Part shown: one piece after another, positions 1 to 41,582 of the stretch
Position numbering within the stretch: position 1 is the first letter of the stretch
Layout of the letters: each line of letters begins with the position of its first letter
Origin: Parcubacteria group bacterium GW2011_GWA1_40_21
GTDB taxonomy: Bacteria; Patescibacteriota; Minisyncoccia; Phycocordibacterales; GWA1-40-21
Assembly: GCA_000996205.1 (NCBI GenBank)
Contig: LBYO01000003.1
Coordinates: forward strand, 1-41,582
Length of the DNA stretch: 41,582 nucleotides
Direction: 5' to 3'
Translations under genes and position numbers: made by a program
Notes under the pieces: generated by a model
Told to the model about the DNA's origin: nothing
Databases searched by the model: none
Seen by the model: only the letters and a program-made list of their open reading frames with translations

Positions 1-1
1 C

Positions 2-55
2 GACAAAAGAAATGTCCTCATCAATTCCACCGGCCAGATTTCCATCGGCAGATAG
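2..55 (+). CDS. C-terminal end of a pseudopilin-like protein (partial)
   Basis: The window opens inside a gene. Frame 2 reads 17 residues ending in VLINSTGQISIGR and then TAG. A C-terminus with an I/V-N-S-T/S-G-x-I/V pattern is common in GspH/FimT-like minor pseudopilins, and three further pilin-like genes follow directly, so this is probably the upstream member of the same pilus operon. The two other forward frames also stay open to about position 90 but give no recognisable peptide. The call rests on a very short stretch and on context. Confidence 0.5.
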   Translation, partial: DKRNVLINSTGQISIGR

Positions 56-79
56 AATTAAAAATGATCAAACAGCCAA

Positions 80-823
80 ATGAACACTAATATTATTACA
101 AAAAAACTCTCCCCTAAAAAGCTAAAAAGCTACCCGCCCGCCACGACTGCTGTCGGGCATGTCGGGCGCGGCAAGCTACAAGCTAACCGTTTTCATCCAT
201 CAGCTTCCCGAAACCTACAACTCCGCCTCATCGGCGGACGAGCCACAACCAAAAACCCAACCTCATCGGCGGGCAGGCTACAACCTAATCGCGGTTTCAC
301 CCTGATTGAAATGCTCGTCTCAATTTCCGTCTTTATGGTGGTTATGCTTGTCGCCGCGAGCTCGCTTTTGAGCATTATTGACGGCAACAACAAAGCCCAG
401 TCCCTGAAGTCCGCGATAAACAATTTGAATTTCGCACTTGAGAGTATGCAGAAAAATATAAGGGTGGGAACAAGTTATTCGGGGGGTGGGAGTTGTTCTC
501 CCGCCGATACTTGCATAATCTTCGATTCCTACAAAGACCTTAATGGTGATGGTAATATGGATAATGATACTGTTATATATAAGTATAATGATACCGAAAA
601 ATCAATAGAGAGATGTGAGAATATCTCAGGCGTAACTTGTAGTTTAAGCAGTAATTTCACCAGATTGACCGCGCCGGAAGTAAAAATAACTGATATGAAA
701 TTTTATATTGACAGCAGTTCTCAGCCAAGAGTCTTGATTACCATAAGTGGCGAAGCGGGAACTAAGGAAAGAATAAAAACAAATTTTAATCTTCAGACGA
801 CCGTATCGCAAAGATCATTCTAA
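80..823 (+). CDS. Type IV pilin-like / minor pseudopilin with very long leader
   Basis: A 247-residue protein with a class III (prepilin) signal: RGFTLIEMLVSISVF at about residues 72-86, with Glu at +5 after the expected G/F cleavage, followed by a hydrophobic helix and a globular C-terminal domain. Such proteins are cut by prepilin peptidase (PilD) and built into a surface pilus or pseudopilus. The leader before the cleavage site is about 72 residues, whereas usual leaders are 5-30. No ATG, GTG or TTG lies in frame between the ATG at 80 and the cleavage site, so the long leader is not just a mis-picked start. Most of the leader is encoded by DNA repeats (134-172 and 220-294) that recur in the next two genes. 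The gene lies 20 nt upstream of the next pilin-like gene, probably in one operon. The exact pilin subtype is unclear. Confidence 0.85.
   Translation: MNTNIITKKLSPKKLKSYPPATTAVGHVGRGKLQANRFHPSASRNLQLRLIGGRATTKNPTSSAGRLQPNRGFTLIEMLVSISVFMVVMLVAASSLLSIIDGNNKAQSLKSAINNLNFALESMQKNIRVGTSYSGGGSCSPADTCIIFDSYKDLNGDGNMDNDTVIYKYNDTEKSIERCENISGVTCSLSSNFTRLTAPEVKITDMKFYIDSSSQPRVLITISGEAGTKERIKTNFNLQTTVSQRSF
134..172. repeat. 39-bp repeat, copy 1 (GC-rich, in pilin leader)
   Basis: Identical by eye over 39 bp to 939-977. It contains repeated GTCGGGC/GCCCG words able to fold back. In this copy it is read in the frame that gives PPATTAVGHVGRG. In the other copy another frame is used, so the conservation is at DNA level rather than protein level. 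Confidence 0.85.
220..294. repeat. 75-bp perfect direct repeat, copy 1
   Basis: Bases 220-294 match 1522-1596 without a mismatch by eye. The element carries two CATCGGCGG words and ends with CTACAACCTAATCGCGG, which resembles the CCTANAA heptamer arrays elsewhere in the window. It stops exactly at the codons for the Arg-Gly before the prepilin cleavage site. Confidence 0.9.
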
Positions 824-843
824 TTGAGTAAGATACAATCTAT

Positions 844-1494
844 ATGAAATTTATAAAAATAATAAAAAATAAAATCCTAGCCGCCAGTTGCAATTTGTCA
901 TGCGTCAGGAAACTCTTCCCTAAAAACCTACCACCTATCCGCCCGCCACGACTGCTGTCGGGCATGTCGGGCGCGGCCGCCTACAACCTACAACCTTCCG
1001 CCAAAGGTTTCACCCTCATAGAAACTCTCGTCGCCATCTCAATCCTTATGGTCGCGGTCGCGAGCCCCTTAACTATCGCCCAGAAAGGATTAGCTTCAGC
1101 TATCTATGCCAAAGATCAAATCATCGCCTCTTATCTGGCGCAAGACGCGATAGAATACATAATAAACGCGAGCGATAAAAATGTCGCGGATGGAAAAGGC
1201 TGGCTTCTGGGAATAAGCGATAATTGCGGAACGGCTTGCGCGGTTAACACAAGAATAGACAGCGGAATTGCCTCTTGCGCTGGAACTTGCGACGCTCTTA
1301 ATTACAACGAGTCAACAAATATTTACAGCCATGATTCTACAGGTGGTGACAATAAAGCGTCGCCATTCACGAGAACAGTTAAAGCTACAGAAGGTCCGAC
1401 CGACGAAGCGCTGATTACCGTGACGATGTCTTGGAAAGACAAAGGAGCTGATAGGAGCCTTAATTTTTACACGAGAATATTTAATTGGAGATAA
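844..1494 (+). CDS. Type IV pilin-like / GspI-like pseudopilin
   Basis: A 216-residue protein with the prepilin motif KGFTLIETLVAISILMVAV at about residues 54-72, Glu at +5, a hydrophobic stalk helix, and a variable C-terminal domain with four Cys in its middle (CGTAC and CAGTC contexts) that could form disulfides. From ATG 844 the leader is about 54 residues. An in-frame ATG at 964 would give a leader of about 14 residues, which is a more usual length. That ATG lies inside a 39-bp repeat (939-977) also found in the preceding gene but read there in another frame. It probably acts in the same pilus as its neighbours, as a minor subunit. Confidence 0.82.
   Translation: MKFIKIIKNKILAASCNLSCVRKLFPKNLPPIRPPRLLSGMSGAAAYNLQPSAKGFTLIETLVAISILMVAVASPLTIAQKGLASAIYAKDQIIASYLAQDAIEYIINASDKNVADGKGWLLGISDNCGTACAVNTRIDSGIASCAGTCDALNYNESTNIYSHDSTGGDNKASPFTRTVKATEGPTDEALITVTMSWKDKGADRSLNFYTRIFNWR
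939..977. repeat. 39-bp repeat, copy 2
   Basis: Second identical copy of the element at 134-172. It supplies leader codons of the second pilin-like gene (RPPRLLSGMSGAA) and contains an in-frame ATG at 964 that could serve as the start. Confidence 0.85.
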
Positions 1495-1501
1495 TAATAT
1501 T

Positions 1502-2086
1502 ATGGCAAATAAAAACCTACCACTCCGCCTCATCGGCGGACGAGCCACAACCAAAAACCCAACCTCATCGGCGGGCAGGCTACAACCTAATCGCGGATTC
1601 GCGATGCTGTTTTCCGTCCTCGTATCCAGCTTGCTTGTCGTTATCGGACTGTCAATCTTCAACATCACCCTCAAAGAATTGACCATTTCAACCTCGGCAA
1701 GAGAATCTCAGACGGCTTTTTACGCCGCCAACAGCGGACTGGAATGCGCCCTTCGGTGGGATAATTTAAATGGAAATGGCTTAAGAAGCGCCTTCGCTTC
1801 CACTTCCGCTTCGGATGAAATTGACAGTGCCAAAAGCGTAATAGCTTTATGCAATACCGTGAGAGTAAACAGCGCCACCTCCGCCACTACGGAATTTGAA
1901 TTTAAAGTAAATAACTCGGGTGATTCCAATGGTCCTTGCGCCAAAGTTAAGGTTGTAAAGACTCCCGGTTCTCCGACTGTTGAAAAGATGACCACGGTAA
2001 TTGAATCTCGTGGCAAGAACATTTGCGACACAAGCGGCAGAAGAGTTGAAAGAGGCTTGAAAGCCACTATAATTACGCAGATGTAG
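1502..2086 (+). CDS. PilX/GspK-like pilus assembly protein
   Basis: A 194-residue protein. After a leader of about 32 residues comes RGFAMLFSVLVSSLLVVIG, a prepilin-like N-terminus that lacks the usual Glu at +5. This is typical of PilX/GspK-type minor pilins. It continues with ESQTAFYAANSGLECALRW, the pattern found after the stalk helix in PilX-like proteins of Gram-positives and Patescibacteria. Residues 8-32 of the leader are encoded by the 75-bp repeat 1522-1596, identical to 220-294 in the first pilin gene and read in the same frame. The gene starts 7 nt after the previous gene, so these genes are probably co-transcribed. Confidence 0.78.
   Translation: MANKNLPLRLIGGRATTKNPTSSAGRLQPNRGFAMLFSVLVSSLLVVIGLSIFNITLKELTISTSARESQTAFYAANSGLECALRWDNLNGNGLRSAFASTSASDEIDSAKSVIALCNTVRVNSATSATTEFEFKVNNSGDSNGPCAKVKVVKTPGSPTVEKMTTVIESRGKNICDTSGRRVERGLKATIITQM
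1522..1596. repeat. 75-bp perfect direct repeat, copy 2
   Basis: Identical to 220-294, in the same reading frame and at the same place relative to the pilin cleavage site (the last codons before Gly-Phe), in the PilX-like gene. Confidence 0.9.
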
Positions 2087-2125
2087 CCAGGCGAAGCTCG
2101 TAGCTTTTTAGCTTGTTAGGTATAA

Positions 2126-4237
<2,112 letters not shown>

Positions 4238-4240
4238 TTA

Positions 4241-4350
4241 CCTTGAATTACGAAACGCAAAAAATTTATAGGTCTATTGAGCAAAAACACTTAGAAGACA
4301 AAGAGATTTTGCGACCCGAGGACCTAATTTTTGCTTTTCGTAATTCAAGG
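4241..4350. repeat. 110-bp inverted-repeat element, copy 1
   Basis: Ends CCTTGAATTACGAAA and TTTCGTAATTCAAGG form terminal inverted repeats. The interior, read on the minus strand, contains AGGTCCTCGGGTCGCAAAA and GTGTTTTTGCTCAA. Copies of the same length lie at 30060-30169 and 40918-41027 in the opposite orientation. No open frame of note. This copy fills the space between ligA and the convergent YqeY-like gene. Confidence 0.9.
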
Positions 4351-4367
4351 ATTTTGAATGCTGTGAA

Positions 4368-4817
4368 TTAAAAGAGGCTTTCCGCGGCTTCTTTCACATC
4401 GGCGCCGTCAGCCGTACCGTTTAACTCTTTCATTGTCGCGCCTATAAGCTGTCCGATTTTTGATTTGTCGGCGATACCTAACTTTTCTTTCATTTCAACA
4501 ACTTTTTTCTTCACGTCTTCTCTGCCCATCATCCTCGGAAGAAAGGTTTCAAGAATTTTAAGTTCCAATTCTTCGGCTGAAGCCAGTTCTTCTCGCCCAC
4601 CTTTTCTGAATTGGTCAATTGAATCTTTTCTTTGTTTAACCGCTCTTCTGATTACGGTGATGATTTCTTCGTCAGACAATTCTTCCTGCGGTTTCCTCTT
4701 GGTCGCGACCAATTCGTTGGTAAACGCAGTAAGAAGTCCGCGCAAAACGGTCAGACGAACTGTGTCCTTGGCGAGCATAGCTATTTTAATTCCTTCTTTT
4801 ATTTGTTTGTGCAACAT
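4368..4817 (-). CDS. GatB/YqeY domain protein
   Basis: A 149-residue protein of the YqeY family: KQIKEGIKIAMLAKDTVRLTVLRGLLTAF, then EELSDEEIITVIRRAVKQRKDSIDQF, and a C-terminal part (GATMKELNGTADGADVKEAAE) like the tRNA-binding tail domain of GatB. YqeY proteins are found across bacteria as free-standing domains, and their role is not settled; a link to tRNA or amidotransferase function is assumed from the domain. It is convergent with ligA. Its start lies next to a heptamer-array repeat (4829-4918). Confidence 0.9.
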   Translation of the reverse strand: MLHKQIKEGIKIAMLAKDTVRLTVLRGLLTAFTNELVATKRKPQEELSDEEIITVIRRAVKQRKDSIDQFRKGGREELASAEELELKILETFLPRMMGREDVKKKVVEMKEKLGIADKSKIGQLIGATMKELNGTADGADVKEAAESLF

Positions 4818-4828
4818 ATTTTTTAAAA

Positions 4829-4918
4829 GGTTATAGGTATTAGGTTGTAGGTTTAAGATAGGAAAATTAATTTTTTAATCCAAAACCTATAACCTAACAC
4901 CTACAAACTAAAACCTTC
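4829..4918. repeat. Heptamer-array inverted repeat between YqeY-like gene and rmuC
   Basis: The left arm reads GGTTATAGGTATTAGGTTG and the right arm CCTATAACCTAACACCTAC, followed by AAACTAAAACCTTCCG. Both arms consist of 7-nt steps of the pattern CCTANAA (or its complement), with an A/T-rich centre. The same design recurs at 2100-2160, 6036-6119, 21838-21912, 28404-28516, 28856-28976 and 32130-32166. Confidence 0.75.
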
Positions 4919-4947
4919 CGACAATACTATCACAATCGCGTTCGGAT

Positions 4948-4963
4948 TGGTATAATGATTTTT
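4948..4963 (+). promoter_or_regulatory. Extended -10 promoter of rmuC, leaderless
   Basis: TGGTATAAT (4948-4956) is an extended -10 box. Seven bases separate it from ATG 4964, so transcription should begin at or next to the start codon. No convincing -35 hexamer is seen. This also argues against the ATG at 4955, which overlaps the -10 box. Confidence 0.65.
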
Positions 4964-6031
4964 ATGTCCAATCAATTGATCATAATTTTATTGATAATTC
5001 TGTTTCTCGTGGGAATTTTTAATGTATTCTTTATACGATTCGCGCTTAGGAGGAAGAGTGAGCCGGAAAGAGGAGCGGAAGAGACCGGTTTCAAATTGCT
5101 TCTGGAGCAAGTCAATGAACTTTCAAGAACGGTTGACCACAAGCTTGGGGAATCGGCGAAGCAGATGAACGAGTCGGTGCGATTTCAATCCGCCGAATCG
5201 TCAAAAATAATCAGAGACATCACTGAGAGGCTTACTCGCCTTGATGAGACGAACAAGCAAGTCGTGTCTTTCGCCGACCAGCTCCAGTCTCTCCAAGATA
5301 TTTTGAAAAATCCGAAACAACGAGGAATCCTCGGCGAATATTATTTGGAGACATTGTTAAAAAATGTTCTTCCTCCGGGCAGTTATCAAATGCAGTATCC
5401 GTTTAAAGACGGCACTATCGTAGATGCGGTAGTTTTCGTGAAAGATAAAATAATACCGATTGATTCAAAATTCTCTCTTGAAAATTATAATCGTTTGAGC
5501 GAAGAAAAGGATTCAACCGAAAGAGAACGGTTAGAAAAAGCTTTCAAAGCTGACCTTAAAAATAGAATTGACGAAACTTCAAAGTATGTGAAACCCTCCG
5601 AAGGAACGATGGATTTCGCCTTTATGTTCATTCCTCACGAAGCTATTTATTACGACCTGTTGGTGGCGCAAGTTGGAGCGGTCAAGGTAAACACAAGAGA
5701 TTTGATAGAGTACGCATTTAAGGAAAGGCATGTCATTATCGTCTCGCCGACTTCCTTTTTAGCTTACTTGCAAACGGTATTGCAAGGACTTAAGGCTCTT
5801 CAGATAGAAGAGTCCGCGAAAGAAATAAGAAAAAATGTTGAGGATTTGCAAAAACATTTGAGAAGTTACGAAGAATACCATCAAAAGCTCGGCAATTCTT
5901 TGACGACGACAGTCAACCATTTCAACGCGTCCGGCAAGGAATTTAAAAAGATTGACAAAGATGTGATGAGAATAACGGGAATAACTTCAGAGTTTGAGGC
6001 GTTGCCGATAGATAAGCCGGAAGCGGAATAA
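4964..6031 (+). CDS. rmuC: RmuC family DNA recombination protein
   Basis: About 355 residues: an N-terminal membrane segment (LIIILLIILFLVGIFNVFF), a coiled-coil region (about 35-105), and the RmuC core with GILGEYYLETLL, then VDAVVFVKDKIIPIDSKFSLENY and FAFMFIPHEAIYYDLL, including the conserved nuclease-like Asp/Lys positions. The core belongs to the PD-(D/E)XK superfamily. RmuC limits inversions at short inverted repeats in E. coli, which is of interest in a segment this rich in such repeats, though the link here is inference. Start chosen at 4964 because the -10 box covers the earlier ATG. Confidence 0.92.
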   Translation: MSNQLIIILLIILFLVGIFNVFFIRFALRRKSEPERGAEETGFKLLLEQVNELSRTVDHKLGESAKQMNESVRFQSAESSKIIRDITERLTRLDETNKQVVSFADQLQSLQDILKNPKQRGILGEYYLETLLKNVLPPGSYQMQYPFKDGTIVDAVVFVKDKIIPIDSKFSLENYNRLSEEKDSTERERLEKAFKADLKNRIDETSKYVKPSEGTMDFAFMFIPHEAIYYDLLVAQVGAVKVNTRDLIEYAFKERHVIIVSPTSFLAYLQTVLQGLKALQIEESAKEIRKNVEDLQKHLRSYEEYHQKLGNSLTTTVNHFNASGKEFKKIDKDVMRITGITSEFEALPIDKPEAE

Positions 6032-6035
6032 AGGC

Positions 6036-6119
6036 AGGTTTTAGGTTTCTAATCAAATCCCAATGTCTAATCCAAATTTCTTAAACCTATAACCTAACAC
6101 CTACAACCTAAAACCTTCC
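6036..6119. repeat. Heptamer-array repeat upstream of rplU
   Basis: Ends in CCTATAACCTAACACCTACA and then ACCTAAAACCTTCCG, nearly the same right arm as at 4884-4918 before rmuC. The left arm (GGCAGGTTTTAGGTTTCTAA) is weaker. It lies in the rmuC-rplU gap and has no open frame. Confidence 0.65.
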
Positions 6120-6161
6120 GCATATTGCATTTAACCCGCGAATATGTAAAATGTAATAATT

Positions 6162-6482
6162 ATGGAATTTGCGGTTATAAAAACAGGCGGGAAGCAATAC
6201 AAAGTCTCCGTGGGCGACTCTGTCAATATTGAGAAGATGCGCGGAGAATTCAAAGAGGGTGACAAAATCACTTTTGATAAAGTCTTGCTTGTTGACAACG
6301 GCAAAGACACAACTACAATCGGGACGCCTTACATAGACGGAGCTAAAGTGGAAGCTGTGCTTGAAAAAATCGGCAGAGCGAAGAAGGTTATAGTGATAAA
6401 ATACAAGCAAAAAAGCAGATATTTCAAAAAGAACGGGCATAGACAGCCTTTCTTCAAAGTAAAAATAGCGGCTATCGTGTAA
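6162..6482 (+). CDS. rplU: 50S ribosomal protein L21
   Basis: 106 residues starting MEFAVIKTGGKQYKVSVGD, the standard L21 opening. It continues with the beta-barrel core and the C-terminal YKQKSRYFKKNGHRQPFFKVKI region that contacts 23S rRNA. Full length. L27 (rpmA), its usual operon partner, does not follow; a flavodoxin-like gene does. TAAAAT at 6149-6154, eight bases before the ATG, could be a -10 box of a leaderless transcript. Confidence 0.97.
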   Translation: MEFAVIKTGGKQYKVSVGDSVNIEKMRGEFKEGDKITFDKVLLVDNGKDTTTIGTPYIDGAKVEAVLEKIGRAKKVIVIKYKQKSRYFKKNGHRQPFFKVKIAAIV

Positions 6483-6513
6483 ATTATAGAATTTGAATTT
6501 CCTCGATATTCTA

Positions 6514-7095
6514 ATGGGAAAAAAGAAAATCTTCATACTTCTTGGACATCCGGACAAAGAAACAAAATCGGGTTATTTTGCTGACAGCTACGAAAAAGGC
6601 GCGAAAGAAGCGGGTTACGAAGTAAAAAGGGTAAATATCGGCGACTTGAAATTTGATCCGATTCTCCGCAAAGGATATAAAGAAATACAAGGGCTTGAAC
6701 CCGATCTCGTGATGGTTCAAGACAATATAAAATGGGCTGATCATTTCGTAATTTTTTATCCAAGCTGGTGGTCTACGATGCCGGCAATTCTCAAAGGAAT
6801 GTTTGATAGAATGTGGCTTCCGTGTTTCGCTTTCAATTTCAATAAAAAAGGTTTCGGCTGGAAAAAACATCTCAAAGGGAGATCGGCGCTAGTGGCGGTT
6901 TCTTCCGACTCTCATCCCTTCATCGCGCGGATTCTTATGGGTGATTCCACCAATGAAATAAAGAAAGGCATCCTTAAATTCGCCGGATTTTCACCGGTCC
7001 GGATTTTAAAAGTCGGACCTCTTAAAAACATTTCGCAAGAGAAAAAAGAGAAGTGGGCAAAAAAGCTTTTTGAATTAGGCAAAAAAGGAGTCTAG
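6514..7095 (+). CDS. Flavodoxin-fold NAD(P)H dehydrogenase (quinone) family
   Basis: About 193 residues of the KefF/YwrO/MdaB-like family. IFILLGHPDKETKSGYFADSY is the FMN-phosphate-binding strand and loop, followed by DLVMVQDNIKWADHFVIFYPSWW and STMPAILKGMFDRMW, the P-x-x-x-K-G-x-x-D-R motif typical of these quinone reductases. Likely a soluble FMN enzyme reducing quinones or similar compounds with NAD(P)H. ATG 6514 is preferred to the upstream TTG at 6493 because the family starts with a few basic residues before the first strand. Confidence 0.85.
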   Translation: MGKKKIFILLGHPDKETKSGYFADSYEKGAKEAGYEVKRVNIGDLKFDPILRKGYKEIQGLEPDLVMVQDNIKWADHFVIFYPSWWSTMPAILKGMFDRMWLPCFAFNFNKKGFGWKKHLKGRSALVAVSSDSHPFIARILMGDSTNEIKKGILKFAGFSPVRILKVGPLKNISQEKKEKWAKKLFELGKKGV

Positions 7096-7160
7096 AGTAG
7101 TTGAAAGTTCATCAAGTTTGTAAAGTCTATAAAGTAGAGATGGGGGAGTCGGAAGTTAAG

Positions 7161-7300
7161 AGCGAGCATTCTCTTTTTAAAAGACTTGCGCAGGAAATTA
7201 GAAAATAACAACTTTCTTAAGTTGATTATTTTATTGATTGACGAGCAGAGAAATCCGTCAGCTGACGGATATTCGTGCTTTTAAAAAGAGAATGTGAGCG
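7161..7300. repeat. Long palindromic element between reductase and LOG genes
   Basis: The left arm ATTCTCTTTTTAAAAG (7168-7183) pairs with CTTTTAAAAAGAGAAT (7278-7293), and the pairing continues weakly into flanking GAGCG words. The interior holds a perfect palindrome ATCCGTCAGCTGACGGAT (7253-7270) that recurs with one mismatch at 19305-19322 in another element. Before it, 7100-7138 shows an AAAGTTCATCAAGTTTGTAAAG array like those at 29931 and 32300. No gene is seen in 7096-7305. Confidence 0.78.
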
Positions 7301-7305
7301 ATCTC

Positions 7306-8019
7306 TCATTCTTTGCGCAGGGGCGCTTTTTTAATTATCTCAATTATTTCATCGTCTGAATCTACTATTTTATATAGATCCATATCATCTTCGTCAATAG
7401 CACTTATCTCTTTGAAGAGAGTTTCTCTGATGAATTCATCAACTTTGTCCCAGTGCTTCTTGCCGACCAAAACAATCGGAACTTTCGGTATCTTTTTTGT
7501 TTGGACGAGGGTTACTATTTCAAATAATTCGTCCATAGTTCCAAATCCTCCGGGGAAAAACAGGTAAGTCTCGGCGGAAAATGAGAGCATTACTTTTCTG
7601 CTGAAGAAAAAGCTGAATTCTCTGAAATTGGTCAAATATTTATTTGCCGGAAATTCTTCAGGAAGTTTGATTATAAGACCCAATGAGTCGCCGCCGGCCT
7701 CGAAGGCTCCTTTGTTGGCGGCCTCCATAATTCCGGGGCCGCCTCCGCTCACAACCGCGTAATTGAGCTCCTTTACTATTCTTGCGGAAAGTTCGGCGGC
7801 TCGCTTAAAATATTCGTTGTCTTCCGTAAATCTTGAGGAACCGAAAAAAGTCACGGATCTGGGATATTTCTTAATTAATTCAAAACCAGACTCAAACTCG
7901 CCATTTATCACAACCATTCTTTTTTTTATCGCTTCTTCAACTTTCTGGAGCGTAAGAGGAAGTTCCGCTTCACAGCATAGCTTTCGGTACTGGCTGATTT
8001 TTGATCCATTTTCTTTCAT
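7306..8019 (-). CDS. LOG family protein (TIGR00730-type Rossmann fold)
   Basis: 237 residues with the two family signatures: SGGGPGIMEAANKGA at about 91-105 and PGGFGTMDELFE at about 156-167. The family includes the cytokinin-activating LOG enzymes, which remove ribose phosphate from nucleoside 5'-monophosphates, and was once mis-annotated as lysine decarboxylase. In bacteria of this type the natural substrate is unknown, probably AMP-like nucleotides. It is the only minus-strand gene between rplU and uvrB and is convergent with the reductase gene. Confidence 0.92.
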   Translation of the reverse strand: MKENGSKISQYRKLCCEAELPLTLQKVEEAIKKRMVVINGEFESGFELIKKYPRSVTFFGSSRFTEDNEYFKRAAELSARIVKELNYAVVSGGGPGIMEAANKGAFEAGGDSLGLIIKLPEEFPANKYLTNFREFSFFFSRKVMLSFSAETYLFFPGGFGTMDELFEIVTLVQTKKIPKVPIVLVGKKHWDKVDEFIRETLFKEISAIDEDDMDLYKIVDSDDEIIEIIKKAPLRKE

Positions 8020-8191
8020 AAATTTTATTTGCCCTTATGTATAAATATTATGCTATATATTAGCAGTTTTTTATTTTTTTGCATATTTGCGAAAAAAGGT
8101 GTGCGGATAAATATTATGTGATACAATTTCGGAAACGGGTTTGGTATGTATATTTATTTTTATTAGATAATAGTTTTATGCAATTATAAAT

Positions 8192-8623
8192 ATGAAAAAA
8201 AGAAATGAAATAATAGCGGTAGCCGTTGCTTTGGCGGCGGTGGGAGTATTATTTTTCTGGGGCAAAGGTTTTACAAATAAGATTAATCCTAACGATAACA
8301 ATAAAATGCAAGATGAAAATATTGTCGGCGATGGGGCGAAAGCGGGCGATGTGGTGACTATTCATTACACGGGCACTTTGGAAAACGGGACTAAGTTTGA
8401 CAGCTCGCTTGACAGAGGCCAGCCGTTTGAATTTACGCTCGGCGTGGGGCAAGTTATCAAAGGATTTGATAATGGCATACTCGGAATGAAAATCGGAGAG
8501 AAGAAAACAATCGTGATCAACCCTGAAGACGGATACGGCAGCGCCGCGGTCGGTTCAATTCCCCCGAACTCCACTCTTATTTTTGATGTTGAGCTGTTGG
8601 GTATCGCGCCGGAGAAAAATTAG
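8192..8623 (+). CDS. Membrane-anchored FKBP-type peptidyl-prolyl isomerase
   Basis: 143 residues. A short basic start and hydrophobic segment (about residues 7-25) are followed by a linker and one FKBP domain: [20 protein letters not shown], then [38 protein letters not shown] and [12 protein letters not shown]. The aromatic pocket residues (Y, F, V-I, W/F, Y) are present. It should speed proline isomerisation in proteins outside the membrane. TTGGTA and TAGATA about 17 nt apart, ending some 20 nt before the ATG, may be its promoter. Confidence 0.93.
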
Positions 8624-8698
8624 GACTTGGATGTTTAGCGAACTTATTCGTTCTAAACTTTGGTTTAATAAAACTTTGAATTGTGAAATACTATTTTC

Positions 8699-8771
8699 TG
8701 TCATTCCCGTGAATACGGGAATCCAGATTTAATCAAGGTTGAACTGAATTCCCGCTTGTGCGGGGATGACA
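8699..8771. repeat. 73-bp REP-like element, intergenic copy
   Basis: Starts TGTCATTCCCGTGAATACGG and ends GCTTGTGCGGGGATGACA, so the ends are inverted repeats, and each half is itself a small hairpin. The copy at 23084-23156 has the same length and matches at both ends. It sits directly before tgt, and the TTG at 8756 inside it is not the true start of that gene. Confidence 0.88.
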
Positions 8772-8782
8772 TAGTAAGAAAA

Positions 8783-10000
8783 ATGTCCGCCATTAAATTC
8801 AAAATCGAAAAAAGGCTCAAGGGGAAATTGGGCAGAGCCGGTGTTTTGGAGACTCCAAACGGGTCAATTCAAACGCCGGCTTTTGTCGTTGTGGGGACTA
8901 AAGCGACCGTGAAGGCTCTGACGCCGGAACAAGTGAAAGATTTGGGAACTCAAGTTGTTCTTGCGAATACTTACCATCTCTATCTTCAGCCAGGCGACGA
9001 GATTGTAGCGGAGGCTGGCGGATTGCGCAAATTTATGAATTGGCAAGGACCGACAATGACGGACTCCGGCGGTTTTCAAGTGTTTTCTCTAGGAGCCGCA
9101 TATGGTAAAGAAATTTCCAAAGTGGTGAAAATTACCGACCCATCGCTTATGATTCCCGAACGGTTTGACGATTCCGACGCGCCGTGTCTGGCAAAAATCG
9201 GACAAGACGGTGTGTCTTTCAAATCGCATTTGGACGGTTCGGTTCACTACATCACTCCGGAGAAATCAATCCAGATTCAGCACAATCTTGGCGCCGATAT
9301 GATTTTCGCCTTTGACGAATGCACATCGCCCGCGGAAGATATCCGCTATCAGACAGAGGCGCTTGATCGGACGCATAGATGGGCGAAAAGAAGTCTGGAA
9401 GAACACATTAGACTGAATAAAGAAAATAAAATCGCTCTCTTTGGAATCGTGCAAGGCGGAAGGGAAGAAGATTTGAGAAAAAAATCCGCCAAGTCTCTGT
9501 CGGAGATGGAAGTTAATGGCGAAGGCTTTGATGGGTTCGGCATCGGCGGATCTTTCGCCAAAGAGGATATGTCTACCGCCGTAAAATGGGTCAATGAAAT
9601 TTTGCCCGAAGAGAAACCAAGACATCTGCTCGGCATCGGCGAGCCGGAAGACTTATTTATGGGAATAGAAAACGGCGTTGACCTTTTTGACTGCGTAGCT
9701 CCGACGAGAATCGCCAGAAATGGCTCGCTTTATACAGGGATAGGAAACATCAATATCTTAAATTCCAAATTCATCTCCGATTTTTCAAAAATTGATGAAG
9801 ATTGCCATTGCTACACCTGCCAGAATTACACTAGAGCCTATCTCGCGCATCTTTTCAGAGGCAAAGAAATTCTAGCGAACACTTTGGCATCAATTCATAA
9901 TCTATATTTCATAGTGAGCCTAGTAAAAAAAATCCGCCAGTCAATTTTGGACGATAATTTTGCGGATTTTAAAACGGACTTTTTAATGCGATATAAATAA
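8783..10000 (+). CDS. tgt: tRNA-guanine transglycosylase (queuine/preQ1 tRNA-ribosyltransferase)
   Basis: Swaps guanine-34 for a queuosine precursor in tRNAs with GUN anticodons. About 405 residues with family landmarks: TDSGGFQVFS (Asp 94 binds base), GIVQGG, the nucleophile region DCVAPTRIARNGSLYT, and the zinc site CHCYTC with a downstream His (about 25 residues on). The segment between GGFQVFSLG and GVSFKSHLDGS is about 30 residues longer than in E. coli Tgt. No other queuosine genes are in the window. ATG 8783 is taken as start because the upstream in-frame codons belong to the 73-bp repeat. Confidence 0.96.
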   Translation: MSAIKFKIEKRLKGKLGRAGVLETPNGSIQTPAFVVVGTKATVKALTPEQVKDLGTQVVLANTYHLYLQPGDEIVAEAGGLRKFMNWQGPTMTDSGGFQVFSLGAAYGKEISKVVKITDPSLMIPERFDDSDAPCLAKIGQDGVSFKSHLDGSVHYITPEKSIQIQHNLGADMIFAFDECTSPAEDIRYQTEALDRTHRWAKRSLEEHIRLNKENKIALFGIVQGGREEDLRKKSAKSLSEMEVNGEGFDGFGIGGSFAKEDMSTAVKWVNEILPEEKPRHLLGIGEPEDLFMGIENGVDLFDCVAPTRIARNGSLYTGIGNINILNSKFISDFSKIDEDCHCYTCQNYTRAYLAHLFRGKEILANTLASIHNLYFIVSLVKKIRQSILDDNFADFKTDFLMRYK

Positions 10001-10325
10001 TCTTTGGACATTCGATATCTAAGTTTTTGCACAGCATCTTTACAAAATAGATAAGCTATGCTTAAGTTAAGAAATAAATATGAATAAATATTACAAACAA
10101 ATAAATAATAGGTCAATTTCCCAGGCGAATCTGGGTATTATAGGTCTTTATCTAAAAACGAATATGTTTTCGTCTAGCCGTGGTAATTTTATGATTAACT
10201 TTTTCTAAATTTTTGAAAAAATCTCATCTTAAAATAATCTCGGCTGAACAAAAGCTGAGATTTTGTTTGGTAAAATAATTGTACTTTTAAAATTCTATAA
10301 ACTTTTTAAGGAAAGGATTTAGTTT
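10001..10325. other. Gene-free stretch with small hairpins and a direct-repeat copy
   Basis: No coding frame is convincing here. It starts with TTTGGACATTCGATATCT (within 10003-10026), a diverged copy of 11490-11513. It contains a hairpin CCCAG-gcgaat-CTGGG near 10120-10135 and a terminator-like hairpin at 10236-10262. An unrecognised small RNA or leader for the following cassette is possible, but I cannot assign one. Confidence 0.4.
10236..10265 (+). terminator. Hairpin with T-run upstream of the GNAT gene
   Basis: AATCTCGGCT and AGCTGAGATT form a 10-bp stem (one G-T pair) with a 7-nt loop, followed by TTTTG. It may end transcription coming from tgt or act as an attenuator for the cassette. 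Confidence 0.55.
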
Positions 10326-10901
10326 ATGAGTAGAAGAGATAAGGTTGTTTTTTTGGCTGGCAATAAGATCAATCTTAGGCCGCTATTAAAAAGCGATGCT
10401 GGCAAGTTATCGAGATGGATAAATGATCCCGAAGTAACTCAGTATCTTTCTGTGTATTTACCAATGTACGAAAAAGAGGAGATTGACTGGATAGAAAATC
10501 TCTCTAAATGCAAGCCTAATGATATTGTTTTGGGGATTGAAACCATCGCAGGCATTTTAATTGGAACAATAGGTCTTCATGGGACAAACTGGAAAGACAG
10601 AGCAACTAATCTTGGTATCTCTATTGGTGAGAAAAAGTATTGGGGAAAATGTTGCGGAACAGAGGCTGTATCGTTAATTATAGGTTATGCGTTTGAAACC
10701 CTGAATTTGCACAAAGTCTGTTTATCCGTTTTTGGTCACAATGAGCGAGCAATAAGATGTTACAAAAGATGCGGTTTTAAAACGGAGGGTTGCAGAAAAA
10801 AACAAATCTTCAAAAACGGTCGCTATGCAGATGAAATCTTAATGGCTGTATTTAAGGTCAACAAAAAAACAGAAAGGAGATCAAAATGGATAAAACAATA
10901 A
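10326..10901 (+). CDS. GNAT acetyltransferase, RimJ/RimL type
   Basis: 191 residues. INLRPLLKSDAGKLSRWIND opens the RimJ/RimL-like GNAT fold. The acetyl-CoA pyrophosphate loop is in GEKKYWGKCCGTEAVSLIIG, and LHKVCLSVFGHNERAIRCYKRCGF is the conserved C-terminal strand and helix. Relatives acetylate ribosomal-protein N-termini, polyamines or antibiotics; the substrate here is unknown. A clear Shine-Dalgarno (AAGGAAAGGA, 10308-10317) precedes the ATG, unlike most core genes in this window. It overlaps the next gene by 16 bp, so the two are translationally coupled. Confidence 0.88.
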   Translation: MSRRDKVVFLAGNKINLRPLLKSDAGKLSRWINDPEVTQYLSVYLPMYEKEEIDWIENLSKCKPNDIVLGIETIAGILIGTIGLHGTNWKDRATNLGISIGEKKYWGKCCGTEAVSLIIGYAFETLNLHKVCLSVFGHNERAIRCYKRCGFKTEGCRKKQIFKNGRYADEILMAVFKVNKKTERRSKWIKQ

Positions 10902-11383
10902 TGTTAAGACCTCATCATTTTGGAGAAATATACGAGATTTTTGCAGGGTGGTTGTCCACGAAGTCAAGCGAAAAATACATCGATAGTTTGATTAAGAGAA
11001 AAATTGATTTTTTTGTTTCAAGCACAAATTATCCCCAGGAAACAATAAATAAACTAAAAGATATCCTTTTGAATTTTTTTTCCAATGATGACATTCTTGT
11101 CGTTTTCAAAAAGGGACCGGACAGCATATGTAATTCCGGATGCTTATTGTTTAATAAGGAATCGATTGCTAGTGCTGACAGCGAGTGTGTTAAAATCGCT
11201 AAAATGATGACCATTGCTGAACTTTGTGAAAAAGAAAACCCCAAAGAAGATGTTTTAATGGAAGAAATTTTTGAGATAGAGATAGGAAAAAAATACAGAA
11301 AGGAAGAATTAAAGTCTAAGATGATTCACGTCTTTCAGAAGTATAGAAAAATCTATTGGAAACGTTTAATTAGTGAAAATTAA
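10886..11383 (+). CDS. DUF1284-like protein of unknown function
   Basis: 165 residues. The opening IMLRPHHFGEIYEIFAGW recalls the LRPHH start of DUF1284 proteins, and a Cys pair (ICNSGC, about residues 73-78) lies where such proteins have possible metal ligands. The rest is charged and I do not recognise it. A strong Shine-Dalgarno (AAAGGAG, inside the end of the GNAT gene) sets the start. With the GNAT gene it forms a two-gene cassette closed by a terminator and flanked by diverged 24-bp direct repeats, which suggests transfer. Confidence 0.6.
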   Translation: MDKTIMLRPHHFGEIYEIFAGWLSTKSSEKYIDSLIKRKIDFFVSSTNYPQETINKLKDILLNFFSNDDILVVFKKGPDSICNSGCLLFNKESIASADSECVKIAKMMTIAELCEKENPKEDVLMEEIFEIEIGKKYRKEELKSKMIHVFQKYRKIYWKRLISEN

Positions 11384-11420
11384 TTTTGCCTCATAAGCAA
11401 GATAAGAGTGCTGGTATTGA

Positions 11421-11461
11421 GAGTTCACTCGTGTATTAAATTGCACGGTGAACTCTTTTTT
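11421..11461 (+). terminator. Rho-independent terminator of the GNAT/DUF1284-like cassette
   Basis: GAGTTCAC (11421-11428) pairs with GTGAACTC (11448-11455). Inside it CGTG pairs with CACG, and six T follow. A strong intrinsic terminator. Confidence 0.88.
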
Positions 11462-11489
11462 AATTGTAATTTTTCTAATATGTAAAATA

Positions 11490-11513
11490 TTTGGACATCA
11501 GATGTCCAAGTTT
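11490..11513. repeat. 24-bp palindrome, right-hand copy of cassette-flanking repeat
   Basis: TTTGGACATCAGATGTCCAA plus GTTT. The core TTGGACATC/GATGTCCAA is a palindrome. The left copy at 10003-10026 matches at 20 of 24 positions in the same orientation. The two copies bracket the GNAT/DUF1284-like cassette. Confidence 0.65.
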
Positions 11514-11514
11514 A

Positions 11515-11550
11515 TTGTCTATTTACAAAGACGGCGGTATAGTGTGAATC
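11515..11550 (+). promoter_or_regulatory. Promoter of uvrB, leaderless
   Basis: TTGTCT (11515-11520), a 17-bp spacer, TATAGT (11538-11543), then 7 nt to ATG 11551. The spacing places the transcript start at the start codon. No Shine-Dalgarno is present. The -35 box directly follows the palindrome 11490-11513, a possible operator. Confidence 0.72.
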
Positions 11551-13701
11551 ATGCAAAAATTTAGACTTAAATCCGAATTCAAGCCGGCGGGAGATCAGCC
11601 GAAGGCGATTGAATCTTTGGTGAGCGGACTTAAAAAGGGTATGCGTCATCAGACACTTCTCGGGGTCACCGGCTCGGGAAAGACTTTTACCGTTGCCAAT
11701 GTTATTGAGAAAATTCAGAAGCCGACTTTGGTAATTGCTCACAATAAGACTTTAGCGGCTCAACTCGCGCAGGAGTATCGGGATTTTTTCCCGAATAATG
11801 CCGTGCATTATTTTGTTTCTTATTATGATTACTATCAGCCGGAGGCCTATATGCCGATTACCGATACTTATATAGAAAAAGAGGCGATGATAAATGAAGA
11901 GATTGACCGCCTCCGCCACGCTTCCACGCAAGCGCTTCTGACTCGCCAAGATGTTATCATTGTCGCTTCGGTGTCTTGCATTTACGGGCTCGGTTCTCCC
12001 GAAGAATACGAGAAAGTGAATATGAAGATTGAGAAAGGAATGAAGATAAGCCGAAATGAATTTATAAGGTCGCTTGTCGCGATTTTCTACGAAAGGACGA
12101 ATGCCGATCTTTCTCCCGGAATGTTTCGGGCGATAGGCAACGCGATTGAAATAATGCCGGTTGATGAAAGAGTGATTTGTCGGATTGAAATTTCGGGTGA
12201 AAATATTGAGAATGTCAAAAAGATTGACGCGGTGTCCAGAAGTTTTATCAGAGATATTGACATTTTCTATCTTTTCCCAGCCAAGCATTTCATCACATCT
12301 GAAGACCAAAAGAAAAAAGCGATTAAGAGCATAAAGACTGAAGCTGGGGAAAGGGTCAAGGAATTGGAAGCGGAAGGTAAGAATCTTGAAGCGGAAAGAC
12401 TAAAAAGAAGAACGAATTACGATTTGGCTCTCATAAGAGAAGTCGGATATTGCAATGGTATAGAAAATTATTCAAGGCATTTTTCGGGACGAGCGCAGGG
12501 TGAAGCGCCAGACACTTTAATCTCCTATTTTCCGCGGGCTACTCCGCATGGAAATGCGAACGCCCAAGGAAGCGCTGACTTTCTAACTATAATAGATGAA
12601 TCCCATGTGACCGTTCCGCAAATCGGTGGAATGTATGCGGGCGACGCTTCAAGGAAAAAAACCTTGATTGAACACGGTTTCAGGTTGCCGTCCGCGGCGG
12701 ACAACAGACCTCTCAAGTTTAATGAATTTGAAGAGAGAATCGGACAAGTGATTTACACTTCCGCGACTCCTGCCGAGTATGAATTCAAAGTAAGCGGGCA
12801 GGTGGTGGAACAGGTCATTAGGCCGACGGGGCTTATTGATCCTATGGTGGAAGTGAGGCCGATAACGGGAAGCGGTGATAAAAACCCCCACACCTTGACT
12901 GCAAAGTATAATATTCTGCGACAAAAAAAAGATAAGCAATCCCAAGTCAATAATATAAAGTATTCTACGCAAGGTGAAGGGGTAAATTACAAAGGTCAGA
13001 TTGCCGACTTCATCGCCGAAACAGAGAAAGCGGTGAAGCGAGGCAATAGAGTGATTGCCACCACGCTGACGAAAAAAATGGCGGAAGACTTGAGTGAATT
13101 TCTTAAAGAAAAAGGAGTGAAAGCGGAGTATCTCCACAGCGACATAAAGACCATAGACAGGATTGAACTATTGACTGAATTTAGAAAAGGGAAGTTTGAC
13201 TGTATTGTCGGGGTTAATCTTTTGCGAGAAGGATTGGATTTGCCGGAGGTGTCGTTCATAGGAATACTTGATGCGGACAAAGAAGGATTCTTGCGTTCCG
13301 AAACTTCGCTCATTCAAACTATCGGCCGCGCCGCGAGAAATGTGGAAGGAAGGGTAATTTTGTACGCCGACAATATTACAGGTTCAATGGAAAAGGCGAT
13401 AGGCGAGACCGAAAGAAGAAGAGAGATTCAGCTTGAATACAATAAGAAGCACAACATCACGCCGAAAACCATAATCAAGAAAATACACAGCATCACCGAC
13501 GAAATGGAGAGCCGACACCAGAAGACCGTAAAAACGCTTCTTGAGATTGATAAAAAATTATACGAAAAAAATCCGACAAAATTGATTAAGGAAAAAACCA
13601 AGCAGATGAATGATGCCGTGAAAATTCTGGATTTCGAGACTGCTGCAATCATCAGGGATGAAATCGTGGCAATTACAAAAGAACTGGAATCAAAAAAATG
13701 A
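11551..13701 (+). CDS. uvrB: UvrABC system protein B
   Basis: Damage-verification helicase of nucleotide excision repair. 716 residues, longer than the usual 660-680. Walker A GVTGSGKT (38-45), the beta-hairpin YYDYYQPEAYMPITDTYIEK, the DESH box, SATPAEYE, the motif V/VI region GVNLLREGLDLPE and QTIGRAARN, and the C-terminal UVR motif (DFETAAIIRDEI). Two stretches look inserted in frame. Residues 441-480 (12871-12990) fall between VRPITG and KGQIADFIAE, which are adjacent in relatives, and are encoded by an imperfect palindrome. About ten residues before DFLTIIDESH (ATPHGNANAQGSA, about 330-342) contain a small hairpin CGCAT-ggaa-ATGCG. A diverged second copy of the UVR tail lies just downstream. 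Confidence 0.97.
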   Translation: MQKFRLKSEFKPAGDQPKAIESLVSGLKKGMRHQTLLGVTGSGKTFTVANVIEKIQKPTLVIAHNKTLAAQLAQEYRDFFPNNAVHYFVSYYDYYQPEAYMPITDTYIEKEAMINEEIDRLRHASTQALLTRQDVIIVASVSCIYGLGSPEEYEKVNMKIEKGMKISRNEFIRSLVAIFYERTNADLSPGMFRAIGNAIEIMPVDERVICRIEISGENIENVKKIDAVSRSFIRDIDIFYLFPAKHFITSEDQKKKAIKSIKTEAGERVKELEAEGKNLEAERLKRRTNYDLALIREVGYCNGIENYSRHFSGRAQGEAPDTLISYFPRATPHGNANAQGSADFLTIIDESHVTVPQIGGMYAGDASRKKTLIEHGFRLPSAADNRPLKFNEFEERIGQVIYTSATPAEYEFKVSGQVVEQVIRPTGLIDPMVEVRPITGSGDKNPHTLTAKYNILRQKKDKQSQVNNIKYSTQGEGVNYKGQIADFIAETEKAVKRGNRVIATTLTKKMAEDLSEFLKEKGVKAEYLHSDIKTIDRIELLTEFRKGKFDCIVGVNLLREGLDLPEVSFIGILDADKEGFLRSETSLIQTIGRAARNVEGRVILYADNITGSMEKAIGETERRREIQLEYNKKHNITPKTIIKKIHSITDEMESRHQKTVKTLLEIDKKLYEKNPTKLIKEKTKQMNDAVKILDFETAAIIRDEIVAITKELESKK
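12871..12990. repeat. Palindromic in-frame insertion in uvrB
   Basis: CCCCACACCTTG near the left end pairs imperfectly with CAAGGTGAAGGGG near the right end, and A/T-rich arms (AGTATAATATT / AATATAAAGTATT) pair further inside. The block is a multiple of three without stops and codes for about 40 residues absent from typical UvrB. Confidence 0.65.
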
Positions 13702-13751
13702 ACATTATAATCTAAAAAGACGAAGTCCCGTAAATGTCTTCGTGTTGCGGG

Positions 13752-13814
13752 GATGAAACTGCCGCAATAATAAGAGATGAAATAAAGGAGTTGGAGAATG
13801 ACTCTAATAAATAA
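13752..13814 (+). pseudogene. Remnant of a second uvrB 3' end (UVR motif)
   Basis: Fifty bases after the uvrB stop an open stretch reads DETAAIIRDEIKELENDSNK and stops. It closely parallels the true C-terminus DFETAAIIRDEIVAITKELE. At DNA level the two differ mostly at third positions (GAGACTGCTGCAAT versus GAAACTGCCGCAAT). It has no start codon of its own. Between them lies a small fold-back (ACGAAG...CTTCGT, TCCCG...CGGGGA). It may be the old gene end, displaced by an insertion or by recombination with a diverged copy. Confidence 0.7.
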
Positions 13815-13881
13815 AAAAATCCTGTGCTTACTTTGCCCGCTTGAGCATTTCAACACAGAATTTATATGAAAGTTTTACTGA

Positions 13882-14286
13882 TTATATCCTTGAGACATCA
13901 ATCAGTTTCTTGCAATACGACATTTGTCTCGTAACATATTTTCTGTACTCTTTTCTTTTATCAATCGAATCATCATCTAATATGTGTTCTGCGAATTGGC
14001 TAGGATTTTTATTAGAAATTTCTTTTACTTCAAGATTTCTATGGTTTATAATTTGTCCCCCAATGTGAACCTTTCTGAAATCACTTGGTAAATATTCCAA
14101 ATCAAAGTCTTTCAATTTTTCATAAAAAATTTCCATCCTTAAGAAAGACTCTACTATAACAATGTCCCTTTCTTCATTTGGAATGTCAAGATAGAATTTT
14201 TCATCAAGTTCATTAAACATTTCCATAATTTTTCGAACTACCAATTCCATCACTTCTTCCTTCAGATTTAAAATTTGAACAGGCAT
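13882..14286 (-). CDS. Conserved-looking hypothetical protein, 134 residues
   Basis: Not recognised. It is acidic and helical at the start (LNLKEEVMELVVRKIMEMF) and then charged (YLDIPNEERDIVIVESFLRM, IGGQIINHRNLEVKEI). There is no signal peptide, membrane segment or Cys cluster. The LKEEVMELVVRKI part faintly recalls ComFB-like proteins, but this is too weak to name. A strong Shine-Dalgarno AAGGAGGA lies 5 nt before the ATG on the minus strand, and a TTGACA promoter lies upstream. It is divergent from uvrA and convergent with uvrB. SD use suggests it belongs with the accessory genes of the window. Confidence 0.7.
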   Translation of the reverse strand: MPVQILNLKEEVMELVVRKIMEMFNELDEKFYLDIPNEERDIVIVESFLRMEIFYEKLKDFDLEYLPSDFRKVHIGGQIINHRNLEVKEISNKNPSQFAEHILDDDSIDKRKEYRKYVTRQMSYCKKLIDVSRI

Positions 14287-14366
14287 TTTAATCCTCCTTC
14301 TGCTTACGCATTCAATTTTAACGAAGAGGCAAAAAACGCTTTTTACCCCTAACTTATTCTCATCAA

Positions 14367-14424
14367 AGATTATAACCTTATTGTGATTTTGTCAACGCCG
14401 TGATAAGCTTGGCTATAAAATTTT
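14367..14424. promoter_or_regulatory. Divergent promoters sharing a -35 box (hypothetical gene / uvrA)
   Basis: TTGTCAA at 14389-14395 reads TTGACAA on the other strand. Leftwards it is a perfect -35 (TTGACA), with TATAAT on the minus strand at 14369-14374 (15-bp spacer) or TAATCT at 14367-14372 (17 bp). Rightwards TTGTCA can pair with TATAAA at 14414-14419 (19 bp), five bases before the uvrA ATG. Expression of the two genes may therefore be mutually exclusive. Confidence 0.55.
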
Positions 14425-17001
14425 ATGGACAAAAAAGAAGATAAAATCATAGTCAAAGGGGCGAGGACGCATAATTTGAAGAATATTACGGTGGAGATGC
14501 CGCGCAATAAGATGGTGGTTTTTACTGGGCTTTCCGGATCGGGGAAGTCGTCTCTCGCGTTTGATACTATTTTCGCCGAAGGACAGCGCCGATATGTGGA
14601 ATCACTCTCTTCTTACGCCCGCCAATTCATTCGCCAGATGCAGAAGCCGGATGTGGATGAAATAATCGGACTCTCGCCGGCGATTTCTATTGACCAGAAA
14701 TCAAGGTCCAACAATCCGCGTTCAACTGTAGCGACTATTACGGAAATCTACGATTATATGAGGGTTCTTTTCGCGCGCATCGGAAGACCTCATTGCCTCA
14801 TTTGCAATAGAGAAATTAAAAAACTGTCCAACGAGGAAATACTTGAGACGATTATTGAAACAGTGTCGTCAATTGACCTTTCCAAGAAGAGCAAAAAAGT
14901 GATGGGGGTGGATATTAACGGCGAGAAAATAAAAATTTTTTCGCCTGTCGTTGTGGGCAGAAAGGGAGAATACTATCAGCTACTTTACGATTTGCTCGCG
15001 AAAGGCTATGAGACAGTGATGATTGACGGGCAGATTAAAAAACTCCGCGATCAGATAATTCTCACCAAAACCAAAAAGCATAATATAGATGTTCTGGTGG
15101 ACGAATTCTTCTTGAGCGAATTTGATTTGTCCAAAGAAAACACTCGCGAAAGATTATCCGAAGCGATTGAAAAAGCGATAGAAGAATCGGGCGGGTTTCT
15201 GAAAATCGTCACGGCGGAAAGCGAGAAAATGATGTCGGTGAAATTTATGTGCCCTTATGACGGATATTCTTATCCTGAAGTCGAGCCGCGTCTTTTCTCC
15301 TTTAATTCTCCTTATGGGGCGTGTCATGAATGCAAAGGATTGGGAACAAGACACTTTTTCGGCGAGGAGCCTTGTCCGGTGTGCCACGGCGCGCGGCTTC
15401 GAGAAGAGGCGCTTCATGTCCTTCTTGGAGGGGTGAATATAGTGGAATTGGCGGGGAAGTCAATCGCCGATTCCAAAAAATTTTTTGATACTGTGAAGCT
15501 GACCGATCGGGAGAAAAATATTTCCAAAGTGGTGATGAAAGAAATACAGGCCAGACTTCAGTTTATGATTGATGTCGGCATTGAATACTTGTCGCTTGAT
15601 AGAAGAGCGCACACTCTCTCCGGCGGAGAAGCTCAGAGAATTCGTCTGGCATCCCAGCTTGGCTCGGGACTCGTGGGAGCCTTGTATGTCTTGGACGAGC
15701 CGACTATCGGACTTCACCCGAGAGATAATGACCGTCTTATAAAAACTCTTTTGAATTTGAGAGACATCGGCAACACTATCCTCGTCGTTGAGCACGACGA
15801 GGATACGATTTATTCTTCTGACTATATCGTAGACATAGGTCATGGCGCGGGAGTCCATGGCGGAAATGTCGTAGTGTCCGGATATTTGGATAAGCTTTTG
15901 ACGGAAAAGAAGAATTCATCCGGTTCAATAACACTGGATTATCTAAGAGGTGAAAAAGTCATTGATTTTCCGGAAAAAAGAAGGACATCGGAAAAAGGTG
16001 AAATCAAAATAAGGGGAGGAAAAATTTTCAACATAAAAAATTTGAATGCTGACTTGCCGCTCGGAAAACTCGTCTGTATCACTGGAGTTTCCGGCTCGGG
16101 CAAGTCCTCTTTCATCTATGAAATTTTGCATAAGAATCTCCAAGCCCGTCTTGAAAGAAGATACAGGACGAATGAGGTGTTTAATTGCAAATCATTTACC
16201 GGCTCGGAATATTTAAGTCGCACTATTATGATTGACCAGTCAGCAATAGGAAGGACTCCACGCTCAAATCCTGCGACTTACACCGGCGCTTTCACTTTCA
16301 TAAGAGATATGTTCGCGGCTACGAGCGAAGCGAAAGCCAGAGGGTGGAGAGCTAATAGATTTTCTTTCAATGTCAAAGGCGGGCGATGCGAGACTTGCCA
16401 AGGAAACGGAATGATTGAAGTGGAAATGCATTTCTTGCCGACCGTCTATGTGTCGTGCGATGTCTGCGGAGGTAAGCGGTTTATGAAAGAAACGCTAGAG
16501 GTAAAATTCAAGAAAAAAAGCATCTATGATGTCCTTCAAATGACTGTGGAAGAAGCGCTGGAATTTTTTGAAGATATTCCGGCAATTTCTGACAGACTGA
16601 AAAGTCTGAACGATGTCGGGCTTGGCTATTTGGAATTGGGGCAATCGGCGACGACACTCTCCGGCGGGGAAGCGCAAAGAGTGAAAATTTCTTCCGAGCT
16701 TTATCGCGCCGGCCTGCAGAGGACAATATATCTTTTGGATGAGCCAACCATCGGACTTCATTATGAAGATGTGAAAAAATTGATTGAGATACTTGAGAAG
16801 TTGGTTCATAAAGGCAATACTGTGGTCGTCATTGAGCATAATATGGACTTGGTCAAAAACGCCGATTATGTGCTTGACTTCGGTCCCGAGGGCGGTTCGG
16901 GTGGCGGGGAGGTGGTAGCCAAAGGAACACCGGAAGAAATCGCTAATTCTACAAAATCTCATACGGCTAAATATTTGAGAAAGGCGCTGAAAAGGAAATA
17001 A
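14425..17001 (+). CDS. uvrA: UvrABC system protein A
   Basis: Damage-recognition ATPase of excision repair. 858 residues, some 80 fewer than E. coli UvrA, mainly through a shorter insertion domain. First ATPase: Walker A GLSGSGKS (35-42), signature [20 protein letters not shown], Walker [16 protein letters not shown]. Second: GVSGSGKSS, zinc module [11 protein letters not shown] with CDVCGG, signature [17 protein letters not shown], and [10 protein letters not shown]. The first zinc module has Asp (CPYDGYS) in place of the second Cys, a change also found in other UvrA groups. It has no SD, and its promoter lies directly before the ATG. uvrC follows after 12 nt, so the two are co-transcribed. 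Confidence 0.98.
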
Positions 17002-17013
17002 TTATTTTTTATA

Positions 17014-18267
17014 ATGATTCCAATCAATCAAACTAAAAAACTTCCTGACGCGGCGGGGGTGTATTTATTCAAGAAGGGAAAAGAAATACTTTACATAGGG
17101 AAAGCTACTTCGCTCAGAGACAGAGTGAGGAGTTATTTCAGTGCGGATTTGGCAAACACAAGAGGTCAATTTATCGTGGATATGGTCGGCAAAGCGGAAA
17201 AGATTGATTATTTCAAAACTGATTCCGTCTTGGAGGCGATTATTCTTGAATCCAATCTCATAAAAAAATACCAGCCGAAATACAATACCAAAGAGAAAGA
17301 CGATAAAAGCTACAATTATGTCATCATTACCAAAGAAGATTTTCCTCGCGTCTTGCTTATTCGCGGGAGGGAGCTTGAAGCTAAAGTCGGCGGGGTTCAC
17401 GAATTAAACATAAAATACAAATTCGGTCCGTATCCGAACGGGTCGGCTATAAAAGAAGGATTGAAAATAATAAGAAAAATTTTTCCTTTCAGAGACAAGT
17501 GCAATCCTTCCAAGGGGAGTCCTTGGAAACCGTGTTTCAACAGACAGATAGGTCTTTGTCCGGGAGTCTGCTCGGGTGAAATATCAAAGACCGATTATGC
17601 TGACACAATTCGCAATATCAAAATGTTTTTTGAAGGGAAAAAGAAAAATCTTATTAAAAAACTTGAACGACAGATGAAAGAATTCGCCAAGAATCGGGAG
17701 TTTGAGAAAGCCGGCAAAGTCAAGAAAACATTATTCGCCTTGAATCACATCCAAGATGTCGCATTGATAAAAAAGTCGGAAGAGGAAATCGTTGAAAATG
17801 TTTTCAGTCGCGGGGCAGTTTTCAGAATGGAAGCGTTTGATGTCGCTCACATAAGCGGGACAAATACGGTCGGGGCGATGGTTGTTTCGGAAAATGGCGA
17901 GCTGAAAAAATCGGATTATCGCAAGTTTAAAATAAGGGGCGTTAAAATTCCCAATGACACCGCCACTCTTAAAGAAATCTTGGAAAGAAGATTAAAGCAC
18001 AAAGAATGGCGTTTGCCCGATGTAATTGTTTATGATGGTGGAATCGCCCATAGAAACGCCGTTCTGGAAATTTTTAAAAAAGATTTGGGTGAAAATCACG
18101 GAATGAAAATTATCGGAGTAGTTAAAGACGAAAGGCACAAGCCGAAGAAGATAATCGGCGAGGCAGAAATAATCAAAAAACACAAAAAACAAATACTCCT
18201 CTTAAACAGCGAAGCGCACCGCTTCGCGATCAGTTTCCACAGACAGTTGAGAAATTTGAATCGTTAA
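17014..18267 (+). CDS. uvrC: UvrABC system protein C, short form
   Basis: Dual-incision nuclease of excision repair. 417 residues against about 600 in E. coli. Present: the GIY-YIG domain for the 3' cut (GVYLFKKGKEILYIGKATS, Arg in LRDRVRSYF, Glu in EAIILESNLIKKY), the Cys-containing region (CFNRQIGLCPGVC), the UVR motif (about 205-245) and the RNase H-like domain for the 5' cut (EAFDVAHISG, VYDGG). Missing: the C-terminal helix-hairpin-helix pair that helps bind DNA. A short perfect fold-back (TTCCAAGG-GGAGT-CCTTGGAA) lies in the Cys region. The start at 17014 keeps the family's opening (LPDAAGVYLF) and close coupling to uvrA. Confidence 0.95.
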   Translation: MIPINQTKKLPDAAGVYLFKKGKEILYIGKATSLRDRVRSYFSADLANTRGQFIVDMVGKAEKIDYFKTDSVLEAIILESNLIKKYQPKYNTKEKDDKSYNYVIITKEDFPRVLLIRGRELEAKVGGVHELNIKYKFGPYPNGSAIKEGLKIIRKIFPFRDKCNPSKGSPWKPCFNRQIGLCPGVCSGEISKTDYADTIRNIKMFFEGKKKNLIKKLERQMKEFAKNREFEKAGKVKKTLFALNHIQDVALIKKSEEEIVENVFSRGAVFRMEAFDVAHISGTNTVGAMVVSENGELKKSDYRKFKIRGVKIPNDTATLKEILERRLKHKEWRLPDVIVYDGGIAHRNAVLEIFKKDLGENHGMKIIGVVKDERHKPKKIIGEAEIIKKHKKQILLLNSEAHRFAISFHRQLRNLNR

Positions 18268-18344
18268 ATAAATCAATTTTTATCTACCCTCAATTTCCCA
18301 TCCGCTTACGGCAGGATTCATAATCCGTCAAAAACATATCTCTA

Positions 18345-18384
18345 ATTCGCGCGAATGGTAGAATAGATTTGTATTCAGTATAAT
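18345..18384 (+). promoter_or_regulatory. Palindromic operator and promoter of the ArsR-like gene
   Basis: ATTCGCGCGAAT (18345-18356) is a perfect 12-bp palindrome within an 18-bp word that recurs at 18659-18676. It is followed by a -10 box TATAAT (18379-18384) and 7 nt later by ATG 18392. The palindrome sits about where a -35 box would be, as expected for an autorepressor site. Confidence 0.6.
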
Positions 18385-18391
18385 GTTGATT

Positions 18392-18658
18392 ATGAAAGAA
18401 AAAGAATTGGAAAAAATTTTGAAAGCGCTTGCAAACAAATGCCGCCTTTCTATTTTGAAATATCTCAAATCTGAAGGTTCGGCTTCGGTTGGAGATATTG
18501 CGAGTGAAATCAAGCTTTCGTTCAAGGCGACCTCCAAGCATTTGATGATTCTTTCGCATGCCGATATTGTGGAAAAAGAACAAGTCAGTCTGACTATGAT
18601 ATAAAGCCTGTCAAAAGAAAATCATCCTATTGTTAAAAAATTGTTTGAGTTGCTCTAG
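18392..18658 (+). pseudogene. ArsR-family transcription regulator with premature stop
   Basis: The winged-helix part is clear: LEKILKALANKCRLSILKYL, SASVGDIASEIKLSF and KATSKHLMILSHADIVEKEQ. The frame meets TAA at 18602, after 70 residues, in the middle of the wing. Reading through it continues SLSKENHPIVKKLFELL to TAG at 18656, which is a normal end for the family. A point change or small indel (in ATG ATA TAA AGC) has therefore probably broken the gene. The truncated product still has the recognition helix but lacks the last strand and helix used in dimerisation. ATG 18392 is chosen because the earlier ATG (18383) overlaps the -10 box. Confidence 0.8.
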
Positions 18659-18676
18659 TCTCTAATTCGCGCGAAT
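18659..18676. repeat. Second copy of the ArsR operator-like word
   Basis: TCTCTAATTCGCGCGAAT is identical to 18339-18356 and begins directly at the end of the ArsR-like reading frame. The following bases also resemble the first copy (GAATAG). It may be a second operator for the downstream gene or the scar of a duplication. Confidence 0.7.
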
Positions 18677-18786
18677 AGGCGAATAGTATGAAAATAATTG
18701 GATAGTGATCGTGGCGGGCGAATGGGACTTTGCGCGCAAGACTGTCGGCGATGTGTCAGCGGTGGGGGCAGTCTATGCGTTAAAAT

Positions 18787-18821
18787 TTTACAAGCTCTTA
18801 ATTTATGTTAAATTGAAGCCT
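18787..18821 (+). promoter_or_regulatory. Putative leaderless promoter of the NTF2-like gene
   Basis: TTTACA (18787-18792), a 16-bp spacer, TAAATT (18809-18814), then 7 nt to ATG 18822. The geometry equals that of the uvrB and rmuC promoters, though the boxes are weaker. The GC-rich stretch 18705-18780 before it has no recognisable content. Confidence 0.45.
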
Positions 18822-19196
18822 ATGAAATACGAAGAAGCGAAAAAACTTTTAGATATTTACGGTGAAGCGTGGTTGAAACAAGATCCGGAACTTATTCTTA
18901 CAATTTTTACTCCTGACGCCGTTTACGATGATTCTAAAGAACCGGAAAATCATGGACATAATGAAATCAGATATTATTGGGTCAATAAAGTCATCGGCGA
19001 ACAAAAAGATATTAAATTTAAATTGCTTAATGTGTGGACGGATAGGAATGAAGTTATCGCTGAATGGGATGCCGAGTTTGTTGATATAAAAAGAAATTTG
19101 CGCGTACAGATGCGAGAAATCGGGATTTTTACGACCAAGGACGGAAAATTCAGCTCGTTGCGCGAATATTATAAAACAACAAAAACACCTCTTTAA
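18822..19196 (+). CDS. NTF2-like (SnoaL-type) fold protein
   Basis: 124 residues with the pattern of small NTF2-like proteins: YEEAKKLLDIYGEAWLKQDPELILTIFTPDAVYDD, then a beta sheet with VWTDRNEVIAEWDAEF and a closing strand with FSSLREYYKT. The family comprises pocket-shaped proteins used as enzymes or binders of small ligands; no substrate can be named. An upstream in-frame ATG at 18705 would add 39 residues from a GC-rich stretch unlike the family; ATG 18822 is preferred. Its neighbour is the broken ArsR-like regulator, with a copy of the operator 150 bp upstream. Confidence 0.78.
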   Translation: MKYEEAKKLLDIYGEAWLKQDPELILTIFTPDAVYDDSKEPENHGHNEIRYYWVNKVIGEQKDIKFKLLNVWTDRNEVIAEWDAEFVDIKRNLRVQMREIGIFTTKDGKFSSLREYYKTTKTPL

Positions 19197-19240
19197 CCTT
19201 TCATTCCGATTTTTTTCAGTGTATCATATGATTATATTTA

Positions 19241-19361
19241 CCTTGAATCACTAAACTCCGTTATGAGCGGAAACTTGCGGAGCGCGGCTGGCGAGGAGAG
19301 AGCAATCCGTCAGCCGACGGATATGTGTGTTCCGCGAATAATGGAGTTTCGTGATTCACAA
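19241..19361. repeat. Palindromic element with TTGAATCAC-type ends, copy 1
   Basis: The left end CCTTGAATCACTAAACTCCG continues TTATGAGCGGAA; the right end TTCCGCGAATAATGGAGTTTC continues GTGATTCACAA. These are inverted repeats of about 30 bp with few mismatches. The centre holds ATCCGTCAGCCGACGGAT (19305-19322), shared with 7253-7270. It lies directly upstream of gatC, and the ATG at 19263 inside it is not the gene start. Confidence 0.85.
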
Positions 19362-19370
19362 TATTTATTT

Positions 19371-19661
19371 ATGATTGAACTAAAAGATATAGAAAAACTG
19401 GCGGAGCTTTCAAGAATCAATGTTTCCGGCGAGGAGAAGCAGGCATTCCTTAAGGACATAGAATCTATTTTAAATTATGTTGACCAGATTAAAACGGTCG
19501 CCGGGGAAGCGGATATGACAATGTCGCGTCAAGAAACGGAGCTTGCAAATGTTTTCAGAGAAGATAAGGATTGCCGCGATTTAGGGCGATTTACTGAAGC
19601 TCTCATTGAATCCGCGCCGGAAAAAGAGAATGGATACATAAAGGTCAAAAAAATCCTGTGA
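19371..19661 (+). CDS. gatC: Glu-tRNA(Gln)/Asp-tRNA(Asn) amidotransferase subunit C
   Basis: 96 residues: IEKLAELSRINVSGEEKQAFLKDIESILNYVDQI is the usual GatC helix pair, followed by the extended tail with TELANVFREDK. GatC ties GatA to GatB in the complex that turns Glu-tRNA(Gln) into Gln-tRNA(Gln). It stands 27 nt before gatA; gatB is not in the window. The start at 19371 fits the family. Upstream in-frame codons belong to the palindromic element. Confidence 0.94.
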   Translation: MIELKDIEKLAELSRINVSGEEKQAFLKDIESILNYVDQIKTVAGEADMTMSRQETELANVFREDKDCRDLGRFTEALIESAPEKENGYIKVKKIL

Positions 19662-19688
19662 ATTATATTCTTCACTACAACCTAAACC

Positions 19689-21110
19689 ATGATGATTAAT
19701 CTAAAAAATCTCACCATCAGCAAAGCCCGTGGCCATCTTATAAAAGGCGATTTTAAGGCCGTTGAACTTGCCCAAAGTTATTTGGACAGGATAGAAGAAA
19801 CCGACCAAGACATAAATGCTTATCTTGAAATATTTTCCGATGTTTTGAGCCAGGCCGAATCAGCGGATAGAAAAATCGCCAAGAAAGAAGGAGGGTTATT
19901 GTCCGGAATACCGCTTGCTATCAAGGATAATATTCTGATTAAAGGCAGAAAATGCTCCGCGTCGTCAAAGATACTGGCTGATTATGTCGCGCCATATGAT
20001 TCTACCGTGGCGAGAAAATTAAAAGACACTGGAGCCGTATTTTTAGGCAGGACCAATATGGATGAATTCGCTATGGGCGGTTCAACCGAAAATTCCGCTT
20101 TTGGTCCAACCAAAAATCCGCACGATCTTTCGCGCGTTCCCGGCGGTTCATCTGGCGGAAGCGCGGCGGCGGTCGCTTCAGGTGAAGCTCTGGCTTCTCT
20201 TGGTTCCGATACCGGAGGGTCGGTGAGACAGCCGGCGAGTTTCTGCGGAGTTGTCGGACTCAAGCCCACATACGGGTCCGTGTCCAGATACGGACTAATA
20301 GCTATGGGCTCGTCTCTTGATCAGATAGGTCCGATAACAAAGACTGCCGCTGACGCGGAAATTATCTTCAATGCCATAAAAGGAAAAGATATTATGGATA
20401 GCACGACAATTGAAACAGCCGACTTGAAAACGGCTGATTCAAAAAATATCAGAATAGGAGTTCCGACCGGCTTTGTGGAAAATGAAGGAATAGACGAAGC
20501 CGTGCTTAAAAATTTCAACGATTCGCTGGAAAAATTCAAATCAATGGGATATGAAGTGAAGGATATAAATTTGCCGAATGTGAAATATTCTCTGGCCGTC
20601 TATTACACGATTATGCCAGCCGAAGTGTCTTCAAATATGGCGCGTTTTGACGGAATGAGATATGGTCTTCATATTTCCGGCAAAAATTTGATTGACGATT
20701 ATTTTTTGACCAGAGAAGCCGGATTGGGCAAGGAGGTTAGAAGGAGAATAATTTTAGGGGCTTATGTGCTTTCTTCTGGCTATTATGATGCTTATTACAA
20801 CAAGGCTAATTTTGTCAGGACTCTGATAAAAAATGATTACGCTGAGGCTTTTAGAAATGTTGACATAATCGCGACTCCAACCGCGCCTTCTCCGGCTTTC
20901 AAAATTGGAGAGAAATCCGATAATCCGCTTGAGATGTATCTTTCGGATATGTTTACGACTCCGGCAAACATTGCCGGAATTCCGGCTATCTCTCTGCCGT
21001 CGGGATTTAAAGCCGGCGCCAAAAATCTTCCCTTGGGAATACAGTTGATGTCAAATTACGGCAGGGAAGACATTCTGTTTGGGGCCGGGAAAGATTTCTT
21101 AGGCGAATAA
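19689..21110 (+). CDS. gatA: Glu-tRNA(Gln) amidotransferase subunit A
   Basis: 473 residues, full length. The amidase signature gives the Ser-cis-Ser-Lys triad at K79 (PLAIKDN), S154 (GGSSGGS) and S178 (DTGGSVR), the same numbers as in the well-studied S. aureus enzyme. It hydrolyses glutamine to supply ammonia for GatB. DEFAMGGSTENSAFGPTKNP and GLKPTYGSVSRYGL are further GatA-specific stretches. Start at 19689 or the next ATG (19692). Confidence 0.98.
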   Translation: MMINLKNLTISKARGHLIKGDFKAVELAQSYLDRIEETDQDINAYLEIFSDVLSQAESADRKIAKKEGGLLSGIPLAIKDNILIKGRKCSASSKILADYVAPYDSTVARKLKDTGAVFLGRTNMDEFAMGGSTENSAFGPTKNPHDLSRVPGGSSGGSAAAVASGEALASLGSDTGGSVRQPASFCGVVGLKPTYGSVSRYGLIAMGSSLDQIGPITKTAADAEIIFNAIKGKDIMDSTTIETADLKTADSKNIRIGVPTGFVENEGIDEAVLKNFNDSLEKFKSMGYEVKDINLPNVKYSLAVYYTIMPAEVSSNMARFDGMRYGLHISGKNLIDDYFLTREAGLGKEVRRRIILGAYVLSSGYYDAYYNKANFVRTLIKNDYAEAFRNVDIIATPTAPSPAFKIGEKSDNPLEMYLSDMFTTPANIAGIPAISLPSGFKAGAKNLPLGIQLMSNYGREDILFGAGKDFLGE

Positions 21111-21122
21111 TATTAATTTTTT

Positions 21123-21722
21123 ATGATTGACCCTCTTCATTCTTACGATCCGTTTGACATACTGAATCTCATTTATGAGCTTATTCGGTATCTCATAACC
21201 GGACAAGGTTCGTCCTTTTTGTCCGATTACTTCTTGGGTTTTTATGGAAGGTACGGATATTTTTTGATTCTTTCTTCTCTTTTCTTGTCATCGGTTCTTG
21301 TCATTTTTATCGCGTATGTCATCTTTCGCGTCCACGGAGTTTATTCCAAACAAAGAAAATCATTGAAGCCGGTTCAAAGCACAGAAGAGGAAAAGGAAGA
21401 AGCCGTCAAAAATGAAAAGTGGAAAATAATCGCGGAGCATATTGAATCCGAAAATCCTAACGATTGGAGGCTGGCCATTCTTGAAGCCGATATTGCCTTG
21501 GGCGAGATGCTGGACAAGTCTGGATATCGCGGTGAGGGCATAGGAGAACAATTGAAGAGCGCCGACAAAAGCGATTTCACTACGATAGATGACGCGTGGG
21601 AGGCGCACAAGATCAGAAATTCAATCGCTCATGAAGGAGCAAGCTTTATGATCACCGAAAGGGAAGCGAAGCGGGTGATAGGATTGTATAAAAAAGTTTT
21701 TGAAGAGTTTGATTACATCTGA
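21123..21722 (+). CDS. Membrane protein with C-terminal HEPN-like motif
   Basis: 199 residues, no named family recognised. Residues about 45-70 form a strong membrane segment (YFLILSSLFLSSVLVIFIAYV), followed by a charged linker (TEEEKEEAVKNEKW) and a helical cytoplasmic domain: WRLAILEADIALGEMLDKSGY, then DAWEAHKIRNSIAHEGASF and AKRVIGLYKKVFEEF. RNSIAH fits the R-x4-H motif of HEPN domains, many of which are RNases or toxins, and the bundle of helices around it fits too. It starts 12 nt after gatA, so it is probably co-transcribed. Function is inference only. Confidence 0.72.
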   Translation: MIDPLHSYDPFDILNLIYELIRYLITGQGSSFLSDYFLGFYGRYGYFLILSSLFLSSVLVIFIAYVIFRVHGVYSKQRKSLKPVQSTEEEKEEAVKNEKWKIIAEHIESENPNDWRLAILEADIALGEMLDKSGYRGEGIGEQLKSADKSDFTTIDDAWEAHKIRNSIAHEGASFMITEREAKRVIGLYKKVFEEFDYI

Positions 21723-21837
21723 CCGGCTGCGAGTTGTCCACAAAAACTTGCGCGAATATTTTTTTGTTATGGTAAAATAAATTCAAATGTGGTCGATTTT
21801 TAAAATTATAAATATAATCAATGGGGAAATAGTTTCT

Positions 21838-21912
21838 TAGCTTGTAGATTTTTGAAGAAGAAAAAATATCAGATTCTTCCTACAACCTACAACCTAACAC
21901 CTACAACCTAAT
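21838..21912. repeat. Heptamer-array repeat before the basic mini-protein gene
   Basis: The left part TAGCTTGTAGATTTTTGAAG and the right part CCTACAACCTACAACCTAAC plus ACCTACAACCTA show 7-nt periodicity (CCTANAA). It lies only 8-9 nt before ATG 21921. A possible promoter (TTGCGC 21750-21755 with TATGGT or TAAAAT downstream) lies before it. Confidence 0.65.
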
Positions 21913-21920
21913 TAAAAACT

Positions 21921-22037
21921 ATGGCAAGCAAGAAAAGAAAAGTTTCCAAATCTCCTTCAAGAAAGCTTAAGGTAAAATCCGTTAAAGGGAAGAAAAAATC
22001 TAAATCTTCAAAAGGGAAAAGCAAGAGAAGAAGATAA
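21921..22037 (+). CDS. Lysine/arginine/serine-rich mini-protein (38 residues)
   Basis: The frame gives MASKKRKVSKSPSRK, continues with KGKKKSKSSKGKSK and ends RRR. Nearly two thirds of the residues are Lys, Arg or Ser with no acidic residue, like the tails of histone H1-like or other nucleic-acid-binding proteins. A perfect intrinsic terminator 28 nt after the stop and the clear ATG support a real transcript. It could bind DNA, rRNA or polyphosphate; I do not know a named family. Confidence 0.6.
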   Translation: MASKKRKVSKSPSRKLKVKSVKGKKKSKSSKGKSKRRR

Positions 22038-22064
22038 GCTCGTATTGCGGAAAAAGATTTTGCT

Positions 22065-22098
22065 AAAAACATTGCGTCTTAGACGCAATGTTTTTGCG
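22065..22098 (+). terminator. Intrinsic terminator after the basic mini-protein gene
   Basis: AAAAACATTGCGTC (22065-22078) and GACGCAATGTTTTT (22082-22095) form a perfect 14-bp stem with a 3-nt loop. The A-tract/T-tract ends make it usable in both directions. Confidence 0.88.
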
Positions 22099-22129
22099 TT
22101 CCATTCACCTTAAGTCAAAGGACATTTTT

Positions 22130-22195
22130 TCTGTTATTCCCGTCTCGAAGCAAGATTCGGGATAAATTCCGGCGGGAAACCGGATTCAATCATTT
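22130..22195. repeat. Degenerate REP-like element
   Basis: TTATTCCCGTCTCGAAGCAAG then ATTCGGGATAAATTCCGGCG and GGAAACCGGATTCAATCA resemble the 73-bp element (TCATTCCCG...GGGAATCC) but with many changes and extra short fold-backs (TTCCGG-CGGGAAA-CCGGA). An old copy or a related family. Confidence 0.5.
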
Positions 22196-22200
22196 TTGAT

Positions 22201-22249
22201 CAGAATTTCGCAAGCGAAATTCTGTGGGTATCTGATACCCACAGAATTT
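22201..22249. terminator. Two overlapping perfect palindromes at the flavoprotein gene end
   Basis: CAGAATTTCGC-AA-GCGAAATTCTG (22201-22224) and AAATTCTGTGGGTATC-T-GATACCCACAGAATTT (22217-22249) share the segment AAATTCTG, so only one can form at a time. The second covers part of the stop codon of the minus-strand gene. It probably works as a terminator between converging transcripts; the either/or design is unusual. Confidence 0.7.
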
Positions 22250-23603
22250 AATTTGAAATATGCTCAGATTTACCCGACGAACTTCCGGCCACGAAGCCTG
22301 TCGTCCAGCAGAGCTGAAGGCTGTAGCCGCCCGAAGGGCGGTCTATGTTCAAGATGTCGCCCGCGAGATAAAGGTTTGGAAAAAGGCGGGAGCTCATTGT
22401 TTTGAAATCAATTTCGCGAAGTGAAACCCCGCCACTTGAGACGATGGCTTTTTCCGCGCCGAGCAATTTGTCGGCGCGAATCGGAATATTTTTCAAAATA
22501 TTCACGAGCGCCAGTCTTTCTTCGCGGGTGATGCTGTTGCACTCCGTGTCGGGATTGATTTTTGACATTTCCACTATCGCCGAAGCGAGCCCCGCCGCGA
22601 GCGGAGCGAGCGCGTGAAGAGCGTTCTTAAATTTTTTACTGTGATTTTCTTTGAATAATTCTTGAAGTTTGAGGTTAAGCGCGCCGTGATTTTCCGATGG
22701 GAATAAATCAAGCGAAATTATGACCTCTCCGTATTTCAAAAGTTCTCCGATACTCCTGCTCATATTGAGAATTGCCGGACCGCTTAGTCCGAAGTGCGTA
22801 AAAATTATTTTTCCTTTGTTTGTTTCTTGCTTCGCGTCGTTTTGGAAAGTGGCGATTTTGACATTAGCAAGACTTAATCCGGCGAGTTTCTTGACCCAAT
22901 CGTCTTTTACTGCGATCGGGACAAGTGAAGGTGCTGGTTCAATCACGGCGTGACCGATTTTCCGAAGCCATGCGAAGCCGTCGCCGGTTGAGCCGGTTTC
23001 CGGACGGGAAGTTCCGCCTGTCGCGATTATGACTTTGCGCGCCAAAATTTCTTTCCCGTCTTTTACTTTGATCACGCATACTTTGTCATCCCCGTGAAGA
23101 CGGGGATCCAGACTCGCATTGATTAAATCCAGATTCCCGCCTGCGTGGGGATGACAATTCGAGTTAATGTCCATCAAAATATCAACAACAGGAGAATTTA
23201 AAATAATTTCCACTTTATTTTTCTTAAGATATTTCAAGAGCGCGTCAAAAACAGTTTTGGCATTGCCACTCACGGGGAACACCCTTTGCTCATTTTCAAT
23301 TTTTGTTTCAACTCCGCATTTGTGAAAAAATTCCAATGTCTCTTTGACGCTGAACTGTGAAAAAGCGGAAAATAGAAATTTTCCGCCATTTTTGAATTTT
23401 TCCAGAAATTTTCGCGTGTCAAATTCAGCATTGGTAAGATTGCATCTGCCTCCGCCTGTGATAAGAAGCTTTTTTCCTAATGAGTCATTTTTTTCTATCA
23501 AAATAACTTTTGCTCCCAATTCCGCCGCCCTTCCCGCCGCCATCATCCCCGATGGCCCTCCGCCAACGACGGCAACATCATATATGATTTCGGTTTTCTT
23601 CAT
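22248..23603 (-). CDS. NAD(P)/FAD-dependent oxidoreductase, HI0933/BaiN family
   Basis: 451 residues. DVAVVGGGPSGMMAAGRAAELG is the N-terminal dinucleotide-binding fold, LLITGGGRCNLTN is the HI0933 family hallmark, VIIATGGTSRPETGSTGDGF follows, and LAGDILNIDRPSGGYSLQLC forms the C-terminal FAD contact. Members are flavoproteins of uncertain role (BaiN, YhiN-like). Residues about 150-174, between VVDILMD and VCVIKVKDG, are encoded by the 73-bp repeat and read CHPHAGGNL...LDPRLHGDD. This is an in-frame insertion in a surface loop region before a beta strand. Without it the length is normal for the family. Confidence 0.92.
   Translation of the reverse strand: MKKTEIIYDVAVVGGGPSGMMAAGRAAELGAKVILIEKNDSLGKKLLITGGGRCNLTNAEFDTRKFLEKFKNGGKFLFSAFSQFSVKETLEFFHKCGVETKIENEQRVFPVSGNAKTVFDALLKYLKKNKVEIILNSPVVDILMDINSNCHPHAGGNLDLINASLDPRLHGDDKVCVIKVKDGKEILARKVIIATGGTSRPETGSTGDGFAWLRKIGHAVIEPAPSLVPIAVKDDWVKKLAGLSLANVKIATFQNDAKQETNKGKIIFTHFGLSGPAILNMSRSIGELLKYGEVIISLDLFPSENHGALNLKLQELFKENHSKKFKNALHALAPLAAGLASAIVEMSKINPDTECNSITREERLALVNILKNIPIRADKLLGAEKAIVSSGGVSLREIDFKTMSSRLFPNLYLAGDILNIDRPSGGYSLQLCWTTGFVAGSSSGKSEHISN
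23084..23156. repeat. 73-bp REP-like element inside the flavoprotein gene
   Basis: TGTCATCCCCGTGAAGACGG at one end and CTGCGTGGGGATGACA at the other. It has the same length and end structure as 8699-8771. Read on the minus strand it gives CHPHAGG and DPRLHGDD, peptides often produced when repeats of this kind are translated. The reading frame stays open across it. Confidence 0.9.
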
Positions 23604-23691
23604 TTCGTCATATTATCACAAAGTAGCCTATTCCTCTAGTACGAAAAAACGGCTCTAAATAAGGATTTAACAGATATTTTGCCAAATTTGC

Positions 23692-23719
23692 TTGACAAAT
23701 ATATTATTTATGCTATTCT
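23692..23719 (+). promoter_or_regulatory. Strong sigma-70-type promoter
   Basis: TTGACA (23692-23697), a 16-bp spacer ending in TGC, and TATTCT (23714-23719). An untranslated leader of about 90 nt to the GTG at 23816 follows, with an SD at its end. This differs from the leaderless core genes. Confidence 0.75.
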
Positions 23720-23815
23720 TTTAGTGTAAAAACGGTAAGATCAAAAACTGATAGAAAAGAAGAATCTTGAAAATTAAATTTATTTTCTGAAAATTTCTGG
23801 AAGGAGAAGGGAAAA

Positions 23816-24160
23816 GTGAAAGATTTAAAAAAAAGAATTATCGGGATAACGATAATGATTGTCTGCTCATTGCCATCGCTCTGGACTGCACGGGGTTCAG
23901 AGGTAATATCACCAGTACCAGTATCAGATAAGTCCGTTGGGGTAAAAAAATTTACAGAGAGAAGGGACGGAAAAGGGGAGAGATATTATTTTTATTGCCT
24001 GCAAACTGTGATAATTCAAAGTAAGCCTTTATTGTACTCAGGTGTAATTAAGGCTGATAAAGATGAAACTCCCGATCAAGTGTTCAAAAGGGTGCTAATG
24101 TCCAACGAAAAATCACTTCAACGCTGTGTAGTAATTATTCAATTTAGCAAGCTTGAATAA
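23816..24160 (+). CDS. Small secreted protein of unknown function
   Basis: 114 residues starting with GTG. A basic start (KDLKKR), a hydrophobic core (IIGITIMIVCSLPSLW) and TARGSEV resemble a signal peptide with cleavage near residue 27. The mature part (KKFTERRDGKGERYYFYCLQ, VIIQSKPLLYSGVIKADKD) is unrecognised. The SD GGAAGGAGAAGG stands just before the GTG, a strong promoter lies 95 nt upstream and an intrinsic terminator follows, so it is a free-standing transcription unit. A similar layout recurs at 39825-40196. Confidence 0.72.
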   Translation: MKDLKKRIIGITIMIVCSLPSLWTARGSEVISPVPVSDKSVGVKKFTERRDGKGERYYFYCLQTVIIQSKPLLYSGVIKADKDETPDQVFKRVLMSNEKSLQRCVVIIQFSKLE

Positions 24161-24195
24161 AGTAAGCAGAGTTTCTCTAGACGGCGAGAATTTAA

Positions 24196-24235
24196 AAAGG
24201 ACTTTTTGATGTTATCAAAAAGTCCTTTCATTTTT
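24196..24235 (+). terminator. Intrinsic terminator of the small secreted protein gene
   Basis: AAAGGACTTTTTGAT (24196-24210) and ATCAAAAAGTCCTTT (24214-24228) form a perfect 15-bp stem with a 3-nt loop, then CATTTTTAT. Confidence 0.9.
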
Positions 24236-24277
24236 ATAAATCGAAGATTCGTTTAAAACCCAGTTTCAAGGTGAAAT

Positions 24278-24306
24278 TTGACAAAATTAATTTTTTAATA
24301 TATTAT
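24278..24306 (+). promoter_or_regulatory. Promoter of the DEAD-box helicase gene
   Basis: TTGACA (24278-24283), a 17-bp A/T-rich spacer, and TATTAT (24301-24306). The leader is about 90 nt before ATG 24405 and has no clear SD. Long leaders are known for cold-induced helicase genes, so post-transcriptional control is possible. Confidence 0.7.
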
Positions 24307-24404
24307 TGTTTTGTTATTAAAAAAGCAGGTTATTCTCATTCGTTTTTGTTTTTAGGGAATTTTTTCTAAATATACGGAATCGTTGAGACAAATGCAGTAA
24401 ATAT

Positions 24405-25592
24405 ATGTATAGAAAAACATTCAATAGAAACACACAAAGTGGCGGACGGAGCCGTTTTGCTCCGCGGAAGAGATTTGAGCGCAAAGGGGCGCCGATTCAC
24501 ATATCTAAATTAGTGTGCAAGGCGGTAATTACCGAAGAAGCGGAGCATTTTACGCCCGAACATTCGTTCAGTGATTTTAAAATTGACGAAAGATTGAAAA
24601 GGATTGTCATAGCCAAAGGATATTCCGCACCGACTCCAATACAGGACAGGACTATTCCGCATATTTTGCATGGGCTTGATGTGGTTGGAATTGCAAACAC
24701 TGGCACGGGAAAAACTGCCGCCTTTCTTCTTCCTCTTATAAATAAAGTTCTTTTGAATCCGAAGGAAAATGTCCTAATAATGGCACCGACTCGCGAGCTA
24801 GCTATCCAGATTGAAGAGGAGCTTAAAAGTTTTACGAAAGAACTCAAAATTTTTTCGGTTTGCTGTGTCGGAGGCGCCAATATAGGACGCCAGATTGCCG
24901 ACCTTCGCTATCACAATAATTTTATCATCGGCACACCGGGAAGATTGAAAGATTTGATTCAAAGAAAAGTTTTAAGTCTCGCCGGGTTCAATACCGTTGT
25001 CTTGGACGAGGCTGACAGGATGCTTGATATGGGCTTCATCAATGATATGAGATTTATGATGGCGCAGATGCCGGCGAAAAGACACACTCTCTTTTTCTCC
25101 GCCACTATTTCCAAAGAGATTGAAGGCTTGATTAAAGAATTTCTCAATGAGCCGGTGCGGATTTCCGTGAAGACTCAGGACACTTCCAAGAATGTTGACC
25201 AAGATGTCGTGAAAGTTCAAAAAGGGAATAATAAGATTGATGTTTTGTCCCAACTTTTGGCGCAATCGGATTTTAGCAAGGTCCTTATTTTTGGACGCAC
25301 CAAACACGGAGTGGAGAGACTTTCCAGAGATTTAGCCAGCAAAGGTTTCAAGGTTGACTCAATCCACGGCGACAAGAATCATTCCAGAAGGCAGAAGGCT
25401 TTGAGCTTGTTCAAGAGTCATCATGTCAATATTTTGGTAGCGACGGATGTCGCGGCTAGAGGATTGGATATTGCCGGAGTGAGCCATGTCATAAATTACG
25501 ATATGCCGGCGACATACGAGGATTATGTCCATCGTATCGGCCGAACCGGCAGAGGAGATAAAAAGGGGAAAGCCCTGACATTTATCGAATAA
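24405..25592 (+). CDS. DEAD-box ATP-dependent RNA helicase
   Basis: 395 residues. After a basic, Arg-rich start (about 1-30) come all helicase motifs: Q motif (YSAPTPIQ), I (ANTGTGKT), Ia (APTRELA), GG, Ib (GTPGR), II (DEAD), III (SAT), IV (VLIFGRT), V (ATDVAARGLDI) and VI (HRIGRTGR). The protein ends about 12 residues after motif VI, without the C-terminal extension of RhlE/DeaD. It should unwind short RNA duplexes in ribosome assembly or mRNA turnover. A small zinc protein gene follows after 5 nt. Confidence 0.95.
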   Translation: MYRKTFNRNTQSGGRSRFAPRKRFERKGAPIHISKLVCKAVITEEAEHFTPEHSFSDFKIDERLKRIVIAKGYSAPTPIQDRTIPHILHGLDVVGIANTGTGKTAAFLLPLINKVLLNPKENVLIMAPTRELAIQIEEELKSFTKELKIFSVCCVGGANIGRQIADLRYHNNFIIGTPGRLKDLIQRKVLSLAGFNTVVLDEADRMLDMGFINDMRFMMAQMPAKRHTLFFSATISKEIEGLIKEFLNEPVRISVKTQDTSKNVDQDVVKVQKGNNKIDVLSQLLAQSDFSKVLIFGRTKHGVERLSRDLASKGFKVDSIHGDKNHSRRQKALSLFKSHHVNILVATDVAARGLDIAGVSHVINYDMPATYEDYVHRIGRTGRGDKKGKALTFIE

Positions 25593-25597
25593 CGAAT

Positions 25598-25786
25598 ATG
25601 AAAAAAAATACACCAAAAAAATTTCAAAAAAGAGGCCCCGGAATTTGGGTGGAAAGACCGCGCCGATGCGAGATTCTAATATGCCCGTGCGGGAACAAAT
25701 ATCTTAAAACCAGAGAAGGGCAGACTGTCTGCATCAAATGCATCAATAAATTGAAAGAGAAAGAAGCCAAAAAAGTTACCAAGTAG
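25598..25786 (+). CDS. Small zinc-ribbon-like protein
   Basis: 62 residues. A basic start (MKKNTPKKFQKRG), then CPCGNKYL and about 17 residues on CIKC, giving a possible C-x-C...C-x2-C zinc site, with a further Cys in RRCEI, and a Lys-rich tail. No named family. It starts 5 nt after the helicase gene and is likely co-translated with it, so it may be a nucleic-acid-binding partner; that is inference. Confidence 0.65.
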   Translation: MKKNTPKKFQKRGPGIWVERPRRCEILICPCGNKYLKTREGQTVCIKCINKLKEKEAKKVTK

Positions 25787-25801
25787 AAAGTTGTTAAATT
25801 G

Positions 25802-26033
25802 TTTGAATCGCAAAACTTCGTTATACGCGGAACACGCGTAATTTTCTGCTGAAAATTCGCTCTGCCCCGCCCGCCTTCGCCCCAATGCGCTATGTATTGC
25901 GTACTGCAAAAAGATTATAATACAAATGTGGAACTTTATTAAGATTATCACTGTAATCACTCAGGCATTGGCGGGCAGGTCGCGCCGCCGCGCTCCGCAA
26001 GTTTCCGCTCATAACGGAGTTTTGTGATTCAAG
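25802..26033. repeat. Palindromic element with TTGAATCAC-type ends, copy 2 (long)
   Basis: The left end TTTGAATCGCAAAACTTCG continues TTATACGCGGAA; the right end TTCCGCTCATAACGGAGTT continues TTGTGATTCAA. The right end, reverse-complemented, matches the left end of the 19241-19361 element nearly base for base (TTATGAGCGGAA, CTTGCGGAGCGCGGC). The interior is about 170 bp, with other GC-rich words (CCCGCCCGCC, GGCGGGCAGG). No gene. It ends 18 bp before the L25 promoter. Confidence 0.8.
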
Positions 26034-26050
26034 AAAATTAAGCGAAAAAT

Positions 26051-26084
26051 TTGATTTTTTGCCGTTCATGTATATAATACTGAA
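26051..26084 (+). promoter_or_regulatory. Promoter of rplY, leaderless
   Basis: TTGATT (26051-26056), a 16-bp spacer, TATAAT (26073-26078), then 6 nt to ATG 26085. No SD. The transcript should begin at or inside the start codon. Confidence 0.72.
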
Positions 26085-26753
26085 ATGCTTAAATTAAATG
26101 TTGAAAATAGAGATAAAACGCAAAAAAACTTCGCTTTGAGAAAAGCGGGCAAAATGCCGGCTGTTTTCTATGGGAAAAAGGAGAAATCAACTCCCATAAC
26201 CATTTCAAAATCGGAATTCAAGAAGGTTTGGAAAGAAGCCGGCGAGTCTTCCGTGATTGATCTTGTCGGGAAAGACATAGAGGCGGAAGCCTTAATTTAC
26301 GATATTGACCGCGACCCTGTCACTGACGAGCCTCGCCACGCCGATTTTTATGTTTTTGAAAAAGGGAAAAAGATAGAGATTGCCGTTCCTCTTGAATTTA
26401 TCGGCATCGCTCCGGCGGTGAAAGATATGGGCGGAACTTTGGTGAAAGTTTTGCATGAACTGGAGATTGAAGCTTTGCCAAAAGATTTGCCGCACAATAT
26501 AAGAGTTGACATTTCTTCTCTTTTGAATTTTGACAGCCAGATTCTCGCCAAAGACATAAAATTGCCTCAAGGAGTTGTTTTGGTGACCAAGCTTGAAGAA
26601 GTGGTCGCGTCAGTGTACGAAACCAAAGAGGAAGTTGAGGAGGCCGCTCCCGTAGACCTAGCCAGCATAGAAGTTCAAAAGAAAGGAAAAGAAGCTAAAG
26701 AAGGCGAAGGAGCCGAAGCGGAAGATGGCGTGAAAGAAGAAGGGAAGAAATAA
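26085..26753 (+). CDS. rplY: 50S ribosomal protein L25/CTC
   Basis: 222 residues, the longer CTC form. The 5S rRNA-binding domain (KNFALRKAGKMPAVFYGKKE, about 10-90, with DEPRHADFYVF) is followed by the beta domain (VPLEFIGIAPAVKDMGGTLV, then LPKDLPHNIRVDISSL) and an acidic, Lys/Glu-rich tail (KEAKEGEGAEAEDGVKEEG). Single-gene unit with its own leaderless promoter. Confidence 0.96.
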   Translation: MLKLNVENRDKTQKNFALRKAGKMPAVFYGKKEKSTPITISKSEFKKVWKEAGESSVIDLVGKDIEAEALIYDIDRDPVTDEPRHADFYVFEKGKKIEIAVPLEFIGIAPAVKDMGGTLVKVLHELEIEALPKDLPHNIRVDISSLLNFDSQILAKDIKLPQGVVLVTKLEEVVASVYETKEEVEEAAPVDLASIEVQKKGKEAKEGEGAEAEDGVKEEGKK

Positions 26754-26773
26754 CTACAAGTGAAAAACTGGGT

Positions 26774-26913
26774 TAATTTCTAATTCCTAATTCCTAATTT
26801 CTAATCAAATCTCAAAAATCAGAAAAAGTGAACCAATTGTTAATTTGGCAGTCTAAATTTGTTTTTTTATTGGGATTTCATTAGATCAATTAGAAATTAG
26901 TTATTAGAAATTG
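26774..26913. repeat. Inverted repeat of TTCTAAT heptamers
   Basis: The left arm TAATTTCTAATTCCTAATTC continues CTAATTTCTAATC; the right arm GATCAATTAGAAATTAG continues TTATTAGAAATTG. The units are 7 nt (TTCTAAT, TCCTAAT) and the arms are inverted around an A/T-rich centre containing a further small palindrome (CCAATTGTTAATTTGG). It lies in the L25-transglycosylase gap; no gene is seen in 26754-26996. Confidence 0.75.
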
Positions 26914-26996
26914 AAATAAGGTGCAAATTTCCACCTCATCATTATTATTGATAGAATGTTGGCAAGCGGTGAAATACCCGCTTTAGGATATTATTT

Positions 26997-28400
26997 ATGT
27001 TCTTGTATAAAAAGACCAAAATTTGCTTGTTTTTACTCGGTTTATTTTTTGTTTTGATTTTCTTCGGCTACAATGACATTTCAACGGCGCAGACAACCAG
27101 CGATCCCGTTTCGGCAAAAGAGGAGGAACTTAAAAAAGAACTTGAAAATATTGAAAAGGAGATTTTGATTCAAAATGAGATACTCAAATCAAAACAAAGG
27201 GAATCTGTTTCCATTGAAAGAGACATCTCTATTTTAAACGCTAAGATTAAAGAAGCTCAACTCAATATAAAAGCCAAAAACATCAAAATTAGCGGTCTTT
27301 CCAAGGACATATCGGTTAAATCAAAAGATATAGAGAATCTTGAGAAGAAAATTAAAAAAGGGAAAGATTCAATAGGGGATCTTCTCCGCAAGTCTTATCA
27401 GATAGACGACACATCTCTCATAACAATGGCGTTAAGCGACAATGACTTATCGCAATTTTTTATAGACATAGATTCATTTGATTCAATCAAAAGATCGCTT
27501 CAGACTACTCTTGACGATGTGAGAGAGACAAAAGATGAGACTGAAAAGCAAAAGGAATCTTTAAGCGCGAGGAAAGACCAGGAGACTGATGCGAAAGTAG
27601 CCATAGAATCCGACAAGAGAAAGGTGGAGAAGAACGAAGGCGAGAAGAAGCAGCTTTTGAGCATTAACAAGCAACAGGAAAAAGCTTACAAAGAAATATT
27701 GAAAGAAAGGGAAGAAAAAGCGGCCCAAATAAGAACCGCCCTTTTTGATCTTCGCGATAGCGCAGCCATTCCTTTCGGCAAGGCGCTTGAATATGCCAAT
27801 TTGGCGGCGACAAAGACAGGTGTAAGGCCGGCTTTTTTGCTAGCAATTTTGCAGCAAGAAAGCAATTTGGGGAAAAATGTCGGCACTTGCAATAGGGCGC
27901 AAGACACAAAAAAATGGCTTGATATTATGCCCGGTCCGACTGAATATCAAGTCTATCTGCAGAATAAAAAAAGTTGCAAAAAAGCAAAAACCGCCTGTTC
28001 TTCTCGTGATGACCGGACGCCATTTATTGATATTATGGCGAGTCTGGGCAGAAGCCCGGACAATACTCCTCTTTCTTGTCCTATCTCGTCGGCGGGTCCT
28101 TGGGGCGGCGCTATGGGACCGGCGCAGTTTATTCCTTCAACATGGCAATTGTTTAAAGAAAGAATAGCGAGCATAGTCGGCAAGCCTGTCCCAGACCCGT
28201 GGGAACCTAAAGATGCCATAATCGCTTCAGCCCTTTACCTTAGCGACTTGGGAGCCGATGGCGGAAGTTACAGCGCCCAAAAAAAAGCCGCTTGTAAATA
28301 TTACGGATCGGGCGGAGCCTCGTGTTCTTACGGCAATCAGGTAATGGCTAAGGCGCAAAATATCCAGGAAACAATGATTGATATTTTACAAGGGAGTTAA
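26997..28400 (+). CDS. Lytic transglycosylase with N-terminal coiled coil
   Basis: 467 residues. A membrane anchor or signal (about 7-27) is followed by a long coiled coil (about 40-250) of the kind found in EnvC/PcsB-type wall-enzyme regulators, with SKDIENLEKKIKKGKDSIGD and LLRKSYQIDDTSLITMAL. A C-terminal goose-lysozyme/MltB-like domain follows: RPAFLLAILQQESNLGKNVG (catalytic Glu about 288), AMGPAQFIPSTWQLF, and DAIIASALYLSDLGADGG. It should cut peptidoglycan strands outside the membrane, with the coiled coil controlling or positioning the enzyme. Both parts in one chain is a compact arrangement. Confidence 0.9.
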   Translation: MFLYKKTKICLFLLGLFFVLIFFGYNDISTAQTTSDPVSAKEEELKKELENIEKEILIQNEILKSKQRESVSIERDISILNAKIKEAQLNIKAKNIKISGLSKDISVKSKDIENLEKKIKKGKDSIGDLLRKSYQIDDTSLITMALSDNDLSQFFIDIDSFDSIKRSLQTTLDDVRETKDETEKQKESLSARKDQETDAKVAIESDKRKVEKNEGEKKQLLSINKQQEKAYKEILKEREEKAAQIRTALFDLRDSAAIPFGKALEYANLAATKTGVRPAFLLAILQQESNLGKNVGTCNRAQDTKKWLDIMPGPTEYQVYLQNKKSCKKAKTACSSRDDRTPFIDIMASLGRSPDNTPLSCPISSAGPWGGAMGPAQFIPSTWQLFKERIASIVGKPVPDPWEPKDAIIASALYLSDLGADGGSYSAQKKAACKYYGSGGASCSYGNQVMAKAQNIQETMIDILQGS

Positions 28401-28403
28401 AGA

Positions 28404-28516
28404 AGGTTGTGGGTAGTAGGTTATAGACGGTAGGTTTTTAGGAGAAGAAATTATTTAGAGATTTTTCTTATCTGCAACTCTTACCTACAACCTACTACCT
28501 AACACCTACAACCTAT
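28404..28516. repeat. Heptamer-array inverted repeat before rpmE
   Basis: The left arm GGTTGTGGGTAGTAGG continues TTATAGACGGTAGG; the right arm CCTACAACCTACTACC continues TAACACCTACAACC. Seven-base steps CCTANNA, with an A/T-rich centre of about 50 nt. Among the clearest copies of this design. Confidence 0.8.
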
Positions 28517-28522
28517 TTTCGC

Positions 28523-28558
28523 TTGCGCGATATTTTTTTTGTGTTATGTTTATCAAAT
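28523..28558 (+). promoter_or_regulatory. Promoter of rpmE, leaderless
   Basis: TTGCGC (28523-28528), a 16-bp spacer ending in TGT, TATGTT (28545-28550), then 8 nt to ATG 28559. No SD. A similar TTGCGCGAATATTTTTTTG string occurs at 21750-21768 before the basic mini-protein gene. Confidence 0.6.
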
Positions 28559-28789
28559 ATGAAAAAAGATATACACCCGAAATATTTTGATAAAGCGGAA
28601 GTTTCTTGCGCCTGTGGCGCTAAATATGATTTTGGCTCAACCAAAGAGAAAATCAGCATTGAAATTTGCGGTCATTGCCACCCCTTTTATACTGGAACTG
28701 AAAAGATGATGGACACAGCCGGCAGGGTAGAAAAATTCAAAGCCAGAAAGGCGGCGGCCGGGACAAAGAAGACAGCGAAGAAGAAATAA
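28559..28789 (+). CDS. rpmE: 50S ribosomal protein L31
   Basis: 76 residues: [20 protein letters not shown], then a second Cys pair in [11 protein letters not shown] and [13 protein letters not shown], the conserved L31 end, followed by a Lys-rich tail. It has the four-Cys zinc-binding (C+) form. The start at 28559 fits the family; the upstream in-frame TTG is the -35 box. The following prfA gene is the usual neighbour in related genomes. Confidence 0.96.
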
Positions 28790-28855
28790 CTTATTTCGCA
28801 AAATCACAAAGACTGAACACCTCGCTGTTTGGTTTTTTTGGTTCTAATATTTTGA

Positions 28856-28976
28856 GAAGGTTGTAGGTAGTAGGCTTTAGGTAGTAGGTTTTTATGAAAG
28901 AGAGGAGGAGGATTGTTCACATATCTTTTGTCTTACCTGCTTTCTTGCCTACTACCTACTACCTACAACCTAAAAA
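28856..28976. repeat. Heptamer-array inverted repeat before prfA
   Basis: The left arm GGTTGTAGGTAGTAGGC continues TTTAGGTAGTAGG; the right arm CCTACTACCTACTACC continues TACAACCTAAAA, ending 3 nt before ATG 28980. It has the same 7-nt steps as the other arrays. It would place a large hairpin immediately at the translation start if transcribed from rpmE. Confidence 0.8.
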
Positions 28977-28979
28977 CAT

Positions 28980-29936
28980 ATGACTGACATTGAAAAATTT
29001 AAAAAAAATAAGAAGACCGCGTTTCTAGCGGAGGAATACGAAAGACTCTCAAAAGAAGAGAGGGGTATTTTGGAAATGTCCGAAAAAGATCCGACTGTGG
29101 CTGAATTGGCACGAGAGGAGTCGGATGTTTTAAGAACCCAAAAGGAAGGCATTTTAAAGGAGATGGAAAGCATACTTACGGAAGAATCGGCGGAAGAAGA
29201 ATTTCCGAATGAAATAATTCTTGAAGTAAGAGCGGGGGCTGGAGGCGAGGAGGCGGCGCTTTTTGCCCAGACTTTGGCTAATATGTATAAAAAATATGCC
29301 GATTCAAAAGGGTGGTCATTTTCAGTCGTCAACGAGTCAAAAACTTCTCTCGGCGGTTATAAAGAGGCCGTTTTTGAAATAAGGGGGAAAAATGTTTACC
29401 AAGAATTGCGTTTTGAAACGGGCGTGCATAGGATACAGAGAGTGCCGGAAACGGAGAAAATGGGCAGAGTCCACACTTCCACGGCTTCAGTGGCTATTTT
29501 GCCGATTAGAAAGAAAACTTCAGTTGAAATAAAACCTACCGACATTGAAATTGAGTTTTCAAGATCAGGTGGAGCCGGAGGGCAGAATGTCAACAAGGTT
29601 GAGACGGCCGTGAGGCTCATACACAAACCGACCGGCATTGATGTCCGCTCAACCGCCGAACGAAGCCAGCAGAAAAACAGAGAAAAAGCGATGAGTATAC
29701 TTGTCGCCAAATTGGAAGTCTTGAAAGAAGAAGAAGAGGCGAAAAAATACTCCGCCGAAAGGAAAGAGCAGGTGGGAACAGCCGACCGTTCCGAAAAGAT
29801 AAGAACATACAACATCTTGCAAGATAGGATTACCGACCATAGGATAAAAGAGTCATGGCACAATATTGAAAAAATACTCGCGGGCGAAATCGGACCGATA
29901 ATTAAGGCGATGGGGAGAAGCGGTAGAAGTTTATAA
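28980..29936 (+). CDS. prfA: Peptide chain release factor 1
   Basis: 318 residues. The codon-reading motif is PET (156-158, in [14 protein letters not shown]), where RF1 usually has PxT. The catalytic loop GGQ is at 200-202 ([18 protein letters not shown]), and the conserved [17 protein letters not shown] and RSEKIRTYN follow. It recognises UAA and UAG. The N-terminal domain is about 40 residues shorter than in E. coli. The codon motif fits RF1 rather than RF2. Confidence 0.96.
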
Positions 29937-30206
29937 AGTCCGTAAAGTCAGCAAAGTAAGAATGGTTAATATCAAATTTAAAATTTCAAATTCTGAATGA
30001 CTTAATTTCAAATTCAAAATTTTTATTTGATTCAAAATTTTTTTGCCTTTAATTGATAACCCCAAATTACGAAATGCAAAAAATTCAGGTCCTCGGGTCG
30101 CAAAAGCTATTTGTTTTTAAATGTTTTTGCTCAACCAGACCTGAATTTTTTGCATTTCGTAATTTGGGGTTATAAACTTGATAACTTTACAAACTTTATA
30201 ACTGGT
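29931..30206. repeat. Nested repeats between prfA and rpsB
   Basis: The outer arms are TTTATAAAGTCCGTAAAGTC at 29931 and, inverted, AACTTTACAAACTTTATAAC near 30183-30202. Inside are TTCAAATTC/AATTTTA-type words (29970-30045) and a complete 110-bp element (30060-30169). So one repeat appears to sit within another. No gene in 29937-30252. Confidence 0.72.
30060..30169. repeat. 110-bp inverted-repeat element, copy 2
   Basis: Ends CCCCAAATTACGAAATGCA and TGCATTTCGTAATTTGGGG. The interior has AGGTCCTCGGGTCGCAAAA and AATGTTTTTGCTCAA. Same length and interior as 4241-4350 (reverse strand) and 40918-41027. The end bases CCCC/GGGG replace CCTTG/CAAGG of copy 1 in a compensating way. Confidence 0.9.
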
Positions 30207-30215
30207 TCAAAAAAT

Positions 30216-30252
30216 TTGCAATAAGGTTGATTATTTGTTAGGCTGTTTTTAT
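30216..30252 (+). promoter_or_regulatory. Promoter of rpsB, leaderless
   Basis: TTGCAA (30216-30221), a 17-bp spacer, TAGGCT (30239-30244), then 8 nt to ATG 30253. The -10 is weak but the spacing equals the other leaderless units. Confidence 0.5.
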
Positions 30253-30975
30253 ATGGAAGAAGTAAAAAATACGAAAAATTCCGATGAAATTATAGAGGAA
30301 ATGTTCAAAGCCGGCGCTCATTTCGGCTATTCAAGGTCAAGAAGGCATCCAACTGCTTCACCTTATATTTTCGGCGTTAAAAATCGCGTGGAGATTTTTG
30401 ATTTGGCAAAAACGGCGGACCTTCTCAAAAACGCCTTGGATTTCGTTTCGGGCCTCGCCAAAGAAGACCGTCAGATTTTGTTTGTTGGCGGCAAAAACGA
30501 AGCTAGAGATTTGATAAAGAACGCGGCGATTTCAATTGATATGCCTTATGTCGCGGGAAGATGGATAGGCGGGACATTTACAAATTTTCCCGAAATCAAG
30601 AAAAGAATTTCAAAGCTGGAAGAGCTTACAAAGCAAAGAGAGAAAGGGGAATTGTCAAAATACACAAAGAAAGAACGGCTTGTAATAGACAGAAATATAG
30701 CCAATCTGGAAAGATTTTTTTCAGGTCTTTTATTGATGAAAGAGATGCCTAAAGCTATTTTTGTGATTGATCCTAAAAATGAAGCAATCGCCGTGACGGA
30801 AGCCAAAAAAATGGGAATTCCCGTTATCGCTTTGGCCGGTTCCGACTGCGACATTAAGGATGTTGATTATCCCATAGCTGCTAACGACTCTTCCATTTCA
30901 AGCATATCTTTCTTTGTCAGCGAAATAGTCAACGCGTATAAGAAAAACAAGGGATCTTCCAATAAGAAGGCTTAA
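30253..30975 (+). CDS. rpsB: 30S ribosomal protein S2
   Basis: 240 residues: [20 protein letters not shown] is the S2 opening, then [29 protein letters not shown], and [20 protein letters not shown] with [12 protein letters not shown] and [15 protein letters not shown]. Full length apart from a short tail. ATG 30253 fits the family; a TTG six codons upstream overlaps the promoter. EF-Ts follows, the standard rpsB-tsf pair. Confidence 0.97.
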
Positions 30976-30987
30976 CTTCAATAATTC

Positions 30988-31017
30988 AATTTGATTGTCA
31001 GATCAGACAATCAAATT
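30988..31017 (+). terminator. Perfect hairpin between rpsB and tsf
   Basis: AATTTGATTGTC-agatca-GACAATCAAATT, a perfect 12-bp stem. There is no long T-run after it, so it may attenuate or process the rpsB-tsf mRNA rather than end it. Confidence 0.6.
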
Positions 31018-31038
31018 AGTTAACAGTCTTCCTCACAT

Positions 31039-31638
31039 ATGAATAACAAAATGATTACCATGGAACAGATAAAAGAATTGCGTGACAAAACGGAAGTTTC
31101 CGTAATGCAGTGCAAAAAAGCTCTTGAAGAGGCGGGGGGCGATATGGACAAGGCTCTCATAATTTTGCGCAAAAAAGGTTCTGATATAGCCTCCAAGAAG
31201 TCGGACAGAACATTGGGTTCCGGCAGAATAGCTTCCTATGTTCACGGAAACGGAAGCATCGGGTCGCTTGTGGAATTGAGGAGCGAAACTGATTTTGTGT
31301 CAAAAAATGACCAATTTTACGCTCTAGCTTACGATATAGCTATGCAAGTCGCGGCCGCTAATCCGACATATCTAAAAAGGGAAGATGTAGCTGAAGAAGA
31401 AAAGAAGAAGATTTTGGAGGTTTTTGAAAAAGAAGTAATCGGGAAACCCGAAGAGATTAAAGATAAAATCCTCAAAGGCAAGCTGGACTCCTATTTAGCC
31501 GATAAGATTCTGTTGGAACAGCCGTTTGTGAAAGACGGCGGCGTAAAGATAAAAGACCTGATTGAATCCGCTATACAGAAATTTGGGGAAAAAATTGAAA
31601 TAGCGAGGTTCGCCAGGTTCAATGTTTTGGAAAAATAA
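31039..31638 (+). CDS. tsf: Elongation factor Ts
   Basis: 199 residues. The UBA domain with the EF-Tu-contacting motif is clear: IKELRDKTEVSVMQCKKALE, then EAGGDMDKALIILRKKG. The core follows with GSLVELRSETDFVSKNDQF, which contains the TDFV motif that inserts into EF-Tu, and the C-terminal LLEQPFVKD. It reloads EF-Tu with GTP. Shorter than the E. coli protein (283), with one core subdomain. ATGs at 31051 and 31060 are alternative starts. Confidence 0.97.
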   Translation: MNNKMITMEQIKELRDKTEVSVMQCKKALEEAGGDMDKALIILRKKGSDIASKKSDRTLGSGRIASYVHGNGSIGSLVELRSETDFVSKNDQFYALAYDIAMQVAAANPTYLKREDVAEEEKKKILEVFEKEVIGKPEEIKDKILKGKLDSYLADKILLEQPFVKDGGVKIKDLIESAIQKFGEKIEIARFARFNVLEK

Positions 31639-31640
31639 TT

Positions 31641-32012
31641 ATGCTTACGATAATCTTCATACTCTCTCTGTTCTCAATCGCGGCAATCATCAGTTGGAAG
31701 ATGATAGAAGAAAAAAAATCAAAAATGTTTTTCTTTTCAAACTTGCGCAAGTGCGCGGATGAAGCGGTGGAAAAAACCGTCAACGGCGCGAAAAATCGCT
31801 TTTCTGTTTTAAATAAAAAAAATGCCAAATTGTTCGTGGCTTTTGCGGGGAATTCAATACTTAACGGCGTTTCAAGCGTCAAAAGAAAAACTTACTTGAA
31901 AAAATTAAAATTTCTGGATTCTCTCATGGCCGGAGGAAATTTAAAGAAAAAAGGTTCAGCTTCATTCTTTTTGAAGAATGTGTCAGAATACAAAGGCAAA
32001 TATACCAAGTAG
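31641..32012 (+). CDS. Small membrane protein of unknown function
   Basis: 123 residues. An N-terminal membrane helix (LTIIFILSLFSIAAIISW) is followed by a very basic domain (about 25% Lys/Arg; KTYLKKLKFLDSLMAGG). No family is recognised. It starts 2 nt after the tsf stop, so it is almost certainly in the rpsB-tsf operon, where its basic cytoplasmic part could touch ribosomes; this is only a guess. Confidence 0.7.
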   Translation: MLTIIFILSLFSIAAIISWKMIEEKKSKMFFFSNLRKCADEAVEKTVNGAKNRFSVLNKKNAKLFVAFAGNSILNGVSSVKRKTYLKKLKFLDSLMAGGNLKKKGSASFFLKNVSEYKGKYTK

Positions 32013-32049
32013 CCGACGGTAAATAAAAAGTTATTTTTTTGGATTTCTC

Positions 32050-32122
32050 GCCACCCTAGCTCAGTTGGTAGAGCAACGCTTTTGTAAAGCGAAGGTCGTC
32101 AGTTCAAGTCTGACGGGTGGCT
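32050..32122 (+). tRNA. tRNA-Thr (anticodon TGT)
   Basis: Acceptor stem GCCACCC/GGGTGGC, D arm GCTC-AGTTGGTA-GAGC, anticodon arm ACGCT-TTTGTAA-AGCGA with anticodon TGT at the loop centre, and T arm GTCAG-TTCAAGT-CTGAC. Discriminator T; no encoded CCA. The top pair of the anticodon stem is A-A, a mild irregularity. It reads ACA and probably other Thr codons by wobble. Confidence 0.95.
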
Positions 32123-32129
32123 CACTCAA

Positions 32130-32425
32130 ATAGGTTTTAGTGATTAGGTTGCAGGTGGTAGGTTTCGTAAACAGAGTTTAGGGATTTAAGCAATGGAAAA
32201 TTTAGAAATTCACAAATGTCCTTTATAAAACATAAAGGACATTTTATCAAGGACAATATTTATCATGTCCTTAAGAATTATTTATTAAATAAAAAAGTTC
32301 ATAAAGCCCATAAAGATATAAAGATAATTCTCAATTTTCATTGAATTTACACTTTTAAAAGTTTCAAATGATTGGAAATTGATCATTTCTAATTTGCCCA
32401 CTTTAACTTTATAACTTGATAAACT
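32130..32425. repeat. Repeat-filled stretch after tRNA-Thr
   Basis: It contains a single heptamer arm (TAGGTTTTAGTGATTAGG and TTGCAGGTGGTAGG), a perfect hairpin AAATGTCCTTTAT-aaaac-ATAAAGGACATTT (32214-32244) with a further GTCCTT nearby, and an inverted pair AAGTTCATAAAGCCCATAAAG (32298-32318) / CTTTAACTTTATAACTTG with AACTTCCC (32401-32425). No gene is seen in 32123-32566. Confidence 0.7.
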
Positions 32426-32459
32426 TCCCACTCCTACTTTTAAGGTTATCCCCAGCAGC

Positions 32460-32487
32460 TTGCATCCTCTGATAGCTGTATTATAAT
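32460..32487 (+). promoter_or_regulatory. Promoter of the giant surface protein gene
   Basis: TTGCAT (32460-32465), a 16-bp spacer, TATAAT (32482-32487). The leader of about 70 nt contains a small hairpin TTGACTT-ctcat-AAGTCAA (32509-32527) and is otherwise A/T-rich without an SD. Confidence 0.72.
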
Positions 32488-32566
32488 AAAACTAATATTG
32501 ACTTCTCATAAGTCAAGTCGTTTTATTTTTAAAAAAGTTTTTTAATAATTTAATAATTTTTATTTT

Positions 32567-35500
32567 ATGCGTAATTTGAAAAGTTTTTTTCTGTCGGCGA
32601 CGGCTTTTTTGCTGTTGCTGTTTTTATTTATCAATTTCTTCTTTTCTCCTAATTTTGCCGAAGCGGCGATCACGGTGCAAGCTCCACCCATTGACAGATT
32701 TTTCCAAAGCCCGACGGTGGGTGGAGGAGCAATCCTTCCTCTTACCAGTTTTATGCTGGTTCAATCCAGCGGTTCTGACACTTTGTCTAAAGTAGGTGTC
32801 CAGCTTTTCGCTTCTTCAACCGTAAGTCAGGGCGAGATTTCCAGAGTTTCGCTTTGGAAAGAGTCGGGAGCGACTCCGGGTTTTCAGATAAGCCAAGATC
32901 TTTTTGTCAGTGGCGCCGCTTCAGGGACGCCCATGGTGGACGGCACTTTGATTGTTCTTTCCCCGACAACGCCGGTTTCAATAGCTTCCACCCCGTCTGA
33001 ATTTTATGTTGTCGCGTCAACCACCGCCGTAAGCGGAATTACCAACGGTCACGGTTTTGATTTAAGAATGCAAAATAATTACGCCAGCACCACTTCGGGC
33101 GGTATCGGTTTGGCTTTCAATCCGGGCAAGAAAGTGACGCTTAATCAATCAGCCGCGCTTAAGATAAGCGAAGTGAAAGCCGGTTCAACGGGCAACGCGG
33201 GAGACGAATTCGTTGAACTTTACAACACCGGAGAAGCCGATATAAATCTCGCGGATCTTCCTCTAAACTTGCACACTTTTTATTCCACTCCTAACGGCAG
33301 TTCCACTCCTGTCGCTCTTACTTATTATAAAAGAATAATACCTAGCCACGGCTTTTTCTTAATCGGTTCGCAGATAGGATATAGCGGCGCGACCCCGCTT
33401 GATGCTGTCTTCGCGACCAGCAGTTTCAGCGCATTCAACGCGAACGGCGGTGTGTCAATCGCCACGAGTTCGGGAATTGCCGCCACGACTACGGCCATAG
33501 ACAGGATCGCGTGGGGCAGTCAGTCGTTGGCGAACGGAGAAGGTCCTTCTCTGCCGGCGGATTTGGCCAATGATAAGAGTTATGAACGGAAAGCCAGCAC
33601 CACTTCAACTAATGTGTCAATGGCTTCCGGCGGAATGGACGCGTCTAAAGGTAATGGTGTAGACAACAATGACAACAGACTGGACAATGATGGAAACGCC
33701 ACCGACGCGGGAGATTTCATTGAGCAGAGTGGCGCGGGAATAAATCCTCAAAATTCCAACAGTCCCGTTGAATTTCCTTTTGGCGGAGGCGGGGGTCCTG
33801 ATATGTCATCGCCACAAGTGATGGGTTCTTATCCTTCAGACGGAATGACCGGCGTACCGGTTGATTTTTCTTTCATAGGTTTCGGGTTTAATAAGCCGAT
33901 GAGCTCAACGACCATAAACACGACAAATGTTACTCTTCAAGCCGGAGGAATAGGTGCTAATCTTTGTTCAAGTGTCACCTACAATCCATTTCCAAGCAAC
34001 TTTGAACCGTCGGCGAAATGCGTCGTCTCGGCTCTTTCTGCCGGCACGAGCTACACTTTTACCGTCGGAACGGGAGTCCAAGATATGTCAAACAATGCCC
34101 TTGATCAAAATTCGTTCACCGCAGGCAGTCAATCTTATACAGCGACATTCACGACCGGAGCCGCCAATCAGACATTCGCGAATACGATGCCTCCTTCCGT
34201 AATAGGAGTAAGTCCGTTTATGGGAGGCTTCAATATTCCCACCAATCTCGCTATGGTGTCCATTGAATTCAGTTCGGATATGAAAGTAAGCACGTTCAAT
34301 AACACGAACATCACTTTGGCCGCGGGCGCGACGAATGTTCCGCTCTCCAGTTTCTCTTTCGGCACTTCAACAGGCAAGAACTTGTTGCTGGCAACAATAA
34401 ACCCGTCCAGTCTTCCTTTGTCTTCAAACACGGCTTACACAATAACCGTTAAGACTGGTGTCCAAAATAGCAACAGCATATCTCTTCCAATGCAGTACAC
34501 ATCAACATTTACCACCAGCGCCCAAGCGGACAACTCCGCCCCTGTAATCGTGGGAGTCTTGCCGACCGCGGGCGCCACCATTGCCGCCAATACTAGCGAT
34601 TTCATTTTCACTTTTGACGATAACATTGACGCTTCTACCGCCACTTCCGGCGCGATTACGCTAGGCATTTCCGGCGGAGCCAATCTTCCGGGAAGCGTGA
34701 TGTACAATCCCGTCGCCAAGGAAGGTCATTTCATACCTAACAATGTTTTGCCAATTGGACAAAGCCTTGTTCTTACCATTAAAGGAGCATCAATAAAAAA
34801 TGTCTCCGGCGTATATCTCACTACCAATGTGACGAAAAATTATACCGTTGAAGCAACGAATTCCGACATCACCGCTCCATCAATCCTTTTCGCGAACGGC
34901 AACGAATTTAATCTAGCGATAACTTTCAGCGAGGCGGTGAATTCCACCGATGCCACCACTCTAGCCAATTATTCCTTGACTGTCAGCGGAACCGCCCAGA
35001 CTTTAAGTGGAATGGCCGGCAATATGTTAAGTTATGACGCCCAGACAAGGACAGTCAAACTGACAGGCGTTCGCCTTACTTCCAACGCTACTTTCGCGAT
35101 TACCGCCCAAAACATAAAAGATATGACAGGCAACACTATGACTTCAAATTCTTTTAGTGGCACCATTTCTTCCGCCTCGTCGCAGGGTTTTGTCGGTCCG
35201 GGTAGCTTCACTGGCTCCACTTTTGGAGAACAGAAGGATTTCAGTTCCTCTGGCATAGGATTTATGCCTCCTGTTCAAATCAAACCGTCAAGCAATTTCA
35301 TAAACGCTTCCAGCACTTACAATTTTGAATTGCCGATAGCCAAGCAGATAGATGCTAGCGGAACAATCGTGATTACTTTCCCATCTACCGCCGATTTCAG
35401 CATCTGTTGCGCCGCGACCACAAGCGCGAATAATCCTTTTATGACTTCGCAAAACAGCGATATAAACGGTCCGGGCGCGGGGACGATAGGAATTAAAACC

Positions 35501-38500
35501 ATTACCAAAGATTCAACGGCAAAAACAGTAACTCTGACTTTGGACGTGGCGACAAGGTCGGAGCTTTTTAACGGCAACACTGACACTCATGATTTCTTGC
35601 GGTTCGCCATTGCCGATATAAAAAATCCGTCAATACCGAAAGGTATAGATACTTCAGGATACAGCATTGACATAAAATCCAAGAAAGCCGACGGCACTCT
35701 TCTTGAATCATTCTCCGCCAACCCTGTCTATATAGGAGGGGGTTCTTCCGGTGGCGGCGCCACGACGACTGTCCGCGGAAAGGCGACAGGCAACGGTGGA
35801 AACCTGGTAAATATGAAAATCCATATGATGTCTTCGCTGACCGGCCTTGTTGACGCGACAACCAATACTTCCGGAGATTATCAATTCACCGATATTCCGG
35901 TGGGCAGTCAGATGCTTACAAACAATTTTGGAGGAGGAAGCCAATTCTTCTTGTTCACGGATCCGTTCATAAGCGGAATCAATGATTCAAACGGCGCAAC
36001 CACCACCGCGTTTTTCGGCGACAGTATGCCAACCCCGATTCAAGCGACTTCCACAAGCGTTATCACCAGAAATTTCGCTTTGACCGCCACTTCCTCGGCT
36101 ATCAATTTCAATATCAATGTTACGGCGTCAAGCGGCACTTTCGGCGCGACCGAACAGATTGATGTGTTCGCCGGAGGCCCGGGAAAGTTTGTTACCAGAA
36201 CTGTTACCCCGGGGAGCGGAACACTGACCAACACGCTTTTGACCACGATACCGATACCTCAAGTGAACGGTCATTGGGGCATCGGAATTGGTCCGGCTAT
36301 GCCTAAAGGTGTAGGCGAAATGATGGGGCCTATGCCACAGGTTGCTTGGTCTATGCCAAGACCTGTTGACATTACGGTTTCCGGTTGTCCTTCGGCTTGT
36401 ATAGCTACCGTAAACAATGTCGCTACGACTTCCAACTTATTTACTTTACTAAAAGCGGATAAACCGATAATCGGTTTGCTTCAGGACGCGAGCGGAAATG
36501 CGATTTCCGGCGCGATGGTGATGGCTTATTCGCCGACAGGTGGCTCGGGTAATCAGGCCCAAACTTCAGCTTCGGGTTCATTTTCTATAGGTGTCGCTCA
36601 AGGGTCTTATATGGTGGGAGCTTTTTCTCCGGGCATAGGCCAATCAAAAGAAATTACGGCGGTCGTTGATTCATCGGGCAATGTGTTTGTGAACGGCTCG
36701 CCGACGGCTTCCACGGGAGCGAGCGGAGCCAATCCTTTCATAATGAAGATGGTCAAGCCGGGTTATAAGATTACAGGCAGGGTGACTGACGGCACGAATC
36801 CTGTCGGAGGCGCTTCGGTTTACGCTTACAGAACGGACGGTCCCGGCCACGGTGACGCCATTACCGATTCTTCAACGGGAAATTACACGATTTACGCCGA
36901 CAACGGCGCGTGGAAAGTCGGCGCTTTCGTGCCGGGATTCGGTCCGATGGCGGAACAGACAGTTACGGTGGCGAGCGCCGACAAGACAGGGATAGACTTC
37001 GCGCCGGTTTCAGGAACGACTCTCTCGGTGCTTTCAGGAACTCTGTACGAAGATTTAGACAGCAATAATATTTACGCGACCGGCACGGAAGCCATTTCCG
37101 GCGCGGTGATCAGAGTTTCAGGAAGTGGCGGGGTGAATGAAGGCGTATCCGGCAGTGATGGTTCTTTCTCTATCAGAGTGCCTTCCGGGAGCGGATATTC
37201 CATTTCTGAAATTTTTCATCCTTCCTACGGCAGGATAGCGCCTTTGAATAGCGCCGGAACCGCTATCGGAATCCTAAACCTTACGGCTTCAACGACGCAA
37301 TACATAAGAGTTCCGGTCAGGAGGACGGTGACGGTTAATATCAAAGATTCAAGCGGCAGTCTTCTCACTGTGCCTAAAGCGTTCATTGATCTCTTTGATA
37401 ATGTGAGACAGACTGGTGTTCACGCAGAAATAACAAACGCTTCATCCACCACTATGTCAGTGCCGAATGGAGCCAGCACGACCATTCGCGCATTCATCCA
37501 AGGAATGCCATCGTCAAACATTTCCATCGCCGCGGTTGACAGCAATACTTTGATTCTAAGCGGAATCCTTGAAGTCAATGGAAACGAGGGAGTCAACATA
37601 ACGGTTGACACATCATCCAAATCAATGCGGACTGTTTCCGGAACTGTTTACAAAACAGCGGCCGGTAGTGGCAACGAACTGGCTGACGCATGGGTGCAAT
37701 TTATTGACAACACCAACGGAATCCGTGTCGGAACGCAGACATCTTCTTCCGGGGCTTACAGTTTGCAGTTGGCCGACGGGACATATAACGCGCAAGCTAT
37801 GAAGCCGGGATTTGTAGGAACTCCCTCGTCAGTTACGGTTGGCGCCAATATTACTCAAAACTTTGTTCTTACTCAATCAAATTTGACTATCTCGGGACAG
37901 GTGACAGCCGGAGGTTCGGCCGCTAAAGACGCTTTTGTTAGAGCTGAAAAAGCGGGCGGAGGAGAAGCTATAGGAAAGACCGATACCAGTGGAAATTACA
38001 CTCTTAATGTGACCGGCGGAACATGGCGAGTGTTTGCCTCGGCGGAAGGGTACAGTCAAGCAGGTTATGCGTCCAATCCCCTCATCGTAACGACGGGCTC
38101 GCAAAGCAATATTAATATCGCTTTGACCACGGCAGTTTCGCTCCAGACGAAGCTCGCGACATCCAACACTTTCACCGACACCTCGGCGGGCACATTTAAC
38201 GACAGCACTGTCGGAGTAAATATTCAGCTTGATTCAGGCACTCTCGGCTCGGCGGGAAGCAACGCTTATTTGACAGCTAGAGAGACGAGTAATATTCCAG
38301 ATACGGCCAGCGTAAATATCATCGGAGATAAAGCCAAAGACATAAGCGCCTATTCCGGTGGCAGTCAAGTGAAGAATCTCCAATCTGGAAAGACGGCTAC
38401 CGTTGATCTGACTTACACTAAGAGCGAGTTGACGGCAGACGGCATAACCACGACCGACAAGGTGAGCAAGCTTAGCATGGTCTCATACAGCGACGACAAG

Positions 38501-39637
38501 CAGGAATGGGAGTCTCTTTCAACAACAATCACTTACAAAGATTCAGACGGCGCAACCATAGCTTCTCCATCATCTGATTTGACCGGTGTGGCTACGGTAG
38601 TGTTCACGGCGGTCGGCACCCACTTCTCGCCATACGCCTTGTCTGAAGCGGTTGGTGTAAATCCTCCGGATGTTCCTGTCGGGCTGGATGCCGCGACTGG
38701 AGGTTCGGGCAGCGGACAGATTACCATCAATTGGAGCTCGGTCAGCGGCGCCACCGGATATTATATTTACAGAGACACATCTTCCACCGGTTCATTTCCT
38801 CTCTTGGTTGACGCGGGTAATGTGACGAGCTATGTGAATACCAGCCTTACGAGCGGCACAACCTATTATTATAAAGTTTCCGCTTATAAAGGAACGGGAA
38901 GCCCTGAATCAGCCGCGTCCAATCCCGTAAACGCTTCCGTGTCAGCGGTCGCGGGAGGCGGCGGAGGGGTCTCAATCCGCGCCTCTTCTTCCTCTTCCCA
39001 ATCCGTCTCATCCGCGGCTTCTTCTGTGAGCGTAGCATCAGTTCCTGCGACATCAGTCGCCAGTCCGTCATCGGTCGCCCGATCAGTCTCGCCTGTATTC
39101 AACAAGAATTTGACGCGCGGAAGCAAAGGAGAGGATGTCAAAAATCTCCAGAAATTGCTGGCTCAAGACAAGACAATCTATCCTGAAGGAATAGTGTCCG
39201 GAGTGTTCGGACCAATGACTGAAAAAGCAGTCAAGAAATTCCAAGCAAAATACAGCCTACCTCAAGTCGGGACAGTCGGACCGGCAACGAGAAGCATTCT
39301 TAATCTGGTGGCGAGCGTAAGCCCTTCCGCGACAGTTCAACAATCATCATCGTCCCAATCGGTAAGTTCTTCTTCAATTTCTCCAACAGGAGCAATCAGC
39401 AAGCGTCTGCAAAAAGGAATGAAAGATAATCAAATTTCAACACTGCAACAGTGGCTTTCCCAAGACAAAGACATTTATCCTGAAGGAACGGTCAGCGGAT
39501 ACTACGGTTCTCTGACGGAGAAAGCCGTTCAGAAATTCCAGGAGAAATACGGCATTGTCGGACCGGGCGAAGCGGGCTACGGCGTTGTCGGACCGAAGAC
39601 CAGAGCCAAGCTCTCGGAGATATTCGGAGGAAACTGA
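32567..39637 (+). CDS. Giant cell-surface protein with Ig-like, carboxypeptidase-regulatory, FN3 and peptidoglycan-binding domains
   Basis: 2356 residues. A signal peptide (about 1-33, ending FAEA) is followed by a lamin-tail-like domain (about 197-310; ISEVKAGSTGNAGDEFVELY). Then come bacterial Ig-like Big_5-type repeats (about 413, 538, 656 and 766), each with a DxMTGVPV or NIPTNLAM/TFSEAV pattern. Carboxypeptidase-regulatory or SdrD-B-like beta domains follow (about 1066, 1300, 1400, 1487, 1687, 1773; e.g. ISGAMVMAYSPTGG, ISGQVTAGGSAAKDAFV), then an FN3 domain (about 2034-2125) and a Ser-rich linker. Two peptidoglycan-binding domains end the chain (about 2178-2250 and 2277-2356; LTRGSKGEDVKNLQKLLAQD). 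The wall-binding end should hold the protein on the surface with the beta domains extended as a stalk. Hosts, other cells or substrates may be the target. No transmembrane helix or sortase motif at the C-terminus. Confidence 0.9.
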   Translation: MRNLKSFFLSATAFLLLLFLFINFFFSPNFAEAAITVQAPPIDRFFQSPTVGGGAILPLTSFMLVQSSGSDTLSKVGVQLFASSTVSQGEISRVSLWKESGATPGFQISQDLFVSGAASGTPMVDGTLIVLSPTTPVSIASTPSEFYVVASTTAVSGITNGHGFDLRMQNNYASTTSGGIGLAFNPGKKVTLNQSAALKISEVKAGSTGNAGDEFVELYNTGEADINLADLPLNLHTFYSTPNGSSTPVALTYYKRIIPSHGFFLIGSQIGYSGATPLDAVFATSSFSAFNANGGVSIATSSGIAATTTAIDRIAWGSQSLANGEGPSLPADLANDKSYERKASTTSTNVSMASGGMDASKGNGVDNNDNRLDNDGNATDAGDFIEQSGAGINPQNSNSPVEFPFGGGGGPDMSSPQVMGSYPSDGMTGVPVDFSFIGFGFNKPMSSTTINTTNVTLQAGGIGANLCSSVTYNPFPSNFEPSAKCVVSALSAGTSYTFTVGTGVQDMSNNALDQNSFTAGSQSYTATFTTGAANQTFANTMPPSVIGVSPFMGGFNIPTNLAMVSIEFSSDMKVSTFNNTNITLAAGATNVPLSSFSFGTSTGKNLLLATINPSSLPLSSNTAYTITVKTGVQNSNSISLPMQYTSTFTTSAQADNSAPVIVGVLPTAGATIAANTSDFIFTFDDNIDASTATSGAITLGISGGANLPGSVMYNPVAKEGHFIPNNVLPIGQSLVLTIKGASIKNVSGVYLTTNVTKNYTVEATNSDITAPSILFANGNEFNLAITFSEAVNSTDATTLANYSLTVSGTAQTLSGMAGNMLSYDAQTRTVKLTGVRLTSNATFAITAQNIKDMTGNTMTSNSFSGTISSASSQGFVGPGSFTGSTFGEQKDFSSSGIGFMPPVQIKPSSNFINASSTYNFELPIAKQIDASGTIVITFPSTADFSICCAATTSANNPFMTSQNSDINGPGAGTIGIKTITKDSTAKTVTLTLDVATRSELFNGNTDTHDFLRFAIADIKNPSIPKGIDTSGYSIDIKSKKADGTLLESFSANPVYIGGGSSGGGATTTVRGKATGNGGNLVNMKIHMMSSLTGLVDATTNTSGDYQFTDIPVGSQMLTNNFGGGSQFFLFTDPFISGINDSNGATTTAFFGDSMPTPIQATSTSVITRNFALTATSSAINFNINVTASSGTFGATEQIDVFAGGPGKFVTRTVTPGSGTLTNTLLTTIPIPQVNGHWGIGIGPAMPKGVGEMMGPMPQVAWSMPRPVDITVSGCPSACIATVNNVATTSNLFTLLKADKPIIGLLQDASGNAISGAMVMAYSPTGGSGNQAQTSASGSFSIGVAQGSYMVGAFSPGIGQSKEITAVVDSSGNVFVNGSPTASTGASGANPFIMKMVKPGYKITGRVTDGTNPVGGASVYAYRTDGPGHGDAITDSSTGNYTIYADNGAWKVGAFVPGFGPMAEQTVTVASADKTGIDFAPVSGTTLSVLSGTLYEDLDSNNIYATGTEAISGAVIRVSGSGGVNEGVSGSDGSFSIRVPSGSGYSISEIFHPSYGRIAPLNSAGTAIGILNLTASTTQYIRVPVRRTVTVNIKDSSGSLLTVPKAFIDLFDNVRQTGVHAEITNASSTTMSVPNGASTTIRAFIQGMPSSNISIAAVDSNTLILSGILEVNGNEGVNITVDTSSKSMRTVSGTVYKTAAGSGNELADAWVQFIDNTNGIRVGTQTSSSGAYSLQLADGTYNAQAMKPGFVGTPSSVTVGANITQNFVLTQSNLTISGQVTAGGSAAKDAFVRAEKAGGGEAIGKTDTSGNYTLNVTGGTWRVFASAEGYSQAGYASNPLIVTTGSQSNINIALTTAVSLQTKLATSNTFTDTSAGTFNDSTVGVNIQLDSGTLGSAGSNAYLTARETSNIPDTASVNIIGDKAKDISAYSGGSQVKNLQSGKTATVDLTYTKSELTADGITTTDKVSKLSMVSYSDDKQEWESLSTTITYKDSDGATIASPSSDLTGVATVVFTAVGTHFSPYALSEAVGVNPPDVPVGLDAATGGSGSGQITINWSSVSGATGYYIYRDTSSTGSFPLLVDAGNVTSYVNTSLTSGTTYYYKVSAYKGTGSPESAASNPVNASVSAVAGGGGGVSIRASSSSSQSVSSAASSVSVASVPATSVASPSSVARSVSPVFNKNLTRGSKGEDVKNLQKLLAQDKTIYPEGIVSGVFGPMTEKAVKKFQAKYSLPQVGTVGPATRSILNLVASVSPSATVQQSSSSQSVSSSSISPTGAISKRLQKGMKDNQISTLQQWLSQDKDIYPEGTVSGYYGSLTEKAVQKFQEKYGIVGPGEAGYGVVGPKTRAKLSEIFGGN

Positions 39638-39679
39638 TTCGTCAATCCGGCAACTCCAAACCAAAGTCATTTGGAACAA

Positions 39680-39710
39680 AAACAATCCCGCTTAAAGCGG
39701 GATTGTTTCG
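39680..39710 (+). terminator. Intrinsic terminator of the surface protein gene
   Basis: AAACAATCCCGCTT (39680-39693) and AAGCGGGATTGTTT (39695-39708) form a perfect 14-bp palindrome arm pair with a T-rich end. Confidence 0.88.
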
Positions 39711-39824
39711 TCTGCTTGATTTTAAGATTGAGCGGTGGAATAATTATTAAAAGTGTTGTTCTTTGAATATTGCCATCTGAATGTTTTTTACCCCGAATCT
39801 ATCAATTTTTAGGAGGGTTATTGA

Positions 39825-40142
39825 ATGATGAAGATAAAAAAGTTTTTGAAGTTTTACATGGCTTCTATATTATTTGTTTTTATCCCTTTTTTAGTTTTAC
39901 AATCGGGAAAAGGCGCTGAGCAGGAACAAATAAACACACAAAGTCATAAAATAAAAAAAATAGTTGTAATAATCACCGAAGAGTTTGAACCGAGAGGAAG
40001 GGCAATATGCGAGACTGCTAACGGAGTGGTTTACGGTGATTGGATGGATGTTGAAAACGCTATTGTGGAACGCAAAATAATGAAAGTAAGATTCGGCAAA
40101 AGTAATAAGTTTTGGATTCAATACGACAAGTGGCCGTATTAA
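39825..40142 (+). CDS. Small secreted protein of unknown function
   Basis: 105 residues. Signal peptide about 1-31 (KKFLKFYMASILFVFIPFLV, then a GKGAEQ cleavage region). The mature part KIKKIVVIITEEFEPRGRAI and VYGDWMDVENAIVERKIM is unrecognised. A strong SD AGGAGG (39811-39816) stands 8 nt before the ATG, and an intrinsic terminator follows. The plan (SD, signal peptide, about 80-residue mature part, private terminator) matches the gene at 23816. Confidence 0.72.
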   Translation: MMKIKKFLKFYMASILFVFIPFLVLQSGKGAEQEQINTQSHKIKKIVVIITEEFEPRGRAICETANGVVYGDWMDVENAIVERKIMKVRFGKSNKFWIQYDKWPY

Positions 40143-40162
40143 TTAAGGCTTTAGTTTTTTAG

Positions 40163-40196
40163 AGAGGCGCGTTTGTTTGGATGCGCCTCTTTGTCT
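40163..40196 (+). terminator. Intrinsic terminator of the small secreted protein gene
   Basis: AGAGGCGC (40163-40170) and GCGCCTCT (40183-40190) form an 8-bp GC-rich stem, then TTGTCTTTT. Confidence 0.85.
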
Positions 40197-40229
40197 TTTA
40201 AATATTATGATATAATTCTTTGTGAAGTT

Positions 40230-40433
40230 ATGGAAAATGAAATTTTGAAAAAAATTGAGGAGCAGGGAAAGAAAATTGAGGAAATATTTGTTTCGGTTGA
40301 AAAAACGAGAAAATATTTTCTTTGGACTTTGATTATAAGCGCGGCATTTGTAATCTTGCCAATTATAGGATTAATGCTTGTAATTCCTCAATTTTTAAAC
40401 ACTTTGAATGTGGCAAGTGGTTTAGGACTATAA
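40230..40433 (+). CDS. Small membrane protein with N-terminal coiled coil
   Basis: 67 residues. ILKKIEEQGKKIEEIFVSVE is a short heptad coil, followed by a membrane helix (LWTLIISAAFVILPIIGLML). Small proteins of this plan are common near pilus or wall genes in related genomes, without a known role. TATAAT (40211-40216) lies 13 nt before the ATG, so the mRNA leader is only a few bases. An upstream in-frame ATG (40173) falls in the terminator and is rejected. The DoxX gene follows 30 nt later. Confidence 0.7.
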   Translation: MENEILKKIEEQGKKIEEIFVSVEKTRKYFLWTLIISAAFVILPIIGLMLVIPQFLNTLNVASGLGL

Positions 40434-40463
40434 ATATTTTAATAATTTAATTTTTTAAAAAAA

Positions 40464-40904
40464 ATGACAAAATCGCAAAAATTTTCAATTCTTATACTTA
40501 GGCTATCGCTCGGTTTTTTAATGTTCTACGCCGGCATTACCAAAGTGACGGACTCGTCATGGTCGGCGGCCGGATACATCAAAGGGGCGAAAGCATTCAG
40601 CCCTCTTTATAATTTTCTATTAAATCCTTCGGTTTTGCCCGTTATAAACTTCCTAAATGAATGGGGACTGACGCTTTTGGGCATATCCTTAATTTTCGGC
40701 GTTTTTGTCAGATTGAGCTCGGTTCTCGGCATCGCTTTGATGATTCTCTATTATCTGCCAATTTTAAAATTCCCTTATGTCGGCGAACATTCTTATCTTG
40801 TGGACGAGCACATAATCTATTCCGCCGTTCTTTTTTTGCTCTTGATCTTTAACGCCGGCAGAATTTTCGGATTTGACGGCTGGTTTTACAGATTCCGCAG
40901 ATAA
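40464..40904 (+). CDS. DoxX family membrane protein
   Basis: 146 residues with four membrane helices. LRLSLGFLMFYAGITKVTD is the DoxX opening (R-x2-L-G-x2-F-x2-A-G-x2-K), and WGLTLLGISLIFGVFVRLSS is the second helix pair. Family members are thiosulfate:quinone oxidoreductase subunits or act with thiol-disulfide proteins in redox balance. The following, now broken, DsbA-like gene fits the second role. Confidence 0.88.
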   Translation: MTKSQKFSILILRLSLGFLMFYAGITKVTDSSWSAAGYIKGAKAFSPLYNFLLNPSVLPVINFLNEWGLTLLGISLIFGVFVRLSSVLGIALMILYYLPILKFPYVGEHSYLVDEHIIYSAVLFLLLIFNAGRIFGFDGWFYRFRR

Positions 40905-40917
40905 ATTTATATATTAA

Positions 40918-41027
40918 CTTTGAATTACGAAACGCAAAAATTCAGGCCATCGGGTCGCAAAATCCCTTTATCTTCTAAATGTTTTTGCTCAACCTGACCT
41001 GATTTTTTTGCATTTTGCAATTTGGGG
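40918..41027. repeat. 110-bp inverted-repeat element, copy 3
   Basis: Starts CTTTGAATTACGAAACGCA and ends TTGCATTTTGCAATTTGGGG. The interior has GCCATCGGGTCGCAAAATCCC and AAATGTTTTTGCTCAA. Same length as the other two copies. The stop codon that closes the upstream frame of the DsbA-like remnant begins 3 nt after the element. Confidence 0.88.
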
Positions 41028-41032
41028 AATAA

Positions 41033-41561
41033 TGTATTGACTTTGCGATTCATTTAGGCGAAAATTCTATCAAAAGTCATAATCACTGAATACAGCGATT
41101 TTCAGTGCCCGGCTTGCGCTTCGTATTATGAAATTGTGAAGCAGATTCATAAAGAATTCGGCGACAAGCTGGCTATTGTTTACAGGCATTTTCCGCTCCG
41201 ACAAATACACGCAAACGCGGAAACAGCCGCTTTGTCCGCGGAAGCCGCCGGCAAGCAAGGCAAGTTTTGGGAAATGCACGATATGATTTTTGAAAAACAA
41301 AAAAAATGGGAGAGTGAGAAAAATACCAAAGAAATTTTTACTGGATATGCTGAAGAACTGGGGTTGAATCCGGAACAATTTAAGAAGGATTTGAATTCAA
41401 AAGAAGTTAAAGAAAAAGTTGAAGCTGATTATCAAAGCGGGGTTAAAGCCGGGGTAAATCATACGCCTACTTTCTTTTTAAACGGCAAGGAAATCCAAAA
41501 TCCGCGAAGCTATGAGGAATTTAAAAATATAATAAATGAAGCTGAGTCCAAAAAAACATAA
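41033..41561 (+). pseudogene. DsbA-like thioredoxin-fold protein, 5'-truncated and frameshifted
   Basis: From 41076 the frame reads VIITEYSDFQCPACASYYEI, with the active-site CPAC, and continues through FWEMHDMIFEKQKKWE and HTPTFFLNGKEI (the cis-Pro loop is TPTFF) to TAA 41559-41561. This is a complete DsbA/Bdb-like core. Upstream the sense continues in another frame (FAIHLGENSIK, 41042-41074), so a one-base gain in the A-run 41072-41075 separates the two. That piece stops at TAA 41030, at the edge of the 110-bp element. No ATG, GTG or TTG exists for the core, except a GTG at 41136 beyond the CPAC site. The signal peptide and anchor seem lost. Confidence 0.75.
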
Positions 41562-41582
41562 GTTTTTATACTTCACTTTTCT

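What the first reader, a model, noticed from the sequence alone, without database searches (positions are those of the whole stretch)
220..1596. Perfect 75-bp repeat forms the leader peptides of two different pilin-like genes
Bases 220-294 and 1522-1596 are identical, lie in the same frame, and end just before the Gly-Phe prepilin cleavage site of two otherwise unrelated pilin-like proteins. The leaders become about 72 and 32 residues. Because the leader is cut off by prepilin peptidase, repeat DNA may be tolerated there; alternatively the shared sequence may serve recombination or an RNA function that couples the genes.
Basis: partly seen in the sequence, partly recalled or inferred. Interest (0 to 1): 0.75.

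Follow-up and report, generated by a model that had tools for sequence, protein, structure and literature searches.

The report
Repeat DNA colonising pilin leader peptides
In tiny-genome bacteria (probably Patescibacteria), short repeats that litter the genome have been copied into the part of pilin genes that encodes the throw-away leader peptide, and unrelated pilins in one operon end up with the same leader DNA; the same thing recurs with different sequences in several related families.

Summary
In detail: 220-294 = 1522-1596 exactly (block 211-298 vs 1513-1600, 86/88). Pilin 1 (80-823) and the PilX-like pilin 3 (1502-2086) have one in-frame start each, upstream of the repeat, so the repeat is translated (leaders 72 and 32 aa including Gly-1). 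The pilin between them carries a second repeat (922-990 ~ 117-185). The repeats are palindromes set in 7-nt tandem units (ACAACCT etc.) scattered through this ~761-kb genome, mostly intergenic, with a few insertions in other ORFs. One element is read in three different frames in three pilins, so it is kept as DNA, not as peptide. In relatives the phenomenon recurs with unrelated sequences: non-homologous pilins share leader DNA ending at or near the cleavage site (clearest in G027, G038; also G006, G025), and leader DNA is repeated elsewhere in 19/190 pilin-like versus 2/474 other genes. Best reading: leader-coding DNA is a tolerant sink for dispersed repeats and a site of leader exchange by recombination. 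An RNA role or heptamer-slippage phase variation is possible but unproven. Closest known: Rickettsia palindromic elements and TAACTGA heptamers. I found no prior report for pilin leaders.

The parts
2..55 (+). C-terminal end of a FimT/GspH-like pilin (DKRNVLINSTGQISIGR*), probably the pilin that starts at the 3' end of contig C7
   Evidence: translation; similar C-termini ..VTALGQIYVE in orthologous operons
80..823 (+). pilin 1 (type IV pilin-like, GFTLIEMLVSIS); leader 80-292, Gly-1 codon 293-295
   Evidence: PF07963 E 2e-8; only in-frame start ATG80
117..185 (+). element B copy 1 in pilin 1 leader: GC-rich palindrome (core 134-172) flanked by AAAGCTA heptamer-like units
   Evidence: repeat D2; other copies at 922-990 and G000:C7:23678-23741, all in pilin leaders
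844..1494 (+). pilin 2 (GFTLIETLVAIS, PilV-type position); leader 844-1005, Gly-1 codon 1006; alternative in-frame starts TTG895 and ATG964 (inside element B)
   Evidence: PF07963 E 1.5e-6; starts
922..990 (+). element B copy 2 in pilin 2 leader, followed by heptamers CCTACAACCTACAACCT 980-996
1502..2086 (+). pilin 3 (PilX-like, GFAMLFSVLVSS); leader 1502-1594, Gly-1 codon 1595
   Evidence: PilX_N E 0.018, below the curated cut-off; only in-frame start ATG1502; gene position before ligA as in other genomes
1513..1600 (+). element A copy 2 (contains 1522-1596)
   Evidence: 86/88 identical to 211-298
2515..2565 (+). in-frame palindromic insertion in ligA (two 23-nt arms, 5 nt apart) encoding about [19 protein letters not shown] before [11 protein letters not shown]
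   Evidence: inverted repeat I3, ORF 2165-4237; that it is an insertion rests on knowledge of LigA sequences
4828..4909 (.). intergenic inverted pair of heptamer arrays (TAGGTTG-type, AT-rich centre, CAACCTA-type): strong hairpin
   Evidence: (I1), fold z -7.4

Best explanation
The 75-bp repeat is part of an 88-bp composite of short palindromes embedded in 7-nt tandem units, members of a family of dispersed repeats of this genome. Such repeats sit mostly between genes but also enter reading frames on their stop-free strand. In minor pilin genes they lie between the start codon and the prepilin cleavage site, are translated as part of an over-long leader, and should be removed by the prepilin peptidase, so they cost little. 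The near-identity of the two copies 1.3 kb apart reflects recent copying of leader DNA from one pilin gene to another (gene conversion, or duplication of the segment), a process that recurs in related families with different sequences. Shown: repeat identity, translation being unavoidable for pilins 1 and 3 if the mature parts are made, dispersal, absence of peptide-level conservation, enrichment in pilin leaders, recurrence. Inferred: cleavage, copying route, neutrality.
For: Dispersal: heptamer word CCTACAACCTA 96 hits in the genome vs 0 for the reversed control; 56 clusters, 50 intergenic, 6 in ORFs by a simple gene caller, all 6 in the stop-free orientation, 3 of them pilin leaders. Element A core also at C18 and C1 (intergenic) and inside IscS-, Fmt- and LepA-like ORFs. 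Element B is read in three different frames in three pilins (PPATTAVGHVGRGK, PPRLLSGMSGAA, LPARHDCCRACRARQ), so the DNA and not the peptide is what is shared. Six of nine pilin-like genes found in this genome carry repeats in the leader. Orthologous pilins in the order: leader median 16-17 codons (max 35 and 51) against 71 and 54 here. Same phenomenon, other sequences: G027 pilin and PilX-like (MNYELRIKNTLKKIS...FLSVSKKQK), G038 pilin and PilX-like (99 nt, 93%), G006 (40 nt, 97.5%), G025 three pilins (90-93%). Control: leader DNA repeated elsewhere in 19/190 pilin-like vs 2/474 other genes (Fisher p 3e-9, genes not independent). Period 7 is special: 24 arrays of period 7 in 750 kb of 39 genomes vs 0-2 for each other period 4-13; 9 of 24 at pilin leaders.
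Against: The stretches surveyed in relatives were chosen around pilin genes, so density elsewhere is under-sampled. Full copies of element A and good copies of element B are found only in pilin leaders, which is also what a leader-specific function would give. The last CAACCT unit stands 6 or 9 nt before the Gly codon (same phase) in most of the leaders found, several non-independent, which neutrality does not predict. No mobilising enzyme was identified. The same-genus genome G001 gave no orthologue of pilin 1, so no pre-insertion allele of the closest relative was seen.
Confidence: 0.68

Rival explanations
1. Contingency (phase-variation) loci: tandem heptamers inside the translated leader change copy number by slippage; as 7 is not a multiple of 3, each change shifts the frame and switches a pilin off or on.
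For: Perfect 4-5 unit heptamer arrays lie between start and cleavage site in pilins C7:22065 and C19:5575, and shorter or imperfect ones in G025, G042, Vogelbacteria and Doudnabacteria. The array unit differs between sister genomes (ACCTGAA/CCTAAAA in G001, CCTACAA here). Fmt- and LepA-like genes on contig C23 change frame across such a repeat.
Against: The window's own leaders hold only 1-2 heptamers plus palindromes; nearly all arrays are intergenic; copy-number polymorphism could not be seen with assemblies; every pilin found is in frame.
Confidence: 0.12
2. RNA function: shared hairpins in the leader mRNA coordinate translation, stability or targeting of the minor pilins so that they are made in matched amounts.
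For: Repeats fold: element B z -3.0/-2.0, element A z -2.0/-1.3, intergenic inverted array z -7.4. In G038 the shared block includes the region around the start codon. Known parallel: TAACTGA heptamers just upstream of starts, proposed post-transcriptional sites (PMC4679880).
Against: Folding of the leader repeats is only modestly better than shuffles; different genomes share wholly different, sometimes A-rich leader blocks; no Rfam family (best hits far below gathering scores).
Confidence: 0.08
3. REP/RAYT or MITE-type element moved by the genome's Y1 transposases.
For: Two Y1_Tnp genes are present; elements are short palindromes.
Against: The regions around both transposase genes contain other palindromes (TTTGGACATCCGATGTCCAAA; CTGTGGGTATCTGATACCCACAG) and neither element A/B nor the heptamer array.
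Confidence: 0.06
4. Conserved leader peptide: the two pilins need the same leader sequence for a shared export or peptidase step.
For: Same frame for element A in pilins 1 and 3; same end phase (QPxxGF) in many heptamer leaders.
Against: Element B is translated in three frames in three pilins; orthologues have unrelated short leaders; changes in shared blocks are mostly non-synonymous.
Confidence: 0.03
5. Assembly artefact of a metagenome-assembled genome.
For: Contig breaks lie next to these repeats (C7 end, C3 start).
Against: The two copies differ at 2 of 88 bases and have different unique flanks on one contig; analogous cases in several independent genomes.
Confidence: 0.03

Closest known systems
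Rickettsia palindromic elements (RPEs)
   Same: Short palindromic dispersed repeats present between genes and inserted in frame in ORFs of unrelated genes (RPE description from PMC10969869).
   Different: Here 40-90 bp rather than about 150 bp, flanked by 7-nt tandem units, concentrated in pilin leaders, shared between neighbouring pilins up to the cleavage site, read in different frames; sequence relation to RPEs was not tested.
TAACTGA heptamer direct repeats of Beggiatoaceae/Cyanobacteria
   Same: Tandem 7-nt unit dispersed mainly in intergenic regions, stop codons in all frames on one strand and an open heptapeptide repeat on the other, in-ORF cases on the open strand and near protein ends (PMC4679880).
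   Different: Unit sequence differs (ACAACCT and genome-specific others), arrays often form inverted pairs (hairpins), pilin leaders are the main coding site.
REP sequences with RAYT (Y1) transposases
   Same: Short palindromes; Y1 transposase genes present in the genome.
   Different: The Y1 genes lie among other palindromes, not this family.
Simple-sequence contingency loci (phase variation)
   Same: Non-triplet tandem repeats inside a translated 5' region of a surface-structure gene.
   Different: No evidence of length variation or switching; imperfect, composite repeats in the window's genes.

Membership tests
Rickettsia palindromic element-like coding palindromes | dispersed copies in one genome, both intergenic and inside ORFs | tested here: met
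   element A core at 2 intergenic and 3 non-pilin ORF sites plus pilin leaders
Rickettsia palindromic element-like coding palindromes | in-frame insertion tolerated by the host protein | tested here: inconclusive
   in frame in pilins 1 and 3 and IscS-like; frame broken across the element in Fmt- and LepA-like genes
Rickettsia palindromic element-like coding palindromes | palindromic structure | tested here: met
   CCGCCTCATCGGCGG and element B stem
Rickettsia palindromic element-like coding palindromes | sequence homology to an RPE family | not tested
   no RPE sequences were compared
TAACTGA-type dispersed heptamer arrays | 7-nt tandem unit far in excess of other periods and of chance | tested here: met
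   96 vs 0 reversed control; 24 period-7 arrays vs 0-2 per other period
TAACTGA-type dispersed heptamer arrays | mainly intergenic, in ORFs only in the stop-free orientation | tested here: met
   50 of 56 intergenic; 6 of 6 in-ORF arrays sense
TAACTGA-type dispersed heptamer arrays | unit sequence TAACTGA | tested here: not met
   units are ACAACCT, AAAGCTA, ATTAGAA here; others elsewhere
REP/RAYT | repeat flanks the Y1 transposase gene | tested here: not met
Phase-variable contingency locus | repeat number varies within a population and alters expression | not testable with these tools
   no reads or strains available
Type IV pilin (pilins 1 and 2) | N_methyl motif with Gly-Phe and Glu5 above the Pfam cut-off | tested here: met
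   33.9 and 28 bits vs 21.2
Type IV pilin, PilX-like (pilin 3) | PilX_N above the Pfam cut-off | tested here: not met
   15.5 bits vs 25.5; called pilin-like from Gly-Phe + hydrophobic segment and gene position before ligA

The most novel reading that the evidence does not exclude
Prepilin leaders in these bacteria form an exchangeable, slippage-prone cassette: heptamer arrays and palindromes in the leader drive leader swapping between non-homologous pilin genes and on/off switching of individual minor pilins, a contingency system hidden in a peptide that never reaches the mature pilus.
Probability: 0.13. Interest if true: 0.85.

Novelty: new variant of a known kind. Interest (0 to 1): 0.6.

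Why it matters
It shows that the discarded leader of pilins is an evolutionary blind spot where dispersed repeats accumulate and recombine, in genomes usually described as streamlined. It gives a simple explanation for the long, repetitive, odd pilin N-termini predicted in such genomes, warns that a start-site annotation there is not wrong merely because the leader looks like junk, and provides a set of testable contingency-locus candidates in organisms whose pili matter for host contact.

Tried and rejected
REP/RAYT origin: rejected because the two Y1 genes sit among other palindromes. Conserved leader peptide: rejected (three frames, non-synonymous changes). Known structured RNA: no Rfam match near its gathering score. 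The best-scoring major pilins of relatives first suggested no repeats at all; the repeats are in the minor pilins. Orthologue of pilin 1 in the same-genus genome G001: none found, without a positive control. Element A in the order: only short partial matches in two other genomes, so it is not a widely shared element. A literature search found no report of heptamer arrays or shared leaders in Patescibacteria pilins, within an open-access library only.

Full report
What was checked. The two 75-mers are identical, in the same frame, and part of an 88-nt block (211-298 and 1513-1600) with two differences; 100 nt on either side are at chance identity. Pilin 1 has one in-frame start (ATG80) and pilin 3 one (ATG1502); both are upstream of the repeat, so if the conserved Gly-Phe and hydrophobic helix are made at all, the repeat is translated.

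What the repeats are. The window is contig C3 of a genome of about 761 kb in 26 contigs, about 98% complete. The heptamer word CCTACAACCTA occurs 96 times, against 0 for the reversed control word. A simple ORF-based classification put 50 of 56 clusters between genes and 6 inside ORFs, all 6 on the strand without stops; one of these six (C6:54176) may be an upstream region with a mis-called start. Several intergenic arrays come as inverted pairs with an AT-rich centre; the one at 4828-4909 forms a strong hairpin (z -7.4). Element A consists of GC-rich palindromes set between heptamer-type units; its core recurs in two intergenic sites and in IscS-, Fmt- and LepA-like genes. In the IscS-like protein it adds about 13 residues in frame just before FHTDA; in the Fmt- and LepA-like genes the frame changes across the element, so either insertion is not always in frame or these are assembly errors. 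Element B has three good copies, all in pilin leaders: window pilins 1 and 2 and the pilin at the 3' end of contig C7, whose C-terminal end probably is the 17-residue fragment at the start of this window.

DNA, not peptide. Element B is read as PPATTAVGHVGRGK, PPRLLSGMSGAA and LPARHDCCRACRARQ in the three leaders, i.e. in three frames. In shared leader blocks of other genomes the differences are mostly non-synonymous and not concentrated at third positions (the counts for the gapped pairs G027, G006 and G024 are less meaningful). This speaks against a conserved leader peptide as the reason for identity.

Relatives. In the order, orthologous minor pilins have leaders with median 16-17 codons and unrelated sequence. 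Among 185 pilin upstream regions from 38 relatives, 9 contain period-7 tandem arrays (at least 17 of 21), versus 0 or 1 for each other period from 4 to 15 except the multiple 14 (4). In 750 kb from 39 genomes, period-7 arrays number 24 in 9 genomes against at most 2 for other periods 4-13; 9 of the 24 are at pilin leaders, although these stretches were picked around pilins. The unit differs between genomes (ACATGCT, ATTTCGG, AAAAGCT, AAAACTC, AAAATCC, AAAACTA), and the sister genome G001 has many CCTAAAA arrays. G025's unit is dispersed in its genome too (16 hits against 1 for the control). A scan of species genomes for the heptamer directly before a Gly-Phe-Thr motif found 27 stretches; those with a real tandem array were Patescibacteria or an unnamed bin (Vogelbacteria, Doudnabacteria, a marine Patescibacteria MAG, the AlinenLipids bin), the others being single chance words.

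Leader sharing recurs. G027: two non-homologous pilins, the second PilX-like and next to ligA as in the window, share about 100 nt of leader that ends at the Gly codon and differ by a GC-rich palindrome inside a heptamer array. G038: the pilin 1 counterpart and the PilX-like gene share 99 nt at 93%, ending 9 nt before Gly. G006: 40 nt at 97.5% in two adjacent pilins. G025: three adjacent pilins at 90-93%. G024: 33 nt at 94%. As control, leader DNA repeated elsewhere in the held stretches was found for 19 of 190 pilin-like genes with leaders of at least 10 codons and for 2 of 474 other genes (first 90 nt). Some of the 19 are true paralogues or doubtful pilin calls and genes within an operon are not independent, so the p value (3e-9) overstates the certainty, but the direction is clear.

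How it most likely works. Dispersed palindromes and heptamer arrays enter or expand in many places; most coding insertions are purged, but between the start codon and the cleavage site of pilins almost any stop-free sequence is accepted because prepilin peptidase removes it (inferred from established knowledge of prepilin processing, not tested). Neighbouring pilin genes then exchange leader segments by recombination between the repeats or are homogenised by gene conversion (inferred). Whether slippage of heptamers also switches pilins on and off cannot be decided from assemblies.

What stays unexplained. The final CAACCT unit stands 6 or 9 nt before the Gly codon, i.e. in the same phase, in nearly all heptamer leaders found including other lineages; the exceptions are G042 (15 nt, same phase) and the C7-end pilin (13 nt). 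Also unexplained: why 7-nt periods are favoured, and what moves the repeats.

Against known systems. RPEs share dispersal and coding palindromes (PMC10969869); TAACTGA arrays share the 7-nt unit, intergenic preference and orientation rule (PMC4679880). I found no report of either in pilin leaders in the papers searched. I file this as a new variant of a known kind.

Noticed in passing
window 2515-2565: ligA carries an in-frame double palindrome encoding about [19 protein letters not shown] just before the adenylation motif KIDGL.
   Followed up: partly
L004 (G000:C23:4880) and L006 (G000:C23:7767): Fmt-like and LepA-like genes change reading frame across an element A copy: insertional damage, slippage or assembly error.
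   Followed up: partly
L007 (G000:C5:58361): IscS/NifS-like protein with an in-frame element A insertion of about 13 residues before FHTDA.
   Followed up: yes
L167 (G053) and L169 (G086): UvrC-like and ThrS-like genes of other families contain in-frame CCTACAA arrays, the UvrC one with a GC-rich palindrome inside the array.
   Followed up: partly
L008/L059 (G000:C5:11090) and L009 (G000:C9:4313): Two Y1 transposase genes lie among other palindromes (TTTGGACATCCGATGTCCAAA; CTGTGGGTATCTGATACCCACAG repeated several times), possible REP/RAYT systems; an ATCTAGAGT tandem repeat lies beside the second.
   Followed up: no
L051 (G000:C12): Several intergenic regions carry inverted heptamer arrays with an AT-rich centre, always with the G-rich arm first.
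   Followed up: no
G000:C7:22065, G000:C19:5575, L165, L198, L203, L210: The last CAACCT unit is 6 or 9 (once 15) nt before the Gly codon, giving mostly the same end phase QPxxGF in different lineages.
   Followed up: partly
L127 2088-2123 (G025): A heptamer array lies inside the ligA-like ORF next to the pilin operon, as a palindrome does in the window's ligA.
   Followed up: no
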